Positions 1-64,000 are shown, counted from the stretch's first letter. The stretch: 64,000 nucleotides of DNA from Chthoniobacteraceae bacterium (GCA_028293625.1 JAQGOL010000011.1:124001-188000), one strand, 5' to 3'. Numbers and translations are program-made. Notes: generated by a model not told the origin, from the letters alone.

Positions 1-116
1 GCAAGGTCTATCCGGAGATCCCGCCCAAGGTGGAATACGCGCTGACCGAGTGGGGGCAGTCGCTCTGCCCGGCGCTCGATGCGCTCTTGAAATGGGCGGA
101 GTTGCGACCGTCGTAG
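1..116 (+). CDS. HxlR-family transcriptional regulator, C-terminal fragment
   Basis: The gene enters from outside the window; the frame starts at base 3 and ends at TAG 114-116, giving 38 residues. The residues read [18 protein letters not shown] and then a [12 protein letters not shown]-type helix. This is the characteristic wing and final helix of HxlR-type winged-helix regulators (PVEYSLTEWG...L.P.L..L..W). HxlR proteins are small DNA-binding repressors or activators, often beside redox or detoxification genes, which fits the oxidoreductases downstream. The N-terminal half lies outside the window, so whether the gene is intact is unknown. Confidence 0.8.
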
Positions 117-139
117 CGGCCCAGTCGGTGCCACCGGGA

Positions 140-248
140 CAGCGGCCTGGGACACGGCACCAGTTCCGAATTTGACCAAACCGCGCCGACTGGTGGCAAA
201 GATTGCGCGAAGATGCGTTTTTACGGTGGTTCCGCTCACCCGATCGGC
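140..248 (-). pseudogene. Possible remnant of a LuxR-type HTH domain
   Basis: Read on the minus strand from base 248, one frame gives ADRVSGTTVKTHLRAIFAT followed by SRRGLVKF. It resembles the recognition helix of LuxR/GerE regulators (typically S..TVKTHL..IF.KTGTSRQA.LV). The match is short, has no start codon, and lacks a few residues of the expected KTGTSRQ segment. It overlaps the last codons of the broken oxidoreductase and may be debris fused to it. It could be chance; only the cluster of family-typical residues supports it. Confidence 0.3.
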
Positions 249-1231
249 GCCATTTTGTGCAAGCGGACATGGAGACAGGCCATATCCTGCACGCTTGCGT
301 CGAGATGAGAGACGCCAGGCAATTGGTATTTCGCGGGTACAGGAAGCGGAGAGAAGGATGACTCCACGCCGTTCATTCCTTCGATGGCGTTGTCCGCTTT
401 GTTCTCAAAGCCACGAGGGTTCGTGCTTCTTAAAACGCCATGGGTGCCCGTAATGTCGATCTGTAGGCCAGTGCGATGGTGTTGACCGCCTTCGATCTGG
501 ATCGAAAACAGACCTCCGCCCTCCAGGGTGCCAATAACCATCGCCGCGTCCGGCCTGGTGGTGGGAATTTTTTCTCCGGTCTCCTCGATTGTGATGAAGG
601 GAAACTGATTTTCGATCACCGCAGTCAGCTTTTTTGGAAAGCCAACCGTATGGAAAAGCATGTCCATAAAGTGACCAGCGTAGATGGACAGGACGTGCGT
701 GAAGCTGGCGGGGGCAATGGTCCACGCGTACCGTTCGGGCATGGTGGGCTGGAAGGCGTCCACATTGACGATCATGTGAGCGGAACGAATCTTCCCCACG
801 TATCCCTGCGTTACTAAGTCTCTCAAGTAGCGTGCGCTCGGCCCATGACGGCGTTGCAGACCGACGACGTGCTTGACGCCTTGGCTTCGGCAAGGCTCAG
901 AAGCTCTTGCGACTCGGCAGTGGTGGTTGAAAGCGGCCACTCGCTGTAAACGTCTTTGCCTCCCGCTATGACGGCTTTAGCAAGCCGCGCGTGCTCGGGG
1001 CCGGGAGTCAGGACTGCAACAAGATCGACCTCGGGGCATGCGATGAGATCCTGCTCATCATCGAAAGGATGCCGGATGTTAAACTGCTCCGCGTAATCTT
1101 CAGCCGTTTCTTTTTTTGCGACTCGCGACGGCAACAATCTCGGACTCCTCCAAGGATTGTAGCACAGGAATGTGCCCGTATTTTGCCCAGCCACCCGCTC
1201 TGATAATCCCAACTCGAATCTTTTCGCTCAT
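236..1231 (-). pseudogene. Gfo/Idh/MocA-family oxidoreductase, frameshifted
   Basis: The gene would start at ATG 1229-1231 (MSEKIRVGIIRAGGWAKYGH), a Rossmann nucleotide-binding start. It continues in a second frame (EVDLVAVLTPGPEHARLAKA, then a GKDVYSEWPL-type motif) and a third (GLQRRHGPSARYLRDLV to the stop at 236). The family oxidises sugars or inositol derivatives with NAD(P). The first shift lies at a run of seven A residues on the coding strand (T run 1111-1117); six would restore the frame. The second is a missing G near 879-880. The C-terminus ends abruptly. The gene is divergent from the AraC regulator and shares its upstream region. Decay and sequencing error cannot be separated from one sequence. 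Confidence 0.8.
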
Positions 1232-1285
1232 AGAACGCCATAATCCCCAGGCGAATTCACGTCGAGTGTGGTTCGCCTGGGAGAA

Positions 1286-1332
1286 TGGCGCCGTTCGCAA
1301 GTAGATTGGCGCCTTCTGCCAATTACAGACGC
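1286..1332 (+). promoter_or_regulatory. Putative AraC-family operator module, copy A
   Basis: TGGCGCC at 1286-1292 recurs at 1307-1313, exactly 21 bp apart, followed by TTACAG at 1323-1328. Copy B, with the same internal spacing, lies at 3146-3192 before the Tat/aldo-keto reductase gene. Direct half-sites separated by two helical turns are typical of AraC-family operators. This copy lies between the divergent oxidoreductase and the AraC gene, about 50 bp before the AraC start. Binding by this AraC protein is inferred. Confidence 0.55.
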
Positions 1333-1349
1333 AGTTTTCTGCTGTAATT
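1321..1349. promoter_or_regulatory. Inverted repeat in the AraC-gene leader
   Basis: AATTACAG at 1321-1328 is the exact reverse complement of CTGTAATT at 1342-1349, with a partly paired GCAG/CTGC inside. It overlaps the end of operator module A and lies 33 bp before the AraC start codon. It could be a dimeric operator or an RNA hairpin. Copy B of the module lacks the right arm, so this palindrome is specific to the AraC promoter. Confidence 0.35.
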
Positions 1350-1381
1350 TCGTCTCTCGATACTTCGCCCAAGGACAAACC

Positions 1382-2434
1382 ATGAAAGCTCAAACAGATC
1401 ATTTCCGCGTCAACAGCAACGCGCAGGATCGAATCAAGCTCCCTGGCGTCTTCTGGGCTGGGCTGAAGTCAATCGGCCTCACCCCGGGTGCCATCCTTCG
1501 CCGAAGCAACCTGCCCCCGACGGTCTATAGCGGAGAGAGCCTCGTTACCACGGCTCAATCCTTCTCGATTTGGCGGGCCATTCGCGCGCTGTCGAACGAC
1601 CCCACGATGGGCTGGAAGTTCATGAGCCAGGTCGAAACGGACCAGTATCACCCGACCCTCCTCGCCGCCCTGCACGCTCGAACTTATCGCGAATCCATCG
1701 AGAGATTGGCGCGCTACAAACAGCTTTGCAGCGCCGAAGAGTTTCGGTTCACCCAGAACGGCGATGAAGTGCTGGTCGAGGTCTCCTGGCCCTTTGCAGG
1801 AGAGGAGCCGGCGCCGACTTTGTTGATCGACGCGGTTTTCGCGCTCGTGACGGAACTCGGCCGCCGAGGTACGAAGACGAAGCTCAATCCCAAGCGCATC
1901 GAACTCACACGGCCGGCTGAACCTGAGAATGGCTTTGAGGAATACTTTGGTTGCCTGGTGAAATATCGCGCCACTCGCGATGCGCTTGTTCTGCGCGCGG
2001 CCGATCTGGAGCGTCCCTTCGTCACGCACAACGATGAACTCCTGCAAATGCTCGCGCCGCAGTTCGAAATTCAACTCAAAGAGGGGCGGACTAAACCGAG
2101 CATCCTTGCGCAGGTGAAGTGGGTTTTGAAACGGCTGCTGTCCGGCAGCCGGCCCGACCTCCTCATGGTCGCAAAAGAGCTGGGCATGAGCGAGCGCACC
2201 CTGCAACGCCGTATTACAGACGAAGGAACCAGCTTCAGGCAACTGCTCAACGACACCCGCCATGAACTAGTCCGGCAATATCTGGGCGATCCGTCGGTCG
2301 AAATCACTGAGGCGGCATTTCTTGTCGGTTACGAAGATCCCAATTCGTTCTACCGCGCGTTCCGCGCGTGGGAAGGCCAAACGCCTGCCGAATGGCGTGC
2401 TGTAAATCAATCGCGCCAATCCAAACGGGCCTAA
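1382..2434 (+). CDS. AraC-family transcriptional regulator (arabinose-binding-like N-domain)
   Basis: A 350-residue activator or repressor. The N-terminal ~190 residues match the AraC 'arabinose-binding' type (PF12625 style: a LPGVFWAGLKSIGLTPGAIL opening, then IWRAIRALS and GWKF). The C-terminal ~90 residues hold two helix-turn-helix units: LLMVAKELGMSERTLQRRI and the AFLVGYEDPNSFYRAFRAWEG motif typical of AraC/XylS. ATG 1382 is chosen because the protein begins there as in relatives; longer in-frame extensions run into the promoter. It is divergent from the broken Gfo/Idh/MocA gene and 59 bp before mdaB. Two copies of a 21-bp-spaced direct repeat in this cluster are its likely binding sites. 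The effector is unknown. Confidence 0.9.
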   Translation: MKAQTDHFRVNSNAQDRIKLPGVFWAGLKSIGLTPGAILRRSNLPPTVYSGESLVTTAQSFSIWRAIRALSNDPTMGWKFMSQVETDQYHPTLLAALHARTYRESIERLARYKQLCSAEEFRFTQNGDEVLVEVSWPFAGEEPAPTLLIDAVFALVTELGRRGTKTKLNPKRIELTRPAEPENGFEEYFGCLVKYRATRDALVLRAADLERPFVTHNDELLQMLAPQFEIQLKEGRTKPSILAQVKWVLKRLLSGSRPDLLMVAKELGMSERTLQRRITDEGTSFRQLLNDTRHELVRQYLGDPSVEITEAAFLVGYEDPNSFYRAFRAWEGQTPAEWRAVNQSRQSKRA

Positions 2435-2493
2435 CGCATCGGTGCATTCGCCGCCCCTTGCGCGGGCCTTCCCCGCTTTGACCTATCGAGCCA

Positions 2494-3084
2494 ATGAAAA
2501 TACTCATTATCAACACCCACCTCGCCTATCCCGGATGGTCTGAGGGCAAGCTCAACCTCACCTTCATGGACCTCGCAAAAGCGTTTTTCCTGGAGCGCGG
2601 GCATCAGGTCATCGAGACGTTTGTCGAGCGGGGCTATGACCCGGAGGAAGAGGTGAAAAAGCACGCGGCCGCTGACTTGGTCATCCTTCAGACGCCGGTG
2701 AACTGGTTCTCGGCACCGTGGATCTACAAGAAATATGTGGACGAGGTCTTCAATGTTGGTCTGACCGGAGCGGTCTTGCTCGCGGGCGATGGCCGCACGC
2801 GCGAGGACCCCAGCCGGCAGTACGGGACCGGTGGCAAAATGCAGGGGCGGAAGTTCATGATCTCCGCGACCTGGAACGCTCCAAGAGAAGCCTTCGATAA
2901 TCCCAACGGCGTATTGTACGGCGGCAAAGGAACGGCCGACATGTTCCTCCACATCACTTCCAACTACAAGTTCACGGGTTACGACATTCTCCCGGACTTT
3001 GGAGTCTTTGATATATTCAAGAACCCCGACATCCCGCGTGCGCTTGAAGACTACAAGCGGCATTTAGACAAACACTGCCTGTGA
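2494..3084 (+). CDS. mdaB: MdaB-type NAD(P)H quinone oxidoreductase
   Basis: A 196-residue flavodoxin-fold protein that should reduce quinones by two electrons using NAD(P)H and FAD, protecting against redox cycling. It aligns from end to end with E. coli MdaB: MKILIINTHLAYP start, ADLVILQTPVNWFSAPW, KKYVDEVFN, a GDGRTREDPSRQYGTGGKMQG segment, TWNAP, and a PDIPRALEDYKRHL C-terminus. The length matches the family. It lies 59 bp after the AraC gene and probably shares its transcript. The gene is intact, unlike several of its neighbours. Confidence 0.9.
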   Translation: MKILIINTHLAYPGWSEGKLNLTFMDLAKAFFLERGHQVIETFVERGYDPEEEVKKHAAADLVILQTPVNWFSAPWIYKKYVDEVFNVGLTGAVLLAGDGRTREDPSRQYGTGGKMQGRKFMISATWNAPREAFDNPNGVLYGGKGTADMFLHITSNYKFTGYDILPDFGVFDIFKNPDIPRALEDYKRHLDKHCL

Positions 3085-3145
3085 GTTTGTTCTATAGCGC
3101 ACATAGCTTGGCTCAATCAGATAGCACCTTTTCACGCCTGAAAGT

Positions 3146-3192
3146 TGGCGCCATTGGCGAGTGATTTGGCGCTGCTGGCTAGTTACAGATGC
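3146..3192 (+). promoter_or_regulatory. Putative AraC-family operator module, copy B
   Basis: TGGCGCC at 3146-3152 and TGGCGCT at 3167-3173 are 21 bp apart, followed by TTACAG at 3183-3188. All three elements have the same offsets (0, 21, 37) as in copy A at 1286-1332, and roughly two thirds of the intervening bases also agree. The module lies 72 bp before the ATG of the Tat leader at 3264. It probably puts the reductase under the same AraC regulator. Confidence 0.55.
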
Positions 3193-3263
3193 CGAATTCC
3201 ATCGAAAGTAAGGTAATCGGACGAGCGAACGGCTCACCCGTAAGGACATTTAGCAGTCTATCT

Positions 3264-3380
3264 ATGAAAATAAACAAGCGTGGATCAAACCATCGCGATC
3301 ACAGAGCCCTCAGTCGTCGGGGCTTCTTGGCGAATACTGCTCTGATCGGTGCGGCATTGGCCGCTGGCCCATTGTCGTGA
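3264..3380 (+). pseudogene. Tat signal leader cut off from its aldo/keto reductase by TGA
   Basis: From ATG 3264 the frame encodes a twin-arginine leader: SRRGFLANTALIGAALAAGPLS, shown here as the SRRGF motif plus a hydrophobic Ala/Leu stretch. It ends at TGA 3378-3380. The next twelve codons ([12 protein letters not shown]) stay open in the same frame and lead directly into the ATG of the reductase at 3417. Leader and enzyme therefore form one reading frame broken by a single nonsense codon. Related reductases with such leaders are known. The remaining enzyme is probably made in the cytoplasm from ATG 3417, or not at all. Confidence 0.75.
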
Positions 3381-4403
<1,023 letters not shown>

Positions 4404-4424
4404 CATCTTAGAGTAAGATCTTTT

Positions 4425-5467
4425 GTGAAGGCTTATCGACTCCATGCCTTCTCAGGCCTCGAAGATCTGAAGCTGCGGGACGAAGATGACCCGCGCCCCC
4501 AGCGGGGCGAGGTGCTGGTCCAAGTCCACGCCGTCTCGCTGAACTTCTGCGACATCGCGACGCTTCGCGGCCGTTATCCATTGCCTCATCACAAGAGATT
4601 GATCCCCACGAGCGATGGGGCGGGCGAAGTGGTGGAAGTCGGGGCGGGCGTCGATGACTTCAAGGCGGGCGACCGGGTCATGGGGATCTTTCATCCTCGC
4701 TGGTATGGAGGTCGAATGCCGCCGAATGTCAGCCAGTTTGGCTACGGCAGTGAGATCGATGGTTGGCTGGTTGAGCGCAAGCTCGTCAGCCAGGAAGCCC
4801 TCGTGCGCGTCCCTGATAGCCTCTCCTATGAGGAGGCGTCCACGTTGCCATGCGCCGCGCTGACAGCGTGGAGCGCCCTGACCATGGGTGTGGCAATTCG
4901 CTGCGACCACACGGTGCTCCCCAAGGGACGGGCGGTGTTTCCATTTTTGCGCTTCAGTTGGCGAAGGCGGTTGGCGCCTCAGTGATCGCGACGACGTCCA
5001 GCGCTGCGAAGGCGGACCGGTTGCGCGGATGCTCGGGGCCGACGAGGCGTGAACTACAAAGAGGAGCCCCGATGGGGTGATCGCGTGCGCGCCTTAACGG
5101 GTGGATTGGGCGTGGACCGCGTGATAGAGGTAGGCGGGCCCGGGACGATCGGGGAATCCCTGCGCGTGGTCAGGGCGGGCGGGAGATCGCCTCCATTGGC
5201 TTCCTGAGCACCGAGAGTGCCGGTATCGATTTCTTCGCGTTATTCGGGAGCGGGGCGACGTTCCGTCACATCGCGGTGGGGAGCCGCGAAGGATTGCAGG
5301 ACGTCGCCCAGGCGATTGCCATGGCCGGCATCAAACCGGTGATCGACCGCGTCTTCGATTTCGAGCGCGCGAAGGAGGCCTTCGCTCACCTCGAAAGCGG
5401 TTCTCATTTCGGGAAGGTGGTCATCCGGTGTTACACCCGTGCGGCCGACGCCGGCAAAAGGACATAG
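4425..5467 (+). pseudogene. Zinc-type alcohol dehydrogenase (MDR superfamily), multiply frameshifted
   Basis: The N-terminal half is open from GTG 4425: MKAYRLHAFSGLEDLKL, a GRYPLPHHKRLIPTSDGAGE motif, VGAGVDDFKAGDRVMG and [14 protein letters not shown]. Near 4910-4925 a shift moves the Rossmann motif ([20 protein letters not shown]) into another frame. Further shifts are needed near 5035, 5050 and 5180 to read [36 protein letters not shown] and ASIGFLSTESAGIDFFALFG. The tail ends at the stop at 5467. At least four lesions make it non-functional. Family members reduce or oxidise alcohols or quinones with NAD(P). It starts 21 bp after the aldo/keto reductase and was probably co-transcribed with it. 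Confidence 0.85.
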
Positions 5468-5852
5468 GCGCAATCCAAAGCAAGTTCACAGTCATCGCTG
5501 TCCGCTGACAGTTCGAATTACCGGCCGGGTATCTGCGGCTATGTCTGCAAATCGACGTCCGTACCGTCACGAATTCATCGCAAAACCAACATGGAATTTG
5601 ATCGGGACTTAGCGATCTCTCTCTCCGATTTTGCGCAGTAATCGAGACGAGAAATCTGCTTAAATCGGATTTTACAGAGGTGGCATCGAATTCAGTGCAA
5701 ACCGATCTCGGAATCTGCACAAACCTTTGTTCCCCGAATCACTGCAACCGGACAAGGTGTGTCTCGAATTCAGTGCAAAAAAATCTCGGGTTCTGTGCAA
5801 ATGCCCGTCTCGAATTCACTGCAAAACGCCACACTCCAGTTCTCGCTGAAAA
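5468..5852. repeat. Gene-free gap with GAATTCAnTGCAAA-type repeats
   Basis: This 385-bp stretch lies between the broken dehydrogenase and the tRNA-Ser 3' end and has no credible gene. GAATTCAGTGCAAA occurs exactly at 5688-5701 and 5766-5779, in units 78 bp apart, each followed by TCTCGG and a TCTGNNCAAA-like box. Variants lie at 5571 (GAATTCATCGCAAA), 5735 (GAATCACTGCAA) and 5812 (GAATTCACTGCAAA). The base composition is more AT-rich than the flanking genes. The repeats could be remnants of a mobile element, an attachment region or protein-binding sites; none of these is established. Confidence 0.6.
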
Positions 5853-5940
5853 TGGCGGAGGGGGTGGGATTCGAACCCACGGACCCTTGCGGGTCTCCGG
5901 TTTTCAAGACCGGTGCAATAGACCGCTCTACCACCCCTCC
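5853..5940 (-). tRNA. tRNA-Ser (UGA anticodon)
   Basis: On the minus strand the sequence starts GGAGGGG at 5940 and ends CCCCTCC, then G and an encoded CCA at 5855-5853. The anticodon arm is CCGGT-CTTGAAA-ACCGG, with anticodon TGA. A long variable arm (GACCCGCAAGGGTC) separates the anticodon and T arms, as expected for a class II serine tRNA. The T loop is GTTCGAATC. The 88-nt length includes CCA. Its 3' end faces the decaying segment at 1-5.5 kb, the usual geometry for island integration. Confidence 0.97.
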
Positions 5941-6075
5941 GGGTTGAGAGCCGCCGAGAATAGACCAATGCGCGGGCGGCTGCAATGCCCGCGTTAAAAA
6001 TCGTGTCGATGTTTTCTCAAAGCCCGCTTGTCATCGCGGCTTTGCATGCAGAAACTCCCATCCCCCTCTCCTTTC

Positions 6076-7194
6076 ATGAAAGTTCTCGTAGCGCCTGATA
6101 AATTTAAGGGCTCCCTTTCCGCTGTCGCCGCAGCCGAGGCAATCGCACGCGGTTTTTTAAGCGCCTGGCCTGAGGCTGAAGTGCAGATCGCGCCCATTGC
6201 CGATGGCGGCGAAGGTTTTGCCGAGGCGCTTTGCGTGGCTCTCGATGGAGAATGGATCGCCACCACCGCCTGCGATCCTCTCGGACGCAAGGTTGATGCC
6301 CGTTATGTCTGGGTCGCTTCGCGCAAACTCGCCATCATTGAAATGAGCGAGGCATCCGGACTCTGGCGATTAAAACCGGCCGAACGCGATCCGTTGCACG
6401 CCTCCACATTCGGCACCGGGCAACTGATGCGCGATGCTACCGCGCGCGGTGCCCGCACGATCCTCGTTGGCCTCGGCGGCAGCGCCACCACCGATGGAGG
6501 GATCGGCATGGCCGAAGCCCTGGGTTACGAATTTCTTAACGGCAACGGCGAATCCGTTGGTCCAGGCGATCTGCGTGAATTGCGACAGATCCGAACCTCG
6601 AACGCTCTTGTTTTACCGCAGGTCATCGCCGCGTGCGACGTCCAGAATCCGCTCCTTGGCGAACGCGGGACCGCCTTTGTTTTTTCCCCGCAAAAAGGAG
6701 CCGACGCCAGGACGGTGCGTCTTCTCGAACAATGCATGGAGAACCTCGCACGGATTGTCACCCAGGAGCTGGGCTGCGATTTTCGCGAGGCGGAGGGCGC
6801 CGGAGCGGCCGGCGGAATCGGTTTTGGATTGATGAGCTTTTGCGGCGCCAAGATCCAATCCGGGTTTGATGTGGTGGCCGATGCGCTTCAGCTCGCACAA
6901 CGGATCGCGGCCAGCGATCTTGTGATAACCGGCGAAGGCCGGCTCGATGGGCAGACTCTCGAAGGCAAAGGCCCGGCTGGCGTGGCCGCGCTCGCCCGCA
7001 AAAATGGCAAGCCGGTCATTGCCCTTGCCGGCTCGGTTGCCACCGATGGCGGGCTCGATTCTCTTTTCAACGCGGCGTGCCCCATCGTCGATCAGCCGGT
7101 TTCCCTCGAGGAAGCTATGCAACGCGGCGCCGAGTTTTTAGAACGAACCGCGCGGCGTGCCGCGCAACTTATCCAGCTTGGAACAGTATTATGA
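6076..7194 (+). CDS. Glycerate kinase (GarK/GlxK family)
   Basis: A 372-residue enzyme phosphorylating D-glycerate with ATP, feeding glyoxylate or serine-derived carbon into glycolysis. Family motifs are clear: MKVLVAPDKFKGSLSA at the N-terminus, ADGGEGFAEAL near residue 46, TFGTGQLM, VGLGGSATTDGGIGMAEALG, and the C-terminal GEGRLDGQTLEGKGPAGVA and IALAGSV. ATG 6076 starts at the family-typical position; an upstream in-frame ATG would add 16 unlikely residues. The stop TGA overlaps the fabD ATG (ATGA), implying translational coupling. The exact phosphorylation position (2- or 3-) cannot be told. Confidence 0.93.
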   Translation: MKVLVAPDKFKGSLSAVAAAEAIARGFLSAWPEAEVQIAPIADGGEGFAEALCVALDGEWIATTACDPLGRKVDARYVWVASRKLAIIEMSEASGLWRLKPAERDPLHASTFGTGQLMRDATARGARTILVGLGGSATTDGGIGMAEALGYEFLNGNGESVGPGDLRELRQIRTSNALVLPQVIAACDVQNPLLGERGTAFVFSPQKGADARTVRLLEQCMENLARIVTQELGCDFREAEGAGAAGGIGFGLMSFCGAKIQSGFDVVADALQLAQRIAASDLVITGEGRLDGQTLEGKGPAGVAALARKNGKPVIALAGSVATDGGLDSLFNAACPIVDQPVSLEEAMQRGAEFLERTARRAAQLIQLGTVL

Positions 7195-8138
7195 ACAAAC
7201 GCATCGCCATTCTCTTCTCAGGCCAGGGAGCGCAAACGGTCGGCATGGGCAAAGATCTAGCCGCCCGCTACCCGGCCGTGGCCGAGTTATTTAACAAAGC
7301 CGATACGATTCTGGGCCGGCCGCTGAGCCAGATTGCCTTCGAGGGACCTGAAGACGAGCTCACGGAGACCAAAAACTGTCAGCCAGCCCTATTCATCCAC
7401 GGTCTCGCTTGCCTGATGGCGCTGCGGCAGGAAATCGGCGAATTTCCTATCCAGGCCGCCGCGGGACTTTCCCTCGGTGAATTCACCGCGCATGCGGCGG
7501 CGGGAACCTTTGATTTTGAAACCGGCCTCCGGCTGGTTGCCAAACGCGGCATCTTCATGCAGGAAGCCTGCGAACAAACCTCCGGCGCCATGGCGGCCAT
7601 GATCGGGGCCGAGGAAAACACCGTGCGTTCCCTCGCCGCGGAAACCGACGTCGATATTGCCAACCTCAACAGCCCGGGGCAGATCGTCATTTCCGGTGAG
7701 TCTGCCAAAGTGATTCTCGCCGTCTCGATGGCCAAAGATCACGGGATCCGGATCGCCAAGCTGCTCAACGTGGCCGGTGCTTATCATTCCCGTTTAATGA
7801 ATTCCGCGTTCCTCAAACTGGGCGATGAACTTCAGCGCACCACCTTTGCCGTCCCGCAGTTCCCGGTCATCTGCAACACGGATGCCACCCCCGTGCGCGA
7901 ACCCGAGGAAATCCGCTCATCCCTCCAGGATCAGGTGACCGACACGGTCCACTGGACCGACACCATGGAACATCTTCTGGATCAGGAAAAATGTGAGCTC
8001 TTTATCGAGCTCGGACCTGGCAGCGTGCTTTCGGGCCTCCTTAACCGGACCCGGAAAGGGACCCCGTGTGTAAGCATCAGCGACTGCGCCTCCCTCGACG
8101 CTGCGATAGCAATCCTCAGGGGTCTGAACTCGGATTAA
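7191..8138 (+). CDS. fabD: Malonyl-CoA:ACP transacylase
   Basis: A 315-residue enzyme that moves malonyl from CoA to acyl carrier protein for fatty-acid elongation. It has FSGQGAQTVGMG at residues 9-20, the nucleophile Ser94 in AGLSLGEFTA, the malonyl-binding Arg119 in VAKRGIFMQEA and catalytic His199 in GAYHSRLM. The usual His before the nucleophile (GHSLGE) is Leu here, and the usual GAFHS is GAYHS; both are mild deviations. The start ATG 7191 overlaps the stop of glycerate kinase. No other fatty-acid synthesis genes are adjacent. Confidence 0.93.
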   Translation: MNKRIAILFSGQGAQTVGMGKDLAARYPAVAELFNKADTILGRPLSQIAFEGPEDELTETKNCQPALFIHGLACLMALRQEIGEFPIQAAAGLSLGEFTAHAAAGTFDFETGLRLVAKRGIFMQEACEQTSGAMAAMIGAEENTVRSLAAETDVDIANLNSPGQIVISGESAKVILAVSMAKDHGIRIAKLLNVAGAYHSRLMNSAFLKLGDELQRTTFAVPQFPVICNTDATPVREPEEIRSSLQDQVTDTVHWTDTMEHLLDQEKCELFIELGPGSVLSGLLNRTRKGTPCVSISDCASLDAAIAILRGLNSD

Positions 8139-8177
8139 CCTGCGGATCGCATTGCGCGCGAAGGTTGAAATGAACCG

Positions 8178-9005
8178 CTACTCCTGAACGTTGACGTCGA
8201 TGCCAAAGAGCTTCCAGTTCGGCAGCTCGTAAATGTACTTCAGCGCAAACGCGATCCGATATGGCTTCATCGGATAATAGCCTGAGATGATCAAAAATCC
8301 GTCCGTGTTGACATATGCGGGCGGATCAAGGGTGGGACGCACTTTCTTAACACCTTCAAGATCGATTTGTTTGTCGATAAAGGGCTGAAAAGCGCGCTGC
8401 AATGCGCCCGTGGTCAGACGCACCTTCCAGGCCCGGGAGACGCTCTCATAAAAAACAGAAAACGATTTCAGCCGGATTGAATCGCTGAAAAGCCCCATCG
8501 TTTCCGAGGCAAGGTCCCGCAATTCCTGCTCCATTGGCATCGGGAGATCGACCGCCGTCCCAAATCCTGTCCACGGACCAAGCGTCCCGAAAAGATTGGC
8601 CGCCTGTCCGGTGGCGACTCCCCGCGGTTTTTTGATCGCGAAAACACGCCAGCCGCCTGACTGGTCAACGAGCACAACATAGAGCGGAATCTTCGCGCCG
8701 GTCCTGTCGACCACTTCGCCGCGAACATAAGCGGAGCGATCCTGAATATCGGCCGGCTCCCATGTGGAACTTACAAGATCGGTAAGCCCAAGTTCCTTCG
8801 CTTTCTGTTCAAAAACCTGCATTTCCTGCTTCGACTGAAAGCCAAATGCCGCGCTGTCAAATGCCTGCGCTGCTTTTCCATTCCCGAGCAGATCAAAAAA
8901 CATCCGCGCAGCCTCTTCCGGAGTCGATTTTTTAGTTTTACAACCGCCCAGGAAAAGTCCGAGCCCAATTACCAGCACCCACCAGATACCTCGCATTCTG
9001 TTCAT
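8178..9005 (-). CDS. Predicted lipoprotein, unknown function
   Basis: A 275-residue protein. From ATG 9005 it has a short basic start, a hydrophobic stretch (WWVLVIGLGLF) and a lipobox LGGC with Cys22, so it should be lipidated and held in a membrane. The first mature part, TPEEAARMFFDLLGNGKAAQAFD, resembles the helical start of NTF2-like or DUF4878-type envelope proteins; this is only a resemblance. The rest has no recognised motif. A TTG start nine bases further upstream is possible but less likely. It follows nadA by 18 bp on the same strand and is probably co-transcribed with it. Confidence 0.75.
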   Translation of the reverse strand: MNRMRGIWWVLVIGLGLFLGGCKTKKSTPEEAARMFFDLLGNGKAAQAFDSAAFGFQSKQEMQVFEQKAKELGLTDLVSSTWEPADIQDRSAYVRGEVVDRTGAKIPLYVVLVDQSGGWRVFAIKKPRGVATGQAANLFGTLGPWTGFGTAVDLPMPMEQELRDLASETMGLFSDSIRLKSFSVFYESVSRAWKVRLTTGALQRAFQPFIDKQIDLEGVKKVRPTLDPPAYVNTDGFLIISGYYPMKPYRIAFALKYIYELPNWKLFGIDVNVQE

Positions 9006-9023
9006 CACAAACAAACAGCCCGC

Positions 9024-9962
9024 TCAGGCGCTAAGCTCAAGCATCCGCCGAATCGGCAACTCCGCCCGGACACGGATGGCTTCGGGGATAATGATCTCCG
9101 GAGTAAGGGTAAGAAGGGCATCGTGGAGCTTTTCAAGGGTGTTCATTTTCATGAATCGACAGTCCGCACAGGCGCATTGATCAGTCGGTCCCGCAATGAA
9201 ATCTTTGTCGGGCATCTCGCGACGCAGCCTGTGAAGCATTCCCGATTCGGTAACGATGATAAACGAACTGGCGGACGAATTTTTGCAATAGGTAATCATT
9301 CGTTCGGTCGAACAAACTTCATCAGCCAGTATTCGCACCGCATACGTGCACTCCGGATGCGCCACCACCGGTGAACCGGGATACTGCGCGCGAATCCGCT
9401 CGATGGAATCCCGCGTAAACTCCACGTGCACGTAACAGGCCCCCCGCCACAGCTCCATTTTCCGCCCGGTTTGCTCCATGACCCACGCGCCGAGGTTCTG
9501 GTCCGGCACGAAGAGAATATTGCGGTCGGCCGGCGCGGCATTGACAATCTTTACCGCATTGCCGCTTGTGCAAATCACATCGCTTAAAGCTTTTACCCCC
9601 GCTGAGCAGTTGATGTAGGCGATCACGTAATAATTCTTGTCCGCGTGCGCCGCAAGATACGCTTCCAGCTTGTCCGCCGGGCACGATTCCGACAACGAAC
9701 AGCCCGCGTCGAGATCCGGTAGAATCACCCGTTTGCCCGGATTCACGATCTTCGCGGTTTCAGCCATGAAATGGACACCGCAAAAAGCAATCACATCGGC
9801 ATTGGTGCTGGCGGCCTGGTAGCTTAACCCGAGCGAGTCGCCGACAAAATCGGCGATCTCCTGGATTTCCTGCACCTGATAATTGTGCGCCAGGATGACC
9901 GCGTTGCGGGTGCGTTTGAGCCTCAGGATTTCTTCTACGAGGTCGATGCCTAATGTAGCCAT
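9024..9962 (-). CDS. nadA: Quinolinate synthase
   Basis: A 312-residue [4Fe-4S] enzyme condensing iminoaspartate with dihydroxyacetone phosphate to quinolinate in NAD synthesis. Diagnostic motifs are NAVILAHNYQVQEIQ near residue 20, FCGVHFMAETAKI, the cluster Cys in DLDAGCSLSESCP, INCSAGVKALSDVICTSGNA, the HPEC motif, and the C-terminal GPTDQCACADCRFMKMNT carrying the third cluster ligand region. The length matches the common ~310-residue form. It is followed by the lipoprotein gene. No nadB or nadC is nearby in the window. Confidence 0.95.
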   Translation of the reverse strand: MATLGIDLVEEILRLKRTRNAVILAHNYQVQEIQEIADFVGDSLGLSYQAASTNADVIAFCGVHFMAETAKIVNPGKRVILPDLDAGCSLSESCPADKLEAYLAAHADKNYYVIAYINCSAGVKALSDVICTSGNAVKIVNAAPADRNILFVPDQNLGAWVMEQTGRKMELWRGACYVHVEFTRDSIERIRAQYPGSPVVAHPECTYAVRILADEVCSTERMITYCKNSSASSFIIVTESGMLHRLRREMPDKDFIAGPTDQCACADCRFMKMNTLEKLHDALLTLTPEIIIPEAIRVRAELPIRRMLELSA

Positions 9963-10055
9963 GGTTTTTATTAATGAGCGGAATGGGGGCGGTCAATGTA
10001 GAGAGTGCGCAACGCAGACGCACCTGGAAACGCAGCTCCCGGACGTTTGATGCCC

Positions 10056-10823
10056 TTAAATTGCCTTAAAAACGCGCAGCGCCTCCACCAATCCTTCGCT
10101 GCAATGGCCAGTGGCCACGTATCCGCCCGCGCGGCTCACGGTCAGGCGCACGGCTTCCACCGCGTTGCCAGGACACATCACCCAGTGGGCATGTGTCCCA
10201 TCGAGCATTGGCAAATCGTTGTAATGATCGCCAGCGGCGAAGATCTCCTCCGGAGGGATTCCGGTCAGGCGTCCAAGTTCTCCCAATGCGGTTCCCTTGC
10301 TGTAAGCCTCATGGCAAAACCGCACATAGATGGTGTTCCGCATGAACTGGAACCCCGGCACGCGGCCGCGTTCACGCTCCAGGAACTCGCAAACCCGGTC
10401 CATTTCCTCGTCCGTTTCAGTGGCGAGTCCCACGAGGCGATCGCCCTCAAAAATCGCGTGCGCCTTCACGTGCGTGGTAAGAAAGTCGTGAATATCGGAG
10501 AGCAACTGGCCGGCCTGGGAAAAAAGCACGTCATGGGCTTCAACGCAGCGCGCGTTCCAATCGCCGTAATCCTGCCACAAACCATTTGGACCGCGATGGA
10601 ACACCTCGCGTTCCGCGGTGAGCACAAAATCGGGCTCCACGGGAAAGGAAAACTCGCGCAACCCTTCAACGATGTGGGCAAGCTCGCGTCCTGTATTAAC
10701 GGCCCAAAGCACTCCTCGCTGATTGAGCGCCACCAAAGCCTCCAAAAAAGCCGGGGAAACCGCCGGTTTTGAAAAGTGATCAATGACAGTCCCGTCAAAA
10801 TCCGTGCTCAGCAGTTTAATCAT
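10056..10823 (-). CDS. HAD-superfamily phosphatase (Cof-like, type IIB)
   Basis: A 255-residue hydrolase. Motif I is LLSTDFDGTVID with the nucleophile Asp8 and Asp10; motif II is the Thr in WAVNTGREL; motif III/IV is the AAGDHYNDLPML segment with the acidic Mg ligands. The cap lies between motifs II and III, as in type IIB. It probably dephosphorylates a sugar phosphate or other small metabolite; the substrate is unknown. The gene stands alone between nadA and a small + strand gene, with about 90 bp upstream of nadA's start and 100 bp before the next gene. Confidence 0.85.
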   Translation of the reverse strand: MIKLLSTDFDGTVIDHFSKPAVSPAFLEALVALNQRGVLWAVNTGRELAHIVEGLREFSFPVEPDFVLTAEREVFHRGPNGLWQDYGDWNARCVEAHDVLFSQAGQLLSDIHDFLTTHVKAHAIFEGDRLVGLATETDEEMDRVCEFLERERGRVPGFQFMRNTIYVRFCHEAYSKGTALGELGRLTGIPPEEIFAAGDHYNDLPMLDGTHAHWVMCPGNAVEAVRLTVSRAGGYVATGHCSEGLVEALRVFKAI

Positions 10824-10926
10824 TCGGTCAGTTGAGAATTGAGGGTTAAAATTTGAGTGTCAAACTTCCATCAGGGCCGCGCGGTCTTCTTCGTCGCTCC
10901 GAACTCAACACTCAATCTCCAACTTT

Positions 10927-11205
10927 ATGAAATCCGCATACGAACTGGCCATGGAACGGCTCGAAAAAGCATCTCCCGCCACCAAGATCACTGAGGAACA
11001 AAAGGCTGAACTGGCCGAAATTGATTCTTCATTCAAAGCCAAAATCGCCGAGCGCGAGGTTTTCCTGCGCGATAAAATCGTGAAAGCACAGATCACAGGC
11101 GACCTTCAAGGCGCCGCGGAAATCGAGCAGGAACTCGCCCGCGAAGTGCGCCGGTTCAATGCCGATTGCGAAGCGAAAAAAGACAAGGTCCGGGCTCGCT
11201 CATAA
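10927..11205 (+). CDS. Small charged helical protein, unknown function
   Basis: A 92-residue protein rich in Lys, Glu and Ala, predicted almost entirely helical. It opens SAYELAMERLEKASP, then KITEEQKAELAEIDSSFKAKIAERE and ends EIEQELAREVRRFNADCEAKKDKVR, compatible with a coiled-coil or three-helix unit. It has no signal peptide or membrane segment. Its 3' end overlaps by 6 bp the convergent response-regulator gene. The start ATG is preceded by an AT-rich leader. The coding pattern is clean and the frame unambiguous, but no function can be given. Confidence 0.7.
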   Translation: MKSAYELAMERLEKASPATKITEEQKAELAEIDSSFKAKIAEREVFLRDKIVKAQITGDLQGAAEIEQELAREVRRFNADCEAKKDKVRARS

Positions 11206-11583
11206 CGGAAGAAGCGGCTCCTCGCGCAGGCCAGCAATCCGGTCGAGCGTCTCACGGACCCGAGCCAGATTAAGCGGCTTCGGCATAAAATCGATGGCTC
11301 CGCAATTGCCCACGCTCGGGTAGCTTTGATCCACGACGCCCGACATCAGCACGATTTTAACCTTCGGATCACGGCTCACGAGCTGGTGACAGACCGTGAA
11401 GCCATTAAACTTCGGCATCATGATGTCAAGCATCACAAGTTCGGGCCGGTGAAGCGCAAAGCTGCGCATCGCTTCAAGCCCGCCGCCCGTCACCGTGGCA
11501 ACAACTTCGTGCTCACAACTCTTGACCAGCATCGCGATTGTTTCAGCCACGGCGCGATCGTCGTCGACGATCATCACTCGCAT
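11200..11583 (-). CDS. Single-domain response regulator (CheY-like receiver)
   Basis: A 127-residue receiver without an output domain. The acidic pocket is Asp7-Asp9 in MIVDDDRA, the phosphoacceptor is Asp53 in LVMLDIMMPKFNG, the switch Ser81 is in IVLMSGV and the conserved Lys102 is in DFMPKPL. Such proteins work by protein-protein contact or phosphorelay, often in motility, chemotaxis or development. There is no histidine kinase beside it. It overlaps the convergent small gene by 6 bp and is transcribed toward it. Confidence 0.92.
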   Translation of the reverse strand: MRVMIVDDDRAVAETIAMLVKSCEHEVVATVTGGGLEAMRSFALHRPELVMLDIMMPKFNGFTVCHQLVSRDPKVKIVLMSGVVDQSYPSVGNCGAIDFMPKPLNLARVRETLDRIAGLREEPLLPL

Positions 11584-11672
11584 GACGGCATCCGGTAAAG
11601 GTGGATCGGTTCCAGGGGCAGCTCTGAGAAGGCGTTCATAAAATCTTTAGAGCACCCCTCGCGCCATGTACG

Positions 11673-13004
11673 TTATCGCGCAAGTTCTTCCAGCAATAGA
11701 CGGTTAAGCCGGATTCCGGCGAAAAAGTTCTCGAGCGGGAAATTCTCATTCGGCGCATGCGCGCGGCAATCAGGCAACGCCAGGCCAAGCAGCAAAGTTT
11801 CCACCTCAAGGACGCGCCTGAAAGTATTCACAATCGGAATGCTTCCCCCTTCCCGGATCAGCGCGACTTCTTTTCCGAAGGTTTGTGTCAATGCGCGCTG
11901 GGCCGCCGTTCCATCAGCGGAATTCGGGTTGGTATGATACGGCTCGCCCGCATGCCCGCCCTTGAGTTCCAAATGCACGCTCGCCGGACACTGCGCCAGC
12001 AGATACGCCCTTACGGCTTTCATGACCGTTTCCGGGTCCTGCCCGGGCACAAGCCGGAACGTTAATTTCGCGAACGCTTCCTTCGCGATCACCGTCTTGG
12101 TCCCCTCCCCCTGGAATCCGCCGCCGATCCCGTTGACCTCCGCGGTGGGCCGGGCCCAAATCCGTTCCAACGAACTAAAGCCGAGTTCTCCCGCCAGCGC
12201 CGGCACGCCGGTCAATTGCCGGATCTCCGCGTCGCCGATCGGCAGCTTTTCCCATGAGCGCCGTTCCCACGGCTCCAGCGGGATCACACCATCGTAAAAT
12301 CCGGGCACCGCCACGCGTTCCTCATGATCGTGGAGCAACGCAATCAACCGGGCAAGAATCGTGATCGGATTGGCCACCGCGCCGCCGAAGATGCCCGAGT
12401 GCAAATCGGTGTCCGGCCCCGTCACTTTGAGTTCCAGCGCCGCGATGCCCCGCAATCCATAGGTGAGCGTTGGGACGCCGGGCGCCACCATTCCGGTGTC
12501 GGAAACCGCGATCACGTCACATTTCAACTCGTCGCGATGCAAAATTAAAAAGTCTTCCAGATGTTTGCTTCCCACTTCCTCCTCCCCTTCGATGAGGAAG
12601 ATAAGATTCACCGGCAGATCTCCGTGTTCTTTTAACGTTTCACCCACTCCGAGCACATGGGCGAGGATCTGCCCTTTGTTATCGGTGGAACCGCGCGCGT
12701 AAATGATCCCGTTTTCAATGCGTGGCTCAAACGGCGGCGTAGTCCAGAGTGCCACCGGATCAACCGGCTGCACATCGTAATGGCCATAAATCAGCACCGT
12801 TCGCCGATCCTCCCGATGCACATTGCGCGCCACCACAATGGGATGTCCGGCGGTCGGATGCAGTTCCGCCTCCAATCCGATCTGCGTCAGCTTTTGCTGC
12901 AACCATCCTGCGCACGCCGCCACATCGGACTTATGCTCCGGGTCGGTTGAAATGCTGGGAAAACGGAGAAAGCGCAACAGCTCCTCGACATGCTCTTGGT
13001 TCAT
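11673..13004 (-). CDS. M20-family dipeptidase
   Basis: A 443-residue zinc peptidase of the M20 (ArgE/DapE/CNDP) group that splits dipeptides or short peptides. Metal and catalytic residues appear in order: His and Asp in IYGHYDVQPVDP, Asp in ARGSTDNKGQ, the Glu pair in LIEGEEEVGS, Asp in AVSDTGM and the final His in RAHAPNENF. A dimerisation lid domain lies between residues ~190 and 300. It has no signal peptide, so it is cytoplasmic. It stands alone, about 90 bp upstream of the response regulator and 58 bp from the NlpC/P60 gene. Confidence 0.92.
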   Translation of the reverse strand: MNQEHVEELLRFLRFPSISTDPEHKSDVAACAGWLQQKLTQIGLEAELHPTAGHPIVVARNVHREDRRTVLIYGHYDVQPVDPVALWTTPPFEPRIENGIIYARGSTDNKGQILAHVLGVGETLKEHGDLPVNLIFLIEGEEEVGSKHLEDFLILHRDELKCDVIAVSDTGMVAPGVPTLTYGLRGIAALELKVTGPDTDLHSGIFGGAVANPITILARLIALLHDHEERVAVPGFYDGVIPLEPWERRSWEKLPIGDAEIRQLTGVPALAGELGFSSLERIWARPTAEVNGIGGGFQGEGTKTVIAKEAFAKLTFRLVPGQDPETVMKAVRAYLLAQCPASVHLELKGGHAGEPYHTNPNSADGTAAQRALTQTFGKEVALIREGGSIPIVNTFRRVLEVETLLLGLALPDCRAHAPNENFPLENFFAGIRLNRLLLEELAR

Positions 13005-13062
13005 CGCGCCAAGCTATGGGTGGAGCCGTCCGCTTGGAAATGCGGAATTCGCGCCTGTTCCC

Positions 13063-14226
13063 TCAGTCGCTGCTTTTCACGCTCCGCTTCGCTTTCGGGC
13101 GCTGCGAATGGCCTTTGGAAGCACTGCTGCCAGCCGGCTTTTCCTCTTCCTTGGGCTCCGCCGCCGTCGCCGGCTCGGGTTCAGCCGCCTTTTCCGCGCC
13201 CTGCAGCGGAATTCGCGCGTAACCGAGGAAGTCCGCCTTTGCCATCGTCTCACCCGGACGCGGACGCGGCATCACGAAATCAAATACGCTCACGCCCCAG
13301 CGGCTTTTTCCATCATACGTGCGCCCGTCGCTTGCCCCGGCCATGATCCGCTTGTTGCGCCCTTTTTCAGTGCCCAGATAAATCATCACGTGGGTGACAG
13401 GCGGATCCCGGTCAATCGAGTAGGTGCCGTTCCAGAAAAGGAGGTCGCCTGGTTTAATATCACTGAATTCAAATCCATCGGCTTTCTTGCTGATCACCGC
13501 GAAAAATTTGCCTTCTTTGCGGGCCCAACTGTAAAGACCGCTCGCATCGCGCGGCACATCCTTGAACCCGGCCTGACGCAGCAAATAATAAATCGTTCCT
13601 GAACAATCCATTCCACCATTGGCCGGATCCGCGGAACCGTACGTGTAAGTCAGATTCTGTTTGGTCAACGCGAGCGCGGCATCAATGAGGGTGCGTATCG
13701 AGCCGGAAAGTCCCGCGTACTCGACAATCTGATCCGGCTCGACGCTCGCGTTGGGCGCCGAGGCGGCTTTTCCTGCCGCGCTTCTGGCCTCTTTTGACGG
13801 CGTTTCAGGCGCCGGCGCCGACGCCGGTTTTTTGTGCAGCTTGGCCGATGCGGCGTCCGCTTCATCCGCATCCGCGTTGGATTCCTCCACCTGTTTCTTT
13901 TTCACAGGCTCCTTTTCCGGCTCCGCAGATGCCACCGTCGCTTTTTTACGCGGTTTGGGAGTGGCCGCCGGTTCTTCCTCAGAAGCGGCTGCCGGCTTTT
14001 TTTTCGATGGCTCAGCATCCCCCTCGGAAGCCGCCGGTTTCTTTTTGGGTGGCGCGTCTTCCTCGTCCGCCGCTTTCTTGGAAGGTTTCGATTCCGTGGT
14101 CTCCGATGTGGTACGTTTCTTCTTTTTCGGCCGCTCGGACGTTTCTTGCGCCGAGGCGGTCGCTGCAAAGAGAATCGCGATCAGCAGACGCAAAAAAACC
14201 GGGTTTCTGAAGGGGGCAGGAGGCAT
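13063..14226 (-). CDS. Secreted NlpC/P60 cell-wall hydrolase with Lys/Glu/Pro-rich linker
   Basis: A 387-residue protein starting at ATG 14226 with a signal peptide (a FLRLLIAILFAATASAQ stretch). A linker of about 150 residues follows, almost entirely Lys, Pro, Ala, Glu and Ser with KKK and PAAS runs. The C-terminal domain has the NlpC/P60 Cys in GGMDCSGTIYYLL, a PGDLLFWNG motif and the His in VTHVMIYLG. It likely cleaves peptidoglycan stem peptides outside the cytoplasmic membrane; the linker may span or bind the wall. The longer frame upstream overlaps the divergent peptidase gene and is rejected. A short Lys/Arg-rich tail follows the domain. Confidence 0.85.
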   Translation of the reverse strand: MPPAPFRNPVFLRLLIAILFAATASAQETSERPKKKKRTTSETTESKPSKKAADEEDAPPKKKPAASEGDAEPSKKKPAAASEEEPAATPKPRKKATVASAEPEKEPVKKKQVEESNADADEADAASAKLHKKPASAPAPETPSKEARSAAGKAASAPNASVEPDQIVEYAGLSGSIRTLIDAALALTKQNLTYTYGSADPANGGMDCSGTIYYLLRQAGFKDVPRDASGLYSWARKEGKFFAVISKKADGFEFSDIKPGDLLFWNGTYSIDRDPPVTHVMIYLGTEKGRNKRIMAGASDGRTYDGKSRWGVSVFDFVMPRPRPGETMAKADFLGYARIPLQGAEKAAEPEPATAAEPKEEEKPAGSSASKGHSQRPKAKRSVKSSD

Positions 14227-14397
14227 AAGTCGCCACGCTCGCGCCTTGGTTCTTTTTCCACAACTCCCGATCGCACAAATCACTGCGGCAAAGATTTGCC
14301 GCTTCCGCGAACCAGACGCAAAGAGTTCGACGATGCGCTTTCCAACAAATAGTTTCCGGCGCGACAACCGCCCCGTTTTCTTCTTATCCCGCATCCT

Positions 14398-16737
14398 GTG
14401 ATCCATTTTTTCTCGCGCCGGCTGGTTTGGACTTTTCTCTTCATCATTTCGGTCGCGTCGGCGGATACCGGCGTCATTCCGCCCAATGTGGGTGGCGGAC
14501 TTGAGCGGCTCGTGGAGCGGTATCAATCCAATTCCCAAACAACCGCCGATCGCAAAGGACGGATGCAAAAGGATGCCCCGATCGCCTCGGGCGCCAGGGT
14601 CGATGGGGAGCAGGCCGTGGTCGATATCCGGCTCGATGGCAGCCGGCCACTGGCCCAGGTGCAGGCCGCGCTGGTCGCCTTGGGGATCAATGTGCTCGCC
14701 ACCCATGAAGTCGCCGGCCCGGGCAGCACGATTTCCGCAAAGATCCCGCTTGGAAGCGTTGTCACGGCGGCACGCACCCCGGGAGTTTTCTCAATCGTGC
14801 TTGTCCATCGCCCAATCAAGCGTGTCGGAAGAACCACCACGCAAGGGGCGGCCTTGCTGAAAACCGTCGCGGTCAACAGCCGCGGTTTTACCGGGGAAGG
14901 CATTACAGTGGGTGTCATCTCCGACTCCTTTGATGTTTCGTTTCCTCCCGCCGCCAATGATGTGGCAAGCGGCGATTTGCCCGGCCCCGGCAATCCACTC
15001 AACAACGAACCGGTCAAAGTGCTTACGGAGGGCGATCCGGCGACTGGCGAGGATGAGGGGCGCGCCATGCTTCAGATCATCCACGACATCGCGCCGAAGG
15101 CCCGGCTCGTGTTTACAACCTCCGGCGAGACCCCGGCCACTTTTGCGCAAGGTGTGCTGGCCCTGCGCACCACGGGAAAGTGCGACATTATTGTCGATGA
15201 CATCGGCTACCCGGATGAACCGTTCTTTTCCGATGGCATTGCATCGCAGGCTGTCGATGACGCGGTCCACAGCAGCGAGCTGCCGGGCAAAAAAGTGCTC
15301 TATTATTCTTCCGCCGGCAATGACGGCAACCTCGGGTTCGCCGATGATTTTCGCCCCATATCCGACGCGAATGTGCGCGCCCGGCTGGTGCCCAACAATC
15401 TGAAGCTTTCGCGCGTTCCCGTCACTCTTACCGCGGGCGGATTCCATAACTTCGCCAAGGCTGGCAAACCTGTCGTGGTCCAGCATGTGAAAGCAACCGG
15501 TGGGATGACACTCCTGGACTTCCAGTGGGATGATCCTTTTTTGCCCGGCTCGATTACGACCGATTACAACGTGCTCGTTTTTGACGCACGGGGAAACTTC
15601 CGTCCCGATCTTAGCGGTCTCGATGAAAATGTGAGTGTCGGCCAGGCCATTGAGTTCGCTTCGATCCCTGTCTCCAGAACCGGCTCGGGCTATCAGATCG
15701 CCATTACCCGGCGCGCGCTCGGCACCCAGGAAGCCACGCATCTCCGTTATCTGGCGCATACAAATGGCGGTTTCGATTCGGATTACCGGGAGCTCAACGC
15801 CGTTACCTTGTTTGGCCACGCGGGAGCGCCCGGTGGCGATGGAGTCGGCGCATACGACTACCGGAATCCTTTGGTTCCGGAGCCTTTCAGCTCTTTTGGC
15901 CCGCTGACCATCTACTTCAACCGTGCCGGCCGCCGCCTCTCCAGCCCTGAGGTGCGTCAACAGCCCTCCATCTCGGCGCCCGATAACGTCAATACGACAT
16001 TTTTTCCCGGCCCGTTCTCGGATGTCGATGAGGACGGGTTCCCGAACTTCTCAGGCACCAGCGCTGCGGCGCCTCATGCGGCTGGTGTCGCGGCCCTTTT
16101 GCTTCAGGCCGCGGGCGGTCCCGGCAGCGCAACCGCCCTCCAGATTCGCTCGGCATTGCAGGAATCCGCCGTTTCGCACGATCTCGACCCTTCCTTCAGC
16201 AAGGCTTCCATCCAAACCTCCGATAGCGCCACGGTCACTCTTACTGCCACCGGTGGAGGCGATAACGCATCCGCAAACGATCCCCACTTCTTTCATCTGA
16301 GCTTTGAGGCGCCCGCGGATTACATCCTGCAACGCGTTACCATCGATCTTGCGCCCGCGGGGCTGAAGTTTGATCCAAGCGCCAGACTTGGTTACCCATT
16401 TCGCCTGGGCGGCTTCACCGGCGTCAAGCGTTCACAGATCAAAGCGGCCTTTAGCGGCCAAGGCAAAACCACGCTGACACTCACCTTCCGGGGCGGCACC
16501 TTTCTCCCTGGCGTCGCCATCGACTTCGGCGTCGACCGGGATGAGTTTGAACTCCGCGCGGCCGGCAACTCCGCCGATTTGCTTACCGGGGCAACCGTCA
16601 CCATCCAGACGCTTTCCGGCGCAATCACCACCGATGCTACCGGCACGTTTGAAAATCTGCGCGGCGACGGATTTAGTCCCGCCGATGGCTTTGGCCTGAT
16701 CGACGCCGAAGCGGCGCTCGATCGGCTGGTCCCGTAG
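14398..16737 (+). CDS. Secreted sedolisin-like (S53-like) serine peptidase of the S8/S53 clan
   Basis: A 779-residue protein from GTG 14398 with an N-terminal signal anchor (LVWTFLFIISVASA). Residues ~165-570 are the peptidase: Asp176 in GVISDSFD, Glu220 in DEGRAMLQIIHDIAP, Asp267/268 in DIIVDDIGY and Ser555 in FSGTSAAAPHAAG. Where subtilisins have catalytic His in HGT, this protein has Glu, so the triad looks Ser-Glu-Asp as in sedolisins; the family is known as a S53-like group. The C-terminal ~200 residues look β-rich and may be a binding or export domain. It is divergent from the NlpC/P60 gene across a 171-bp gap. A shorter start cannot be excluded. Confidence 0.85.
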   Translation: MIHFFSRRLVWTFLFIISVASADTGVIPPNVGGGLERLVERYQSNSQTTADRKGRMQKDAPIASGARVDGEQAVVDIRLDGSRPLAQVQAALVALGINVLATHEVAGPGSTISAKIPLGSVVTAARTPGVFSIVLVHRPIKRVGRTTTQGAALLKTVAVNSRGFTGEGITVGVISDSFDVSFPPAANDVASGDLPGPGNPLNNEPVKVLTEGDPATGEDEGRAMLQIIHDIAPKARLVFTTSGETPATFAQGVLALRTTGKCDIIVDDIGYPDEPFFSDGIASQAVDDAVHSSELPGKKVLYYSSAGNDGNLGFADDFRPISDANVRARLVPNNLKLSRVPVTLTAGGFHNFAKAGKPVVVQHVKATGGMTLLDFQWDDPFLPGSITTDYNVLVFDARGNFRPDLSGLDENVSVGQAIEFASIPVSRTGSGYQIAITRRALGTQEATHLRYLAHTNGGFDSDYRELNAVTLFGHAGAPGGDGVGAYDYRNPLVPEPFSSFGPLTIYFNRAGRRLSSPEVRQQPSISAPDNVNTTFFPGPFSDVDEDGFPNFSGTSAAAPHAAGVAALLLQAAGGPGSATALQIRSALQESAVSHDLDPSFSKASIQTSDSATVTLTATGGGDNASANDPHFFHLSFEAPADYILQRVTIDLAPAGLKFDPSARLGYPFRLGGFTGVKRSQIKAAFSGQGKTTLTLTFRGGTFLPGVAIDFGVDRDEFELRAAGNSADLLTGATVTIQTLSGAITTDATGTFENLRGDGFSPADGFGLIDAEAALDRLVP

Positions 16738-16892
16738 CCGGTGACTTGCAAAATCGGCCTGCCGCGAATCTTAGCCCTGCGCGGCGGAGGCCGGGAGCAG
16801 GATTGGCGAATTGCTTTGATAAAATCTTATATTAAAAGGCGCCTCGCAGTCTTTTGTTATTCAGTTGCAACACTGCTCGAAAACACTCCCTT

Positions 16893-19800
16893 ATGAGATT
16901 TATCCGCCGCTGCGCGCTTGTCCTGATGACGCTCACAGCTCTCCTCACAGCCTCTCCCGTCGGGCGGGCGCAGACGTATAAAACGCTTTATTCTGATAAT
17001 TCCGGCGACGGCGGCGGCCGCATCCCCTATGGCAAACTGGTCGAGGGAAGCGACGGCAATTTTTACGGGACAACCTGCTCAGGCGGGGCGAAAGGTCGTG
17101 GAACGGTGTATAAAATGACTCCCGGCGGTGAAGTCTCCACACTGATCTCCTTTAATTCCATCAACGGCGCCAATCCCAAGGCCGGGCTGGCAAGAGGGAG
17201 CGACGGGAACTTCTATGGCACGACTGCCAAAGGCGGGGCGAACGACCTTGGAACCGTATTCAGAATTTCGGCCGATGGCGTGCTGACCACATTGGCCATC
17301 TTTAGTTCCGCTAATGGCGCCATACCAATGGCCGCACTGGTGAACGGCCCGGACGGGAACTTCTACGGGACAACCTCCAAGGGCGGAACCAGCGACTTTG
17401 GAACCGTGTTTAAATTAACGCCTGAGGGCGCGCTTACCATGCTGGTTTCCTTCGGCAGCAGTGATGGCCACACTCCTTTGGGCGATCTGATAGTCGGGAG
17501 CGATGGCAATTTTTATGGGACCACCTCCACGGGTGGTGCGCTCAACGTCGGAACGCTATTCAGGATGACGCCGGCCGGCGCGCTCACCACACTCATCTCC
17601 TTTGACGGAACCAATGGGAGCACTCCAAGTGCCGGATTGGTGCAGGCGAGCAATGGCGACTTCTACGGGACAACCTACACCGGTGGGAGCAATGACTATG
17701 GGACAGTCTTCAAGATGACATCAGCAGGCGTGCTTACCACGCTAGTCTCCTTTAACGGGCCAAATGGCTATCATTGCAGTGCGCAACTGGCGATCGGCAA
17801 AGACGGCAATTTTTATGGAACAATCCCCTTCTCTAGTAGAGCGTCCATTGAAGCAACTGTTTTCAAGTTAACACCCGCAGGTGTCTTCACCACGTTGGTG
17901 GCTTTTAACCCCTATCGCGCTAGCACCGTGTTGTCTTCTGTGGCGGGACTCGTGCAGGGAAGCGACGGCAGCTTCTATGGGACGACCGCTCAAGGCGGAA
18001 CAGGCCCAAGCTTCGAAGAGGGCTTCGGCTCGGGATTCAAAGTCACGCCAGAGGGCATGCTCACGACAATTCATTTCTTCGGCCACGGCAAAGATTTCTA
18101 TCCCTCTAGGTTGATTGAGGGCTCCGACGGAGCCTTCTATGGTACGACCCAAGATGGAGCCAACGCCCCCTTTGGGACACTCTTTAGGGTAACGGCTGCG
18201 GGCACATTCACCAGTCTGGCATCCTTCGGCTCCCCCAATGGATCCTATCCGGCTGGCGAACTGGTGGAGGACAAGGACGGCAATTTCTACGGAACCACTT
18301 CCGGCGGAGGGCAAAACAGTGCAGGCACAGTCTTCAAATGCACGCCCAAAGGCACCCTTACAACGTTGGTTTCTTTTAACAAAACCAACGGATCCATTCC
18401 GATGGCAGGGCTGTTGCTCGCAAGCGATGGCAATTTTTACGGCACAACCTCTTCTGGCGGCAATAATGACGTGGGAACCATCTTTAAGATGACGCCAGCA
18501 GGCACCATCACCTCTCTTTTCTCGTTCAACTCAATCACGGGTTCCCATCCTTATGCCGCACTGATTGAGGGAAGCGACGGCAATTTCTATGGGACAACCT
18601 ACAGGGGCGGGCTGAAAAATCTGGGAACGGTCTATAAAATGACTCCCGGCGGTGAGGTTACCACACTGGTTTCCTTTAATTCCATCAACGGCGCCTATCC
18701 GAAAGGGCCACTGCTGCTCGGGAGCGACTTCAATCTTTACGGAGTTACTTCCGGGATAAACGATCTCGGTACCATCTTCAAAGTGACGCCCACTGGCACT
18801 TTCACCACGCTGATCGCTTTCAACGGCATCAATGGCTCCAGCGCCACAGCCGGGTTGGTGATGGGCAGCAATGGGTCTATTTACGGTACCACCACAACGG
18901 GCGGATCCAACGGCACGGGAACACTTTTTAAAGTGACGCGCGCCGGGGCGCTCACAACCCTTTATTCATTTGATGTCAGCTACGCCGGTTACCCGTATAG
19001 GACGCCGGTTCTTGGCAGCGACGGCAAGTTCTACGGCACAGCCAACCAGATGGTGATCTGGCAGCTTGATCTCACTGCAGGCGTGCCGGTTATAAGCACT
19101 TCTCCGGCAACAGCCATTACGGCGACAACAGCCACCCTCGGTGGAACCGTAATGGCCAACGCCATGAAGACAGTGGTGAGTTTTCAATACGGTCTGACGA
19201 GCAATTACGGAAGCACCGCGGCAGCAACTCCCTCCAGTGTGAACGGAATGAATCCAAAGTCTGTTACCGCCACACTTTCCAAGCTTTCCCCCAACACAGT
19301 CTATCATTTCAGATTGGCGGCGACCAATTCCCAAGGTGTGGCGTACGGGCCCGATACTCTCTTTGTTACGCAAAACGGCGCGTCAGGCACGCCCGCCCCG
19401 GTGATTGCTCTCCAGCCACAGTCCCAGCAAAATGTTTCTGCTGACGACCAGGCGGTATTTCAGGTCAATGCCACAGGAACCGGTCCGTTAACCTATCAAT
19501 GGTTTAAGAACGGAGCTGCAGTCCAAGGCGCGACCGGCCCCTCACTGACAGTTGTCGCAGTGACCCCGACAAACGCGGGCAGCTATACCGCCGTAATCTC
19601 AGGCCCGGATGGAAAGGTAAAAACCGAGCCGGCGCTGCTTACGGTGGCCGATCCTGGTTTGCTGATTTACAAGGTGGCCGGCACTGAAACGGCGAGCGAA
19701 GACATTAACGCCACCAAAGGCGCGGTGAACGGCCGGTTAGTGCTCGACCGCGCCAGCCAGCGCGCCGCCATCCTCTGGACTGGAAAACAAGGCACTCAAA

Positions 19801-20180
19801 AGATCTATTGGATTGAGCAGCGGCCGGATCTTGCCACGCATTCAACGGGCCCGGTGCCAAAAAGCACGACCCTGGTGACAGGCGATACGGCAACGGGCGA
19901 GCATCCCGATATTGAGCATGACCTGTTCTGGCTCAAGGGCACTGATGTGCTGATTACCATCAGTTCCATTGATCAGACCGTGGCGCCCGCCGTCATGACC
20001 GGTATCGCGGGGCAGCTCACCCTTGGCACCAGCCCAAAGATTGTATCGCTCACGCTTTCCGCCGTGATTGATAGGGCGGCGAGTGCGGCTAGCCGCGTTC
20101 CGCACGATACGTTGGAAGCAGCGCTCATCCGCCTTGGCAACTCCCTTGCCGATTCCGGTTATATCAAAGTGGTGCAATAA
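16893..20180 (+). CDS. Giant secreted protein of Gloeo_Verruco repeats plus Ig-like domain
   Basis: A 1095-residue protein with a signal peptide (CALVLMTLTALLTASPVGRAQ; ATG 16893). Residues ~40-730 hold about 14 repeats of roughly 50 residues with the core GSDGNFYGTTSxGG...GTVFKxTPxGxLTTLxSF, the TIGR03803 Gloeo_Verruco repeat. Repeats 6, 7, 12 and 14 are degenerate. A fibronectin-like segment (TATTATLGGTVMANAM, NTVYHFRLAATN) follows, then an Ig-like domain (YQWFKNGAAVQGA, NAGSYTAVIS) and a unique C-terminus. No PEP-CTERM or other anchor is seen. The repeats probably form β-propellers; a surface binding role is inferred. It lies 155 bp after the peptidase gene. Confidence 0.88.
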   Translation: MRFIRRCALVLMTLTALLTASPVGRAQTYKTLYSDNSGDGGGRIPYGKLVEGSDGNFYGTTCSGGAKGRGTVYKMTPGGEVSTLISFNSINGANPKAGLARGSDGNFYGTTAKGGANDLGTVFRISADGVLTTLAIFSSANGAIPMAALVNGPDGNFYGTTSKGGTSDFGTVFKLTPEGALTMLVSFGSSDGHTPLGDLIVGSDGNFYGTTSTGGALNVGTLFRMTPAGALTTLISFDGTNGSTPSAGLVQASNGDFYGTTYTGGSNDYGTVFKMTSAGVLTTLVSFNGPNGYHCSAQLAIGKDGNFYGTIPFSSRASIEATVFKLTPAGVFTTLVAFNPYRASTVLSSVAGLVQGSDGSFYGTTAQGGTGPSFEEGFGSGFKVTPEGMLTTIHFFGHGKDFYPSRLIEGSDGAFYGTTQDGANAPFGTLFRVTAAGTFTSLASFGSPNGSYPAGELVEDKDGNFYGTTSGGGQNSAGTVFKCTPKGTLTTLVSFNKTNGSIPMAGLLLASDGNFYGTTSSGGNNDVGTIFKMTPAGTITSLFSFNSITGSHPYAALIEGSDGNFYGTTYRGGLKNLGTVYKMTPGGEVTTLVSFNSINGAYPKGPLLLGSDFNLYGVTSGINDLGTIFKVTPTGTFTTLIAFNGINGSSATAGLVMGSNGSIYGTTTTGGSNGTGTLFKVTRAGALTTLYSFDVSYAGYPYRTPVLGSDGKFYGTANQMVIWQLDLTAGVPVISTSPATAITATTATLGGTVMANAMKTVVSFQYGLTSNYGSTAAATPSSVNGMNPKSVTATLSKLSPNTVYHFRLAATNSQGVAYGPDTLFVTQNGASGTPAPVIALQPQSQQNVSADDQAVFQVNATGTGPLTYQWFKNGAAVQGATGPSLTVVAVTPTNAGSYTAVISGPDGKVKTEPALLTVADPGLLIYKVAGTETASEDINATKGAVNGRLVLDRASQRAAILWTGKQGTQKIYWIEQRPDLATHSTGPVPKSTTLVTGDTATGEHPDIEHDLFWLKGTDVLITISSIDQTVAPAVMTGIAGQLTLGTSPKIVSLTLSAVIDRAASAASRVPHDTLEAALIRLGNSLADSGYIKVVQ

Positions 20181-20552
20181 AACCCTCGCACGCGATCCAA
20201 TGCAGCTGTTTCAGAACAGTTTTGCCGGGATGATGCACTCGCTCACGCTGAAAAGCGCTCCCTTGACCGGCCTGCGCGCCTGGACGGCGCATAAATACCA
20301 CGGCTGACGCGCCCGTACACCTCGATGGCGCAGAAGTGGCGCCGGTTGTCGCGTCCGTGCAGGCTGATGGCGCGGAAATACACGCGATCTCGCGTCAGTG
20401 CACACTGATCGTGCGGACAACGCATAGATTCCCGCATCCGCGCACTCCTTCCGTCCGGATCCGATCGTTTTGGGACATTGGCCTTGCCTCCCATTGCGCC
20501 CTTCGCAACTCTGACCGGTTTGCGCGCCGGAACGCTCCGGAGCCATCCACCC
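20181..20552. repeat. Gene-free gap with about five 42-bp imperfect repeats
   Basis: No credible gene lies in this 372-bp gap. The box GATGGCGC or a variant occurs at 20241 (GCTCACGC), 20283 (GACGGCGC), 20324, 20366 and 20416 (GACAACGC): spacings of 42, 41, 42 and 50 bp. Each is followed by a roughly conserved half such as ATAAATACCACGGCTGACGCG. Units are GC-rich and perhaps 55-75% identical. The minus-strand frames across it are shadows. It could be an old minisatellite, a decayed coding repeat or a cluster of protein-binding sites just upstream of smc. Confidence 0.55.
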
Positions 20553-23500
20553 ATGTATCTCCAATCGCTTGAACTCTTCGGCTTCAAATCGTTTGCCCCG
20601 AAAACGAAGCTGGAATTTCACCGCGGGGTGACGGCCGTGGTCGGCCCGAACGGGTGCGGCAAATCGAACGTGCTCGATGCGATGCGCTGGGTCCTTGGCG
20701 AGCAATCGGCAAAGGCATTGCGCGGAGGCGAGATGGCCGATGTCATTTTCAGCGGCACCGATTCGCGGGCGGCGGTCGGCATGGCGGAAGTCTCCATGAC
20801 GTTCTCCGAATGCGAGGAACAGCTCGGGCTTGAATGGCACGAAGTCACCATCACGCGGCGCGTTTTTCGCGATGGTGGCTCGGAATATCTTCTTAACAAG
20901 ACCACCTGCCGGCTTCGCGACATCCAGCAGCTTTTCATGGATACCGGCATCGGGCGCTCGGCTTACTCCATTATGGAGCAGGGCAAGATCGACATGATCC
21001 TCTCGTCGCGTCCCGAGGATCGGCGCGCGATTTTCGAGGAAGCCGCCGGGATTACCAAATACAAGTCGCAGAAGAAGGAGGCGTTAAGGAAACTGGAAGC
21101 TACTGATGCGAACATGGTGCGCCTCTCGGATATCATTAAGGAAGTCCGGCGCCAGATCGGCTCGCTCCAACGCCAGGCCGGCAAGGCGCGCCGTTATCAG
21201 AGCCTGCTTTCCGACCTCAGGCTGCTGGAAACCCATTCCGCCAAGCGCCAGTTCGATCAGCTTGAAAGCCAGCGCGCGCTGATCGAGGCTGAACAGACGC
21301 GGCTGGTCGATCGCCAGGCGGAATGTGAGGAGGAGATTGAGCGCCAGGAATCCGAAGTCTCCGTGCAACGGGCCGTGCTTGCCGATCTTGAGGGACAGCT
21401 CAATGCCGCGCGCCAAATCGTCGGCGATTTACGGACCCGCATTTCCAATCACGAGAATCGGATTATTTTCAACCAGGAACGGGCCGGTGAATTTGAGGGC
21501 CTGGTGGAACGTTACGGGTCGGAGGTGGCCGGCGCGGAGGAAAAGCTGCGCATTGCCGAAACCCAACTGCACGACACGGACGCTGAGCTTGAGCAGATCA
21601 CCACGATGCTGGCGGGTGAATTGCGCGTGCTGGAGGCCAAACAGGCCGCCACGGCGGCGCTGGTGCAGCAACGTCAGGAAGCGGAGCGCGCGATCAACTC
21701 GCTGGCGGGCGATGCGAGCCGGCTGGAGAGCAAAATCAGTGCGTTGCGCGGGCAGACATCGATGGCCAGCCAACAGCGCGAGAGCGCTGAAGGCCGTCTG
21801 GCGATGCTTTCAGGCGATCTCTCTCAAATCGAGTCGAGCCTGGCGCGGATTATTGAACAGCAATCGGCCGCGCAGACTGAGATTCAGCAAGCGCAGGCTG
21901 AACTTGAACGTGCAACGGCCGCGCTTGCCGGGGCCGAGCAGCAGTTGAAAGAGCACCACGGTGCGATGGCCGGGCTCGACCAGGAATTGCGCACCACCCA
22001 GCGGCTTTTATCCGATAAAGAATCGCGGCTTGAAGTCCTCCGGCAGCTTAATGAAGGAGGCGAAGGTTTTTCCGAAGGCACCCAGGCCATTTTGAGGGGA
22101 CTCGATAACCCGGCTTTTTTCAAACCGGCCATTTTCGGGGCGCTGGCGCAATTTATCGAAGTGGCGCCTGAGTTTGTATCGGCCGTGGAAGCGTGCCTTG
22201 GAAGCCATCTGCAAACCATCGTGATGAAGGATACGATGATTGCCGAGTCGATCATCAGGACGCTTACGGAAAAAAAGATGGGCAAGGCGTCGATGGCGTT
22301 GCGCCAGTTGGAACAGGTTTTTGAGCATCGCGAGAATCGCGAGATGCGGCTGCCGGCCGGGGCGCTCGATTGGCTGATCAACAAGGTCAAAGCGGCGCCG
22401 GAAATCAAGCGCCTCATTGAGCGGCTCGTAAACCACACGGTGCTTGTGCCCGATATTGAAACCGCGATGCGCCTTTTCCCGCAGAACGGCTCAATGATCG
22501 TGACCTTGAGCGGCGAAGTGCTCACGTGCAACGGCATCCTTTACGGAGGCGCCACCAGCGAGGCGCAAAACTCCGTGCTCCAGCGCAAAAACCAGATCGC
22601 GGTGCTCGAAAATGAAGCGAACGGGATCCACGCTGCCTTTCAGCAGATCAATTCCCGGCGCGACGCGTTGTTATCGGAGATCGAGGAAACCCAGCAGCAG
22701 CTGGACGATTCGCGGGAGGAAAAACAGAACAGCGCGATCCATGTTTCCACATTGCGCGGACAGCTTGCCGCGTTGGAACGCGAACTGCGCGAGACCGAAC
22801 GCAAACAGCAGAACCTGGAGGGAGAACGGGCCAGCTCCGAGGCGCGCGTTTACGAGGCAACCCTGCGGCTTGAAGGACTTGAAGAGGAAGTGAACGGCTT
22901 TCTGGAACAATTTGAAGCGCTTCAGTCGCGGCGCACCGAGGCGCAAACGGGACTTGAAATAGTGCGCGCACAGGAGAATGAAGTCGGCTCGGAATTAAAC
23001 GAACTGCGGATCAAAGTTGCCACCGAACGCCAGCGGCATACTTCCCTCCATCATCAGCGCCAGCCGATGGAAGCGCGTCTGACTGAGCTTGGCGACCTGA
23101 TCGCGCAACGCCAACGCGACATCGCCAGCTACGCGGAACGGGCGGAATCGATGCTGGCGGAGATCTCCGAGATTGAAGCAAACCTCGGCCGGCTGCGTGT
23201 GGAAGCCGAAGAGAGGGAAAGCCATGGGAGCGCGCTCGTGGCGGAACGCACCGGGATCGCCGTCAGTGTCGATGAGATGAACACGGCGCTGCGGCATTTG
23301 CGCCAGCAGCTCAACGACGCGCACAATCAGCGGAGCCGAGTGGAAGTTAAACAGAGCCAGTTGGAGATGAAGCTCGCCGCGCTTTGCGAACACATCCAGA
23401 AGCGTTACCAGATCGAACTGCGCGATTTTCAAAATGATCACGACGCCTTGCGGTCGGCCATCCGCGACCAGATCAAGCGGCTGCAACGGGGAGGAGCGGC

Positions 23501-24335
23501 TGGGGAGGAACCCGCCGCGGGCGATGCCCAAAATCAGGAACCGGAAGAGGTGCGCGCGATGGAAAGCTTCGAGCTCGACTGGGAAAAGATCGACGCGATT
23601 GTGCGCGAGATCGATCAGCGGATCGACTCGATGGGGCCGGTTAACCTCGATGCCATCCAGGAGTATGATGAGCTTGAAGAGCGCAATGCATTTCTGGAAA
23701 AGCAAAACAACGACCTGATCACCTCCCGGGCAGAGCTCCTCGATGTCATTGCAAAGATCAATCAGACAACCAAAACGCTCTTTGCCGATACGTTTGAAAA
23801 AATTCGGGTTAATTTTTCGGAAATGTTCGTTGAACTCTTTGGCGGCGGGAAAGCGAATCTGCTCTTAACCAATGAAAGCGATCCATTGGAAAGCGGGATC
23901 GATATCATCGCCAAACCGCCCGGCAAACAGCTGCAGTCGATCTCCCTGCTGAGCGGCGGCGAACGGACCATGACAGCCGTGGCACTCCTTTTTTCCATCT
24001 ACATGGTCAAGCCCGCGCCGTTTTGCGTCCTGGACGAAATGGACGCACCATTGGACGAATCGAACATCAGCCGGTTCATCAAGATCCTCGACCGGTTTGT
24101 GGGGCAGAGCCAGTTTATCGTGATCAGCCATCATAAACGGACGATCGCCCGCGCCGACGCCCTCTATGGGGTCACCATGGAAGAGCACGGCGTTTCGAGG
24201 CTTGTCGGAGTGAAGTTTTCGCGGCGCGACGAGTCAGTTGCCCAGGACGACGTGCTTGGGACCAGCGAGCGGGTGCCGAGTGTCGCGGAAACTTTTGGGA
24301 AAAGCGGCAAACTCCATAGCGAAAAAGCCGGGTAA
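20553..24335 (+). CDS. smc: Chromosome segregation protein SMC
   Basis: A 1260-residue structural-maintenance-of-chromosomes ATPase that loops and organises DNA with ScpA and ScpB. The head opens MYLQSLELFGFKSFAPKT with Walker A GPNGCGKSNVLDAMRWVLGE near residue 33. Long coiled coils flank a hinge at about residues 510-680 (GALAQFIEVAPEFVSAVEACLG). The C-terminal head has LLSGGERTMTAVALL and Walker B FCVLDEMDAPLDESN. ATG 20553 is the start aligned with the family; the upstream frame is not typical. An acidic insert lies near residue 995. No scp genes are adjacent. Confidence 0.97.
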   Translation: MYLQSLELFGFKSFAPKTKLEFHRGVTAVVGPNGCGKSNVLDAMRWVLGEQSAKALRGGEMADVIFSGTDSRAAVGMAEVSMTFSECEEQLGLEWHEVTITRRVFRDGGSEYLLNKTTCRLRDIQQLFMDTGIGRSAYSIMEQGKIDMILSSRPEDRRAIFEEAAGITKYKSQKKEALRKLEATDANMVRLSDIIKEVRRQIGSLQRQAGKARRYQSLLSDLRLLETHSAKRQFDQLESQRALIEAEQTRLVDRQAECEEEIERQESEVSVQRAVLADLEGQLNAARQIVGDLRTRISNHENRIIFNQERAGEFEGLVERYGSEVAGAEEKLRIAETQLHDTDAELEQITTMLAGELRVLEAKQAATAALVQQRQEAERAINSLAGDASRLESKISALRGQTSMASQQRESAEGRLAMLSGDLSQIESSLARIIEQQSAAQTEIQQAQAELERATAALAGAEQQLKEHHGAMAGLDQELRTTQRLLSDKESRLEVLRQLNEGGEGFSEGTQAILRGLDNPAFFKPAIFGALAQFIEVAPEFVSAVEACLGSHLQTIVMKDTMIAESIIRTLTEKKMGKASMALRQLEQVFEHRENREMRLPAGALDWLINKVKAAPEIKRLIERLVNHTVLVPDIETAMRLFPQNGSMIVTLSGEVLTCNGILYGGATSEAQNSVLQRKNQIAVLENEANGIHAAFQQINSRRDALLSEIEETQQQLDDSREEKQNSAIHVSTLRGQLAALERELRETERKQQNLEGERASSEARVYEATLRLEGLEEEVNGFLEQFEALQSRRTEAQTGLEIVRAQENEVGSELNELRIKVATERQRHTSLHHQRQPMEARLTELGDLIAQRQRDIASYAERAESMLAEISEIEANLGRLRVEAEERESHGSALVAERTGIAVSVDEMNTALRHLRQQLNDAHNQRSRVEVKQSQLEMKLAALCEHIQKRYQIELRDFQNDHDALRSAIRDQIKRLQRGGAAGEEPAAGDAQNQEPEEVRAMESFELDWEKIDAIVREIDQRIDSMGPVNLDAIQEYDELEERNAFLEKQNNDLITSRAELLDVIAKINQTTKTLFADTFEKIRVNFSEMFVELFGGGKANLLLTNESDPLESGIDIIAKPPGKQLQSISLLSGGERTMTAVALLFSIYMVKPAPFCVLDEMDAPLDESNISRFIKILDRFVGQSQFIVISHHKRTIARADALYGVTMEEHGVSRLVGVKFSRRDESVAQDDVLGTSERVPSVAETFGKSGKLHSEKAG

Positions 24336-24447
24336 CCGACGGACCCCGGAGGCCTTCTTGTATCCCTAATCTTTCGCTCAGTAAACGGTCTCCACAGGCA
24401 GGCCATTGCAATGCAAAACGCCTTTTTACTAATAACCCCCATTCCCA

Positions 24448-25470
24448 ATGAAAATCCTCTCCTCGCTTTTTGCCCTCGCCACGCTGAGTTCGCTCACGCA
24501 CGCCGCTGATTTTGTCACTTACGAAGGCAAAGAAGGGCCGGGCAAAGGGAAGCACATTGTTTTCCTTGCCGGAGACGAAGAATACCGGAGTGAAGAAGCG
24601 CTGCCGCAATTGGCCCGCATCCTGAGCGAGCGGCACGGGTTCAAATGCACGGTGAGTTTTTCAGTCAACGCGGCGACCGGCGACATTGATCCCAACACCG
24701 CCGATAATCAGCCCGGGATCGAGGCTCTCGACACGGCGGATCTTTGCATCACCTCCCTGCGCTTCCGCCACTGGCCCGATGCCCAGATGAAGCATTTTTC
24801 CGACTATTATCTGGCAGGCAAACCTTTTATCGCACTCCGTACCAGCACCCACGCGTTCTCAGGCATTCCGGGCAGCAGTCCATTCGCCAAATTCTCGAAT
24901 GGCAATAAAGCCTGGGACGGTGGATTCGGCCGGCAGGTGCTTGGAGAACAATGGGTCAACCATTGGGGCGGCCATAAAAGCCAGGCCACACGGGGAATCA
25001 TTGAGGAGTCCGCTAAAAACGATCCGATCCTGCGCGGCGTCGAAGAGATCTTCGGAACCACCGATGTTTATGAAGCCGACCCGCTGCCTCCCTCTAAAAT
25101 ACTCGTGCGCGGCCAGGTGCTCAAAGGGATGAAGCCGACCGATGAACCTGCCACGGGCCAGAAGAAGCGCAAAGACGGGGTGGAACAGGGGCTTAACGAA
25201 CCGATGCAGCCAATTGTCTGGACGCGTGAATATCTCAATGAAGCCGGCAAGACAAACAAGGTTCTCACCACGACCATGGGCGCCGCCTCCGATTTGCCAA
25301 ATGAAGGGCTGCGCCGATTGATCGTCAACGGCGCCTATTGGGCGGTCGGGTTGGAAGCGAAGATTCCCGCCAAAAACGACGTGACGCTGGTGGGCGAATT
25401 CAACCCGAGCCCGTATGGCTTTGGTGGCAGCGTCAAAGGCGTGAAGCCATCCGCGTATGAAGTAAAATAA
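24448..25470 (+). CDS. Secreted ThuA-domain protein
   Basis: A 340-residue protein with a signal peptide (ILSSLFALATLSSLTHA) and a ThuA-like glutamine-amidotransferase-fold domain: KHIVFLAGDEEYRSEEALPQ, ADLCITSLRFRHW, FSDYYLAGKPFIALRTSTHAF and a C-terminal VNGAYWAVGLE. Such proteins are abundant in Verrucomicrobiota and Planctomycetota and are linked to sugar use; the biochemical activity is not established. It lies 112 bp after smc and 61 bp before the CsbD gene, and its own promoter is likely. Confidence 0.85.
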   Translation: MKILSSLFALATLSSLTHAADFVTYEGKEGPGKGKHIVFLAGDEEYRSEEALPQLARILSERHGFKCTVSFSVNAATGDIDPNTADNQPGIEALDTADLCITSLRFRHWPDAQMKHFSDYYLAGKPFIALRTSTHAFSGIPGSSPFAKFSNGNKAWDGGFGRQVLGEQWVNHWGGHKSQATRGIIEESAKNDPILRGVEEIFGTTDVYEADPLPPSKILVRGQVLKGMKPTDEPATGQKKRKDGVEQGLNEPMQPIVWTREYLNEAGKTNKVLTTTMGAASDLPNEGLRRLIVNGAYWAVGLEAKIPAKNDVTLVGEFNPSPYGFGGSVKGVKPSAYEVK

Positions 25471-25531
25471 AGCGCGCGTTCCTTGGATGACGATGCGGCC
25501 GGTTTGCGTATCGCGCCCCGATACTTAAGAC

Positions 25532-25717
25532 ATGGAAAAGCTTAATTTCAAAGGGGGCTGGAACGAAATCAAAGGCAAGCTGAAGCAGAAGTATGGTCAG
25601 CTCACCGATGACGATCTCATGTTTGCGGAAGGCAAGGAGGACGAGTTGCTCGGCCGCCTTCAGCAGCGGCTAGGTCGCAGCAAAGAAGAAATCCGCCGCG
25701 AACTCGAAGACATCTAG
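25532..25717 (+). CDS. CsbD-family stress protein
   Basis: A 61-residue protein of the CsbD family (PF05532): [39 protein letters not shown] and a C-terminal [13 protein letters not shown]. These small hydrophilic helical proteins are induced by general stress and phosphate starvation in other bacteria; the molecular role is unknown. It faces the YciE-like gene across a strong hairpin. The convergent pair suggests a stress-related neighbourhood. Confidence 0.9.
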
Positions 25718-25728
25718 CCAAAAAAAAA

Positions 25729-25769
25729 GCCCCGAGCCGGTTCCAATGCATGGAAATCCGGCTCGGGGC
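25729..25769 (-). terminator. Rho-independent terminator of the YciE-like gene
   Basis: GCCCCGAGCCGG at 25729-25740 pairs perfectly with CCGGCTCGGGGC at 25758-25769, with TTCCA/TGGAA partly extending the stem. On the minus strand a run of eight to nine T follows (A run 25719-25728). It is 31 bp past the stop of the YciE-like gene and 11 bp past the convergent CsbD gene, so the hairpin may act on both strands, most strongly on the minus. Confidence 0.88.
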
Positions 25770-25799
25770 GGACTCTAGAAGAATCCGGCCAGCGATTGA

Positions 25800-26303
25800 T
25801 TATTCGCTTTCGGCTGTCTCCGCCTCGGCATTAATGAAGTCCTCAGCGAGCTCGGTGAGCTTTTCATCGGTCTCGATTTCTTCATCGAGTGTCATTTGAA
25901 GCAGCTTGGCCGCTTCATCTTCGCCGAGGATCTCGGCAAACGTGCGCACCGTGCCGTAGCCGGCGATTTCGTAATGCTCGATTTTCTGAGCTGAAGCGAT
26001 GAGGGCGGCATCGAGCACCTGTTTACTGATGTCCTCGTGCGTGATTGCTTCGCTTTCGGCCAGAATGCCGGCCATCCCCTCGCATTTATCAGCCCGTTTG
26101 GGTTCACCCAATGCATCGAGAATCTGCTCAATGCGTTCGACGTGCTGCTCGGTTTGGCCGTGATGCTCTTCAAAAGCGGCCACCAGTTCTTCGTTGGAGG
26201 CGGCTTTTGCCATTTTAGGCAGAGCCTTGCAGAGTTGTTTTTCCGCGCTGTAGAGATCCTTTAATTCGTGAAGGTAAAGATCCCGGAGTGTCTTAATTTT
26301 CAT
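25800..26303 (-). CDS. YciE/YciF-like ferritin-like protein (DUF892)
   Basis: A 167-residue four-helix protein. Family motifs are MKIKTLRDLYLHELKDLYSAEKQL at the start, LPKMAKAASNEELVAAFEEHHGQTEQHVERIEQ, KCEGMAGIL and HYEIAGYGTVRTFAE. Glu and His residues in the EEHHGQTEQHVER and EHYEI positions are those that bind iron in ferritin-like folds. Homologues are general-stress proteins. ATG 26303 is the family start; the ten preceding in-frame residues are not. The acidic C-terminus (AEAETAESE) is unusual but common in soil relatives. It has a clear terminator downstream. Confidence 0.9.
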   Translation of the reverse strand: MKIKTLRDLYLHELKDLYSAEKQLCKALPKMAKAASNEELVAAFEEHHGQTEQHVERIEQILDALGEPKRADKCEGMAGILAESEAITHEDISKQVLDAALIASAQKIEHYEIAGYGTVRTFAEILGEDEAAKLLQMTLDEEIETDEKLTELAEDFINAEAETAESE

Positions 26304-26536
26304 AGCACAAACCCTTCGAGACCTCTTTGGCAACCAGCCCTATCTTTCGGCTTTGACGACCCTGAAATGGAGCTCAGGCGCACGCTTCTCCCGTCCAATT
26401 CCGGGCGTGTTCACCGCCGGGCTCGACTCCGCTCCTTTCATCAGTAGAGCTATGCTCGCATGAGCTCCCTTCTCTCCACGCCGCCGCGCCATGTCGCCCG
26501 CACGATCGATCGCAACGCGGGCGCAATGGAGTCACG

Positions 26537-27943
26537 ATGAGTTGGGCGGTATTTATTCTCTACGTGCTCTCCTGGGGCGCGATCCCGCATGTGCTTTTAT
26601 CCAAAAAGCGCCCCGCCGCGACGCTGGCCTGGATCTGGTCCATTCTCCTCTTCCCGGTCATCGGCGCGATTGCCTATCTATTGCTAGGGGCTGACCGGAT
26701 AAAACGGCGCCGTTTGCGCCGGGCTGCCAAGGCAAAGTTTGCGCGCCATAGCGAATCGCCCGGCGCCTCATTGAAGTTGAGCAAACAAACTCCTTCAGCC
26801 ACAGCTCTTTTAAGGGCTCTCGTCAATATCAATGAAATCCCCGCTTCGACCGCCACATCGCTTCGGCTTCTGATCGATGCGGTCACCTTTTATCCGGCCC
26901 TTAAACAGCGGATCGAGCAGGCGCGTCATCACGTGCATGTGGAGTTTTTTATTTGGCGGCAGGACAACCGGGGCCAGGAGTTTTTAGATGCGCTCGTGGC
27001 AGCGGCGCAACGCGGCGTCCAGGTGCGGCTGCTGCTTGACCAGATCGGATGCCTGGGAACGAAGCGGAAATTTTTTGACCCGCTCGTCAAGGCGGGAGGC
27101 GAGTTTGCGTGGTTCTATTCGCTGCCGTTTGGGCGGCACTCACGTTTCACGAACCTGCGGAATCATCGCAAACTCCAAATTATCGACGGGGAATTTGCGT
27201 TTGTGGGGGGAATGAACATTGGCCACGAATACGCTGGCGAAGATCCTGCGTTTGGCGCGTGGCGCGATACGCAGATGGAAGTACAGGGAAATGTCGTGAC
27301 ATTTCTTCAGGAAGCGTTTGCCACGGATTGGTATTTCGCTACGGAATCACGGATCATCGGGCCTGATTTTTATCCGGAGGCGCAAGCTGGCGACGGGCAA
27401 CTTTGTCAGATCATCGCAGGCGGCCCCGACGCACCCCGGGAGCCGATCCCTAAGTCGTTGATCGCGCTGCTTAATTTCGCCTCAAAACGCGTCTGGATGG
27501 CCACGGGCTATTTCGCCCCCGATGTGCCGCTGCTTTCCGCACTCCAGATTTGCGCGGCGCGGGGGGTGGAGGTGCGACTTCTCGTTTCGGAAAAATCCGA
27601 TCACCCTTATCTGGTCCATATTGGCCGTTCCTATTACGAAGAGCTGCTGCGTTACAAGATCCGGGTCTTTGAGTATTCGAAAGCGATCAACCATTCGAAA
27701 GCGATGCTCATTGACGATGAGTGGATGGTGGTGGGATCCGCCAACTCGGATAACCGCTCAATGCGGCTGAATTTTGAATTAAACCTGCTCGCCCATGCGC
27801 CCCAGGAAGCTGCCCGGCTTGAGGAGATGCTCGCAACGGATTTTGCCGACAGCCGCGAAATCACCTGGCCCGAATTTGCGACCCGGCCTTTGAGCCGGCG
27901 TCTGCTTGAAGCCGCGCTGCGGCCGCTTGCTCCGCTTTTGTAG
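26537..27943 (+). CDS. cls: Cardiolipin synthase
   Basis: A 468-residue membrane phospholipase-D-family enzyme joining two phosphatidylglycerols to cardiolipin. Two N-terminal membrane segments (VFILYVLSWGAIPHVLL; TLAWIWSILLFPVIGAIAYLL) precede two HKD motifs: NHRKLQIIDGEFAFVGGMNIG near residue 215 and NHSKAMLIDDEWMVVGSANSD near residue 392. Length and layout match bacterial Cls. It starts 233 bp from the divergent YciE-like gene. It is convergent with the EEP-family gene, with only 3 bp between their ends. Confidence 0.93.
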   Translation: MSWAVFILYVLSWGAIPHVLLSKKRPAATLAWIWSILLFPVIGAIAYLLLGADRIKRRRLRRAAKAKFARHSESPGASLKLSKQTPSATALLRALVNINEIPASTATSLRLLIDAVTFYPALKQRIEQARHHVHVEFFIWRQDNRGQEFLDALVAAAQRGVQVRLLLDQIGCLGTKRKFFDPLVKAGGEFAWFYSLPFGRHSRFTNLRNHRKLQIIDGEFAFVGGMNIGHEYAGEDPAFGAWRDTQMEVQGNVVTFLQEAFATDWYFATESRIIGPDFYPEAQAGDGQLCQIIAGGPDAPREPIPKSLIALLNFASKRVWMATGYFAPDVPLLSALQICAARGVEVRLLVSEKSDHPYLVHIGRSYYEELLRYKIRVFEYSKAINHSKAMLIDDEWMVVGSANSDNRSMRLNFELNLLAHAPQEAARLEEMLATDFADSREITWPEFATRPLSRRLLEAALRPLAPLL

Positions 27944-27946
27944 GCG

Positions 27947-28657
27947 CTAGATCATCTCCAGCTCCGCAAGCAAGGGCAAATGATCGGAGGCAGCCTGCAG
28001 CCTGAGGCTGCGCGCCACATCCACATCAATGATGCGGACATTTTTTCCCACGAAAATATGATCAAGGCAGAGCATTGGAAAACGCGATGGGAAAGTATTG
28101 CGCCGGCCGATTTTTTGCACATCGCGCAGAGCGCCCGAGAGCAGCCGATGGACACGTCCGCCCGCGTGCGAATTAAAGTCGCCGCACACAATGAGCGGCG
28201 CTTTCTCACTAACTTCGCCAACCCAGCCAAGCAAGGCCGCCATTTGCAAAAGACGTTCGCCGCGGCCCAGCCCGAAATGCGTATTGATGACCTGCCAGGG
28301 GATACCGTTGATATCGATTTCCACCCAAAGCGCACTGCGTGTCTCCAGAAAGAATCCCGACTTCACCGTCGGCAGTAATTGAACGCGATGCAGGCGAAGT
28401 GGATGCCTGCTTAAAATCGCGTTGCCGTATTCCTCGTTTCCAATGGTTAAGGCCGGATGGAAATGGAACTCCATTCCAAGTCGTTCAGCGAGCAACTTGG
28501 CTTGATCGAGATTCTCTGAGCGAGCCCTGCCCCGATCGACCTCCTGCAACGCCACCACATCGGGTCCTAATTCTGCAATCACCTCGCCTACCCGCTCCAA
28601 CGAATGAACGCGATCGGTTCCAACGCAACCGTGAATATTATAGGTCAGAATGCGCAT
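27947..28657 (-). CDS. Endonuclease/exonuclease/phosphatase-family hydrolase
   Basis: A 236-residue DNase-I-like fold protein. It begins MRILTYNIHGCVGTDR, and has the metal Glu in VVALQEVDRG, the catalytic GDFNSHAGG, LDHIFVG and the terminal SDHLPLLAELE. The family includes nucleases, sphingomyelinases and inositol-phosphate phosphatases; the substrate cannot be assigned. It has no signal peptide. Its 3' end lies 3 bp from that of cls, and this pairing with a phospholipid enzyme is common in bacteria, so a lipid role is possible. Confidence 0.88.
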   Translation of the reverse strand: MRILTYNIHGCVGTDRVHSLERVGEVIAELGPDVVALQEVDRGRARSENLDQAKLLAERLGMEFHFHPALTIGNEEYGNAILSRHPLRLHRVQLLPTVKSGFFLETRSALWVEIDINGIPWQVINTHFGLGRGERLLQMAALLGWVGEVSEKAPLIVCGDFNSHAGGRVHRLLSGALRDVQKIGRRNTFPSRFPMLCLDHIFVGKNVRIIDVDVARSLRLQAASDHLPLLAELEMI

Positions 28658-28685
28658 CTCAATCAGGCGGGTTCAATTAAAGGGT

Positions 28686-28721
28686 AAAAAAAAGCCGCCC
28701 GGAATTCCGGACGGCTTTTTT
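28686..28721 (-). terminator. Bidirectional terminator downstream of ftsH
   Basis: AGCCGCCCGG at 28693-28702 and CCGGACGGCT at 28707-28716 form a 10-bp stem with one mismatch around an AATT loop. An A run precedes it (28686-28693) and six T follow (28716-28721), so both strands have a U tract. It lies 40 bp past the ftsH stop and 29 bp before the EEP gene start, hence it mainly ends ftsH transcripts. Confidence 0.87.
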
Positions 28722-28760
28722 CAAACAATTCACGCAGACAAAATGTCCGCTGGTGAATGC

Positions 28761-30776
28761 CTATGCGGGAGACTCAGTGAGGCCAGTCGGATAATCCGGA
28801 GCCAAAGTTGTTCCCTGTTCGGGCTGCTTGAGCGGCGGTGGCTCGCTATGCGGCCGCGTCGGCGCGGAAGGCGGGTTTTTCATTTTCCCGAACTCAAGAA
28901 TGTCGCGGATCTGTGAGCCGTCGAGTGTCTCGTATTCAAGAAGCGCCTTTGCGATGGCAACAAGCTGGGAACGATGCGTGGTGAGCAACTCCGTGGCGCG
29001 CGCGTAAGCGTCGTCGCAGAGTTTCCGCACTTCCTTATCGATTTCCTGCGCAGTCGCTTCGCTGTAATCACGCGCTTTGCTCAATTCGCGTCCGAGGAAC
29101 ACATAGTCGTCGTGTTCGCCGTATTCGACCATGCCGAGCTTCTCGCTCATGCCCCATTCGCAAACCATTTTGCGGGCCATGCCGGTTGCCTGCTTGATAT
29201 CGCCACGAGCCCCACTGGTAACGTCGCCAAAAACGATTTCCTCGGCCACGCGGCCGCCCATCGTGACACAGAGGCTGTCGATGAGCTCAAGCTTGCGCAT
29301 GTTATATTTGTCTTCCTGTGGCAACCACATGGTTGAACCAAGGGAAGGACCGCGGGGAATGATCGTAACTTTATGAAGCGGCTCGGTGTGCTCGAGCATT
29401 TCCAGCAAAAGCGCATGGCCCGCCTCATGGTAAGCCGTATTCTCTTTTTCTTTCTCGCTGATTGCCAGGCTGCGGCGTTCACGGCCCCAGCGCACCTTGT
29501 CGCGGGCTTCCTCCAATTCACTGATCCCGATCGCCTTGAGCCCACGGCGGGCGGCAAGCAACGCCGCTTCATTGATCACGTTGGCCAATTCCGCGCCGCT
29601 GTAACCCGGCGTGCCACGAGCGATCACGGCAAGATCGGTTCCCTCCAGAATCTTCACACGCTTGGAATGCACTTTGAGAATCTCCTCACGGCCTTTTACG
29701 TCTGGAAGATTGACCGTAATCTGCCGATCAAAACGGCCCGGACGCAGCAAGGCGGGATCGAGCACGTCAGGACGATTAGTGGCGGCAATAATAATGACGC
29801 CTTCCTGGGTATCAAATCCGTCCATCTCGACCAGCAACGCATTCAGGGTCTGCTCACGCTCATCGTGACCACCACCCATTCCATGCCCGCGATGGCGACC
29901 CACCGCGTCAATTTCGTCGATGAAGATAATGCACGGGGCGCTTTTTTTGCCCTGCTCGAACATGTCGCGCACCCGGCTCGCGCCGACACCGACAAACATT
30001 TCAACAAAGTCCGATCCGCTGATTGAGAAGAACGGCACGTCTGCTTCCCCGGCAATGGCACGGGCAAGAAGGGTTTTGCCCGTTCCGGGAGGCCCGATCA
30101 TCAGGACACCTTTTGGAATGCGGCCGCCGAGTTTCTGGAATTTCTTGGGATCCTTAAGGAAGTCGACGATTTCCTCGACCTCTTCCTTGGCTTCCTCAAC
30201 GCCTGCGACGTCCTTGAACGTGATCTTGTTTTTATCGCGGGCAAGCATGCGGGCCTTGCTCTTGCCAAAGTTCAGGGCGCCTTTTCCGGCCATGCGGATT
30301 TGCTGGCGAAAGAAGAAATAAAGCACCAGGAGACAGAGAATGATCGGAAGGAAACTGATCAGCGCCGAGGCGAAAAGATTGGTATCCGACTTTGGGGTCA
30401 CCGCGATGTTGGCGTCCTTCAAAGTCTTCTGCAAATCAGGCATGAACTGCAGATTGACCTGGGTGCGGAAGGGAACGGTAACCGTTGCCTCAGCCGTCTC
30501 GCGCATGGTCCCCTTCAGATAATCGAGCTGCGTGCCGGGTTCCGAAATGAGTTCAAGCCCTTTTTCTTTGACGACCAAATCGGCGGCGAGTTTTTTCTCA
30601 AGCTCGGGCCACGGCACATCGCGCACGCTGCCGACACCGCCTCCTCTTAAAAACCAAGCGCCGCCAATCAGCGCAATGGCGAGCGCAAAGAGGACCAAGC
30701 CTCGCCAGTTAAAGTTGGGATCCTGTACAGGAGGCGGGCGATTGCCCTTGGAATTGCGGTTTTCAGGTTGAGCCAT
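28761..30776 (-). CDS. ftsH: ATP-dependent zinc metalloprotease FtsH
   Basis: A 671-residue membrane AAA+ protease that degrades misfolded membrane proteins and regulators. There is an N-terminal membrane segment ([17 protein letters not shown]), a periplasmic region and a second segment ([19 protein letters not shown]). The AAA domain has Walker [19 protein letters not shown], the pore [15 protein letters not shown] and Walker [12 protein letters not shown]; the zinc site is HEAGHALL. The C-terminal tail is Pro-rich ([19 protein letters not shown]). The gene is single, with a terminator downstream. Confidence 0.97.
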
Positions 30777-31010
30777 ATGGGAAATTTTTCGAAAAAGTGC
30801 GTGACCGTATCAGAAAATTATTCGGGTGCAACCGATCGGACGAGGGTGGCAGCGCAGGGGTGGAGCCTATTATCCTCGGCGGACTTCAATACGCACCGGA
30901 AATCTTCTCTTGAACAAAACCTTGAAAACGCTCGGTGCGCAAGTGGCGAAGATCGAATGACGGTTCGGTGACCACGGCAGGAAGAAATGAGGCGCTGGCA
31001 AAGTGCCCTT

Positions 31011-32309
31011 TTATTCTTCCATCCAGACGAATACCGGCGATCCGTCCGCGGAAAGCTCAATCAGGCCGTCCTTGTTCACCTGCACCTCAATACGTTCGGC
31101 GGGAGCCTCGCTTAACGGCATCCTTTCGGCCCGCACGACCCGGCCCAAAGCGACTTTCACCGTGGTGAGGGCCGGTTCTCCCGTCGCTTTCCACACCGCA
31201 ATCAGCCGTTTGCCCGGCTCGGTTGCCTGTGTGAATTCGTACACAAAACTCTCCGCAACCTCCTCGCGCACCACCCGGCTGAAACGATAATCGCCCAAGC
31301 TGCGTTGCAGCCAGGCCGCGGCGTGGTAGGCGGGCTTTGGCTGGAACTTGCGCGTCAATCCCGACGAGCCGTGTATCTGCGGTTGATCCTCATCGTTGAA
31401 GAAATAGAGGTACGCGCGATCCAATCCGAGTCCGGCGGCAATCATCCATGCCCGTACGATCCACTGTGCCTGCTGGGTCTCGGTATTCCCCTCCCACTTG
31501 GCGAACGTGCCACTGGCCGGTGCCGGCTTGGACGAGGCGTCCCAGCCAAATTCCGTCAGCCACAATTCCTTGCCAGGGGCATGCTCCGCGCGCCAATCGA
31601 GCACCGAATGCAGGTGTTTTAGAAATTCAATCTTCGGATCTTCGGGAAAACTGCGGCGCCAGGTCGGCCACCCTTCCACTTCCGCGTAGAGATGAATATT
31701 GACGATGTCGTAGAGCGATTCGAGCCCGCTCAGGCAGTCGACACTTTTGGAATATCGGCCGCTCGGCCCGAGGTTGGCCGCGCAGCATGCGATCCGCATC
31801 CCGGGATCGCCCTTGCGAAGGCCGCCCGCCATTGCTTCAAAAATGCGCCGGTATTCGGCATCGGAATACTTGCCCGGTTCATTGCCGATTTCGGCCGATT
31901 CGACCAATGCCGTGGAACCGGGACCAAAAGCCCTGGCAAATGCTTCACCGTACGCGGCGGCATCGCGGGCGGGATCTTTCCAAAGCGCAGGCGCCAAATC
32001 ATCAAACATCAAGCAGGCGTCCACCCGCATCCCCGCCTTAAGCCAGGAACCATAGACCTGGGACCAGTCGACGCGGTTGCGCGCCATTGGGAAGGTGGTC
32101 GAAAAACTCGTCTCTTCGCCCAGATCCCAGACAATCGGATGATAATCGCGCACCAATTTGACGACCGGCGCGTAAAGGGCGGGCTTGAACTGCACCGTGT
32201 GCCCGTTGAGTCCCATGAAATCGCGCATCAACGGACGTGGTTTTTCGGCGGCGTCAGCATGTGCGAACGTCAATAGACCAAGGCAGAGGAGGCTCCGGGG
32301 AAATTCCAT
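31011..32309 (-). CDS. Secreted clan-A glycoside-hydrolase-like protein
   Basis: A 432-residue protein from ATG 32309 with a signal peptide (SLLCLGLLTFAHADAAE). The body has hallmarks of (β/α)8 clan-A glycosidases: an acid/base Glu in ESAEIGNEPGKYSD and a likely nucleophile Glu in ELWLTEFGWDAS. A β-rich C-terminus follows (GLTRKFQPKPAYHAAAWLQ). It resembles GH39 or GH5-type enzymes, but the family is not certain. It should act outside the cytoplasm on a polysaccharide. It lies 235 bp upstream (in its direction) of ftsH's start and is divergent from the ABC fusion gene. Confidence 0.75.
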   Translation of the reverse strand: MEFPRSLLCLGLLTFAHADAAEKPRPLMRDFMGLNGHTVQFKPALYAPVVKLVRDYHPIVWDLGEETSFSTTFPMARNRVDWSQVYGSWLKAGMRVDACLMFDDLAPALWKDPARDAAAYGEAFARAFGPGSTALVESAEIGNEPGKYSDAEYRRIFEAMAGGLRKGDPGMRIACCAANLGPSGRYSKSVDCLSGLESLYDIVNIHLYAEVEGWPTWRRSFPEDPKIEFLKHLHSVLDWRAEHAPGKELWLTEFGWDASSKPAPASGTFAKWEGNTETQQAQWIVRAWMIAAGLGLDRAYLYFFNDEDQPQIHGSSGLTRKFQPKPAYHAAAWLQRSLGDYRFSRVVREEVAESFVYEFTQATEPGKRLIAVWKATGEPALTTVKVALGRVVRAERMPLSEAPAERIEVQVNKDGLIELSADGSPVFVWMEE

Positions 32310-32497
32310 TCCGCCACTTTGGAGAGCCGTGCAGCGCAATTCGATCCCGGAATTTGCGAAGTTCCACGAGCGCATGCGCCAGCATGAAAAAAACAGCAGA
32401 GTAAACAGGCACCCGTTTTTTGGGCCTAGCGGCAAGCGCGGCAGGCGTTTATAGATTCCGCCCCCCATCACTCCGCCACCCTGAAGTGGTTCACTCG

Positions 32498-35400
32498 ATG
32501 AGTTTTTTTACATCCGGCATTTATCACCACCTACGCGAGCGAGTTCACCGTCATCCGATGATGCATCGGGCATGGCGGATTGCGATTACCCTGCAACGCC
32601 GCCTCCTGCGCCGTCCCCGTTCGGTGACCGAAGGTCCAAATTTGCTCCCCCTGATGATTCAGGTGCTTGCGGCCTTTTCAAAAACCGGCCGCGGCGATGT
32701 CCTGGAGGAGGAAATTGACTCGTCGCTTGGCTTTTTGCGGTACGACTATCCGGAAGCGGTTTATTCGGAACTGCGGAAGCTTTTCCGGCAGGCGCTTAAC
32801 GAGCAGCAGGATCTCAATGCGATGGCGCTCAAACTCGGCAACCAGCTTAGTGCCGAGCGCAAGATCATGCTCGGAGTGCAGCTTTATGATCTCATTTCCA
32901 AGGCTGGCCTCGATCAGGGGCAGGTCGTGGCCTATTACGGGTTCATGGCGCAGCTGGGAATGGCGGCCCAGGCCATCGACATCGTTTACCAGCTTAACGC
33001 CAACGAAGAGTCCGACAAATCGGTTTTCCAGCATGGTCAATCCCCCCTCGAATCGCTGACTTTCGGCGCCGACGGGCATTCCGATGTTAAACTCAAGGGG
33101 CTGGCCGGGGTCGAACGGCTCGTTGCCTTTCGCTATCACGACCTGATTTTGCTCAAAAACCAGAGCTCAAAGGGAATCGTCGTCCGGGGACGCCCTCTTG
33201 GGCCGGGTGCGTTCTGCCGGATTTATACAGGACAGCGGATCGTGCTGGGTGAACAGGTGCTCACTTACCAGGATCTGGCCTACTATTTTAACGCGAAGAA
33301 AAACGTCTCGCTGACGCAGGTTTTTCTGAACATCGACAACGACGATGAAGTGCAGCTCGAAAAAGTGCGCACACGCGAGTCGGTGCTTGAGGTCAAGTTC
33401 GGCCTCAAAGTGCAGGTGCGCGCCCTCAAGCCGGTCGATGCGCTCCTTAACGGCATTGCGCTTCGGGCCGGGGCGATCATTGAGGCAACCCTTGATGACA
33501 AAATTGTTTTCCATAACGATTCCGAGCTGCCGTTGAGCGATTTGCGCCGGCGCGCGCGCGCCCTGGGCGGCCGTTTCCAGCTCAAGGCGTATAAGTCGAG
33601 CTATCTGGTCTCCAACAATCCCTCGCTGCTTGATGTGGACGATATCCTGCTTTCACCGGGCACAAGCGGCGACGTGTTGTTGAAGATTCTTTGCAATTAC
33701 GAAGCCAAGATCGGGAAACTGGAGGTGATCCAAGCCGATCGGGCGATCATGGTCGGCGAGCTGCCGGTGCGGACCACTTGCGAGCTGCGCGACGGCGACA
33801 CGATTCGCATCGATACGGGCCAGGTGCTGCGGTGCAATTTTTCCGAGCGGATCATTGAAGAGGAACGCAACATCATTGCCCGGCTGGAGATGAACGATGT
33901 GACGCATCGCTTTCGCCGTCATGAATCCAGCCTCGACGGCATTTCTTTCAATGTGGGGCGCGGCGAAATGGTCTGCGTGATGGGAGCCAGCGGTTCGGGC
34001 AAATCGACCCTGTTGCGCGCGATCGCCGGCCAGCTTCAGCCCAGCCAGGGGAGCATCCTGCTTAATGGCCAGGCGCTTTACAGCAACCTGGAGGAGTTAA
34101 AACATTTCATCTCATACATCCCTCAGGACGACGCCTTCGACGAGCAACTTACCATCGAGGAAAATCTGGAGTTCGCCGCCGCGATCCGGTCCCCGCATCT
34201 TTCCAGCCGCGATCGGTCCCGCCGGATTGAAGGCAAGCTGCTTGAACTTGGGTTGAATGAACGGCGCGATTCGGTGGTTGGGAGCGCAGTTAAAAAGCGG
34301 CTTTCGGGCGGTGAACGCAAACGGCTCAATATCGGGCTCGACATGATCAGCTCGGCGGACATTTTTTTGTTCGACGAACCGACCAGCGGCTTGAGCAGCA
34401 AGGACAGTGAACACGTCATCGACATCATTCGCTCGATGGCGCACAACAAAATTGTCCTGGTGACCCTGCATCAGCCCACTTCGAAACTCTTTCAGATGTT
34501 CTCGAAAGCGCTCCTGCTGGATAAAGGGGGCAAACTGGTCTTTTACGGCACTCCAAGCGAGATGCTCAGTTACTTTGCCGCAGCTGAGCATGAGCAACAG
34601 TTCGGAACGGAACTCGGCGGCTGCCCCGCCTGCGGCACGACACGGCCGGAGTTTATTTTCGACGTTTTGGAAACGCCGTTGCGCGATCTGAGCGGCGACG
34701 TCATTTACGAGGAAAACAGCCAGAGCCAGTTCGTGCCGGCCCGCCGCTTCTCGCCCGATTACTGGCGCGATAAATACGAGAGTTTCCGCCTGTTGCAGGA
34801 CATGCGCCAGATCAGCGTGCGCAAACCGGCGCCGCCGCCGCCCGCGCCCATTCCGGCCGCGACTTCGCGAAAACGCAACCCGATCCGATGGCGGGACGAA
34901 TGGACGCAATTGCGAACCCTGCTGAGGCGCTCGTTTATCTCCAAACTACGCAACCGCGGGAATTTGGTGATCACGGTTTTGGTGCCGCCAATGCTGGCGC
35001 TGGTAACGGGCTGGGCGCTTTATTTTACCGATGACGCCTCGGGCAAATATGATTTTGCAAGCGCCTTCCATATTCCGACCTACATCTTTATCGCGCTGCT
35101 CGTCTCGCTCTTTCTGGCGCTTATGAACAGCGTTGACGACATCATCCGCGACCGGGTGGTGCTCAATCGGGAGCGCAATCTCGACGTACGGATGCCGTAT
35201 TACATCTTCAGCAAATTCAGCACGCTGACCCTCTTTTCGGCCGTCCAGTGCGCGCTCTTTGTCGTGGTCGGCAATCAGATCCTTGAGATCCGGGGGATGT
35301 TCTGGCCGTACTTTGTTTTTATGCTCATCACCGCCACGAGCGGCACGAGCCTTGGCCTGTTCATCAGCTCGTTTGTCGCGGACTCCAAAACGGCGGCCAA

Positions 35401-36133
35401 CTTTGTCCCTCTGGTCCTTATTCCGCAGCTTATCTTTGGAGGCGCGCTCATCAAGTATGAGGAAATGAACCGCGACCTTGACCTGCGATACACCTTTAGC
35501 AGCTGGTTTAAACGGCATCCGGAGATTCCATCCGCGGATCGCAACGACGCGGCATTGACCGTGCCGTTTATCAGCCGGTTTGTGGCGACGCACTACAGCT
35601 ATGAAGCGCTCATTGTTGCCCAGGCTAAACTCAATCCCTTGAGCATTCGCCAGGACCGGATCTTAAAACAGATCGACCAGTTGGTTTCCAAGCACAACCT
35701 GACGCCGCCCGACTCCACACGCCTTGATGACCTCAAGGATACACTCGCGCTTTTAAGCGGTCTGGATTGCGGGTCCGAGGCTGAGGTGGAAAAGCGGCTC
35801 CGGCGCGTTGATGGCATCATCAACGGTAAATCGCTCGACACAGGAGGCTTACGCAGCCGCGTCTCGGGAGTGACCGCGGAGCGGCTTTACACAAATCAAA
35901 AAGTAACCGACCTGGTTTCAAAGGCGGAAGCCGAGCAGGACGATTACAGGCGCTACGACAAAAAAACCCAGCAGAGTCGCGTCAACGTCTTCTTTGGACC
36001 GGCGAAATATTTCGGCAAGCTTTCAATGAGCGTCTTTGCCTGGAACAGCGGTGTGCTGATTCTTTCCAGCCTTACCCAACTCATTTTAATCTACCTGATC
36101 CTTAAGCGCCAACTTCGTCCCCGTGGCATTTAA
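32498..36133 (+). CDS. TerB-like/FHA-like/ABCG-type ABC transporter fusion
   Basis: A 1211-residue protein. Residues ~45-170 look like a TerB-type helical domain (LLPLMIQVLAAFSKTGRGD, AERKIMLGVQLYDLISKAG). Residues ~190-460 are β-rich with FHA-like features (ILLSPGTSGDVLLKIL, CELRDGDTIRID). The ATPase follows: Walker A GASGSGKSTLLRAIAG near 495, YIPQDDAFDEQLTIEENL, signature LSGGERKRLNIGLDM near 602 and Walker B IFLFDEPTSGL near 620. From ~825 to the end is an ABC-2 membrane domain. A CPAC motif lies near 708. The domain order is that of ABCG half-transporters with an added sensory N-terminus. The substrate is unknown. Confidence 0.85.
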   Translation: MSFFTSGIYHHLRERVHRHPMMHRAWRIAITLQRRLLRRPRSVTEGPNLLPLMIQVLAAFSKTGRGDVLEEEIDSSLGFLRYDYPEAVYSELRKLFRQALNEQQDLNAMALKLGNQLSAERKIMLGVQLYDLISKAGLDQGQVVAYYGFMAQLGMAAQAIDIVYQLNANEESDKSVFQHGQSPLESLTFGADGHSDVKLKGLAGVERLVAFRYHDLILLKNQSSKGIVVRGRPLGPGAFCRIYTGQRIVLGEQVLTYQDLAYYFNAKKNVSLTQVFLNIDNDDEVQLEKVRTRESVLEVKFGLKVQVRALKPVDALLNGIALRAGAIIEATLDDKIVFHNDSELPLSDLRRRARALGGRFQLKAYKSSYLVSNNPSLLDVDDILLSPGTSGDVLLKILCNYEAKIGKLEVIQADRAIMVGELPVRTTCELRDGDTIRIDTGQVLRCNFSERIIEEERNIIARLEMNDVTHRFRRHESSLDGISFNVGRGEMVCVMGASGSGKSTLLRAIAGQLQPSQGSILLNGQALYSNLEELKHFISYIPQDDAFDEQLTIEENLEFAAAIRSPHLSSRDRSRRIEGKLLELGLNERRDSVVGSAVKKRLSGGERKRLNIGLDMISSADIFLFDEPTSGLSSKDSEHVIDIIRSMAHNKIVLVTLHQPTSKLFQMFSKALLLDKGGKLVFYGTPSEMLSYFAAAEHEQQFGTELGGCPACGTTRPEFIFDVLETPLRDLSGDVIYEENSQSQFVPARRFSPDYWRDKYESFRLLQDMRQISVRKPAPPPPAPIPAATSRKRNPIRWRDEWTQLRTLLRRSFISKLRNRGNLVITVLVPPMLALVTGWALYFTDDASGKYDFASAFHIPTYIFIALLVSLFLALMNSVDDIIRDRVVLNRERNLDVRMPYYIFSKFSTLTLFSAVQCALFVVVGNQILEIRGMFWPYFVFMLITATSGTSLGLFISSFVADSKTAANFVPLVLIPQLIFGGALIKYEEMNRDLDLRYTFSSWFKRHPEIPSADRNDAALTVPFISRFVATHYSYEALIVAQAKLNPLSIRQDRILKQIDQLVSKHNLTPPDSTRLDDLKDTLALLSGLDCGSEAEVEKRLRRVDGIINGKSLDTGGLRSRVSGVTAERLYTNQKVTDLVSKAEAEQDDYRRYDKKTQQSRVNVFFGPAKYFGKLSMSVFAWNSGVLILSSLTQLILIYLILKRQLRPRGI

Positions 36134-36196
36134 GGTTTTGGAAATCTTTCTGTTTGACCCAGAAACAGCGCGTGCTATTTTCGCGGCTTCTTCAGT

Positions 36197-36273
36197 CGGG
36201 CTGTGGCTCAGCTTGGTAGAGCGCTTCGTTCGGGTCGAAGAGGTCGAGAGTTCGAATCTCTCCAGCCCGACCA
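36197..36273 (+). tRNA. tRNA-Pro (CGG anticodon)
   Basis: CGGGCTG at 36197-36203 pairs with CAGCCCG near the 3' end, followed by A and an encoded CCA (36271-36273). The anticodon arm is CTTCG-TTCGGGT-CGAAG, with anticodon CGG and G at position 37, as in proline tRNAs. The D arm is GCTCAGCTTGGTAGAGC and the T arm GAGAGTTCGAATCTCTC. The 77 nt include CCA. It lies 63 bp after the ABC fusion gene, on the same strand. Confidence 0.96.
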
Positions 36274-36343
36274 CTTCCTTTGACTCTCTGCAATCAGGCG
36301 GTTAAACAACTTGCCGACCGCTTTTTAGCGGCTCCCACCTCAA

Positions 36344-36610
36344 CTATTCCACGCTCGATTTGCGTGACCCGTTTTTTCCCTGGAGCGACTGCTGCACCAT
36401 TTTCATCAGACGCGCTTTAGCGTCAGTGCGCGGCGGCTGAGGACGCAAGCTCAGTGCAAATGCGGCGCTCAGGCGACGGCATTCCTGCACATAACGCTCG
36501 GCGCGTTGCCCGAAATCTTTTCGCGCAATATTGAATGCTTCCTTCTCTTCCTCGTCCAATGCACCCACCACGTAAAGCCGGGCATTATTCTCAAACTCTT
36601 CAAAATTCAT
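36344..36610 (-). CDS. Small anti-sigma-factor-like protein
   Basis: An 88-residue protein beginning MNFEEFENNARLYVVGALDEEEKEAF, which matches the N-terminal helical motif of RskA/zinc-less anti-sigma factors (a...Y.LGAL...E...F). It has no His/Cys zinc motif and no membrane segment. Its start overlaps the end of the sigma-factor gene by 11 bp, a typical coupling of sigma and anti-sigma. It probably binds and holds the sigma factor; release by a signal is unproven because the sensory part found in full-length anti-sigma factors is missing. Confidence 0.75.
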   Translation of the reverse strand: MNFEEFENNARLYVVGALDEEEKEAFNIARKDFGQRAERYVQECRRLSAAFALSLRPQPPRTDAKARLMKMVQQSLQGKNGSRKSSVE

Positions 36611-37211
36611 CTTTTAGCCCTTTCAATCCGTCGGCGATTTTTTTAAGGCCCAGTTCCAGGCGGGTTTTGATTGTTCCAAGGGGAATATGGGTGTAGGCGG
36701 CGATTTCACGTTGGCTCATGCCCTTAAAGAAGGCGAGGTCGATTGCCTGTTGCTGGGCGGGAGGAAGCGAGGAAATGACCTTCTCGAGCATTTTGCGCAA
36801 GTCCGAAGATTCGATTTCCTGATCTACTGTGTTATTAATCCATGCATCGGGCTGCTGCTCTGTTTGCTGCTGGAGGCGTTCTTCGGCTCTGGCGTAACTC
36901 TGGCGTTTCCTTAACCGATCGATGGAACGTCTCCGGGTCAATGTAACCATCCAACCGAGCGGCTTTCCTTTTTCCTGGGAATAATTGCGGGCATGGTTCC
37001 AGAGTTCCATAAAGATCTCCTGGAGCAGATCGTCTGCCTCGGCCTCGTTATGAATGATGCGCATGATTAGCGCTTTTAAGACTGAGCTGTAACGGTCGTA
37101 AAGGACCGCAAGCGCCGTCGGATCTTCGTCCTGAACGCCGCGCATCAACTCCTCATCGCTGACCACAATGGCGGCGCCATGCGTCGGGTCGGTCGAAGCG
37201 GGTTTACTCAT
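36600..37211 (-). CDS. ECF-type RNA polymerase sigma factor
   Basis: A 203-residue sigma factor from ATG 37211. Region 2 is LAVLYDRYSSVLKALIMRII, ADDLLQEIFMELWNHA and LGWMVTLTRRRSIDRLRKRQ. Region 4 is LPPAQQQAIDLAFFKGMSQREIAA followed by HIPLGTIKTRLELGLKKIADG. It is of the SigK-like type that pairs with RskA-like anti-sigmas, matching the small gene that follows with an 11-bp overlap. Its regulon cannot be read from this window. It is divergent from the deoxyhypusine-synthase-like gene across 153 bp. Confidence 0.93.
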   Translation of the reverse strand: MSKPASTDPTHGAAIVVSDEELMRGVQDEDPTALAVLYDRYSSVLKALIMRIIHNEAEADDLLQEIFMELWNHARNYSQEKGKPLGWMVTLTRRRSIDRLRKRQSYARAEERLQQQTEQQPDAWINNTVDQEIESSDLRKMLEKVISSLPPAQQQAIDLAFFKGMSQREIAAYTHIPLGTIKTRLELGLKKIADGLKGLKDEF

Positions 37212-37364
37212 ACACGGCCAATACGCAATGGGGCGCGCAAGTGAGTGTGTAAACGCCCGCACTTCTACAGGCTCAAGTTGAGACGGCGCAAAGCCACGAG
37301 CCAATGCGCCCCAACGAATCGCGCATTGACGCCCTTCTTCAGGGCGTTACCGTCCCCGATTTTC

Positions 37365-38540
37365 ATGAGTTCGCTTAACAAGAAGTTCCCGCGGCTGCTT
37401 CCAACGCCAATCAAAAAGAACATGCGTGTCGCCGATCTGGTCGACACCGCTTTTAAAGCCTATAACGGCGGCCGGCTCGCGGAGGCTTGCCGCTTGTTCA
37501 GTGAGAAAATGATCGCCGGCGACGGAGTGGTCGGAATGTCACTTACCGGTGCGCTGACCCCGGCCGGCCTCGGCATCTCAGCGATCATCCCCCTGATGAA
37601 AGCCGGTTTTGTCGACTGGATCATCTCCACAGGCGCCAATCTTTACCACGATCTCCATTACGGACTCGGCATGCAGCTTTATGCCGGCTCCCCTTTTCTG
37701 GATGACGTCGCGCTGCGCCGGGACGGGATCATCCGCATTTACGACGTCCTTTTTGACTACGATGTGCTGCTCGATACCGACGCTTTCGTGCGCCAGGTCA
37801 TTCAGGGCCCCGAGTTCCAGCACACGATGGCGACCGACGAATTCCATTACCTGCTTGGACGTTATGTTTACGAGCGCGAACGGTTGCTGGGAGTCAAGGA
37901 GACGAGCGTCCTGAGCGCGGCCTACCAGTTCGGCGTGCCGATCTTTACCAGTTCGCCAGGCGACAGTTCCATCGGCATGAACGTGGCCGCCATGGCGTTG
38001 CGCGATTCAAAACTGCTTATCGACGTCAATCGCGATGTCAATCAAACGGCTGCCATCGTCTATGCCGCAAAATCCGGGGGCGCCACTTCGAGCGTCTTTA
38101 TTCTTGGCGGCGGCTCGCCCAAGAACTTCATGCTCCAGACCGAGCCGCAGATTCAGGAGGTGATGGGCATTGAAGAACGCGGGCACGATTATTTTCTCCA
38201 ATGCACCGATGCGCGCCCTGACACCGGCGGCTTGAGCGGGGCCACCCCCGGTGAGGCGGTGAGCTGGGGCAAAATTGATCCCGATAATTTGCCCGATTGC
38301 GTTGTCTGCTACGCCGACTCGACCATCACGCTGCCGATCATTACCGCTTACGCTTTAAGCAAGGCGGCGCCGCGCAAACTCAAACGCCTCTACGATCAAC
38401 GCGACAAGCAATACGAAGCGTTGCGCACCCAGTATTTTAAACACGGCCAAGTTGAAAAAATCGGGCATCGCACCGATCTTGCCAAACCAAAAAGCGGCCG
38501 CTCCGGGCGCTCGGTCACTGGCAAGAAGCGGAGTGCATAA
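37365..38540 (+). CDS. Deoxyhypusine-synthase-like enzyme
   Basis: A 391-residue homologue of deoxyhypusine synthase. The N-terminal [15 protein letters not shown], then [34 protein letters not shown] and the [20 protein letters not shown] and [11 protein letters not shown] segments are typical. The active-site lysine is present in [16 protein letters not shown]. In eukaryotes and archaea the enzyme modifies eIF5A; bacteria lack it, and bacterial homologues are thought to make homospermidine or act on polyamines. The stop codon overlaps the start of the next gene, so they are likely co-expressed. The C-terminus is a Lys/Arg-rich tail. Confidence 0.88.
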
Positions 38541-39117
38541 AGGGCTCGAATCCCGCGCTTCGTTGCTCGATCGGGTGCGCCTGGAAGGGTCGAAGTTCGT
38601 GCATGTCGCCGGGGTCCCCTATTCGGCCCAACGCGAGCTGCAAAGGGATCGCAACAAGGTCGACCACGTCCTGATCACGCTGGCAGCCGGCGAATTTGGA
38701 CAACTGGCGGCGGCGGTCAATACGTTCTCCTGGCTAAACGGCAACGCGGGATTTGATCCACGCGTCCGGCTCGGCGTGGTCGCCTCCACCTGGAGCGAGA
38801 CACCTCCCGTTGGGATTGAGGAAACCAGCGGGTTCGATTACGCGGAAATCGAGGCCCGCGAACAGGTTGAATTCCTTTTTCAGGATCAGGAGCTGCTTGC
38901 CGCGCGCCTGATTGCAAAAACCCGCGCCGCGGTGCGCATTGAGCTTTGGGGCGAACTTTACGCGCGGCGCACGATCGGCATTCATCAGATTCACAGTCGG
39001 CGCGCGAGCAATGCCATGCCGATGGAAGTCCGAAACCGCGATGGCGCCCTCAAGTTCTATTATCGCGAACAAAACGCGGCCGAACTCTTCCTTTTCAAAT
39101 TCGACGGGCAGATTTAA
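38533..39117 (+). CDS. DUF2278/YukJ-like protein
   Basis: About 194 residues from GTG 38533, which overlaps the previous stop by 8 bp. The C-terminal segment [12 protein letters not shown]...[17 protein letters not shown] and [11 protein letters not shown] resembles the GIHDIHMNQG...DGAL signature of DUF2278 (YukJ). The N-terminal [13 protein letters not shown] is less typical. The assignment is tentative. Function is unknown. Tight overlap with the deoxyhypusine-synthase-like gene suggests joint expression. Other starts further upstream would overlap more and are less likely. Confidence 0.6.
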
Positions 39118-39605
39118 TGGGCGCTTGGAATGATGAGCACCTGGCCGACTGAGAGCTTTCGATCGTCCCGAATCCGGTTGGCCACGCGCAACTCCTGAAC
39201 CGTCACGTGGTATTTGCCGGCCACTGAACCAAGCGTCTCGCCCTTCTCAAGCGTGTGGTTTCTACGCGCCGGCGCCGCGATGCGGGGTGCCGGCCTGGCC
39301 GTTGTTTTCGGCGTGACACGCGTGACGGGGGCAGGCCGGAATGGTTCGGGATGCGCGGCTCGGGTTTCCCTTGGAGCCTCCTCATGCCGGGACGGCCGGT
39401 AATCGGCTAGCGCAGGATCCAGCTCCACGATCTTCTCCTCCAACTGCCGGTTGGCCCGCTCAAAGGCCTTTTGCACCTTCACATCGCGCAACGCAATCCG
39501 GCGCACCTGATCGTATTCCACGGCGATGCCCGGGCGGCTCGACGCCGCCGAGCTGCTCAGGTGGCTGGCCAGAAAAACAAGGGGGATGGCAAGTTTCCGA
39601 ATCAT
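39114..39605 (-). CDS. Secreted LysM-domain protein
   Basis: A 163-residue protein from ATG 39605 with a signal peptide (IRKLAIPLVFLASHLSSSAAS). A helical stretch (VQKAFERANRQLEEKIVELD) and a Pro/Arg/Ala-rich linker lead to one C-terminal LysM domain: HTLEKGETLGSVAGKYHVTVQELRVANRIRDDRKLSVGQVLIIP. LysM binds peptidoglycan, so the protein likely attaches to the wall. Its end overlaps by 4 bp the convergent DUF2278-like gene. It is divergent from hisD across 114 bp. Confidence 0.88.
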   Translation of the reverse strand: MIRKLAIPLVFLASHLSSSAASSRPGIAVEYDQVRRIALRDVKVQKAFERANRQLEEKIVELDPALADYRPSRHEEAPRETRAAHPEPFRPAPVTRVTPKTTARPAPRIAAPARRNHTLEKGETLGSVAGKYHVTVQELRVANRIRDDRKLSVGQVLIIPSAH

Positions 39606-39719
39606 CCTCCACCACCTATCGGGCAAGCCGCCGCGCAACAAGAGTCTCTTTTGTTTTCCGGGAAGAACGTGTTGCCTGTGCGCTTTTCAAAACTGCTCTC
39701 CGAAACTAGAACCGACCTC

Positions 39720-40991
39720 ATGCGCATCCTTCGCCACAGCGATCCCGATTTTTCCCAGGCCCTCGCCTCCCTTCAACGCAAAGCGATGCCGCATCCTCAA
39801 ACCGAGCAGACGGTACGCGAAATCATCGCCGCGGTGCGCGAGCGGGGCGACTCGGCGCTTCTCGAGTTTTCCGAACGATTCGGCGGCCCTAAGCTCGCAG
39901 CGAGCCAGTTGCGGGTAAACGGAAACCCGGCGGTCGATACGGCAACGCAGGAAGCCATCAGCACCGCGCACGCCAACGTGATGGCATTTGCCAAATCGAG
40001 CCTTCGCAAGAGCTGGAGCGCCGAAAATGCCCAGGGAGCGCAAGTCGGTGAACGCTTTGATCCGTTTCAACGTGTCGGGATTTACGTGCCCGGCGGGACC
40101 GCTCCCCTCGTTTCCACGGCCATCATGACCGTGACTCTCGCCGCGGCGGCAGGCGTTCCACAAATCGCGGTCGCCACTCCTTGCGACGCAAGCGGCCTGG
40201 TCAACGAGGCGCTCCTTTACGCGCTTAATTTTGCCGGCGCCACGGAGATTTATTGCGTCGGCGGCGCCCAGGCCATCGCCGCCCTTGCATTCGGAACGGA
40301 AACGATCAAGCCGGTCCAGAAGATATTCGGTCCCGGCAACGCCTATGTGGTGGAAGCCAAACGCCAGGTGTTCGGTCAGGTCGCAATCGACCTGCTTCCC
40401 GGGCCAAGCGAAATCCTGGTTCTCGCCGACGCCACCGCTAATCCCGCCTGGATCGCCGCCGATCTTCTGGCCCAGGCCGAGCACGGCAAAAACAGCTCGA
40501 TTCTTTTCGTCACCGATTCCGAGACACTCCTGATGGAAGTCCAAGCGTCAATTGAAACCCAATTGCGTGCCCTAAGCCGCCAGGAGCATCTGGCCAGCGT
40601 GCTGGAGAAAGATTGCGCGCTGATCCTGGTCAAGAGCCTCGAGGAAGGCGTTGTTGTCGCCAACGAGTTTGCGCCCGAGCACATCTCCATTGTTGCCAGG
40701 GACGAGGAACAAATCGCCACGCGGATTCTCACCAGCGGCGCGATCTTTTTGGGCGGCTATTCGCCCGTGGCAGCCGGCGATTTCGTAGCAGGCCCAAGCC
40801 ACACCCTCCCCACGGGCGGTGCCGGCAAATCGTTCCCCGGCCTGATGGCGGACATGTTCCAACGCCGCACCAGCATTGTTCGGCTCGACGAGAAATCGCT
40901 TCGCAAATCGATCCCCACGATCTCGCAATTCAGCCTGATCGAAGGGCTCGACGCCCATGGCCGCTCGGCGACGGTGCGAATGGAATCGTAG
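39720..40991 (+). CDS. hisD: Histidinol dehydrogenase
   Basis: A 423-residue zinc enzyme carrying out the last two steps of histidine synthesis, histidinol to histidine, with NAD. Motifs are GGPKLAASQLRV, QRVGIYVPGGTAPLVSTAIM, YCVGGAQAIAALAFGTETI, VQKIFGPGNAYVVEAKRQV, PGPSEILVLAD, ADLLAQAEHG, NEFAPEHISI and AGPSHTLPTGGAG. Length and start (ATG 39720) match the family; in-frame upstream codons are atypical. No other his genes are adjacent, so the pathway is dispersed. Confidence 0.96.
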   Translation: MRILRHSDPDFSQALASLQRKAMPHPQTEQTVREIIAAVRERGDSALLEFSERFGGPKLAASQLRVNGNPAVDTATQEAISTAHANVMAFAKSSLRKSWSAENAQGAQVGERFDPFQRVGIYVPGGTAPLVSTAIMTVTLAAAAGVPQIAVATPCDASGLVNEALLYALNFAGATEIYCVGGAQAIAALAFGTETIKPVQKIFGPGNAYVVEAKRQVFGQVAIDLLPGPSEILVLADATANPAWIAADLLAQAEHGKNSSILFVTDSETLLMEVQASIETQLRALSRQEHLASVLEKDCALILVKSLEEGVVVANEFAPEHISIVARDEEQIATRILTSGAIFLGGYSPVAAGDFVAGPSHTLPTGGAGKSFPGLMADMFQRRTSIVRLDEKSLRKSIPTISQFSLIEGLDAHGRSATVRMES

Positions 40992-41015
40992 AAGCGCCAA
41001 ACAGGTAGCGCCGCA

Positions 41016-42128
41016 TTACTTCGCAGCGGCTGGCACAAACGCCACGGAAACCGGCATGCCCACCTCAAGTTTCTGCCCCGTCGGTTTCAGTTTGCCGGTC
41101 GCGGAGTCGATCGCGAAAATCACGAGGCTGTTGCTGTCCTGATTACCCGCAATCAACCAATTGCCAGTCGGATCGATCCCGAAGCCGCGCGGCGTTTTGC
41201 CTTGGGTCCCCGCCTGCTCGATCGCAGTCAGTTTTCCGTCCGTACCGATCGAAAATACCGCAATGCTGTCGTGGCCCCGGTTTGAGCCATAGACAAATTT
41301 TCCGTTGGGATGCACAAAGATTTCCGCGGTCGTGCTGCTTCCTTTAAAACCGTCCGGCAACGTGGAAATTGTCTGGACGGGCTCAGAGAGCGCGCCTGAG
41401 TTGGGATCCCGCGTCAGGAGACTGATCGTGCTCGCCATCTCATTAATTACGTAGGCATTTTTCTCGTGGAATGCCAGATGACGCGGACCCGAGCCGGGAG
41501 CCACATGCGCGAACGCCGGATCGTTGGGGGCAAGGGTGCCCTTTGCCGGATCAAGCTTGTAGATATTGACGTGATCGGTCCCTAAATCGCACGAGTAAAT
41601 GAATCCGCCGAAAGGGTAAATGCTGTGCGCATGCGCCTTTTCCTGGCGCTTTTTATCCGGCCCACTTCCGCTGTGCTGGATAAAGTCGCTCGGTTTTCCA
41701 AGGCTCCCATCCTTTTCAACGGGAAGCACCTCGAGGCTGCCACCGGTGTAATTGGCAATTAACGCATAGTTGCCGGCAATCGAGATATGGCACGGATCCG
41801 CACCGCCCGAGGGTTGCTGATTGAGCGCGGTCAGCTTGCCGCCTTCACCAATCGCAAACGCGCTCACGGTTTGTTTGCTCTCGTTGACCGCGTAAACAAA
41901 TTTTCCACCCGGATGCACTGCTAAAAAGCTCGGACTTTCAGACTCGGCCGCCAGTTCTCCGCCCGTCACCTTGCCGGTCTGCGTATCGAGCCGGTAATGA
42001 TAGATCCCGCGGCTCCCTTCCTTTTTTGTGTAAGTGCCGACGTAAAAATCGCGTTCGGCGGCGGAAGCAGCATTGAGCAGGGTCATGGCGGCAAGAGAGA
42101 TGGAGGCGAGCGGGGGGAAAAGCTTCAT
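41016..42128 (-). CDS. Secreted lactonase-family β-propeller (6-phosphogluconolactonase-like)
   Basis: A 370-residue protein with a signal peptide (ASISLAAMTLLNAASAAE) and a seven-bladed lactonase fold (Lactonase, PF10282): FYVGTYTKKEGSRGIYHY, PSFLAVHPGGKFVYAVNE, PCHISIAGNYALIANYTGG, GSGPRHLAFHEKNAYVINE, EIFVHPNGKFVYGSNRGHDSI and PRGFGIDPTGNWLIAGNQDS. The cytoplasmic YbhE version hydrolyses 6-phosphogluconolactone; the export signal here argues for another lactone or carbohydrate. It converges on hisD with a 24-bp gap and lies downstream of proA on the same strand. Confidence 0.88.
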   Translation of the reverse strand: MKLFPPLASISLAAMTLLNAASAAERDFYVGTYTKKEGSRGIYHYRLDTQTGKVTGGELAAESESPSFLAVHPGGKFVYAVNESKQTVSAFAIGEGGKLTALNQQPSGGADPCHISIAGNYALIANYTGGSLEVLPVEKDGSLGKPSDFIQHSGSGPDKKRQEKAHAHSIYPFGGFIYSCDLGTDHVNIYKLDPAKGTLAPNDPAFAHVAPGSGPRHLAFHEKNAYVINEMASTISLLTRDPNSGALSEPVQTISTLPDGFKGSSTTAEIFVHPNGKFVYGSNRGHDSIAVFSIGTDGKLTAIEQAGTQGKTPRGFGIDPTGNWLIAGNQDSNSLVIFAIDSATGKLKPTGQKLEVGMPVSVAFVPAAAK

Positions 42129-42183
42129 GACCGCCAGTTTTTGCCTTCAACGGGCGGTATAACAAGCCAATCCGCGCACTGGA

Positions 42184-43452
42184 CTACTCTCTTATCTGGC
42201 CGTTGCCGCGCAGCAGATACTTGTAGGTCGTCAGCTCTTCCAGCGCCATCGGGCCGCGGGCATGGAGTTTATCGGTGCTGATCCCAATCTCCGCGCCGAA
42301 CCCAAACTCTGCCCCATCGGTAAACCGGGTCGACGCATTCCAATAGACCGTGGCGCTATCGACCTCGCGAAGGAAGCGTTCGGCCCTCTCTTCATTGGCC
42401 GTCACGATGGCGTCGCTGTGATGCGACCCGTTCTGCTCGATATGCTCAATCGCTTCGTCCAGGGAGTCGACCACTTTGACCGCAAGGATCAGTTCCAAAA
42501 ACTCGGTGCGATAATCCTGCTCGGCGGCGGCAATGACACCCGGTTCGCCGGCCCCGAGCTTTAAAGCGCGTTCGTCGCAGCGCAATTGCACCCCTTTTTC
42601 AAGCAGCGCCTTGCCGGTGGTGGCAAAAAAGGCATCGGCTATATCGGCGTGAACCAGCACGGTTTCGACCGCATTGCAGACGCCAGGCCGCTGGCATTTG
42701 GCGTTGATTACGATCTCCTGCGCCATCGCAAGATCGGCCTCGGGATCGACGTAAATAATGCAGATCCCATCGTAATGCTTGATCACGGGCATCCGTGCGT
42801 GGCTGACCACGGTCTCAATCAACCCTTTGCCACCACGGGGCACAATCACGTCGAGATACTGGTCCATCGCGCAAAGATGCCGCACCGCCTCCCGGTCCGT
42901 CGTCGGAATCAGCAGCACACTGTCGGCTGGCAACCCGGCTTGTTCCGCACCGCGGCTCAGCGCGGCGGCGATAGCAATGTTGGAATGAATCGACTCGGAA
43001 CCGCCCCGCAGAATCGTTGCGTTGCCTGTCTTTGTGCAAAGAACCGCCGCGTCGCTGGTCACATTCGGACGCGACTCGTAAATGATTCCCACCACGCCAA
43101 TAGGGACGCGCACCTTGGAAATTTCCAGTCCATTGGGACGCGTCCATTCCTTGATAACCTCGCCAACCGGATCAGGCAGCGCCGCCACTTCCCGGATGCC
43201 CGCGGCGATCTTTCCGACCCGCCCGGCATCGAGCTTCAGCCGGTCAAGCATCGCGCCCGAGAGGCCGTCTGCTGTCGCCTTCGCCACGTCCCTGGCGTTT
43301 TCAACCAGGATCGTATCGGCGGCATTGACGAGTTCATCGGCCATGGCAAGCAGAGCGCGGTTTTTCTGTTCGCTGCTGGTCCGCGCAAGCACGCGCGCGG
43401 CGGCCCGGGCGCGGCGGCCGAAATCGAGGATCTCTTCTTTTAAATCAGTCAT
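42184..43452 (-). CDS. proA: γ-Glutamyl phosphate reductase
   Basis: A 422-residue NADPH enzyme reducing γ-glutamyl phosphate in proline synthesis. It contains LKEEILDFGRRARAAARVL, VGVIGIIYESRPNVT (here VGVVGIIYESRPN), GNATILRGGSES, the catalytic Cys region KCQRPGVCNAVETVLVH and C-terminal STRFTDGAEFGFGAEIGIST. ATG 43452 fits the family start. Its partner proB is 3.7 kb away on the same strand, with an unrelated + strand gene between them. It precedes the lactonase gene by 55 bp. Confidence 0.96.
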   Translation of the reverse strand: MTDLKEEILDFGRRARAAARVLARTSSEQKNRALLAMADELVNAADTILVENARDVAKATADGLSGAMLDRLKLDAGRVGKIAAGIREVAALPDPVGEVIKEWTRPNGLEISKVRVPIGVVGIIYESRPNVTSDAAVLCTKTGNATILRGGSESIHSNIAIAAALSRGAEQAGLPADSVLLIPTTDREAVRHLCAMDQYLDVIVPRGGKGLIETVVSHARMPVIKHYDGICIIYVDPEADLAMAQEIVINAKCQRPGVCNAVETVLVHADIADAFFATTGKALLEKGVQLRCDERALKLGAGEPGVIAAAEQDYRTEFLELILAVKVVDSLDEAIEHIEQNGSHHSDAIVTANEERAERFLREVDSATVYWNASTRFTDGAEFGFGAEIGISTDKLHARGPMALEELTTYKYLLRGNGQIRE

Positions 43453-43682
43453 GGGAAAATGGAAGGCCACCTTGGTCCAGAGCCTCGCCTGGTTCAAGCC
43501 CCGGCGCTCGTTGCGTCGAAGGAGGGAATCTCCTGCAAGCAGCCATCATCGTATATGTGAAAACATAAGAGCGAGTTTCAGTTGAACAGTTGGAAAGGCT
43601 TCGGCAGCATTGCCGGGTATGGCGGACGGCGGATTTGTCGGTTCAAACGTACTCTCTTTCCCCTTTAATTTTTACCGCCGCC

Positions 43683-46600
43683 ATGTTCCGAAGCGTCATC
43701 CCCCTTCTCCTGCTTTCCCTCCCCGCGATGTCTGCGGAACTGATCTGGGGCTCCTCGGGAAATGGCGGCAGCAGCACTTGGAATACGACTACAGCCAATT
43801 GGTTTGACGGCACCAATGCTGTCACATGGCCCACCACCACCACTGGTGGGTCCGCCATTTTTGACGGAACGCCCGGGACGGTCACCGTCTTTAACAGCCT
43901 CGTTTACGCGGAAAAGCTGGAGTTCCGCACCGCTGGATATCTCATTGAGGGCTCGTTATTAGAAAGCTCGCCGAACGGCCTGACCTTTAACACCCTCGCC
44001 GACGCTACTAGCAACGCGTCCATTTACTCCGGCGAGGGAGCAAATGCCCGCGTTTTTACCAAGACAGGCCCCGCCACACTTACGCTCAAAACCCTGGCAT
44101 TTTTCGACCAGGTAAATGTTCTTTCAGGCGAACTGCGGGCAAGCACCAGCAGTGGAGTCAATGGCTCGGCTCAATACTACTTCAATCCAAGCTCCAGCAC
44201 CCGGCTTACATTGGAGGGTTACATCGGCGATAACTTCAGTGTAGGAGGACTTCAGGGCGGGAACGCTGAAATCTATCCGCTCGATTCTTCTTCCGCCGGG
44301 AGCTCCGGCAAGCGCAGCCTTAGTATTTTCAATCGGGGCGGCAGTTTTTCCGGCGTCCTGCGGGACAACGGTGCCAATACACTGGCGCTCGCAAAATATA
44401 CAGGCAGTCAGCAGGAGCTTGCCGGCACGAATACTTACAGCGGTCCCACCACCATCTATGCCGGTGCGATTTCTTTTGCTGGTTCTGGTTCCGCATTAAA
44501 TACGGTATTCACGGTGAACTCCGGAGCGACTCTGCTGCTTGATAATACAACACTGGCCCAGTCCAACCGCATTTCAGACTCCGCGGCACTCTCACTCAGC
44601 GGCACGCTGACTCTGAAAGGCAACGCCCTTGCACCGGTATCGGAAAAAGCAGGCAATCTCATTCCTGTTGGGCTTCCGCTTGTTCAAGTGCTGGCAGACC
44701 CTTTTCAACCTGCCACCCTGACTTTTCAAAGCCTCACGCCGGCAGCTACCGGAACGGTTCTTCCGGTTTTCACAGGCACGCATCTTGGAGCCGTGTCCGG
44801 TCCGGGAGTAGCTAGCATCCGCTTTGTGAATGTTCCATCGCTTGTTGGTGGTGACGGTGCTGTCGGCTCGACTACACTCAGCATTCTGGCTGGCATATAC
44901 GGGGGCGAAGCCGGCCCTGAAAGCCTGGTCACCTATGGCGCCAACGGTGTGCGGCCGCTTTCTGAGGACGAATACCTTCACGATTCTCTAAGTGCGGGAG
45001 CCAATGTCAGTCTCACAACTCCGGTCACCGTCGCAGGGGTCCAGTCTGTGAATGCCTTGCGTGTGCAGGACGGCAGCGCGGTATTGGGCAGCGGCACATT
45101 GACGGTTGCCAGCGGCACCATCCTTGCCCTTCCAGGCAACGCCCGGCTCATGGAGAACAAACTGAATTTTGGTTCCGCCACAGGCACCATCTTCACAGTC
45201 GGCAATCTTGTCATTAAAAGTAGCATCACAGGCTCAGGTGGTTTGCGCAAAAGCGGTTTGGGCACCCTTACACTTGCCGGCGCCAACAGCTACTCCGGGT
45301 TCACCGAGATTATCGCAGGAACAGTCCGCCTGGAAAATGACTCGGCGCTTGGCAACACCGGTACCTATGTCTCCCGTGGCGCGGCCCTTGAGCTCATTGG
45401 CGGTCTTTCTATTGCCCCCAAATCGCTCGCTTTCTCCGGCAGCGGCCCCCATGGGCGGGGCGCTTTGCGCAACCTTGGCGGTGACAACGCATGGGCCGGA
45501 GACATCTACTCCGGCCTTGACGGTGTTATCGGCGTCGAGGCTGGGTCACTCTCATTTTCCGGCAATTTCAGCGACGGCTATCTTACCAAAATCGGTGCCG
45601 GATTATTGCGCTTAAGCGGCAATACCAACGAGCTTGCGAGAATCAGCCTCAGTGGCGGCACCTTGCGTTTCCAAGCGATTGCCAGCAGTTCCGCGGTTGG
45701 ACTTGACCAGATAGCCCTGAATTATGGGAGGCTTGAGCTTGCGCCTGCCGGCGTGAGCTCCGAGGCAAGCATTATCCTTTCCCGAAGGAATCCACTTACC
45801 TACACCAGCGGTGCGGCGCTGCTACTTGACCGCGGCCGGAATTCTTCGCTTACCGTCACTGTCGGCGGTCCATCAGGCCTCGATAGTCTCACCCGCGAGG
45901 AGAGCGGCACTCTGGTTATCGTGCCCGGCAGCGGACAACTCGGAACGGTGGAAAAATTGAAACTCACAACTGCTTTCATACAGCAGAACGGAATAGTGCC
46001 TTCTTCTATTGTGATGGAGGAGGCGGATTCCCAGCGCTCCGCTTCATTTCTTGCCTATGACGCCGTCGCCGGTTTCGTGCGAGCAACACCGACCGCGCCT
46101 GCCGGATCTACTCTGCAAACAGCGGGCGCCAACGCTTACTTCCTTGCCCAAACGCCGCAAACGCTTACCGCCTCCGCCTCTCTCTATGCCCTCCAGAACC
46201 AGGGACAACTCCTTGACCTCGGCACCAGTACTCTCACTTTCAATACAGCGAAGCCTGACACCGCGGGGCTTATTTTAAACGGCGGCATTATCCGAGGCGG
46301 AACGCTTCAGTTTCTTTCTGAAGCGGTCATCTATACCAGCCTGGCGGGAGCTACCATTGCCAGTGATATAAGCAGTTCCGCCTCCTTTTCCTCGTTTTTT
46401 CCAAGTACATTGACGTTTTTTGGCCCGGGCGTCGTCACTCTCAGCGGCGATGTTTCTGCTTCTCGAGGCTTTTTCATCGCCACGGTCAACAGCGGCACAT
46501 TGAAGATCGATGGAAGCCTGCAAGGGAAGATTGAAGCTCAACCGGAGGCTACACTCGCTGGATCCGGGAGAGTGAAATACGGCATCTCCGGCGGCCTCAT

Positions 46601-47183
46601 CTCTCCCGGTAGCGGCCCAGGAATCCTGACCGCCTTGCAGGTGGAGCGCGCGGAGCGGATTGTTGATTTTCGCACCGTCATCAGTCCCACCTCCTTTGCC
46701 TTCGAGTTCAGCCGTACCGGCTTGCCGGATTTCAGCCACTCCGCAGCGAGTGGCAACGATCTCCTGCGTCTCACCGACGCCACGGCGCCTTTCACGACGT
46801 TATTTGATTCCGAGACCGGAATCTCCCTCTACTTCCAAACCAATGGCCTCCAGCCCGGTGATCAGTTCTACGGCGGCTTCTACACCGATCTGCGCGCCGA
46901 TTTCTCCGCCGCATTCCAAAACGCCACCGTTTACGTTTACCAACAAGATCCCGCCGGAAGCGTCCTTTTCGGAGGTCAGCATTATTCCCTCGATAACGCC
47001 GTCAACCTTGCAATCACCACTACCCCGCTCTCCGCGGACTTTGGCGATGGGCTTATCAATGGGCAGATTATGCGGGTGCAGGTTGTCATCCCCGAGCCGT
47101 GTTCAACGGCCCTTCTTTCTATCCCGCTTGCGGTCATGGCACTCAGGCGTCGCCGCCAGGCAAGCCGGATTACTTTGGGATAA
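43683..47183 (+). CDS. Autotransporter-associated β-strand-repeat protein with PEP-CTERM tail
   Basis: A 1166-residue exported protein: signal peptide (SVIPLLLLSLPAMSAE), then β-strand repeats of the PATR type (GLRKSGLGTLTLAGANSYSG, LAGTNTYSGPTTIYAGAISF). The C-terminus VVIPEPCSTALLSIPLAVMALRRRRQ is a PEP-CTERM sorting signal: PEP motif, hydrophobic helix, basic end. It should be cut by an exosortase and displayed or released at the surface; no exosortase is in this window. It lies between proB and proA, on the opposite strand, and its end overlaps proB's 3' end by 14 bp. ATG 43683 fits the signal peptide. Confidence 0.88.
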   Translation: MFRSVIPLLLLSLPAMSAELIWGSSGNGGSSTWNTTTANWFDGTNAVTWPTTTTGGSAIFDGTPGTVTVFNSLVYAEKLEFRTAGYLIEGSLLESSPNGLTFNTLADATSNASIYSGEGANARVFTKTGPATLTLKTLAFFDQVNVLSGELRASTSSGVNGSAQYYFNPSSSTRLTLEGYIGDNFSVGGLQGGNAEIYPLDSSSAGSSGKRSLSIFNRGGSFSGVLRDNGANTLALAKYTGSQQELAGTNTYSGPTTIYAGAISFAGSGSALNTVFTVNSGATLLLDNTTLAQSNRISDSAALSLSGTLTLKGNALAPVSEKAGNLIPVGLPLVQVLADPFQPATLTFQSLTPAATGTVLPVFTGTHLGAVSGPGVASIRFVNVPSLVGGDGAVGSTTLSILAGIYGGEAGPESLVTYGANGVRPLSEDEYLHDSLSAGANVSLTTPVTVAGVQSVNALRVQDGSAVLGSGTLTVASGTILALPGNARLMENKLNFGSATGTIFTVGNLVIKSSITGSGGLRKSGLGTLTLAGANSYSGFTEIIAGTVRLENDSALGNTGTYVSRGAALELIGGLSIAPKSLAFSGSGPHGRGALRNLGGDNAWAGDIYSGLDGVIGVEAGSLSFSGNFSDGYLTKIGAGLLRLSGNTNELARISLSGGTLRFQAIASSSAVGLDQIALNYGRLELAPAGVSSEASIILSRRNPLTYTSGAALLLDRGRNSSLTVTVGGPSGLDSLTREESGTLVIVPGSGQLGTVEKLKLTTAFIQQNGIVPSSIVMEEADSQRSASFLAYDAVAGFVRATPTAPAGSTLQTAGANAYFLAQTPQTLTASASLYALQNQGQLLDLGTSTLTFNTAKPDTAGLILNGGIIRGGTLQFLSEAVIYTSLAGATIASDISSSASFSSFFPSTLTFFGPGVVTLSGDVSASRGFFIATVNSGTLKIDGSLQGKIEAQPEATLAGSGRVKYGISGGLISPGSGPGILTALQVERAERIVDFRTVISPTSFAFEFSRTGLPDFSHSAASGNDLLRLTDATAPFTTLFDSETGISLYFQTNGLQPGDQFYGGFYTDLRADFSAAFQNATVYVYQQDPAGSVLFGGQHYSLDNAVNLAITTTPLSADFGDGLINGQIMRVQVVIPEPCSTALLSIPLAVMALRRRRQASRITLG

Positions 47184-47934
47184 AATGCGTGCCGGCGGAT
47201 CCGCCGGCGGCGGCGGCGCCGATCTGGCCCGGTTTACGGCCGCTCACGATATAGGTGCAGATGCCAGCCTCGACTGCCATCTTGACGGCCTGCAATTTGG
47301 AAATCATGCCGCCCACGGAGAACTTCCCTTTCTCCTGCCGGGCCAAAGAGGCGACGCCGTCAATATCCTCAACCACCGGCACCGTGGTTCCCGCTTCATC
47401 CAAAAGTCCATCGACACTGGTCAATAAAATCAGGAGATCAGCCTTGGCCAAAATCGCCACCTCCGCGGAAAGCCGGTCGTTGTCGCCGAACTTGAGCTCC
47501 TCGACCGCCACCGAGTCGTTCTCATTGATGATCGGCACGACGGTTTTATGCTCAAGCAGGCATTCGAGCGTATTGGCGGCATTGGCGTGCCGGGTGCGGC
47601 TGTCGAGATCGCCATGGGTAAGCAGCAGCTGCGCGACATTGAGCCTGTGGGCCGCAAACATCGTGTCGTAAATACGCATCAGCTTGGATTGACCAATCGC
47701 CGCGCAGGCCTGCCGGGCGGAAAGCGCTTCGGGCCGATCTTTCATTCCCAGCGCCATCAGTCCCGCCGCCACCGCGCCGCTTGAAACCACCACGCATTGA
47801 TGTCCTGCTTTCACCAGCGCCGCCACCTCCGCGCAAAGGCGCTCAAATTGCGGTTCATCGAGGGCGTTTCCGGTCGGGTTGGCAAGGATACCGGAACCAA
47901 ATTTGACTACAATTCGTTTGGGTGTGAGAGACAT
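47170..47934 (-). CDS. proB: Glutamate 5-kinase without PUA domain
   Basis: A 254-residue amino-acid kinase that phosphorylates glutamate in proline synthesis. Motifs are IVVKFGSGIL, CVVVSSGAVAAGLMALGM, QACAAIGQSKLM, IINENDSVAVEELKFGDNDRLSA, LLTSVDGLL and GGMISKLQAVKMA. The kinase domain ends GTHFIPK and stops, so the C-terminal PUA domain of many ProB proteins (E. coli) is absent. Short forms exist in some bacteria. Its last 14 bp overlap the convergent PEP-CTERM gene that separates it from proA. Confidence 0.94.
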   Translation of the reverse strand: MSLTPKRIVVKFGSGILANPTGNALDEPQFERLCAEVAALVKAGHQCVVVSSGAVAAGLMALGMKDRPEALSARQACAAIGQSKLMRIYDTMFAAHRLNVAQLLLTHGDLDSRTRHANAANTLECLLEHKTVVPIINENDSVAVEELKFGDNDRLSAEVAILAKADLLILLTSVDGLLDEAGTTVPVVEDIDGVASLARQEKGKFSVGGMISKLQAVKMAVEAGICTYIVSGRKPGQIGAAAAGGSAGTHFIPK

Positions 47935-48065
47935 GGCGAAGGAAGCCGTGGATAGTTGGAGGCACGCCGCCCGGCGACAAGCTGAATATCGGTTTTATCC
48001 ATGACAGCTTCGGTTGCCGAGCCGCTTGCATTCGAGGACTCCCTTCCTAGACTCGGTGTCACTTT

Positions 48066-50039
48066 ATGAGCGATCTCAGCATTGAAATTGAGCGAGCCGT
48101 GCAGGCCGGACAGCTGCGTCAAAGCAGCGCGAAAAACATCGAACAAATGCTTGTTAGAACCAGCCAGCCCTCTGTTTTGGAGAGCATCACGGAACTGGTG
48201 AATGCCGGCGCATGGGAGGAACTCGATGATCGTTTCTTTAAAACCCTCGCTTTTGGGACCGGCGGCCTGCGCGGACGCACCATCGGCAAGATCGTGACGG
48301 CGGCCGAACGCGGCGAACCCCAGCCGCTCGATCGCCCGCAACGGCCTTGCGCCGGGACCAACGCGATGAATTTCTTCAATGTCAGTCGCGCCACGCAGGG
48401 TCTGGTGGCTTATTTGAAGGAGTGGCTCGCCAAGGAACAGATCCTGAGCAAGCCGAAGATCGTTGTTGCCCACGATACCCGTTATTTTTCACGCGATTTT
48501 GCGGAACTCACCGCCCGCGTCGCCATGGATAACGGATGCGACGTCTGTCTTTTTGAAGGACCCCGCTCCACCCCGCAGCTCTCCTTTACCGTGCGCCAGC
48601 AGAACGCTTTTGGAGGCATCGTCATCACCGCCAGCCATAACCCTTCCCACGACAACGGTTACAAAGTCTATTTCTCCGATGGCGCCCAAGTCGTCGAACC
48701 GCATGCGAGCGCAATTATCGCCAAGGTCAATGCGATTGAATCCGACGTTTACGAGCCGCTGCCTGAAGACGCGCAAGGAACCTTGACCGTGCTCGGCAAA
48801 GAGATCGACGAGGCTTACATGGAACGGCTCGAAACCCTCGTGCTCGACCGGCCGATGGTCGAGTCGGCCAAGGATCTGCAGATTGTTTTCACCTCCATCC
48901 ATGGGACTGGCGGCGCGATCATTAAACCGATGCTCGACCGGCTCGGCTTCCGTTATTCGACCGTGCCGGCGCAGGAAATTCCCGACGGCCGTTTTCCTAC
49001 GGTGAAATCGCCCAACCCCGAAAACGCCGAAGCGCTCTCCAAGGCGATCGAGCTGGCCAACGAAGTCGGGGCGGATCTGGTCATGGCGACCGATCCGGAT
49101 TGTGACCGCATGGGGGTGGCGGCGCGCAACCGGGAAGGCGTGATGGAACTTTTCAGCGGCAACCAGATCGGCTCCCTGATGGCCTATTACCGGGTCAAAA
49201 AACTCATCGAACAGCGCGTGATCACTTCGGACAACGCGCGCCGCTGCGTGATCATCAAGACATTCGTCACCACCGATCTTCAAAAAGCCATCGCCCAACG
49301 CAACGGCCTGCGCTGTGTGGAAACGCTCACCGGCTTTAAATATATCGGCGAAAAACTCGGCAAATACGAAGCCGCGCTGCCGATCGAACGCCGGATGAAT
49401 TACCGGATGCTGCCCGAAATCGAGACCCGCCTGCTGCGGCTCAACCATTCGAGCTATTACGTGTGCGGCGGCGAAGAGAGTTACGGTTACAGCGCCGCCG
49501 ATTTTATCCGCGACAAAGACGGCAATGGCGCCGTCGTGGTCTTTGCCGAAGTGGCCGCTTACGCCAAATCGCGGGGACTCACGCTCGATCAGCTTTTGGA
49601 TGAAATCTATTCCGACTACGGCTTTTACCTCGAGCAGAACGGCAATCTGACCTTTGAAGGAGCCGAGGGGGCGAGCAAGATCCAGAAGCTGGTGACTTCG
49701 TATGCGTCGCAACCGCCGGGCGAAGCCGATCAGTCGCCCGTGACCGAGCTGCGCAATTTTGCCGAGCAGGATTTTGTCGATATCGAAGGCGACAAAATCC
49801 CGAAGGAAAAAATGCTCATGATCGATCTGGCTGATGGACGCCGGTTCGCGGTGCGGCCGTCGGGCACCGAACCGAAGATCAAATTTTACATGTTCGGCCG
49901 CCGTTTGCCCCAGGCTGGCCGGGGCTTTACGGAAAGCGAACTGACCGAGGCGCGCCAGGAGGTCACCGCTTCACTCGCCTCGCTTTGGAGATGGATTCAG
50001 GCCGATGTGGAAAAGCGCCTCGGCCGCGACGATAGTTAA
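48066..50039 (+). CDS. Phosphohexomutase (phosphoglucomutase/phosphomannomutase family)
   Basis: A 657-residue mutase interconverting hexose 1- and 6-phosphates. It has the N-terminal FGTGGLRGRTIGK, the phosphoserine loop IVITASHNPSHDNGYKVYF, the Mg loop DLVMATDPDCDRMGVAAR, the sugar loop CGGEESYGYSA and the phosphate loop VRPSGTEPKIKFYMF. The length fits the long PGM type. It provides sugar phosphates for glycogen, envelope polysaccharide or nucleotide-sugar synthesis. It is divergent from proB and followed by a small gene 36 bp away. Confidence 0.93.
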   Translation: MSDLSIEIERAVQAGQLRQSSAKNIEQMLVRTSQPSVLESITELVNAGAWEELDDRFFKTLAFGTGGLRGRTIGKIVTAAERGEPQPLDRPQRPCAGTNAMNFFNVSRATQGLVAYLKEWLAKEQILSKPKIVVAHDTRYFSRDFAELTARVAMDNGCDVCLFEGPRSTPQLSFTVRQQNAFGGIVITASHNPSHDNGYKVYFSDGAQVVEPHASAIIAKVNAIESDVYEPLPEDAQGTLTVLGKEIDEAYMERLETLVLDRPMVESAKDLQIVFTSIHGTGGAIIKPMLDRLGFRYSTVPAQEIPDGRFPTVKSPNPENAEALSKAIELANEVGADLVMATDPDCDRMGVAARNREGVMELFSGNQIGSLMAYYRVKKLIEQRVITSDNARRCVIIKTFVTTDLQKAIAQRNGLRCVETLTGFKYIGEKLGKYEAALPIERRMNYRMLPEIETRLLRLNHSSYYVCGGEESYGYSAADFIRDKDGNGAVVVFAEVAAYAKSRGLTLDQLLDEIYSDYGFYLEQNGNLTFEGAEGASKIQKLVTSYASQPPGEADQSPVTELRNFAEQDFVDIEGDKIPKEKMLMIDLADGRRFAVRPSGTEPKIKFYMFGRRLPQAGRGFTESELTEARQEVTASLASLWRWIQADVEKRLGRDDS

Positions 50040-50074
50040 CCCTCACTCTCACTGCCCCAAACCGAGTCATCCTT

Positions 50075-50386
50075 ATGCCTAGAGAAATCAACCTTGATGG
50101 AGTCGAAGTCTCCATCCTTAAAGCGCTCGGAACCGGGGGCGGCGACACCGCAGGCGAAACGCTGCTTAGCCGGCTGGAGGGGCTCGAGTTCGCCGAGGTG
50201 CTCGATTCGATTGAAGGAATGATCTCCATCGGGTACGTCTCCTCCGACCGGGTTGCCATCCGCAAAAGGGAAGAGTTCGAAAAGGCCGCCTTTTATGTGA
50301 ACTCCGGTTACGCCCGCGACCTCAAAAACGCCCTCGAACCGGTCACCCGGGAAAAGCCCAGGAGCCGGCGCATCCGTCGCGAATAG
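50075..50386 (+). CDS. Small conserved-looking protein, unknown function
   Basis: A 103-residue soluble protein, acidic at the start and strongly basic at the end (EKPRSRRIRRE). The core LDGVEVSILKALGTGGGDTAG and SRLEGLEFAEVLDSIEGMISIGYVSSDRVAIRKREEFEKA has the look of a winged-helix: helices followed by a β-hairpin. A DNA-binding role is possible but not shown. It sits 35 bp after the mutase and 76 bp before lnt on the same strand. Confidence 0.65.
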   Translation: MPREINLDGVEVSILKALGTGGGDTAGETLLSRLEGLEFAEVLDSIEGMISIGYVSSDRVAIRKREEFEKAAFYVNSGYARDLKNALEPVTREKPRSRRIRRE

Positions 50387-50462
50387 ATCAAAGAGGCGGG
50401 ACTCTGCTTAAATTGCGGGTTGCGCAATGCGGGGCGCCGATTGAAAACACCGCTCCGCCGCG

Positions 50463-52109
50463 ATGTCCGACCAATCCGCCATTTCCGTTTCCCCGTCCAT
50501 CACCCGCCCTCCACGATCCGCGCTTCACCTTTGGCCCTGGCTTGCGGCGGCATCCAGCGGTCTGCTCCTGGCGTTTTGCTTTGCTCCCTGGAACCTCGGT
50601 CCGCTTTGCTGGATTGCGCTTACACCGCTGATTTGCGCGGTCTGGTTTTCCCGGCCCACAAAGCGCGACGGGCTTAGAAAGGCGCTGCTTGGTTATGTAA
50701 CGGGCATCGTCTTTTTCACGGCGACTTTTTACTGGCTCGGCACGCTTGGAATTCTTTTTGGGGAATTCTGGCTGCGCGGTTTATCACTGCTGCTGGCTTT
50801 GTACATGGGGCTCTACCTGTCCTTTTGGGCGTGGTTCATCAGCCGCCTCCACGATGGAGTCAGCCGATTCACCCATTCCAGCGGCAATATCGCCACCGCG
50901 CTTCTGGGCGCCTCCGCATGGGTGGCTCACGAATGGGTCCGCGGCTGGCTTTTCAGCGGATTCGGCTGGAACGGGCTGGGCGTCGCGCTTCACAAAGACC
51001 TGGCGATGATCCAGATTGTCGACATCACCGGCGTCTGGGGGTTGTCGTTCCTGGTCACGTTTTGCAATCTCATGGGCGTGATTATCGTGCGCCGGCTGCT
51101 CGCGGAAATCGGCCCGATTTTCCTGAAACGGATCCGTTGGGAATTCAGCTTCACCATGGCTTTGATCGCCGCCGTGTTCGCTTATGGAGTCCGCACGCTG
51201 ATGCACGGAAACGCCGCGGAACCGGCCACCACGGTTCGCGTTGGCATGATTCAGCCCAATACGAAGCAAACCGAGAAATGGAGCGCCGATTCCGAGAACC
51301 GAATTTTTGAGCGGCTCGACCTGCTCACCACCGCCGTCGCGCTCTCCAAACCGGACCTGATCGTCTGGCCGGAAGCGTCGACCCCGCGTGGCATGTTCGC
51401 GGATGAAACTAATTACAGCTTCATTATGAAACAGGTGGAGCAAGGCGATTTTTCATTGCTAATCGGCACGGTCGATACCGACATCGATCGCCGGGAGGAC
51501 TACAACGTCGCCACCTTGCTCAACACGCACGGCACCCAGCTTCAAACGCATAAAAAGATGCACCTCGTCCCATTCGGGGAATATCTGCCGTTGCGGACCG
51601 CGTTCCCGCTTTTTGCCATGGTAGCCGGCGAACTCGTCCCCTCGGATTTCACCCCGGGCCGCCAATTTACGGTGCTTACCCTGCCAAAACCGGCGATTAA
51701 ATTCTCCGCATTGATTTGTTTTGAAGACACCCTTGGCGATCTGACCCGGCAGTTTGTGCTCAATGGCGCGCAATTGCTCGTCAACATTACCAACGACGGC
51801 TGGTTTTTGGAAACCGCCGGAGCCGAACAACACCTCCACAACGCGCTCTTCCGGGCGGTTGAAAATCGCCGTCCCCTGCTCCGCTGCGCCAACACGGGCG
51901 TCACCTGTTCGATCGACCGCTTTGGCCGCGTGGACCGCTGGTATGAACCGTTCCGCGAAGAAGTGCAGCCGGCTCGCGAAATCCGCGTTCCAATCAACAC
52001 CGCGCACACTTTTTATGGCCGCCACGGCGATTGGCTGGCCATTGGCGCTTCCCTCGTGACGGGTCTGAACATTGCGGGCGCTGCGCTCAGACGCCGATAT
52101 GCGGCCTGA
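50463..52109 (+). CDS. lnt: Apolipoprotein N-acyltransferase
   Basis: A 548-residue membrane enzyme that N-acylates lipoproteins in the cytoplasmic membrane. Six or so N-terminal membrane segments (PWLAAASSGLLLAFCFAPWN, LGYVTGIVFFTATFYWLG, GLSLLLALYMGLYLSFWAWF and others) precede a nitrilase-type domain: Glu in LIVWPEASTPRG, Lys in THKKMHLVPFGEYLPL and Cys in FSALICFEDTLGDLT. It is the first gene of an envelope cluster. Its substrates would include the lipoproteins of this cell, such as the 8.2-9 kb product. Confidence 0.94.
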   Translation: MSDQSAISVSPSITRPPRSALHLWPWLAAASSGLLLAFCFAPWNLGPLCWIALTPLICAVWFSRPTKRDGLRKALLGYVTGIVFFTATFYWLGTLGILFGEFWLRGLSLLLALYMGLYLSFWAWFISRLHDGVSRFTHSSGNIATALLGASAWVAHEWVRGWLFSGFGWNGLGVALHKDLAMIQIVDITGVWGLSFLVTFCNLMGVIIVRRLLAEIGPIFLKRIRWEFSFTMALIAAVFAYGVRTLMHGNAAEPATTVRVGMIQPNTKQTEKWSADSENRIFERLDLLTTAVALSKPDLIVWPEASTPRGMFADETNYSFIMKQVEQGDFSLLIGTVDTDIDRREDYNVATLLNTHGTQLQTHKKMHLVPFGEYLPLRTAFPLFAMVAGELVPSDFTPGRQFTVLTLPKPAIKFSALICFEDTLGDLTRQFVLNGAQLLVNITNDGWFLETAGAEQHLHNALFRAVENRRPLLRCANTGVTCSIDRFGRVDRWYEPFREEVQPAREIRVPINTAHTFYGRHGDWLAIGASLVTGLNIAGAALRRRYAA

Positions 52110-52129
52110 GTGACTCCGTTTGCCGAGTT

Positions 52130-52894
52130 ATGAGTATCCTTTCGGCCCTCGTGGTCTCATTGCACGATGTCTCTCCACGCACCCGGCTCGATTGCACCGC
52201 AATCCTGGCGGCGTTAAAAGAGGCTGGAGTGCCGGCCTGCTCACTCCTTGTCATCCCCGATCACCATCGGCGCGGCCATTTGCTCGACGACGCGGATTTT
52301 TGCCAATGGCTGCGCGGGTTGGCCAATGAAGGGCACGAGGTGGTCATCCACGGCTACCATCATTGGCGGGAACGCCGGCCCGCCGAGCGCCTACTTCAAA
52401 AATTCCTCACCCGCCTTTACACTGCCGATGAAGGGGAGTTTTACGACCTTTCCCAGGCCGAAGCCGCCCGGCTGGTCTCAAAAGCGCGCGAAGAATTCCG
52501 TTTACTGGGACTGGATCCGGCAGGCTTCATCGCACCCGCCTGGCTCCTTGGCGCCGAAGCCGAAGCCGCACTCTGTGAACTCGGCATCCAATACACGACC
52601 CGGCTCGCCACGGTCAGTGATTTTCGCGCGGCGCCCTTCCAATCCCAATCGCTGGTCTGGAGTGTTCGCAGCCTATGGCGCCGCGTCGTCAGCCTCGGAT
52701 GGAATCTCCTGCTTTTTCGCCTCCTTAAAACGAATGCATTGATGCGGATTTCCATTCACCCGGTTGATTGCCGACATCCCAGGGTGTGGCGTCAGATCCG
52801 CGGGCTGACGGTCCGCGCGCTCACAACCCGCGTCCCACTGACTTATTTGCAATGGATCGGGCAGCGGTACGCCTATTCAGCAAAAAGTGATTGA
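52130..52894 (+). CDS. Polysaccharide-deacetylase-like protein (DUF2334)
   Basis: A 254-residue protein of the NodB/DUF2334 type. It has LVVSLHDVSPRTRLDC with the metal Asp, the GHEVVIHGYHHWRE motif with His metal ligands, and FIAPAWLLGAEAE, RISIHPVDCRH near the end. It may remove acetyl groups from a polysaccharide or glycolipid. There is no signal peptide, so it should be cytoplasmic or membrane-associated. ATG 52130 is favoured; it follows lnt by 20 bp. It precedes the PHP-glycosyltransferase gene by 114 bp. Confidence 0.85.
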   Translation: MSILSALVVSLHDVSPRTRLDCTAILAALKEAGVPACSLLVIPDHHRRGHLLDDADFCQWLRGLANEGHEVVIHGYHHWRERRPAERLLQKFLTRLYTADEGEFYDLSQAEAARLVSKAREEFRLLGLDPAGFIAPAWLLGAEAEAALCELGIQYTTRLATVSDFRAAPFQSQSLVWSVRSLWRRVVSLGWNLLLFRLLKTNALMRISIHPVDCRHPRVWRQIRGLTVRALTTRVPLTYLQWIGQRYAYSAKSD

Positions 52895-53008
52895 TCCGGT
52901 TTTTTCGCCACACAAACGGCGAGTGAATCACTCCCCGCTCTTGTCATTGAGGCGCGGCCTGATTGAACGGGCGGAAACCACATGCTCGTGGTTCCCGATT
53001 TCTAACCC

Positions 53009-55426
53009 ATGATCCCTGCCCCTGTGCGTTCTGATCTTCATCTTCATTCCCGCCATAGCGTCCGCGCCCCGGAATGGTTTTTCCGCCGGGCCGGCTTGCA
53101 GGACAGCTATTCAGAGCCGCGCGCGCTTTACGAGCAGCTCAAAGAACGCGGGATGAACTTTTTCACCCTGACCGACCACAACAGTATCCAGGGGTGCCTG
53201 GAAATTGCCGATCGCCCCGGGGTTTTTATCAGCGAACAGATCACCGCCAGTTTCCCCGAGGACCGGACTGCGGCGCATCTGCTTGTATGGGGGATTAACG
53301 AAGCGCAACACGGCGACATGCAGGCGCTTCGGGAAAATATCTACGATCTGCAGGATTATCTGGCCCGGCAGAACATCGCCCATGCGGTCGCTCATCCGCT
53401 TTATAAAACCAACGGGCGTCTCGATTTCGCGCATATTGAGAAGCTGCTTCTTCTATTTAAGCATTTTGAGGGAATCAACGGGCTCCGCGATGCGCTCCTT
53501 GGCGACGTGACCCGGTTTATTCTCAAGGGACTTACCCCGCATAAAATTGAAGAGATGGCCAATCGGCATCGACTGACGCCAACCCATTTCGAGCCCTGGA
53601 AAAAAGTGCTCATCGCCGGATCCGACGACCACGGCGGAATGAATCCGGCTTCCGCCTACACAAGCACGCCCGCGTGCGCGACCCCCGCCGAATTTCTCTG
53701 CCATATTCGTGAAAGCCGCTGTGAGATCCATGGCGCCGGCGGCAGCCCGCTCACGCTTTCCCATGGGCTCTATAATAACCTGCGCTGCTTTATCGGCGAA
53801 AAAGTGGCCGGCGCCGAGAGCTCCAGCTTCGTTGGAAAAGCGTTTTCGCGGTTCATGGAAGGCGAAGATCCGACTGAGTTTTCCTGGACGGACAAGATCG
53901 GCTTTATCGCGCAGGGGATTGCGACGGGAAAAATCTTTGAGCTGGCAAAACCGGCGCACGTATCGGTGTGGCGGCAATTTGCGGCGCACTTTTCTCAAAC
54001 TGATGTCAAGGCGCTGTTGATTGATCAAACCGCTGGGATTGTCGAACCGGAAAGACGCGCGTTTGTGATCGCGAACTTTTTTGTCAACCAGCTCGCGTTC
54101 CGTTTTTTCACGCGGTTCGTAAAGCAGGCCGCCTCGGGCAGCCTGATCGCGGCCCTTCAGGAAGTTAGTGTCATGCTGCCGATCGTTGCGACGCTGGCGC
54201 CTTACCTTTATGCATTTCGCAGCCAGGCACCCGACCGTGGATGGCTTGCGGATGTGAGCCGGCGCTTTGCCGGGGAACTGGCGCCGGCGTTAAAAAACCG
54301 CAAACGCGCCTGGTTTACCGACACGCTTGAGGACGTCAATGGCGTGGCCAACACCATTCGAAAACTCACCGCGGCGGTCGTCGCCGAGGGCAACGATCTG
54401 GTGGTCGTCACATCGCGTTCCTCCATTCAGATCAGCGATATTCCAATTAAAAATTTCCCGCCCATTGGCGAGTTTGAACTCCCGGAATACGAACTCCAGA
54501 AGCTGAGTTTCCCGCCTGTCCTGCAGATGCTCGATTACATCCATCGCGAAGGATTTACCGAGCTGATCATCAGCACTCCCGGCCCGGTTGGCATCACGGC
54601 GCTCATTGCCGCCAGGATCCTCGGGATTCGCACCAGCGGCATTTACCACACTGATTTCCCTCAATACGTGCGCATCCTCACCGATGATTCCGCGCTGGAA
54701 ACCCTCACGTGGAGCTACATGAAGTTTTTCTACGACCAGCTCGACCTCATTTATGTCAATTCCGAAAGCTACCGCCACGCCTGGATCGAACGCGGCATCG
54801 CACCGGACAAATTTCGCATCCTGCCGCGCGGCCTCGATACCACCCTCTTTCATCCTTCCCGGCGCGATCCCGGTTTCTGGGAAAAATACGGGATCGCGCC
54901 GGGCTCTCCGGTCCTGCTCTACGTCGGCCGTGTCTCCAAGGAAAAGGACCTCGATCTCATCGCCTCCATGTGGAGCAGGCTCCTTAAGGGCGAAACGCGC
55001 GAGTTCTCTCCCTCGCTTGCCATTGTCGGAGATGGCCCATATCTGAAAGAGCTCAAGGAACTCCTGCCCGATGCCGCTTTTACAGGCTATCTGGCAGGAC
55101 TCGATCTGGCGCGGGCATTTGCCTCAGCCGATCTTTTTCTCTTTCCAAGCACAACAGACACTTTCGGCAACGTGGTGCTTGAAGCGCTCGCAAGCGGCCT
55201 GCCCAACGTGGTCTCCGATCAGGGCGGACCACGCGACCTTATTACGGAGGGGAAAACCGGCTACGTCACCCGGGCTCGTGACGTGGCCGGTTTCACCGCC
55301 GCAGTACAGAGACTGATCGACGATCCGGCGCTTCGAAAAACGATGAGTCTGCAGGCTTTTGACGCGGTGCAGCAACGCGACTGGAGTGAGGCGGGCAGGG
55401 CTTTCTGGGCGATGCCAGCCGAATAA
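53009..55426 (+). CDS. PHP-domain / GT4 glycosyltransferase fusion
   Basis: An 805-residue fusion. The N-terminal ~230 residues are a PHP phosphoesterase: SDLHLHSRHSVRAPEWFFRR, FTLTDHNSIQGC and AGSDDHGGMNP near 204 supply the His/Asp metal ligands. A middle part to ~430 contains helices (VKQAASGSLIAALQEVSVM). The C-terminal ~370 residues are a GT4 glycosyltransferase: HTDFPQYVRI, VLLYVGRVSKEKDLDLI, LEALASGLPNVVSDQGGP and DLITEGKTGYV. The fusion would pair a phosphatase with sugar transfer to a lipid or polymer. Activity of neither part is proven. It is in an envelope cluster with lnt and the DUF2334 gene. Confidence 0.88.
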   Translation: MIPAPVRSDLHLHSRHSVRAPEWFFRRAGLQDSYSEPRALYEQLKERGMNFFTLTDHNSIQGCLEIADRPGVFISEQITASFPEDRTAAHLLVWGINEAQHGDMQALRENIYDLQDYLARQNIAHAVAHPLYKTNGRLDFAHIEKLLLLFKHFEGINGLRDALLGDVTRFILKGLTPHKIEEMANRHRLTPTHFEPWKKVLIAGSDDHGGMNPASAYTSTPACATPAEFLCHIRESRCEIHGAGGSPLTLSHGLYNNLRCFIGEKVAGAESSSFVGKAFSRFMEGEDPTEFSWTDKIGFIAQGIATGKIFELAKPAHVSVWRQFAAHFSQTDVKALLIDQTAGIVEPERRAFVIANFFVNQLAFRFFTRFVKQAASGSLIAALQEVSVMLPIVATLAPYLYAFRSQAPDRGWLADVSRRFAGELAPALKNRKRAWFTDTLEDVNGVANTIRKLTAAVVAEGNDLVVVTSRSSIQISDIPIKNFPPIGEFELPEYELQKLSFPPVLQMLDYIHREGFTELIISTPGPVGITALIAARILGIRTSGIYHTDFPQYVRILTDDSALETLTWSYMKFFYDQLDLIYVNSESYRHAWIERGIAPDKFRILPRGLDTTLFHPSRRDPGFWEKYGIAPGSPVLLYVGRVSKEKDLDLIASMWSRLLKGETREFSPSLAIVGDGPYLKELKELLPDAAFTGYLAGLDLARAFASADLFLFPSTTDTFGNVVLEALASGLPNVVSDQGGPRDLITEGKTGYVTRARDVAGFTAAVQRLIDDPALRKTMSLQAFDAVQQRDWSEAGRAFWAMPAE

Positions 55427-55727
55427 TTTATATATCGAGGCGCCCGAAAGAGCGCGGCGTTTCCCGGTCGTATCCAGCGACTTAGCACGTGCCGACACGA
55501 AAACGCCGCATTTTCGTGTCCTCGATTTTACACTTAAACGCTTGCTCGGGGCCCAATGCCGTGTAGCTGAGAGGCCAGCACACAGCATCTTCGGCGCTTT
55601 GATGTGGCTCAAAGCGCGGATCATGAAGTCGGCTACCGGACCGGATGAGAAAGGCTGCCTGGAGGCTTCCTTTTGATCGCGTCAGTTAATTATTTTATTC
55701 AGCTTTAAAAATCAGGCCGGTATTCCG
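55427..55727. other. Gene-free gap with two hairpins
   Basis: This 301-bp gap has no credible gene. Two inverted repeats stand out: GACACGAAAA (55494-55503)/TTTTCGTGTC (55511-55520), and GCGCTTTG (55594-55601)/CAAAGCGC (55610-55617). The last 60 bp are AT-rich (TTAATTATTTTATTCAGC), which may contain the promoter of the acyltransferase. No known riboswitch or RNA family was recognised. Confidence 0.5.
55494..55530 (+). terminator. Possible terminator after the PHP-GT gene
   Basis: A perfect 10-bp stem GACACGAAAA/TTTTCGTGTC with a seven-base loop (CGCCGCA) lies 68 bp after the stop, followed by CTCGATTTTAC. The U tract is weak, so it may be an RNA-processing or attenuation hairpin rather than an intrinsic terminator. 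Confidence 0.45.
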
Positions 55728-56879
55728 GTGCGTATGGACCATTTTCAAACTACTCTCCCCAGAGCTCAAAACCCCGGCCAGCGTATTTCCGCTTTCGATG
55801 GAATTCGCGGGGTGGCAGCCCTTTACATTGTATGGGGTCACTTGTACACCAAATTTTTTGTTCTGCTTCCGTCGCTTACCGTATTTTCGTGGTTGATACG
55901 CCGCAGCAATTTTGCCGTTTGTTTATTTTTCTTAATTAGCGGGTTCATCACGATGCTCGTTTCAGAAAAGAAGATAAAAGTGCTCACACCAACGAGCTAT
56001 TTTCGTTTTCTAACGGACCGATTTATTCGTTTATATCCGGCGTATTTGGCCGCGCTGTTGCTGGTTGTTGGAATGGTAAGCGTGGCGCACCTTATCCGAT
56101 GGCGGGTGAATGTACCGCTGAACGTCCCCTTTCCTATAACATCGCTTCCCCTGGAAGTCCTTATGGTTCAGCATTGGCGGCCTGGCTTTGTCTCCTGGAA
56201 CTATCCGGCCTGGTCAATCAGCGTGCTTTGGTGGTGCTGCATTTTTCTATTCCCGGTGCTCTTTTTTGTGGTGCGAAAAGTCACGGACTGGCGATTGCTC
56301 TCATTGATTGTTGTTTTTCTTGTTGGTGCTTACGCATCCATCCGCTCACAAAATCCCAGCGATGAAATAGGTATTTGGATAGTGCTCATTTCACGGGTCA
56401 CTTTCCCTTTTGCTATCGGTGCGATCCTTTTTGCCATCTGGCGTGAAAAAGGAGCGCCGCCGCCGTGGCTGGCAAACCTCACCGCGACCGCGGGGGTCGG
56501 CGGTTTTTTAGGCGCCCATTATTTTGCTCCGGCGATGGGGCTCATTGCCACGACTACCGTCATCACTTCCCTTATCCTTGTTGTACTAAGCGCGGGCTGG
56601 CCGAGTTCATTTATTTATTCCATCATGGAAAAACCGCTGTTTGTCAGCCTGGGCAAGGCGTCCTACTCCATTTACCTTTCCCACTCCGTGGCTGAACGCG
56701 TCGCGGTGGCCCTGATGCCGCCTAATAGCTACGTGAACGAAAGTTTTCTCATCCGGTTTATTGTTTTCCTTGGCTACCTCGCTCTTCTGGCCGGGGGTAT
56801 TGCCGCCTTCTATTTCATCATTGATCGGTCCTGTGAAAAACTGCATCGGACCTGGGCGCGAAAACTTTCCGCAAACTAA
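55728..56879 (+). CDS. Acyltransferase-3 family membrane protein (OafA-like)
   Basis: A 383-residue polytopic protein with about ten membrane segments. It opens with the family motif ISAFDGIRGVAALYIVWGHL and has the conserved RFLTDRFIRLYPAYLAALL. Later motifs are WSISVLWWCCIFLF and KASYSIYLSHSVAERV. Such proteins transfer acetyl or other acyl groups to sugars in surface polysaccharides. The start may be GTG 55728 or ATG 55734. It is the last gene of the envelope cluster that starts with lnt. The target sugar is unknown. Confidence 0.9.
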   Translation: MRMDHFQTTLPRAQNPGQRISAFDGIRGVAALYIVWGHLYTKFFVLLPSLTVFSWLIRRSNFAVCLFFLISGFITMLVSEKKIKVLTPTSYFRFLTDRFIRLYPAYLAALLLVVGMVSVAHLIRWRVNVPLNVPFPITSLPLEVLMVQHWRPGFVSWNYPAWSISVLWWCCIFLFPVLFFVVRKVTDWRLLSLIVVFLVGAYASIRSQNPSDEIGIWIVLISRVTFPFAIGAILFAIWREKGAPPPWLANLTATAGVGGFLGAHYFAPAMGLIATTTVITSLILVVLSAGWPSSFIYSIMEKPLFVSLGKASYSIYLSHSVAERVAVALMPPNSYVNESFLIRFIVFLGYLALLAGGIAAFYFIIDRSCEKLHRTWARKLSAN

Positions 56880-56969
56880 AAGCCCGGCACGGGAGGGACT
56901 TGGTCGCGACGCCAAAGGGTTCACCCTTTCATTGATACTTGAAAGGCGCCGTGGTTTGCTCCCCATGCC

Positions 56970-58769
56970 GTGCAGCGCATTCCACCTGAAACCATCGAGC
57001 AGATCCAGAACACCGTCGACATCGTCGAGGTGATCGAAGGGTATGGAGTGCACCTCAAACGCGCGGCCGGCGTTTTTAAGGCGCTTTGTCCTTTTCATAA
57101 CGAAAAATCCGCCTCCTTCACGGTCGATCCCAAGCGGCAGCGATTTAAATGCTTTGGCTGTGGCGCCGGCGGCACCGTCTTCCGCTTCGTGATGACATAC
57201 GAGCAGCTCGATTTTGTCAGCGCGGTTAAAAAAATGGCCGACCGCGCCAACATCAAAATCATCGAGGGCGAGATGAGCGCCGAGGATGCCGCCCGCTACA
57301 CGCTACGCCGCCGCCTTCTCGCGCTCCATGCCGAAGCCGCCGATTTTTTTCATCTCCAATTGATGAGAAAACCTTCGGCCCAGATCGCGCGCGACTATCT
57401 CAAAGGGCGCGGCGTCAGCGTGGAGGTGGCCAAGTCGTGGAAGCTTGGCTACGCGCCCGAACTTTCCGACGCGTTTAGTGATTTTGCCCATCAACGCGGC
57501 TTCAGCACTGAGGAAATTCTCCAAAGCGGCATCGTTGCACTCCGCGATGCGGATAATCCGGACGCCGGGTTTTATGACCGGTTCCGCAACCGGCTGATGT
57601 TTCCAATTTGCAACGACAACAATGAAGTCATTGCTTTCAGCGGCCGCGTGCTGAGCGCTGAGCAAAAAGGCGGCAAGTATGTCAATTCGCCCGAGACGAT
57701 CCTTTTTACCAAGGGAGCGGTGCTTTTTGGTCTGAATCGTTCAAAACGCGCGCTCATTAACAAGAGTTCGGCCATCGTCTGCGAAGGGCAGCTCGATCTG
57801 ATCACCGCGTTTGAGGCAGGGATTGAAAATGTTATCGCGCCTCAAGGCACCGCATTTACCGACCGGCAGGCGCATCTGCTTAAACGGTTTGTTACCGAAG
57901 TCGTCCTCTGTTTTGACTCGGATGCAGCGGGCGAAAACGCGGCCGTTAAATCGCTTGTCCATCTCCTGGCTGAAAATCTCGTTGTCCGGGTTGCCGAGAT
58001 GCCACCGGGAGAGGATCCCGATTCGCTGATTCGCAGCCAGGGCGCCGCGGCTTTTGCCCAACGAATCGACGACGCCAAGGACTTCTTTGATTATCAGGTC
58101 GACCGGCTGGTGAATCAGCCTGACTTTGCCACGCCGCGTGGCAAACAAGCTGCCATTAAGAAAATCGCCGGCTCCATCAGCCTCTTAAGCGATGCGATTC
58201 TGCGCGAGACCGTCGTCAATCGGGCGGCGCAACGCCTGGAAATTTCGCCTCAGGAATTTGTCCGCATTTTAAAAAAACCGCCAAAGGCCGAGCCCGCTCC
58301 AATGACGGCGGCCGTTCCGGAGCCTGCCCTGGTTGATCCGACCTTGCGCCTGCTCGCGCTGGTGACGCTTTGCGACGACGACGCCCGAGCCTGGGTTTTT
58401 GAGGAGCCGTGGAATGAAGTGCTTGCCCGTGAACCGGATGCCGGCCTGCTCATCAAGATTTTGAGCGCCGACTTCCTTCCTTCCAATTCCTCGTCAGTCA
58501 ACGCATTCCTGACCACGCTTGACCCGGGCGAAGAAGCGGCGCTCGTAGGCCTTTTGGAAATCAAACCGCCTTCCAATGCGCTTACCATTGCCCATGACTG
58601 CTGGAAGGGGCTTGAAAAACGCCAGGCACAACGCCGCATCGAGGCTTTGACCGCCCGAATGCGCAACCCGCAATTGAGCGTCGAAGAGAGCGTTTCCTTG
58701 CAGAAACAAATTCTTGATTTACAAATCCGGCTCTCCCATATTGCGCGGCCTTTTTCCCTGCCCCTCTGA
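56970..58769 (+). CDS. dnaG: DNA primase
   Basis: A 599-residue primase making RNA primers at the replication fork. The N-terminal CHC2 zinc site is CPFHNEKSASFTVDPKRQRFKCFGCG near 41-66 (the CxxH...CxxC pattern). The TOPRIM core has SAIVCEGQLDLITAFEAG, APQGTAFTDRQ and VVLCFDSDAAGENAA. The C-terminus is variable, as usual. GTG 56970 is the start that aligns with the family (IPPETIEQIQNTVDIVEVI). It is 63 bp before rpoD, the usual macromolecular-synthesis arrangement; rpsU is not seen upstream. Confidence 0.95.
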   Translation: MQRIPPETIEQIQNTVDIVEVIEGYGVHLKRAAGVFKALCPFHNEKSASFTVDPKRQRFKCFGCGAGGTVFRFVMTYEQLDFVSAVKKMADRANIKIIEGEMSAEDAARYTLRRRLLALHAEAADFFHLQLMRKPSAQIARDYLKGRGVSVEVAKSWKLGYAPELSDAFSDFAHQRGFSTEEILQSGIVALRDADNPDAGFYDRFRNRLMFPICNDNNEVIAFSGRVLSAEQKGGKYVNSPETILFTKGAVLFGLNRSKRALINKSSAIVCEGQLDLITAFEAGIENVIAPQGTAFTDRQAHLLKRFVTEVVLCFDSDAAGENAAVKSLVHLLAENLVVRVAEMPPGEDPDSLIRSQGAAAFAQRIDDAKDFFDYQVDRLVNQPDFATPRGKQAAIKKIAGSISLLSDAILRETVVNRAAQRLEISPQEFVRILKKPPKAEPAPMTAAVPEPALVDPTLRLLALVTLCDDDARAWVFEEPWNEVLAREPDAGLLIKILSADFLPSNSSSVNAFLTTLDPGEEAALVGLLEIKPPSNALTIAHDCWKGLEKRQAQRRIEALTARMRNPQLSVEESVSLQKQILDLQIRLSHIARPFSLPL

Positions 58770-58785
58770 CGCCCTTGTCTGCCGC

Positions 58786-58814
58786 TTGTGCGTACCGTTA
58801 GAGGCGGGGATAAA
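58786..58814 (+). promoter_or_regulatory. Possible σ70-type promoter of rpoD
   Basis: TTGTGC at 58786-58791 and GATAAA at 58809-58814 are separated by 17 bp, fitting a -35/-10 pair. The -10 lies only 17 bp before the rpoD ATG, implying a very short leader. The match is partial, so it may be chance. Confidence 0.3.
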
Positions 58815-58831
58815 CTTTTCAATCCTCGGGT

Positions 58832-60694
58832 ATGCCTAAAGCCTCTTCGAAAACCACCACTCCTATCACTAAGAAGTCCGACCCGAGCCAGAAAAAGATT
58901 TCAGCCAAGTCCTCTGAAAAAAAAGCCAAGGAGAAACCCGCCAAAGCTGAAAAATCGGCGGCTCAAAAATCTCCCGTCGATGAAGCTGAAACCCATTCCC
59001 GCATGGGGATGAACGGCAAAAGCACTGCCAGTGCCGAAGTGGTCAAAGCCGCGCCCGCACCGCTAAGCATTCTCGATCAGCCGGAGGTTCAGGAGAAAAT
59101 CCGTGAACTGATCAAGCTGGCCAAAGAACAGGGCTACCTGACTTTCGACGACCTCAACGAGGCGCTTCCGGATAATCTCAACGACCCCGATGAGATGGAT
59201 CTCATCATGAACCGGCTGCGCGGATTGGAAATCGACATCATCGATTCCTCCGATGTCGACCGCTTCAAGGACGGCAAAAAGGATGCCGAGGAGGAAGAGG
59301 AAGAAAAACCCGAGGCCAAGCTCGACATCCTCGATGACCCGGTTCGCATGTATCTCAAGCAGATGGGACAGGTCCCGCTGTTGACGCGCGAGCAGGAGGT
59401 GGAGATTTCCAAGCGGATTGAAGAGGCTGAGCTTAACGTGCAGAAATACGTGAACCGTTTCGGGTTCATCGCGCGCGCTTACCTTGACCTGGCGCAAAAA
59501 CTCGCTGAAAGCCGCGAGCGTTTTGACCGGATCATTCTCGATAAAAAAATCGAGAGCCGCGAACGTTACATGAAGCTGCTTCCCAAGCTCTGCCAGAGCC
59601 TTGAGAACGCCGCCAACAATTGTATTAACGGGTATAAAAACTATCTCGCCCATGGCGGGAAAAATCACGACACCAAGTCGTATACCGATTTTCACAAGGC
59701 CCACGCTTCCATCCAGCGCATCTATCCGAAGTTCTTCTTCAAACAGAAGGTCACTGAGGAGTTTGTGCATCTGGCGGATGAAACCCATCGCCTGATCCAG
59801 CTCCATTTGGTCGAGCTCCAAAAGCAAGCGGCCAAACCCGAGATGGTCGCCAAGGTCGATCACGCTGCCAAACTCAAGGACATCCAGATGCGCACCTGGA
59901 TGAGCCCCGAGGAATTCCTGGCCGAGTATGGCGAGCTCAAGCTTTGGCTCAAAAAAGCGCTCAAAGCCAAGACCGAGATGGTTGAAGCCAACTTGCGCCT
60001 CGTGATTTCGATTGCCAAGAAATACACCAACCGCGGCCTCTCCTTCCTCGATCTGATCCAGGAGGGCAATATGGGCCTCATGAAAGCGGTCGAGAAATTC
60101 GAGTATCGCCGAGGATACAAATTCTCCACTTACGCCACATGGTGGATCCGGCAGGCAATCACCCGTTCGATCGCCGATCAGGCGCGCACCATCCGTATCC
60201 CGGTGCATATGATCGAGACCATCAACAAGCTGATGCGCGTGCAGAAGCAGCTTGTGCAGGATTACGGTCGCGAACCGACGCCTGAAGAAGTCGCCGACGA
60301 AATCCAGCTTCCGGTTGAACGCGTCCGCGCGGTTCTTAAGATGGCGCAGCAGCCCATTTCGCTGCAATCGCCTGTGGGCGAAAGCGACGACACGAGTTTT
60401 GGCGACTTCATTGAAGACAAGAGCGCCGAGAATCCCAGCGACATGACCGCGATCGTGCTCCTCAAGGAGAAGATCAAGGATGTCCTTGAATCGCTGACGG
60501 AACGCGAACGCCAGGTGCTCGAACAACGGTTCGGCCTCGTGGACGGCTACAGCCGCACCTTGGAGGAAGTCGGCCGCCAGTTCAAAGTCACTCGCGAGCG
60601 GATTCGTCAGATTGAAGCCAAAGCATTGCGCAAAATGCGGCACCCGACCCGTATCCGCCAGTTGGAAGGCTTCCTTGAAGCCGATCAGGTCTGA
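58832..60694 (+). CDS. rpoD: Primary RNA polymerase sigma factor (σ70)
   Basis: A 620-residue housekeeping sigma. The first ~60 residues are Lys/Ser/Pro-rich ([20 protein letters not shown]), a low-complexity extension. Region 1.1 resembles [21 protein letters not shown]. Region 1.2 is [18 protein letters not shown]. Region 2 contains [33 protein letters not shown] and [14 protein letters not shown]. Region 3 has [13 protein letters not shown], and region 4 has [24 protein letters not shown]. An acidic run ([10 protein letters not shown]) lies before region 1.2. It follows dnaG. The large non-conserved region between 1.2 and 2 is typical. Confidence 0.97.
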
Positions 60695-60708
60695 GGCCGC
60701 ACAATGGC

Positions 60709-60732
60709 GCGGCGCTCTTAAAAAAGCGCCGC
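60709..60732 (+). other. Hairpin after rpoD
   Basis: GCGGCGCT at 60709-60716 pairs with AGCGCCGC at 60725-60732 around an A-rich loop, 15 bp past the rpoD stop. No U tract follows, so it is not a canonical terminator. A second small inverted repeat, GAAACG/CGTTTC, follows near 60745-60759. They may stabilise the 3' end or be a weak terminator. Confidence 0.35.
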
Positions 60733-60858
60733 TCGCAGCCGTTTGAAACGCGCCGTTTCACGGTTCCGATTGCGGTTTTTGGTCCCTGTCGATTTTCCCC
60801 GTTTTCTTAGCGGAAAAATCCGCAACTCCCCCAATAAAGGCGTGTTTATCCAGCCGTC

Positions 60859-61206
60859 ATGAAAAATGAAGAACACGATGATCTTTGGCAGCTGCTTGCC
60901 AAGGCAAAGGAACCGGCCGTCTCGCCCTTCTTTGCACGCAACGTGTTGCGCGCCATTCGGGAGCAGGAAAAACCGGCCGGCCTTTTTGTTTGGCTGTCGC
61001 GCCGTCGCGCATTGACTGCCGCGCTCGGGCTTCTCGCCATTACGGTTGCCGGCATCTCCACGCTGACACGCTCCAACCGGACCGATCAAATCGCGGCGCT
61101 TGCCCAGGAAGTCTCCGACAGTCCCGATTACACCGTGATCAGCCACCTCGACGAACTGCTCGCTTACGAAGAGAACTCCGCATGGCTCGACAAACCTGTG
61201 TATTGA
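60859..61206 (+). CDS. Small membrane protein downstream of rpoD
   Basis: A 115-residue protein with a hydrophilic N-terminus (NEEHDDLWQLLAKAKEPAVSPFFARNVLRAIREQ), one membrane helix (ALTAALGLLAITVAGISTL) and an acidic outer segment (DYTVISHLDELLAYEEN). This arrangement (helical N-terminus followed by a single membrane span) resembles membrane anti-sigma proteins, but no sigma partner is adjacent. Its last 25 bp overlap the next gene, which suggests co-translation. Confidence 0.7.
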   Translation: MKNEEHDDLWQLLAKAKEPAVSPFFARNVLRAIREQEKPAGLFVWLSRRRALTAALGLLAITVAGISTLTRSNRTDQIAALAQEVSDSPDYTVISHLDELLAYEENSAWLDKPVY

Positions 61207-61697
61207 CCGCCCTCGCGGGCCTGTTTTTCGTTGCCTGCCCGGCAGGAATGGCCCAAAGCCAGGAACCCGCTCAATCGGTTGCGCCTGAAGTGCCGCGCAA
61301 TCCGAAGCGTTCCGGCCCGATGTCTCCGGAAATCCAAAATGCCCAGCGCGCCCTTGAAGCGCTCACCCCTGAACAGCTCAAAAAGTTCCAGGAAAATTTT
61401 CTCCGCTGGTCAAACCTTCCACCTGAAGAAAAAAAATCGTTGCGCGATCAGGATGAGTTTCGCCGCAAGAAGATGGTGGAGGATATCGAATCGGTCATGC
61501 GCGAAGCCGGCCTTGAGCTGACGAAAGAAAAGCGTCAGGAATTCATCAAGCGCTACGCCCAGGAACGCCGGAAGGTCGAGGAACAGTTGCGCAAAGAGAT
61601 GGAAGAAAAACGCCGTCCTTTGCTGAAGGAAATCCGGGATCGCCTCCGTCAGGAATTCGCGACGCCCGCCGCCCCGGCTGCCACCGTGCAGCCATAA
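61182..61697 (+). CDS. Secreted DUF3106-like protein
   Basis: A 171-residue protein from ATG 61182 with a signal peptide (CVLTALAGLFFVACPAGMAQ). The mature part has ALTPEQLKKFQENFLRWSNLPPEEKKSLRDQ, which resembles the DUF3106 motif L..eqr..l...w..lpp.er..l, followed by a long charged helix (RQEFIKRYAQERRKVEEQLRKEMEEKRR). It probably acts in the periplasm; the function is unknown. It overlaps the membrane-protein gene by 25 bp and lies 23 bp before the permease gene. Confidence 0.75.
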   Translation: MARQTCVLTALAGLFFVACPAGMAQSQEPAQSVAPEVPRNPKRSGPMSPEIQNAQRALEALTPEQLKKFQENFLRWSNLPPEEKKSLRDQDEFRRKKMVEDIESVMREAGLELTKEKRQEFIKRYAQERRKVEEQLRKEMEEKRRPLLKEIRDRLRQEFATPAAPAATVQP

Positions 61698-61720
61698 CTT
61701 CGGTGGCGTCCACGCCATCT

Positions 61721-62518
61721 ATGAAGTATCTCAAAGTTTTTGATATCGGTTTACAAAACACCTTTGTTTACCGGTGGAACTTTCTATTAAGAGCGCTTTT
61801 CGGCGTGGTGCCACTCATTGGCACAGTCTTTATCTGGCGCGCCATCTTTGAAGAACGCAACGCTTCCATCGCCGGATACGACTACCGCGCGATGATCTTC
61901 TATTTTCTGCTCACGTTGCTGGTGGAAAATCTGATCACCCCCACCGAGGACGAATGGCAGATCGCCGCCGACATTCGCGATGGGCGGATCAGCTCGTTTC
62001 TCACCAAGCCGATCAATTATCTCGGATATCGGCTGAGCCTTTACGGAAGTTACCGCGTTCTTTACTCTGCGGTGACGGCAATTCCCGTCGTGCTCATCTT
62101 CTTTTTCCTGCGCGATTACCTTTCGCTGCCCCGCGATCCGCTGACCTGGCTTGCCTTTGCACTCTCGCTTTTTATGGCGGCCATGATCCAGTTTTTCATC
62201 GCCTATTCGCTGGCGATGCTCGCGTTCTGGATTCTGGAAATTTCCACGGTGGTCTTCATCCTTTACTCGTTTGAATACTTCCTGAGCGGCCAGGTTTTTC
62301 CGCTCGATATCATGCCGGGATGGCTCCAGGGCTTCATTCATTGGTCGCCGTTTACCTATGAGATTTTCTTTCCCGTCCAGGTCTACATGGAACGGGTGCG
62401 AGGAATGGACCTTCTTAGCGGCCTGATGACCCAGGCCGTTTGGGTGCTTCTGATGTGGATGCTCGCCACCACACTCTGGAACCGCGGGGTGCGCCAATAC
62501 CAGGCCGTCGGCGGCTAA
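61721..62518 (+). CDS. ABC-2 type permease (DUF990-like)
   Basis: A 265-residue integral membrane protein with about six membrane segments, e.g. MIFYFLLTLLVENLI, AVTAIPVVLIFFFL and FIAYSLAMLAFWILEISTVVFIL. It shows the ABC2_membrane_6/DUF990 traits: DEWQIAADIRDGRISSFLTKPI and a PLDIMPGWLQGFIHWSPFTYE tail. It would be the membrane half of an exporter. No ATPase or second permease is next to it, at least within the window; a partner may be elsewhere. Confidence 0.85.
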   Translation: MKYLKVFDIGLQNTFVYRWNFLLRALFGVVPLIGTVFIWRAIFEERNASIAGYDYRAMIFYFLLTLLVENLITPTEDEWQIAADIRDGRISSFLTKPINYLGYRLSLYGSYRVLYSAVTAIPVVLIFFFLRDYLSLPRDPLTWLAFALSLFMAAMIQFFIAYSLAMLAFWILEISTVVFILYSFEYFLSGQVFPLDIMPGWLQGFIHWSPFTYEIFFPVQVYMERVRGMDLLSGLMTQAVWVLLMWMLATTLWNRGVRQYQAVGG

Positions 62519-62663
62519 AGGCGCTGCAAACATTCTCGATTTGCAATCGCAGGAGCGCCAAGGAAAGCGTTCCAACTCTTCTTTTGGGGAATTTCTAAGA
62601 AAGCCTAAAGCGGCACGTCTCATAGCAAACGATGTCTCCCCCAAAACCCGTTGCCCGGATGAG

Positions 62664-63230
62664 ATGACTTCTCCGAGCCGCCAAAACAAAGCCGCGAAGA
62701 TGCCGGATGAAACCAGTGCCTCCACGTGGGCAACCATCGAACAGGTCTTTGCCGCATTGGAGGCTCCGTTGCTGGCTTATGCCAGGCGTTTGCTTGGCAA
62801 TTCAGGGACTGCTGAAGACATCGTGCAGGATGCTTTTATGAAACTTCACACTCAGTTTGACCAGGTCAGGACGCCGCAGCCGTGGCTCTACCGTACGGTG
62901 CATAATCTGGCTGTGGATCATCAGCGCCGCACCAATCGCATCACGCTTTTGGGCGATTCCCCCAATGAGGAGGAAATCCCGACCATGGACCCGCAGCCTT
63001 TGCCCGACGAACAAATTGCCCGATGGGAAGGGATAGGGCTGGTGCGCCTGGTTTTGGAAACGCTCGATGACCGGAGCCGCGAACTGATCCGGCTCAGATT
63101 TAACGAAGATCTTTCTTACAAGGAAATCAGTATCCGCATGGGAATCACGGTTGGGAACGTTGGCTATCTTTTACATCACGCGCTCAAGACCATGGCAGTG
63201 GAGCTCGATAGAACCGGAGCCACGCAATGA
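62664..63230 (+). CDS. ECF-type RNA polymerase sigma factor
   Basis: A 188-residue sigma factor from ATG 62664 (ATG 62700 is also possible). Region 2 is LEAPLLAYARRLLGNSGTAEDIVQDAFMKLH and PQPWLYRTVHNLAVDHQRR; region 4 is LDDRSRELIRLRFNEDLSYKEISIRMGITVGNVGYLLHHALKTM. The next gene, 28 bp away, looks like an anti-sigma protein. The region-4 helix GITVGNVGYLLHHAL is the DNA-recognition segment. The regulon is unknown. Confidence 0.92.
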   Translation: MTSPSRQNKAAKMPDETSASTWATIEQVFAALEAPLLAYARRLLGNSGTAEDIVQDAFMKLHTQFDQVRTPQPWLYRTVHNLAVDHQRRTNRITLLGDSPNEEEIPTMDPQPLPDEQIARWEGIGLVRLVLETLDDRSRELIRLRFNEDLSYKEISIRMGITVGNVGYLLHHALKTMAVELDRTGATQ

Positions 63231-63258
63231 GCAGACGCTTTCAAATTGGAGGTTTCCA

Positions 63259-64000
63259 ATGATGTCACCACGCGAAGAACTTGAAGTCCGGCTCACGGCT
63301 ATGCTCATGGGCGAGCTCTCGCCGGAGGAAACCGCCGCTCTCGAGGCCGAGATCGCCAGCGATCCCGCCCTTGCCGCGCTCCATGCCAAGCTCCGGCGCA
63401 CCACGGAACTTTTACGCGAGGCCGTCACCATTCCGGACGAAACGCCATTGCGCCTTTCCAATGAACGGCGCGAGCGTTTGCTGGCGCATTTTAAAAAACC
63501 GACACCGGCGGCCGTCATCCTCAGGCCGCGCTGGAAATCGGCTGTTCCGCTCGCGCTCGCGGCCTCCATCGCAGTGCTCCTGGGCGGAAGCCTTTTTTGG
63601 ATCAACGATTACGACTGGGATCAGCGTGGAATTAATTCCATGGCGCGCTCCGGGCATTGGGCGTCTCAACCCGGCACAATCAGGAGATACTCATCCGACA
63701 AAAAAAACTTCTTTGGTGAAAGCCGCGGAGGAACCGGGGCACGGGCGGATATCAACTCAAAAGTGGATGCCCCAAGCCCAAGCAACCGTTTTGCCACTTC
63801 CGGTTTCAGTGATTTTAAGCTCGGAACACCAATGTCCGGCCTCCCTTCCGGCGGCTCCACCCCTGCGGTTGATTCCAAGGAGACCACCCTTAACTTTCGC
63901 GGCTTTGCAAAAGCGACGGATGCCGACGAAAAACTTGGTGAATCGAGCCTCGGCCTGACAACCGGTACCACCGGAGGAATAGGTGGCGCTAACAGCGGCG
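63259..64000 (+). CDS. Anti-sigma-like membrane protein, 5' part (runs off window)
   Basis: Open to the window's edge, 247 codons seen. ATG 63259 (or 63262) is preceded by GGAGG at 63248-63252, a good ribosome-binding site. The N-terminal helices SPREELEVRLTAMLMGELSPEETAALEAEIASDP... resemble the zinc-less anti-sigma start. One membrane helix (AVPLALAASIAVLLGGSLFWI) follows near residue 100. The rest is Gly/Ser-rich and low in structure. In Verrucomicrobiota such N-termini may precede a von Willebrand A domain, but that part is outside the window. It likely regulates the sigma factor upstream. Confidence 0.7.
   Translation, partial: MMSPREELEVRLTAMLMGELSPEETAALEAEIASDPALAALHAKLRRTTELLREAVTIPDETPLRLSNERRERLLAHFKKPTPAAVILRPRWKSAVPLALAASIAVLLGGSLFWINDYDWDQRGINSMARSGHWASQPGTIRRYSSDKKNFFGESRGGTGARADINSKVDAPSPSNRFATSGFSDFKLGTPMSGLPSGGSTPAVDSKETTLNFRGFAKATDADEKLGESSLGLTTGTTGGIGGANSG

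Follow-up and report, generated by a model that had tools for sequence, protein, structure and literature searches.

What might be made by four adjacent genes of a Chthoniobacteraceae bacterium (GCA_028293625.1), and do all four belong together? The genes occupy positions 50,463-56,879 of the 64,000-nt stretch of DNA that was analyzed as a whole (JAQGOL010000011.1:124001-188000, hereafter the window), and were flagged by the original prediction as a candidate envelope glycolipid locus of four genes on the same strand. Profile searches confirmed all four open reading frames, all on the + strand, and the domains named for them; the PHP domain is weak in the window protein and recurs in its relatives. 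An ATG at 52130 is the better start of the DUF2334 gene. The features, in coordinates of the window, are:

48066-50039, PGM/PMM-family protein, upstream of lnt (family-level match)
50463..52109, + strand, lnt, apolipoprotein N-acyltransferase (TIGR00546), a neighbor outside the conserved unit
52130..52894, + strand, DUF2334/COG3233-type deacetylase, GpgD-like, 254 aa (PF10096, NF053788)
53009..55426, + strand, PHP-GT4 fusion of 805 aa, downstream member of the conserved pair (full-length homologs at 80 loci)
53009..53782, + strand, PHP half of the fusion, residues ~1-258 (PF02811, 21.8 bits)
53801..54283, + strand, helical linker of the fusion, residues ~265-425 (predicted structure)
54293..55423, + strand, GT4 half of the fusion, GT-B fold, residues ~429-805 (PF13692, 105 bits)
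55728..56879, + strand, Acyl_transf_3 acyltransferase (94.8 bits), outside the conserved unit

The acyltransferase gene is followed by dnaG and rpoD. Conservation of gene order in Verrucomicrobiota, which the original prediction had named as its first check, was examined at 80 loci, each encoding a relative of PHP-GT4 that is full-length or close to it (53-76% identity for full-length homologs), nearly all of them labeled Chthoniobacterales, Spartobacteria or Verrucomicrobia. It holds for two of the four genes. The DUF2334 gene lies directly upstream of PHP-GT4 on the same strand at 64 of the 75 loci with enough flanking sequence, usually abutting or overlapping it (median spacing approximately -9 nt, a rough figure taken from alignments), and the pair is carried by the isolate Chthoniobacter flavus Ellin428; thus, the deacetylase-like gene is indeed tied to the fusion. 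In contrast, Lnt, which scores 310 bits against TIGR00546 (equivalog cut-off 132.9), is directly upstream of the pair at just 9 of 51 loci, and the acyltransferase is found at none of the 80. The acyltransferase gene has a GC content of 0.503 and a GC3 of 0.555 (0.645-0.712 for the GC3 of its neighbors), and in several relatives dnaG comes right after PHP-GT4 with the acyltransferase missing; it is probably a recent insertion of foreign composition ahead of dnaG. The conserved unit is therefore DUF2334 plus PHP-GT4, and a four-gene locus that includes Lnt and the acyltransferase is ruled out by synteny and composition. The hexose mutase that was suggested to feed the locus is also discarded: the PGM/PMM-family gene adjoins the pair in a few close relatives only, and because its top NCBIfam matches are far under cut-off, its sugar is left at the family level.

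The DUF2334 protein scores 89.6 bits against PF10096, which is over the cut-off, and carries the NodB-like metal and catalytic motifs of a CE4-like enzyme, namely HD (residues 12-13), HGxxH (74-78), FxAPxW (133-138) and HP (210-211), which are 93-100% conserved among 65 homologs. It also matches the model for GlcNAc-phosphatidylglycerol deacetylase, GpgD (NF053788), over profile positions 2-240 of 241 with 187.7 bits. GpgD belongs to gpgSDF, a set consisting of a GT4, a deacetylase and a flippase that makes glucosaminyl-phosphatidylglycerol (GlcN-PG) in Pseudomonas aeruginosa (PMC12713373); for the 16:0/18:1 species, that study reports GlcN-PG at m/z 908.58 and GlcNAc-PG at m/z 950.59 (+161 and +203 relative to PG). 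The score of the DUF2334 protein is below the curated cut-off of 280, which was reached by none of 288 genomes drawn from the phylum and none of 117 from the order of the window genome. At E<=1e-15 the GpgD model found no match in any of 14 control genomes, whereas the DUF2334 family as such was matched in seven of them; therefore, the GpgD match is specific.

The partners of this pair lie outside the flagged region, not among the neighbors first grouped with it. The best GpgS match of the genome (278 bits against NF053787, curated cut-off 480) is a GT4 on contig 5 that adjoins a 224-aa GNAT protein; in the structural model the latter has a GNAT fold with the HAT-like domains of SsHAT and O-GlcNAcase as its nearest relatives. 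The two pairs are on different contigs in the window genome, no GpgF-type flippase was found near either, and neither of its two UPF0104 proteins matches the GpgF model (NF053789). Elsewhere the genes come together. Another family of the same class (f9) has GpgS-like, GNAT, DUF2334 and PHP-GT4 genes contiguous in that order; two genomes of another class (clusters L126 and L121) have GpgS-like, GpgF-like flippase, DUF2334, GNAT and PHP-GT4 genes together, the flippase of L126 scoring 121.9 bits against NF053789, under its cut-off; and a further genome (G143) has contiguous GpgS-like, GNAT and DUF2334 genes without PHP-GT4.

Sampling covered one phylum, as the draw of 288 genomes and the 117 genomes of the order, plus the 14 controls. 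Among the 288, GNAT (counted if >250 bits) is present in exactly the 16 genomes in which a GpgS-like gene is accompanied by a GpgD-like one; 15 of the 16 also carry PHP-GT4, as do 18 further genomes of the draw. Co-occurrence of the GpgS-like and GpgD-like genes in 16/288 genomes (p 4e-23, a value that ignores relatedness and, like the other p-values, is inflated by it) and in 93/117 is accompanied by recurrent joint losses and by clusters rearranged across families, both of which are independent of the p-values. Within the order, all four genes are present in 91/117 genomes and the GpgS-like gene adjoins GNAT in 76/95; GpgS-like, GpgD-like and GNAT genes are jointly missing in 12/117, and all four in 7/117 (two 0.9-Mb genomes, one of the genus of the window genome and four of one other genus). 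Some absences of single genes are presumably gaps in draft genomes. Distant relatives in Deinococcus were the only GNAT matches in plasmid searches, which found no PHP half. DUF2334 and PHP-GT4 are half of a conserved four-gene module in Verrucomicrobiota. PHP-GT4 also occurs without the other three genes in approximately 16 genomes of the phylum draw and a few of the order, and therefore has a role independent of them; inspection by eye of the neighbors listed for these genomes revealed no recurring cluster around it. No lipid data were found for organisms carrying the module.

The AlphaFold2 model of PHP-GT4 (mean pLDDT 87.7, pTM 0.84) consists of two domains joined by an all-helical linker, in which confidence is lower at residues ~260-320 and to which no Pfam family matched. 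The top structural match is MshA (3c4q; Z 39.8, rmsd 2.6 over 358 residues), with other retaining GT4s, BshA among them, close behind; the whole model was used as the query and the match list was filled by GT folds, so this search speaks for the GT half alone. The GT-B fold is joined by the donor-site residues R641, K646 and D717-x7-E725 ([DE]x7E), and R641, E645, K646, D717, G720 and E725 are invariant in 29 diverse members. The best family model of PHP-GT4 is GpgS, at approximately 110 bits, but the contig-5 GT fits that model far better, for which reason PHP-GT4 is rejected as the GpgS ortholog. A tree that included 12 other GT4s from the window genome recovers the PHP-GT4 and GpgS-like proteins each as a single group (support 100/99), and the two are sister clades among the sampled GT4s of the genome (86/90). 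Membership of the module, adjacency, co-loss, folds, and the GT and deacetylase motifs are established by the analysis.

The interpretation favored, with moderate confidence, is that the DUF2334/PHP-GT4 and GpgS-like GT4/GNAT pairs constitute a Gpg-like pathway for a cationic aminoglycolipid of Verrucomicrobiota. At the cytosolic face, phosphatidylglycerol or a similar lipid would receive GlcNAc from the GpgS-like GT4, with UDP-GlcNAc as the donor; the DUF2334 enzyme would strip the acetyl group to leave a free amine, by which the lipid would gain positive charge; PHP-GT4, as the sister GT, would attach a second sugar to that lipid or else glycosylate a related acceptor; and the GNAT protein would probably acylate or otherwise alter the amine. 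We infer the donor, the acceptor, the order of the steps, the role of GNAT and the attachment of the PHP-GT4 sugar to the same lipid. In support of the pathway, the DUF2334 protein matches GpgD specifically and over its whole length, the module genes co-occur, and their order varies yet links all of them. The originally predicted envelope glycolipid function is likely, but the accompanying statement that no named pathway has this set does not stand, as a GT4 with a deacetylase is the logic of gpgSD, published in 2025 (PMC12713373).

An unlikely alternative is that PHP-GT4 itself is the GlcNAc-lipid synthase that supplies DUF2334, and that the product of the GpgS-like/GNAT pair is another lipid. 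PHP-GT4 and DUF2334 are the tightest link in the module, and the GT half resembles MshA and BshA, for which UDP-GlcNAc is the donor; but in the phylum draw the GpgD-type DUF2334 tracks GpgS-like and GNAT genes more closely than PHP-GT4, the cluster of G143 dispenses with PHP-GT4, and the GpgS model gives 278 bits to the GpgS-like GT versus 111 to PHP-GT4. A low probability is likewise assigned to action of the unit on a non-lipid acceptor, such as a polysaccharide, a lipoprotein glycan or a small molecule: every score is under its equivalog cut-off, enzymes of the GT4 and DUF2334 families act on many acceptors, and the likeness to gpgSDF would then be at the family level only, but the S and D steps clustered with a GpgF-like flippase in two genomes of another class reproduce the three-part gpgSDF signature.

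The PHP half scores 21.6-21.8 bits in the window protein, just under the Pfam cut-off of 26.4; among 22 relatives, 12 match PF02811 and all 22 weakly match a CehA/McbA-type metallohydrolase model, and a PHP profile searched against PDB sequences found at best a putative metal-dependent phosphoesterase (3e0f, E 0.16). The HxH motif, D56, H129 and E154 are nearly invariant. Residue 77, which we take to be the usual position of the metal-bridging Glu of PHP enzymes, is Gln in 46 of 107 homologs, including the window protein, in which the canonical metal site is thus incomplete; E76, beside it, might stand in for the bridging Glu. H57, H90, D206 or H208 has been lost in several lineages in which the GT site is intact. 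That the PHP half removes a phosphate, within the one polypeptide, from what the GT produces or from its acceptor and so drives transfer, as first proposed and as a phosphatase and a deacetylase follow MshA in mycothiol synthesis, is quite improbable because of these changes in metal-site residues, despite the MshA-like GT half, the residues that are conserved, and the combination of a GT, a phosphoesterase-type fold and a deacetylase in one unit. A more elaborate form of the Gpg-like pathway, which is put forward tentatively, would have the GpgS-like GT4, GpgD-like deacetylase, GNAT acyltransferase and PHP-GT4 produce a previously undescribed cationic glycophospholipid with two sugars, amino sugar included. 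In that form the PHP half would act on the phosphate or the head group of the lipid, or would bind lipid or metal without catalysis.

The genes for GlcN-PG were identified only in 2025 and in one Gram-negative pathogen (PMC12713373). If the Gpg-like pathway is correct, an enlarged related set, near-universal in the order (all four genes in 91/117 genomes), would make control of membrane charge by amino sugars common in a major environmental phylum. Unannotated PHP-GT4 fusions would gain a candidate pathway, with the caution that the PHP half may lack phosphatase activity.

Mycothiol synthesis by MshA, MshA2 and MshB proceeds through a retaining GT4, then dephosphorylation, then deacetylation. 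MshA is the closest fold to the GT half of PHP-GT4, but the deacetylase of mycothiol synthesis is of the LmbE/PIG-L type, whereas here it is DUF2334 and the PHP site is non-canonical. The PHP half aligns, with weak scores, to models of the CehA/McbA-type and TrpH/RNase AM-type PHP phosphoesterases, and differs from both in its fusion to GT4 and in the replacement of the bridging Glu by Gln in the clade of the window protein. A literature search returned no relevant PHP domain-glycosyltransferase fusion among its titles and abstracts. The hexSDF genes of Clostridioides difficile encode a GT, a deacetylase and a flippase that produce an aminosugar glycolipid (PMC10128005, as compared in PMC12713373); as described in PMC12713373, they share the GT/deacetylase/flippase logic and their lipid already bears a second sugar, but that description makes no mention of a PHP fusion or GNAT. 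To gpgSDF the likeness lies in a GT4 with a DUF2334/COG3233-type deacetylase, co-occurring and clustered (contiguous with GNAT in f9 and G143), in a UPF0104 flippase that joins the cluster in a second class of Verrucomicrobiota, and in the top-scoring NCBIfam models of the S, D and F relatives, which are gpgSDF's own. Because the Verrucomicrobiota scores miss the curated equivalog cut-offs, the module is not assigned to gpgSDF itself, and its lipid or sugar may differ from that of gpgSDF; moreover, the set of the window genome is split over two loci with no linked flippase. Relative to gpgSDF, the module has two additional genes, PHP-GT4 and GNAT.

The half of the four-gene module that is absent from the window locus, a GpgS-like GT4 and GNAT pair, is present on contig 5 of the same genome, where a thioredoxin-reductase-like gene adjoins it.

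L132:6249-8404 (equivalent to L002:791-2946), contig 5: GpgS-like GT4 and GNAT pair

In the window itself, positions 43590-47183 encode a long, secreted-looking, repeat-rich protein with a PEP-CTERM-like C-terminal end, and this gene overlaps the 3' end of an opposite-strand glutamate 5-kinase-like gene (47170-47934).

In G152, a one-contig genome, PHP-GT4 reads as two frames (contig 1, L106:6498-8989), one holding the PHP half and the other the linker and GT half, through either a real fission or a frameshift. At four other loci (L026, L027, L040, L072), several PHP ligands are substituted (H57R, D206N, H208R) and DUF2334 is not adjacent to PHP-GT4; in two of the genomes concerned it is weak or absent. 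A Chthoniobacterales-type DUF2334/PHP-GT4 pair also lies on a contig assigned to an Acidobacteria MAG (L038), probably through a binning error.

In another class of the phylum, genes of family c76, encoding proteins of about 320 aa with a signal-peptide-like start, adjoin PHP-GT4 or GpgS-like genes; the L126 member has no match in Pfam or NCBIfam.

L126:4652-5602: c76 family member
L121:1557-2522: c76 family member
L122:4979-5959: c76 family member

None of the four module genes is present in G318, a genome of the window's genus, despite its 96% completeness; recent loss within the genus is probable. On contig 3 of G143 (L138), GpgS-like, GNAT and DUF2334 genes are contiguous without PHP-GT4, and this cluster could reveal the product of the core pathway in the absence of PHP-GT4.
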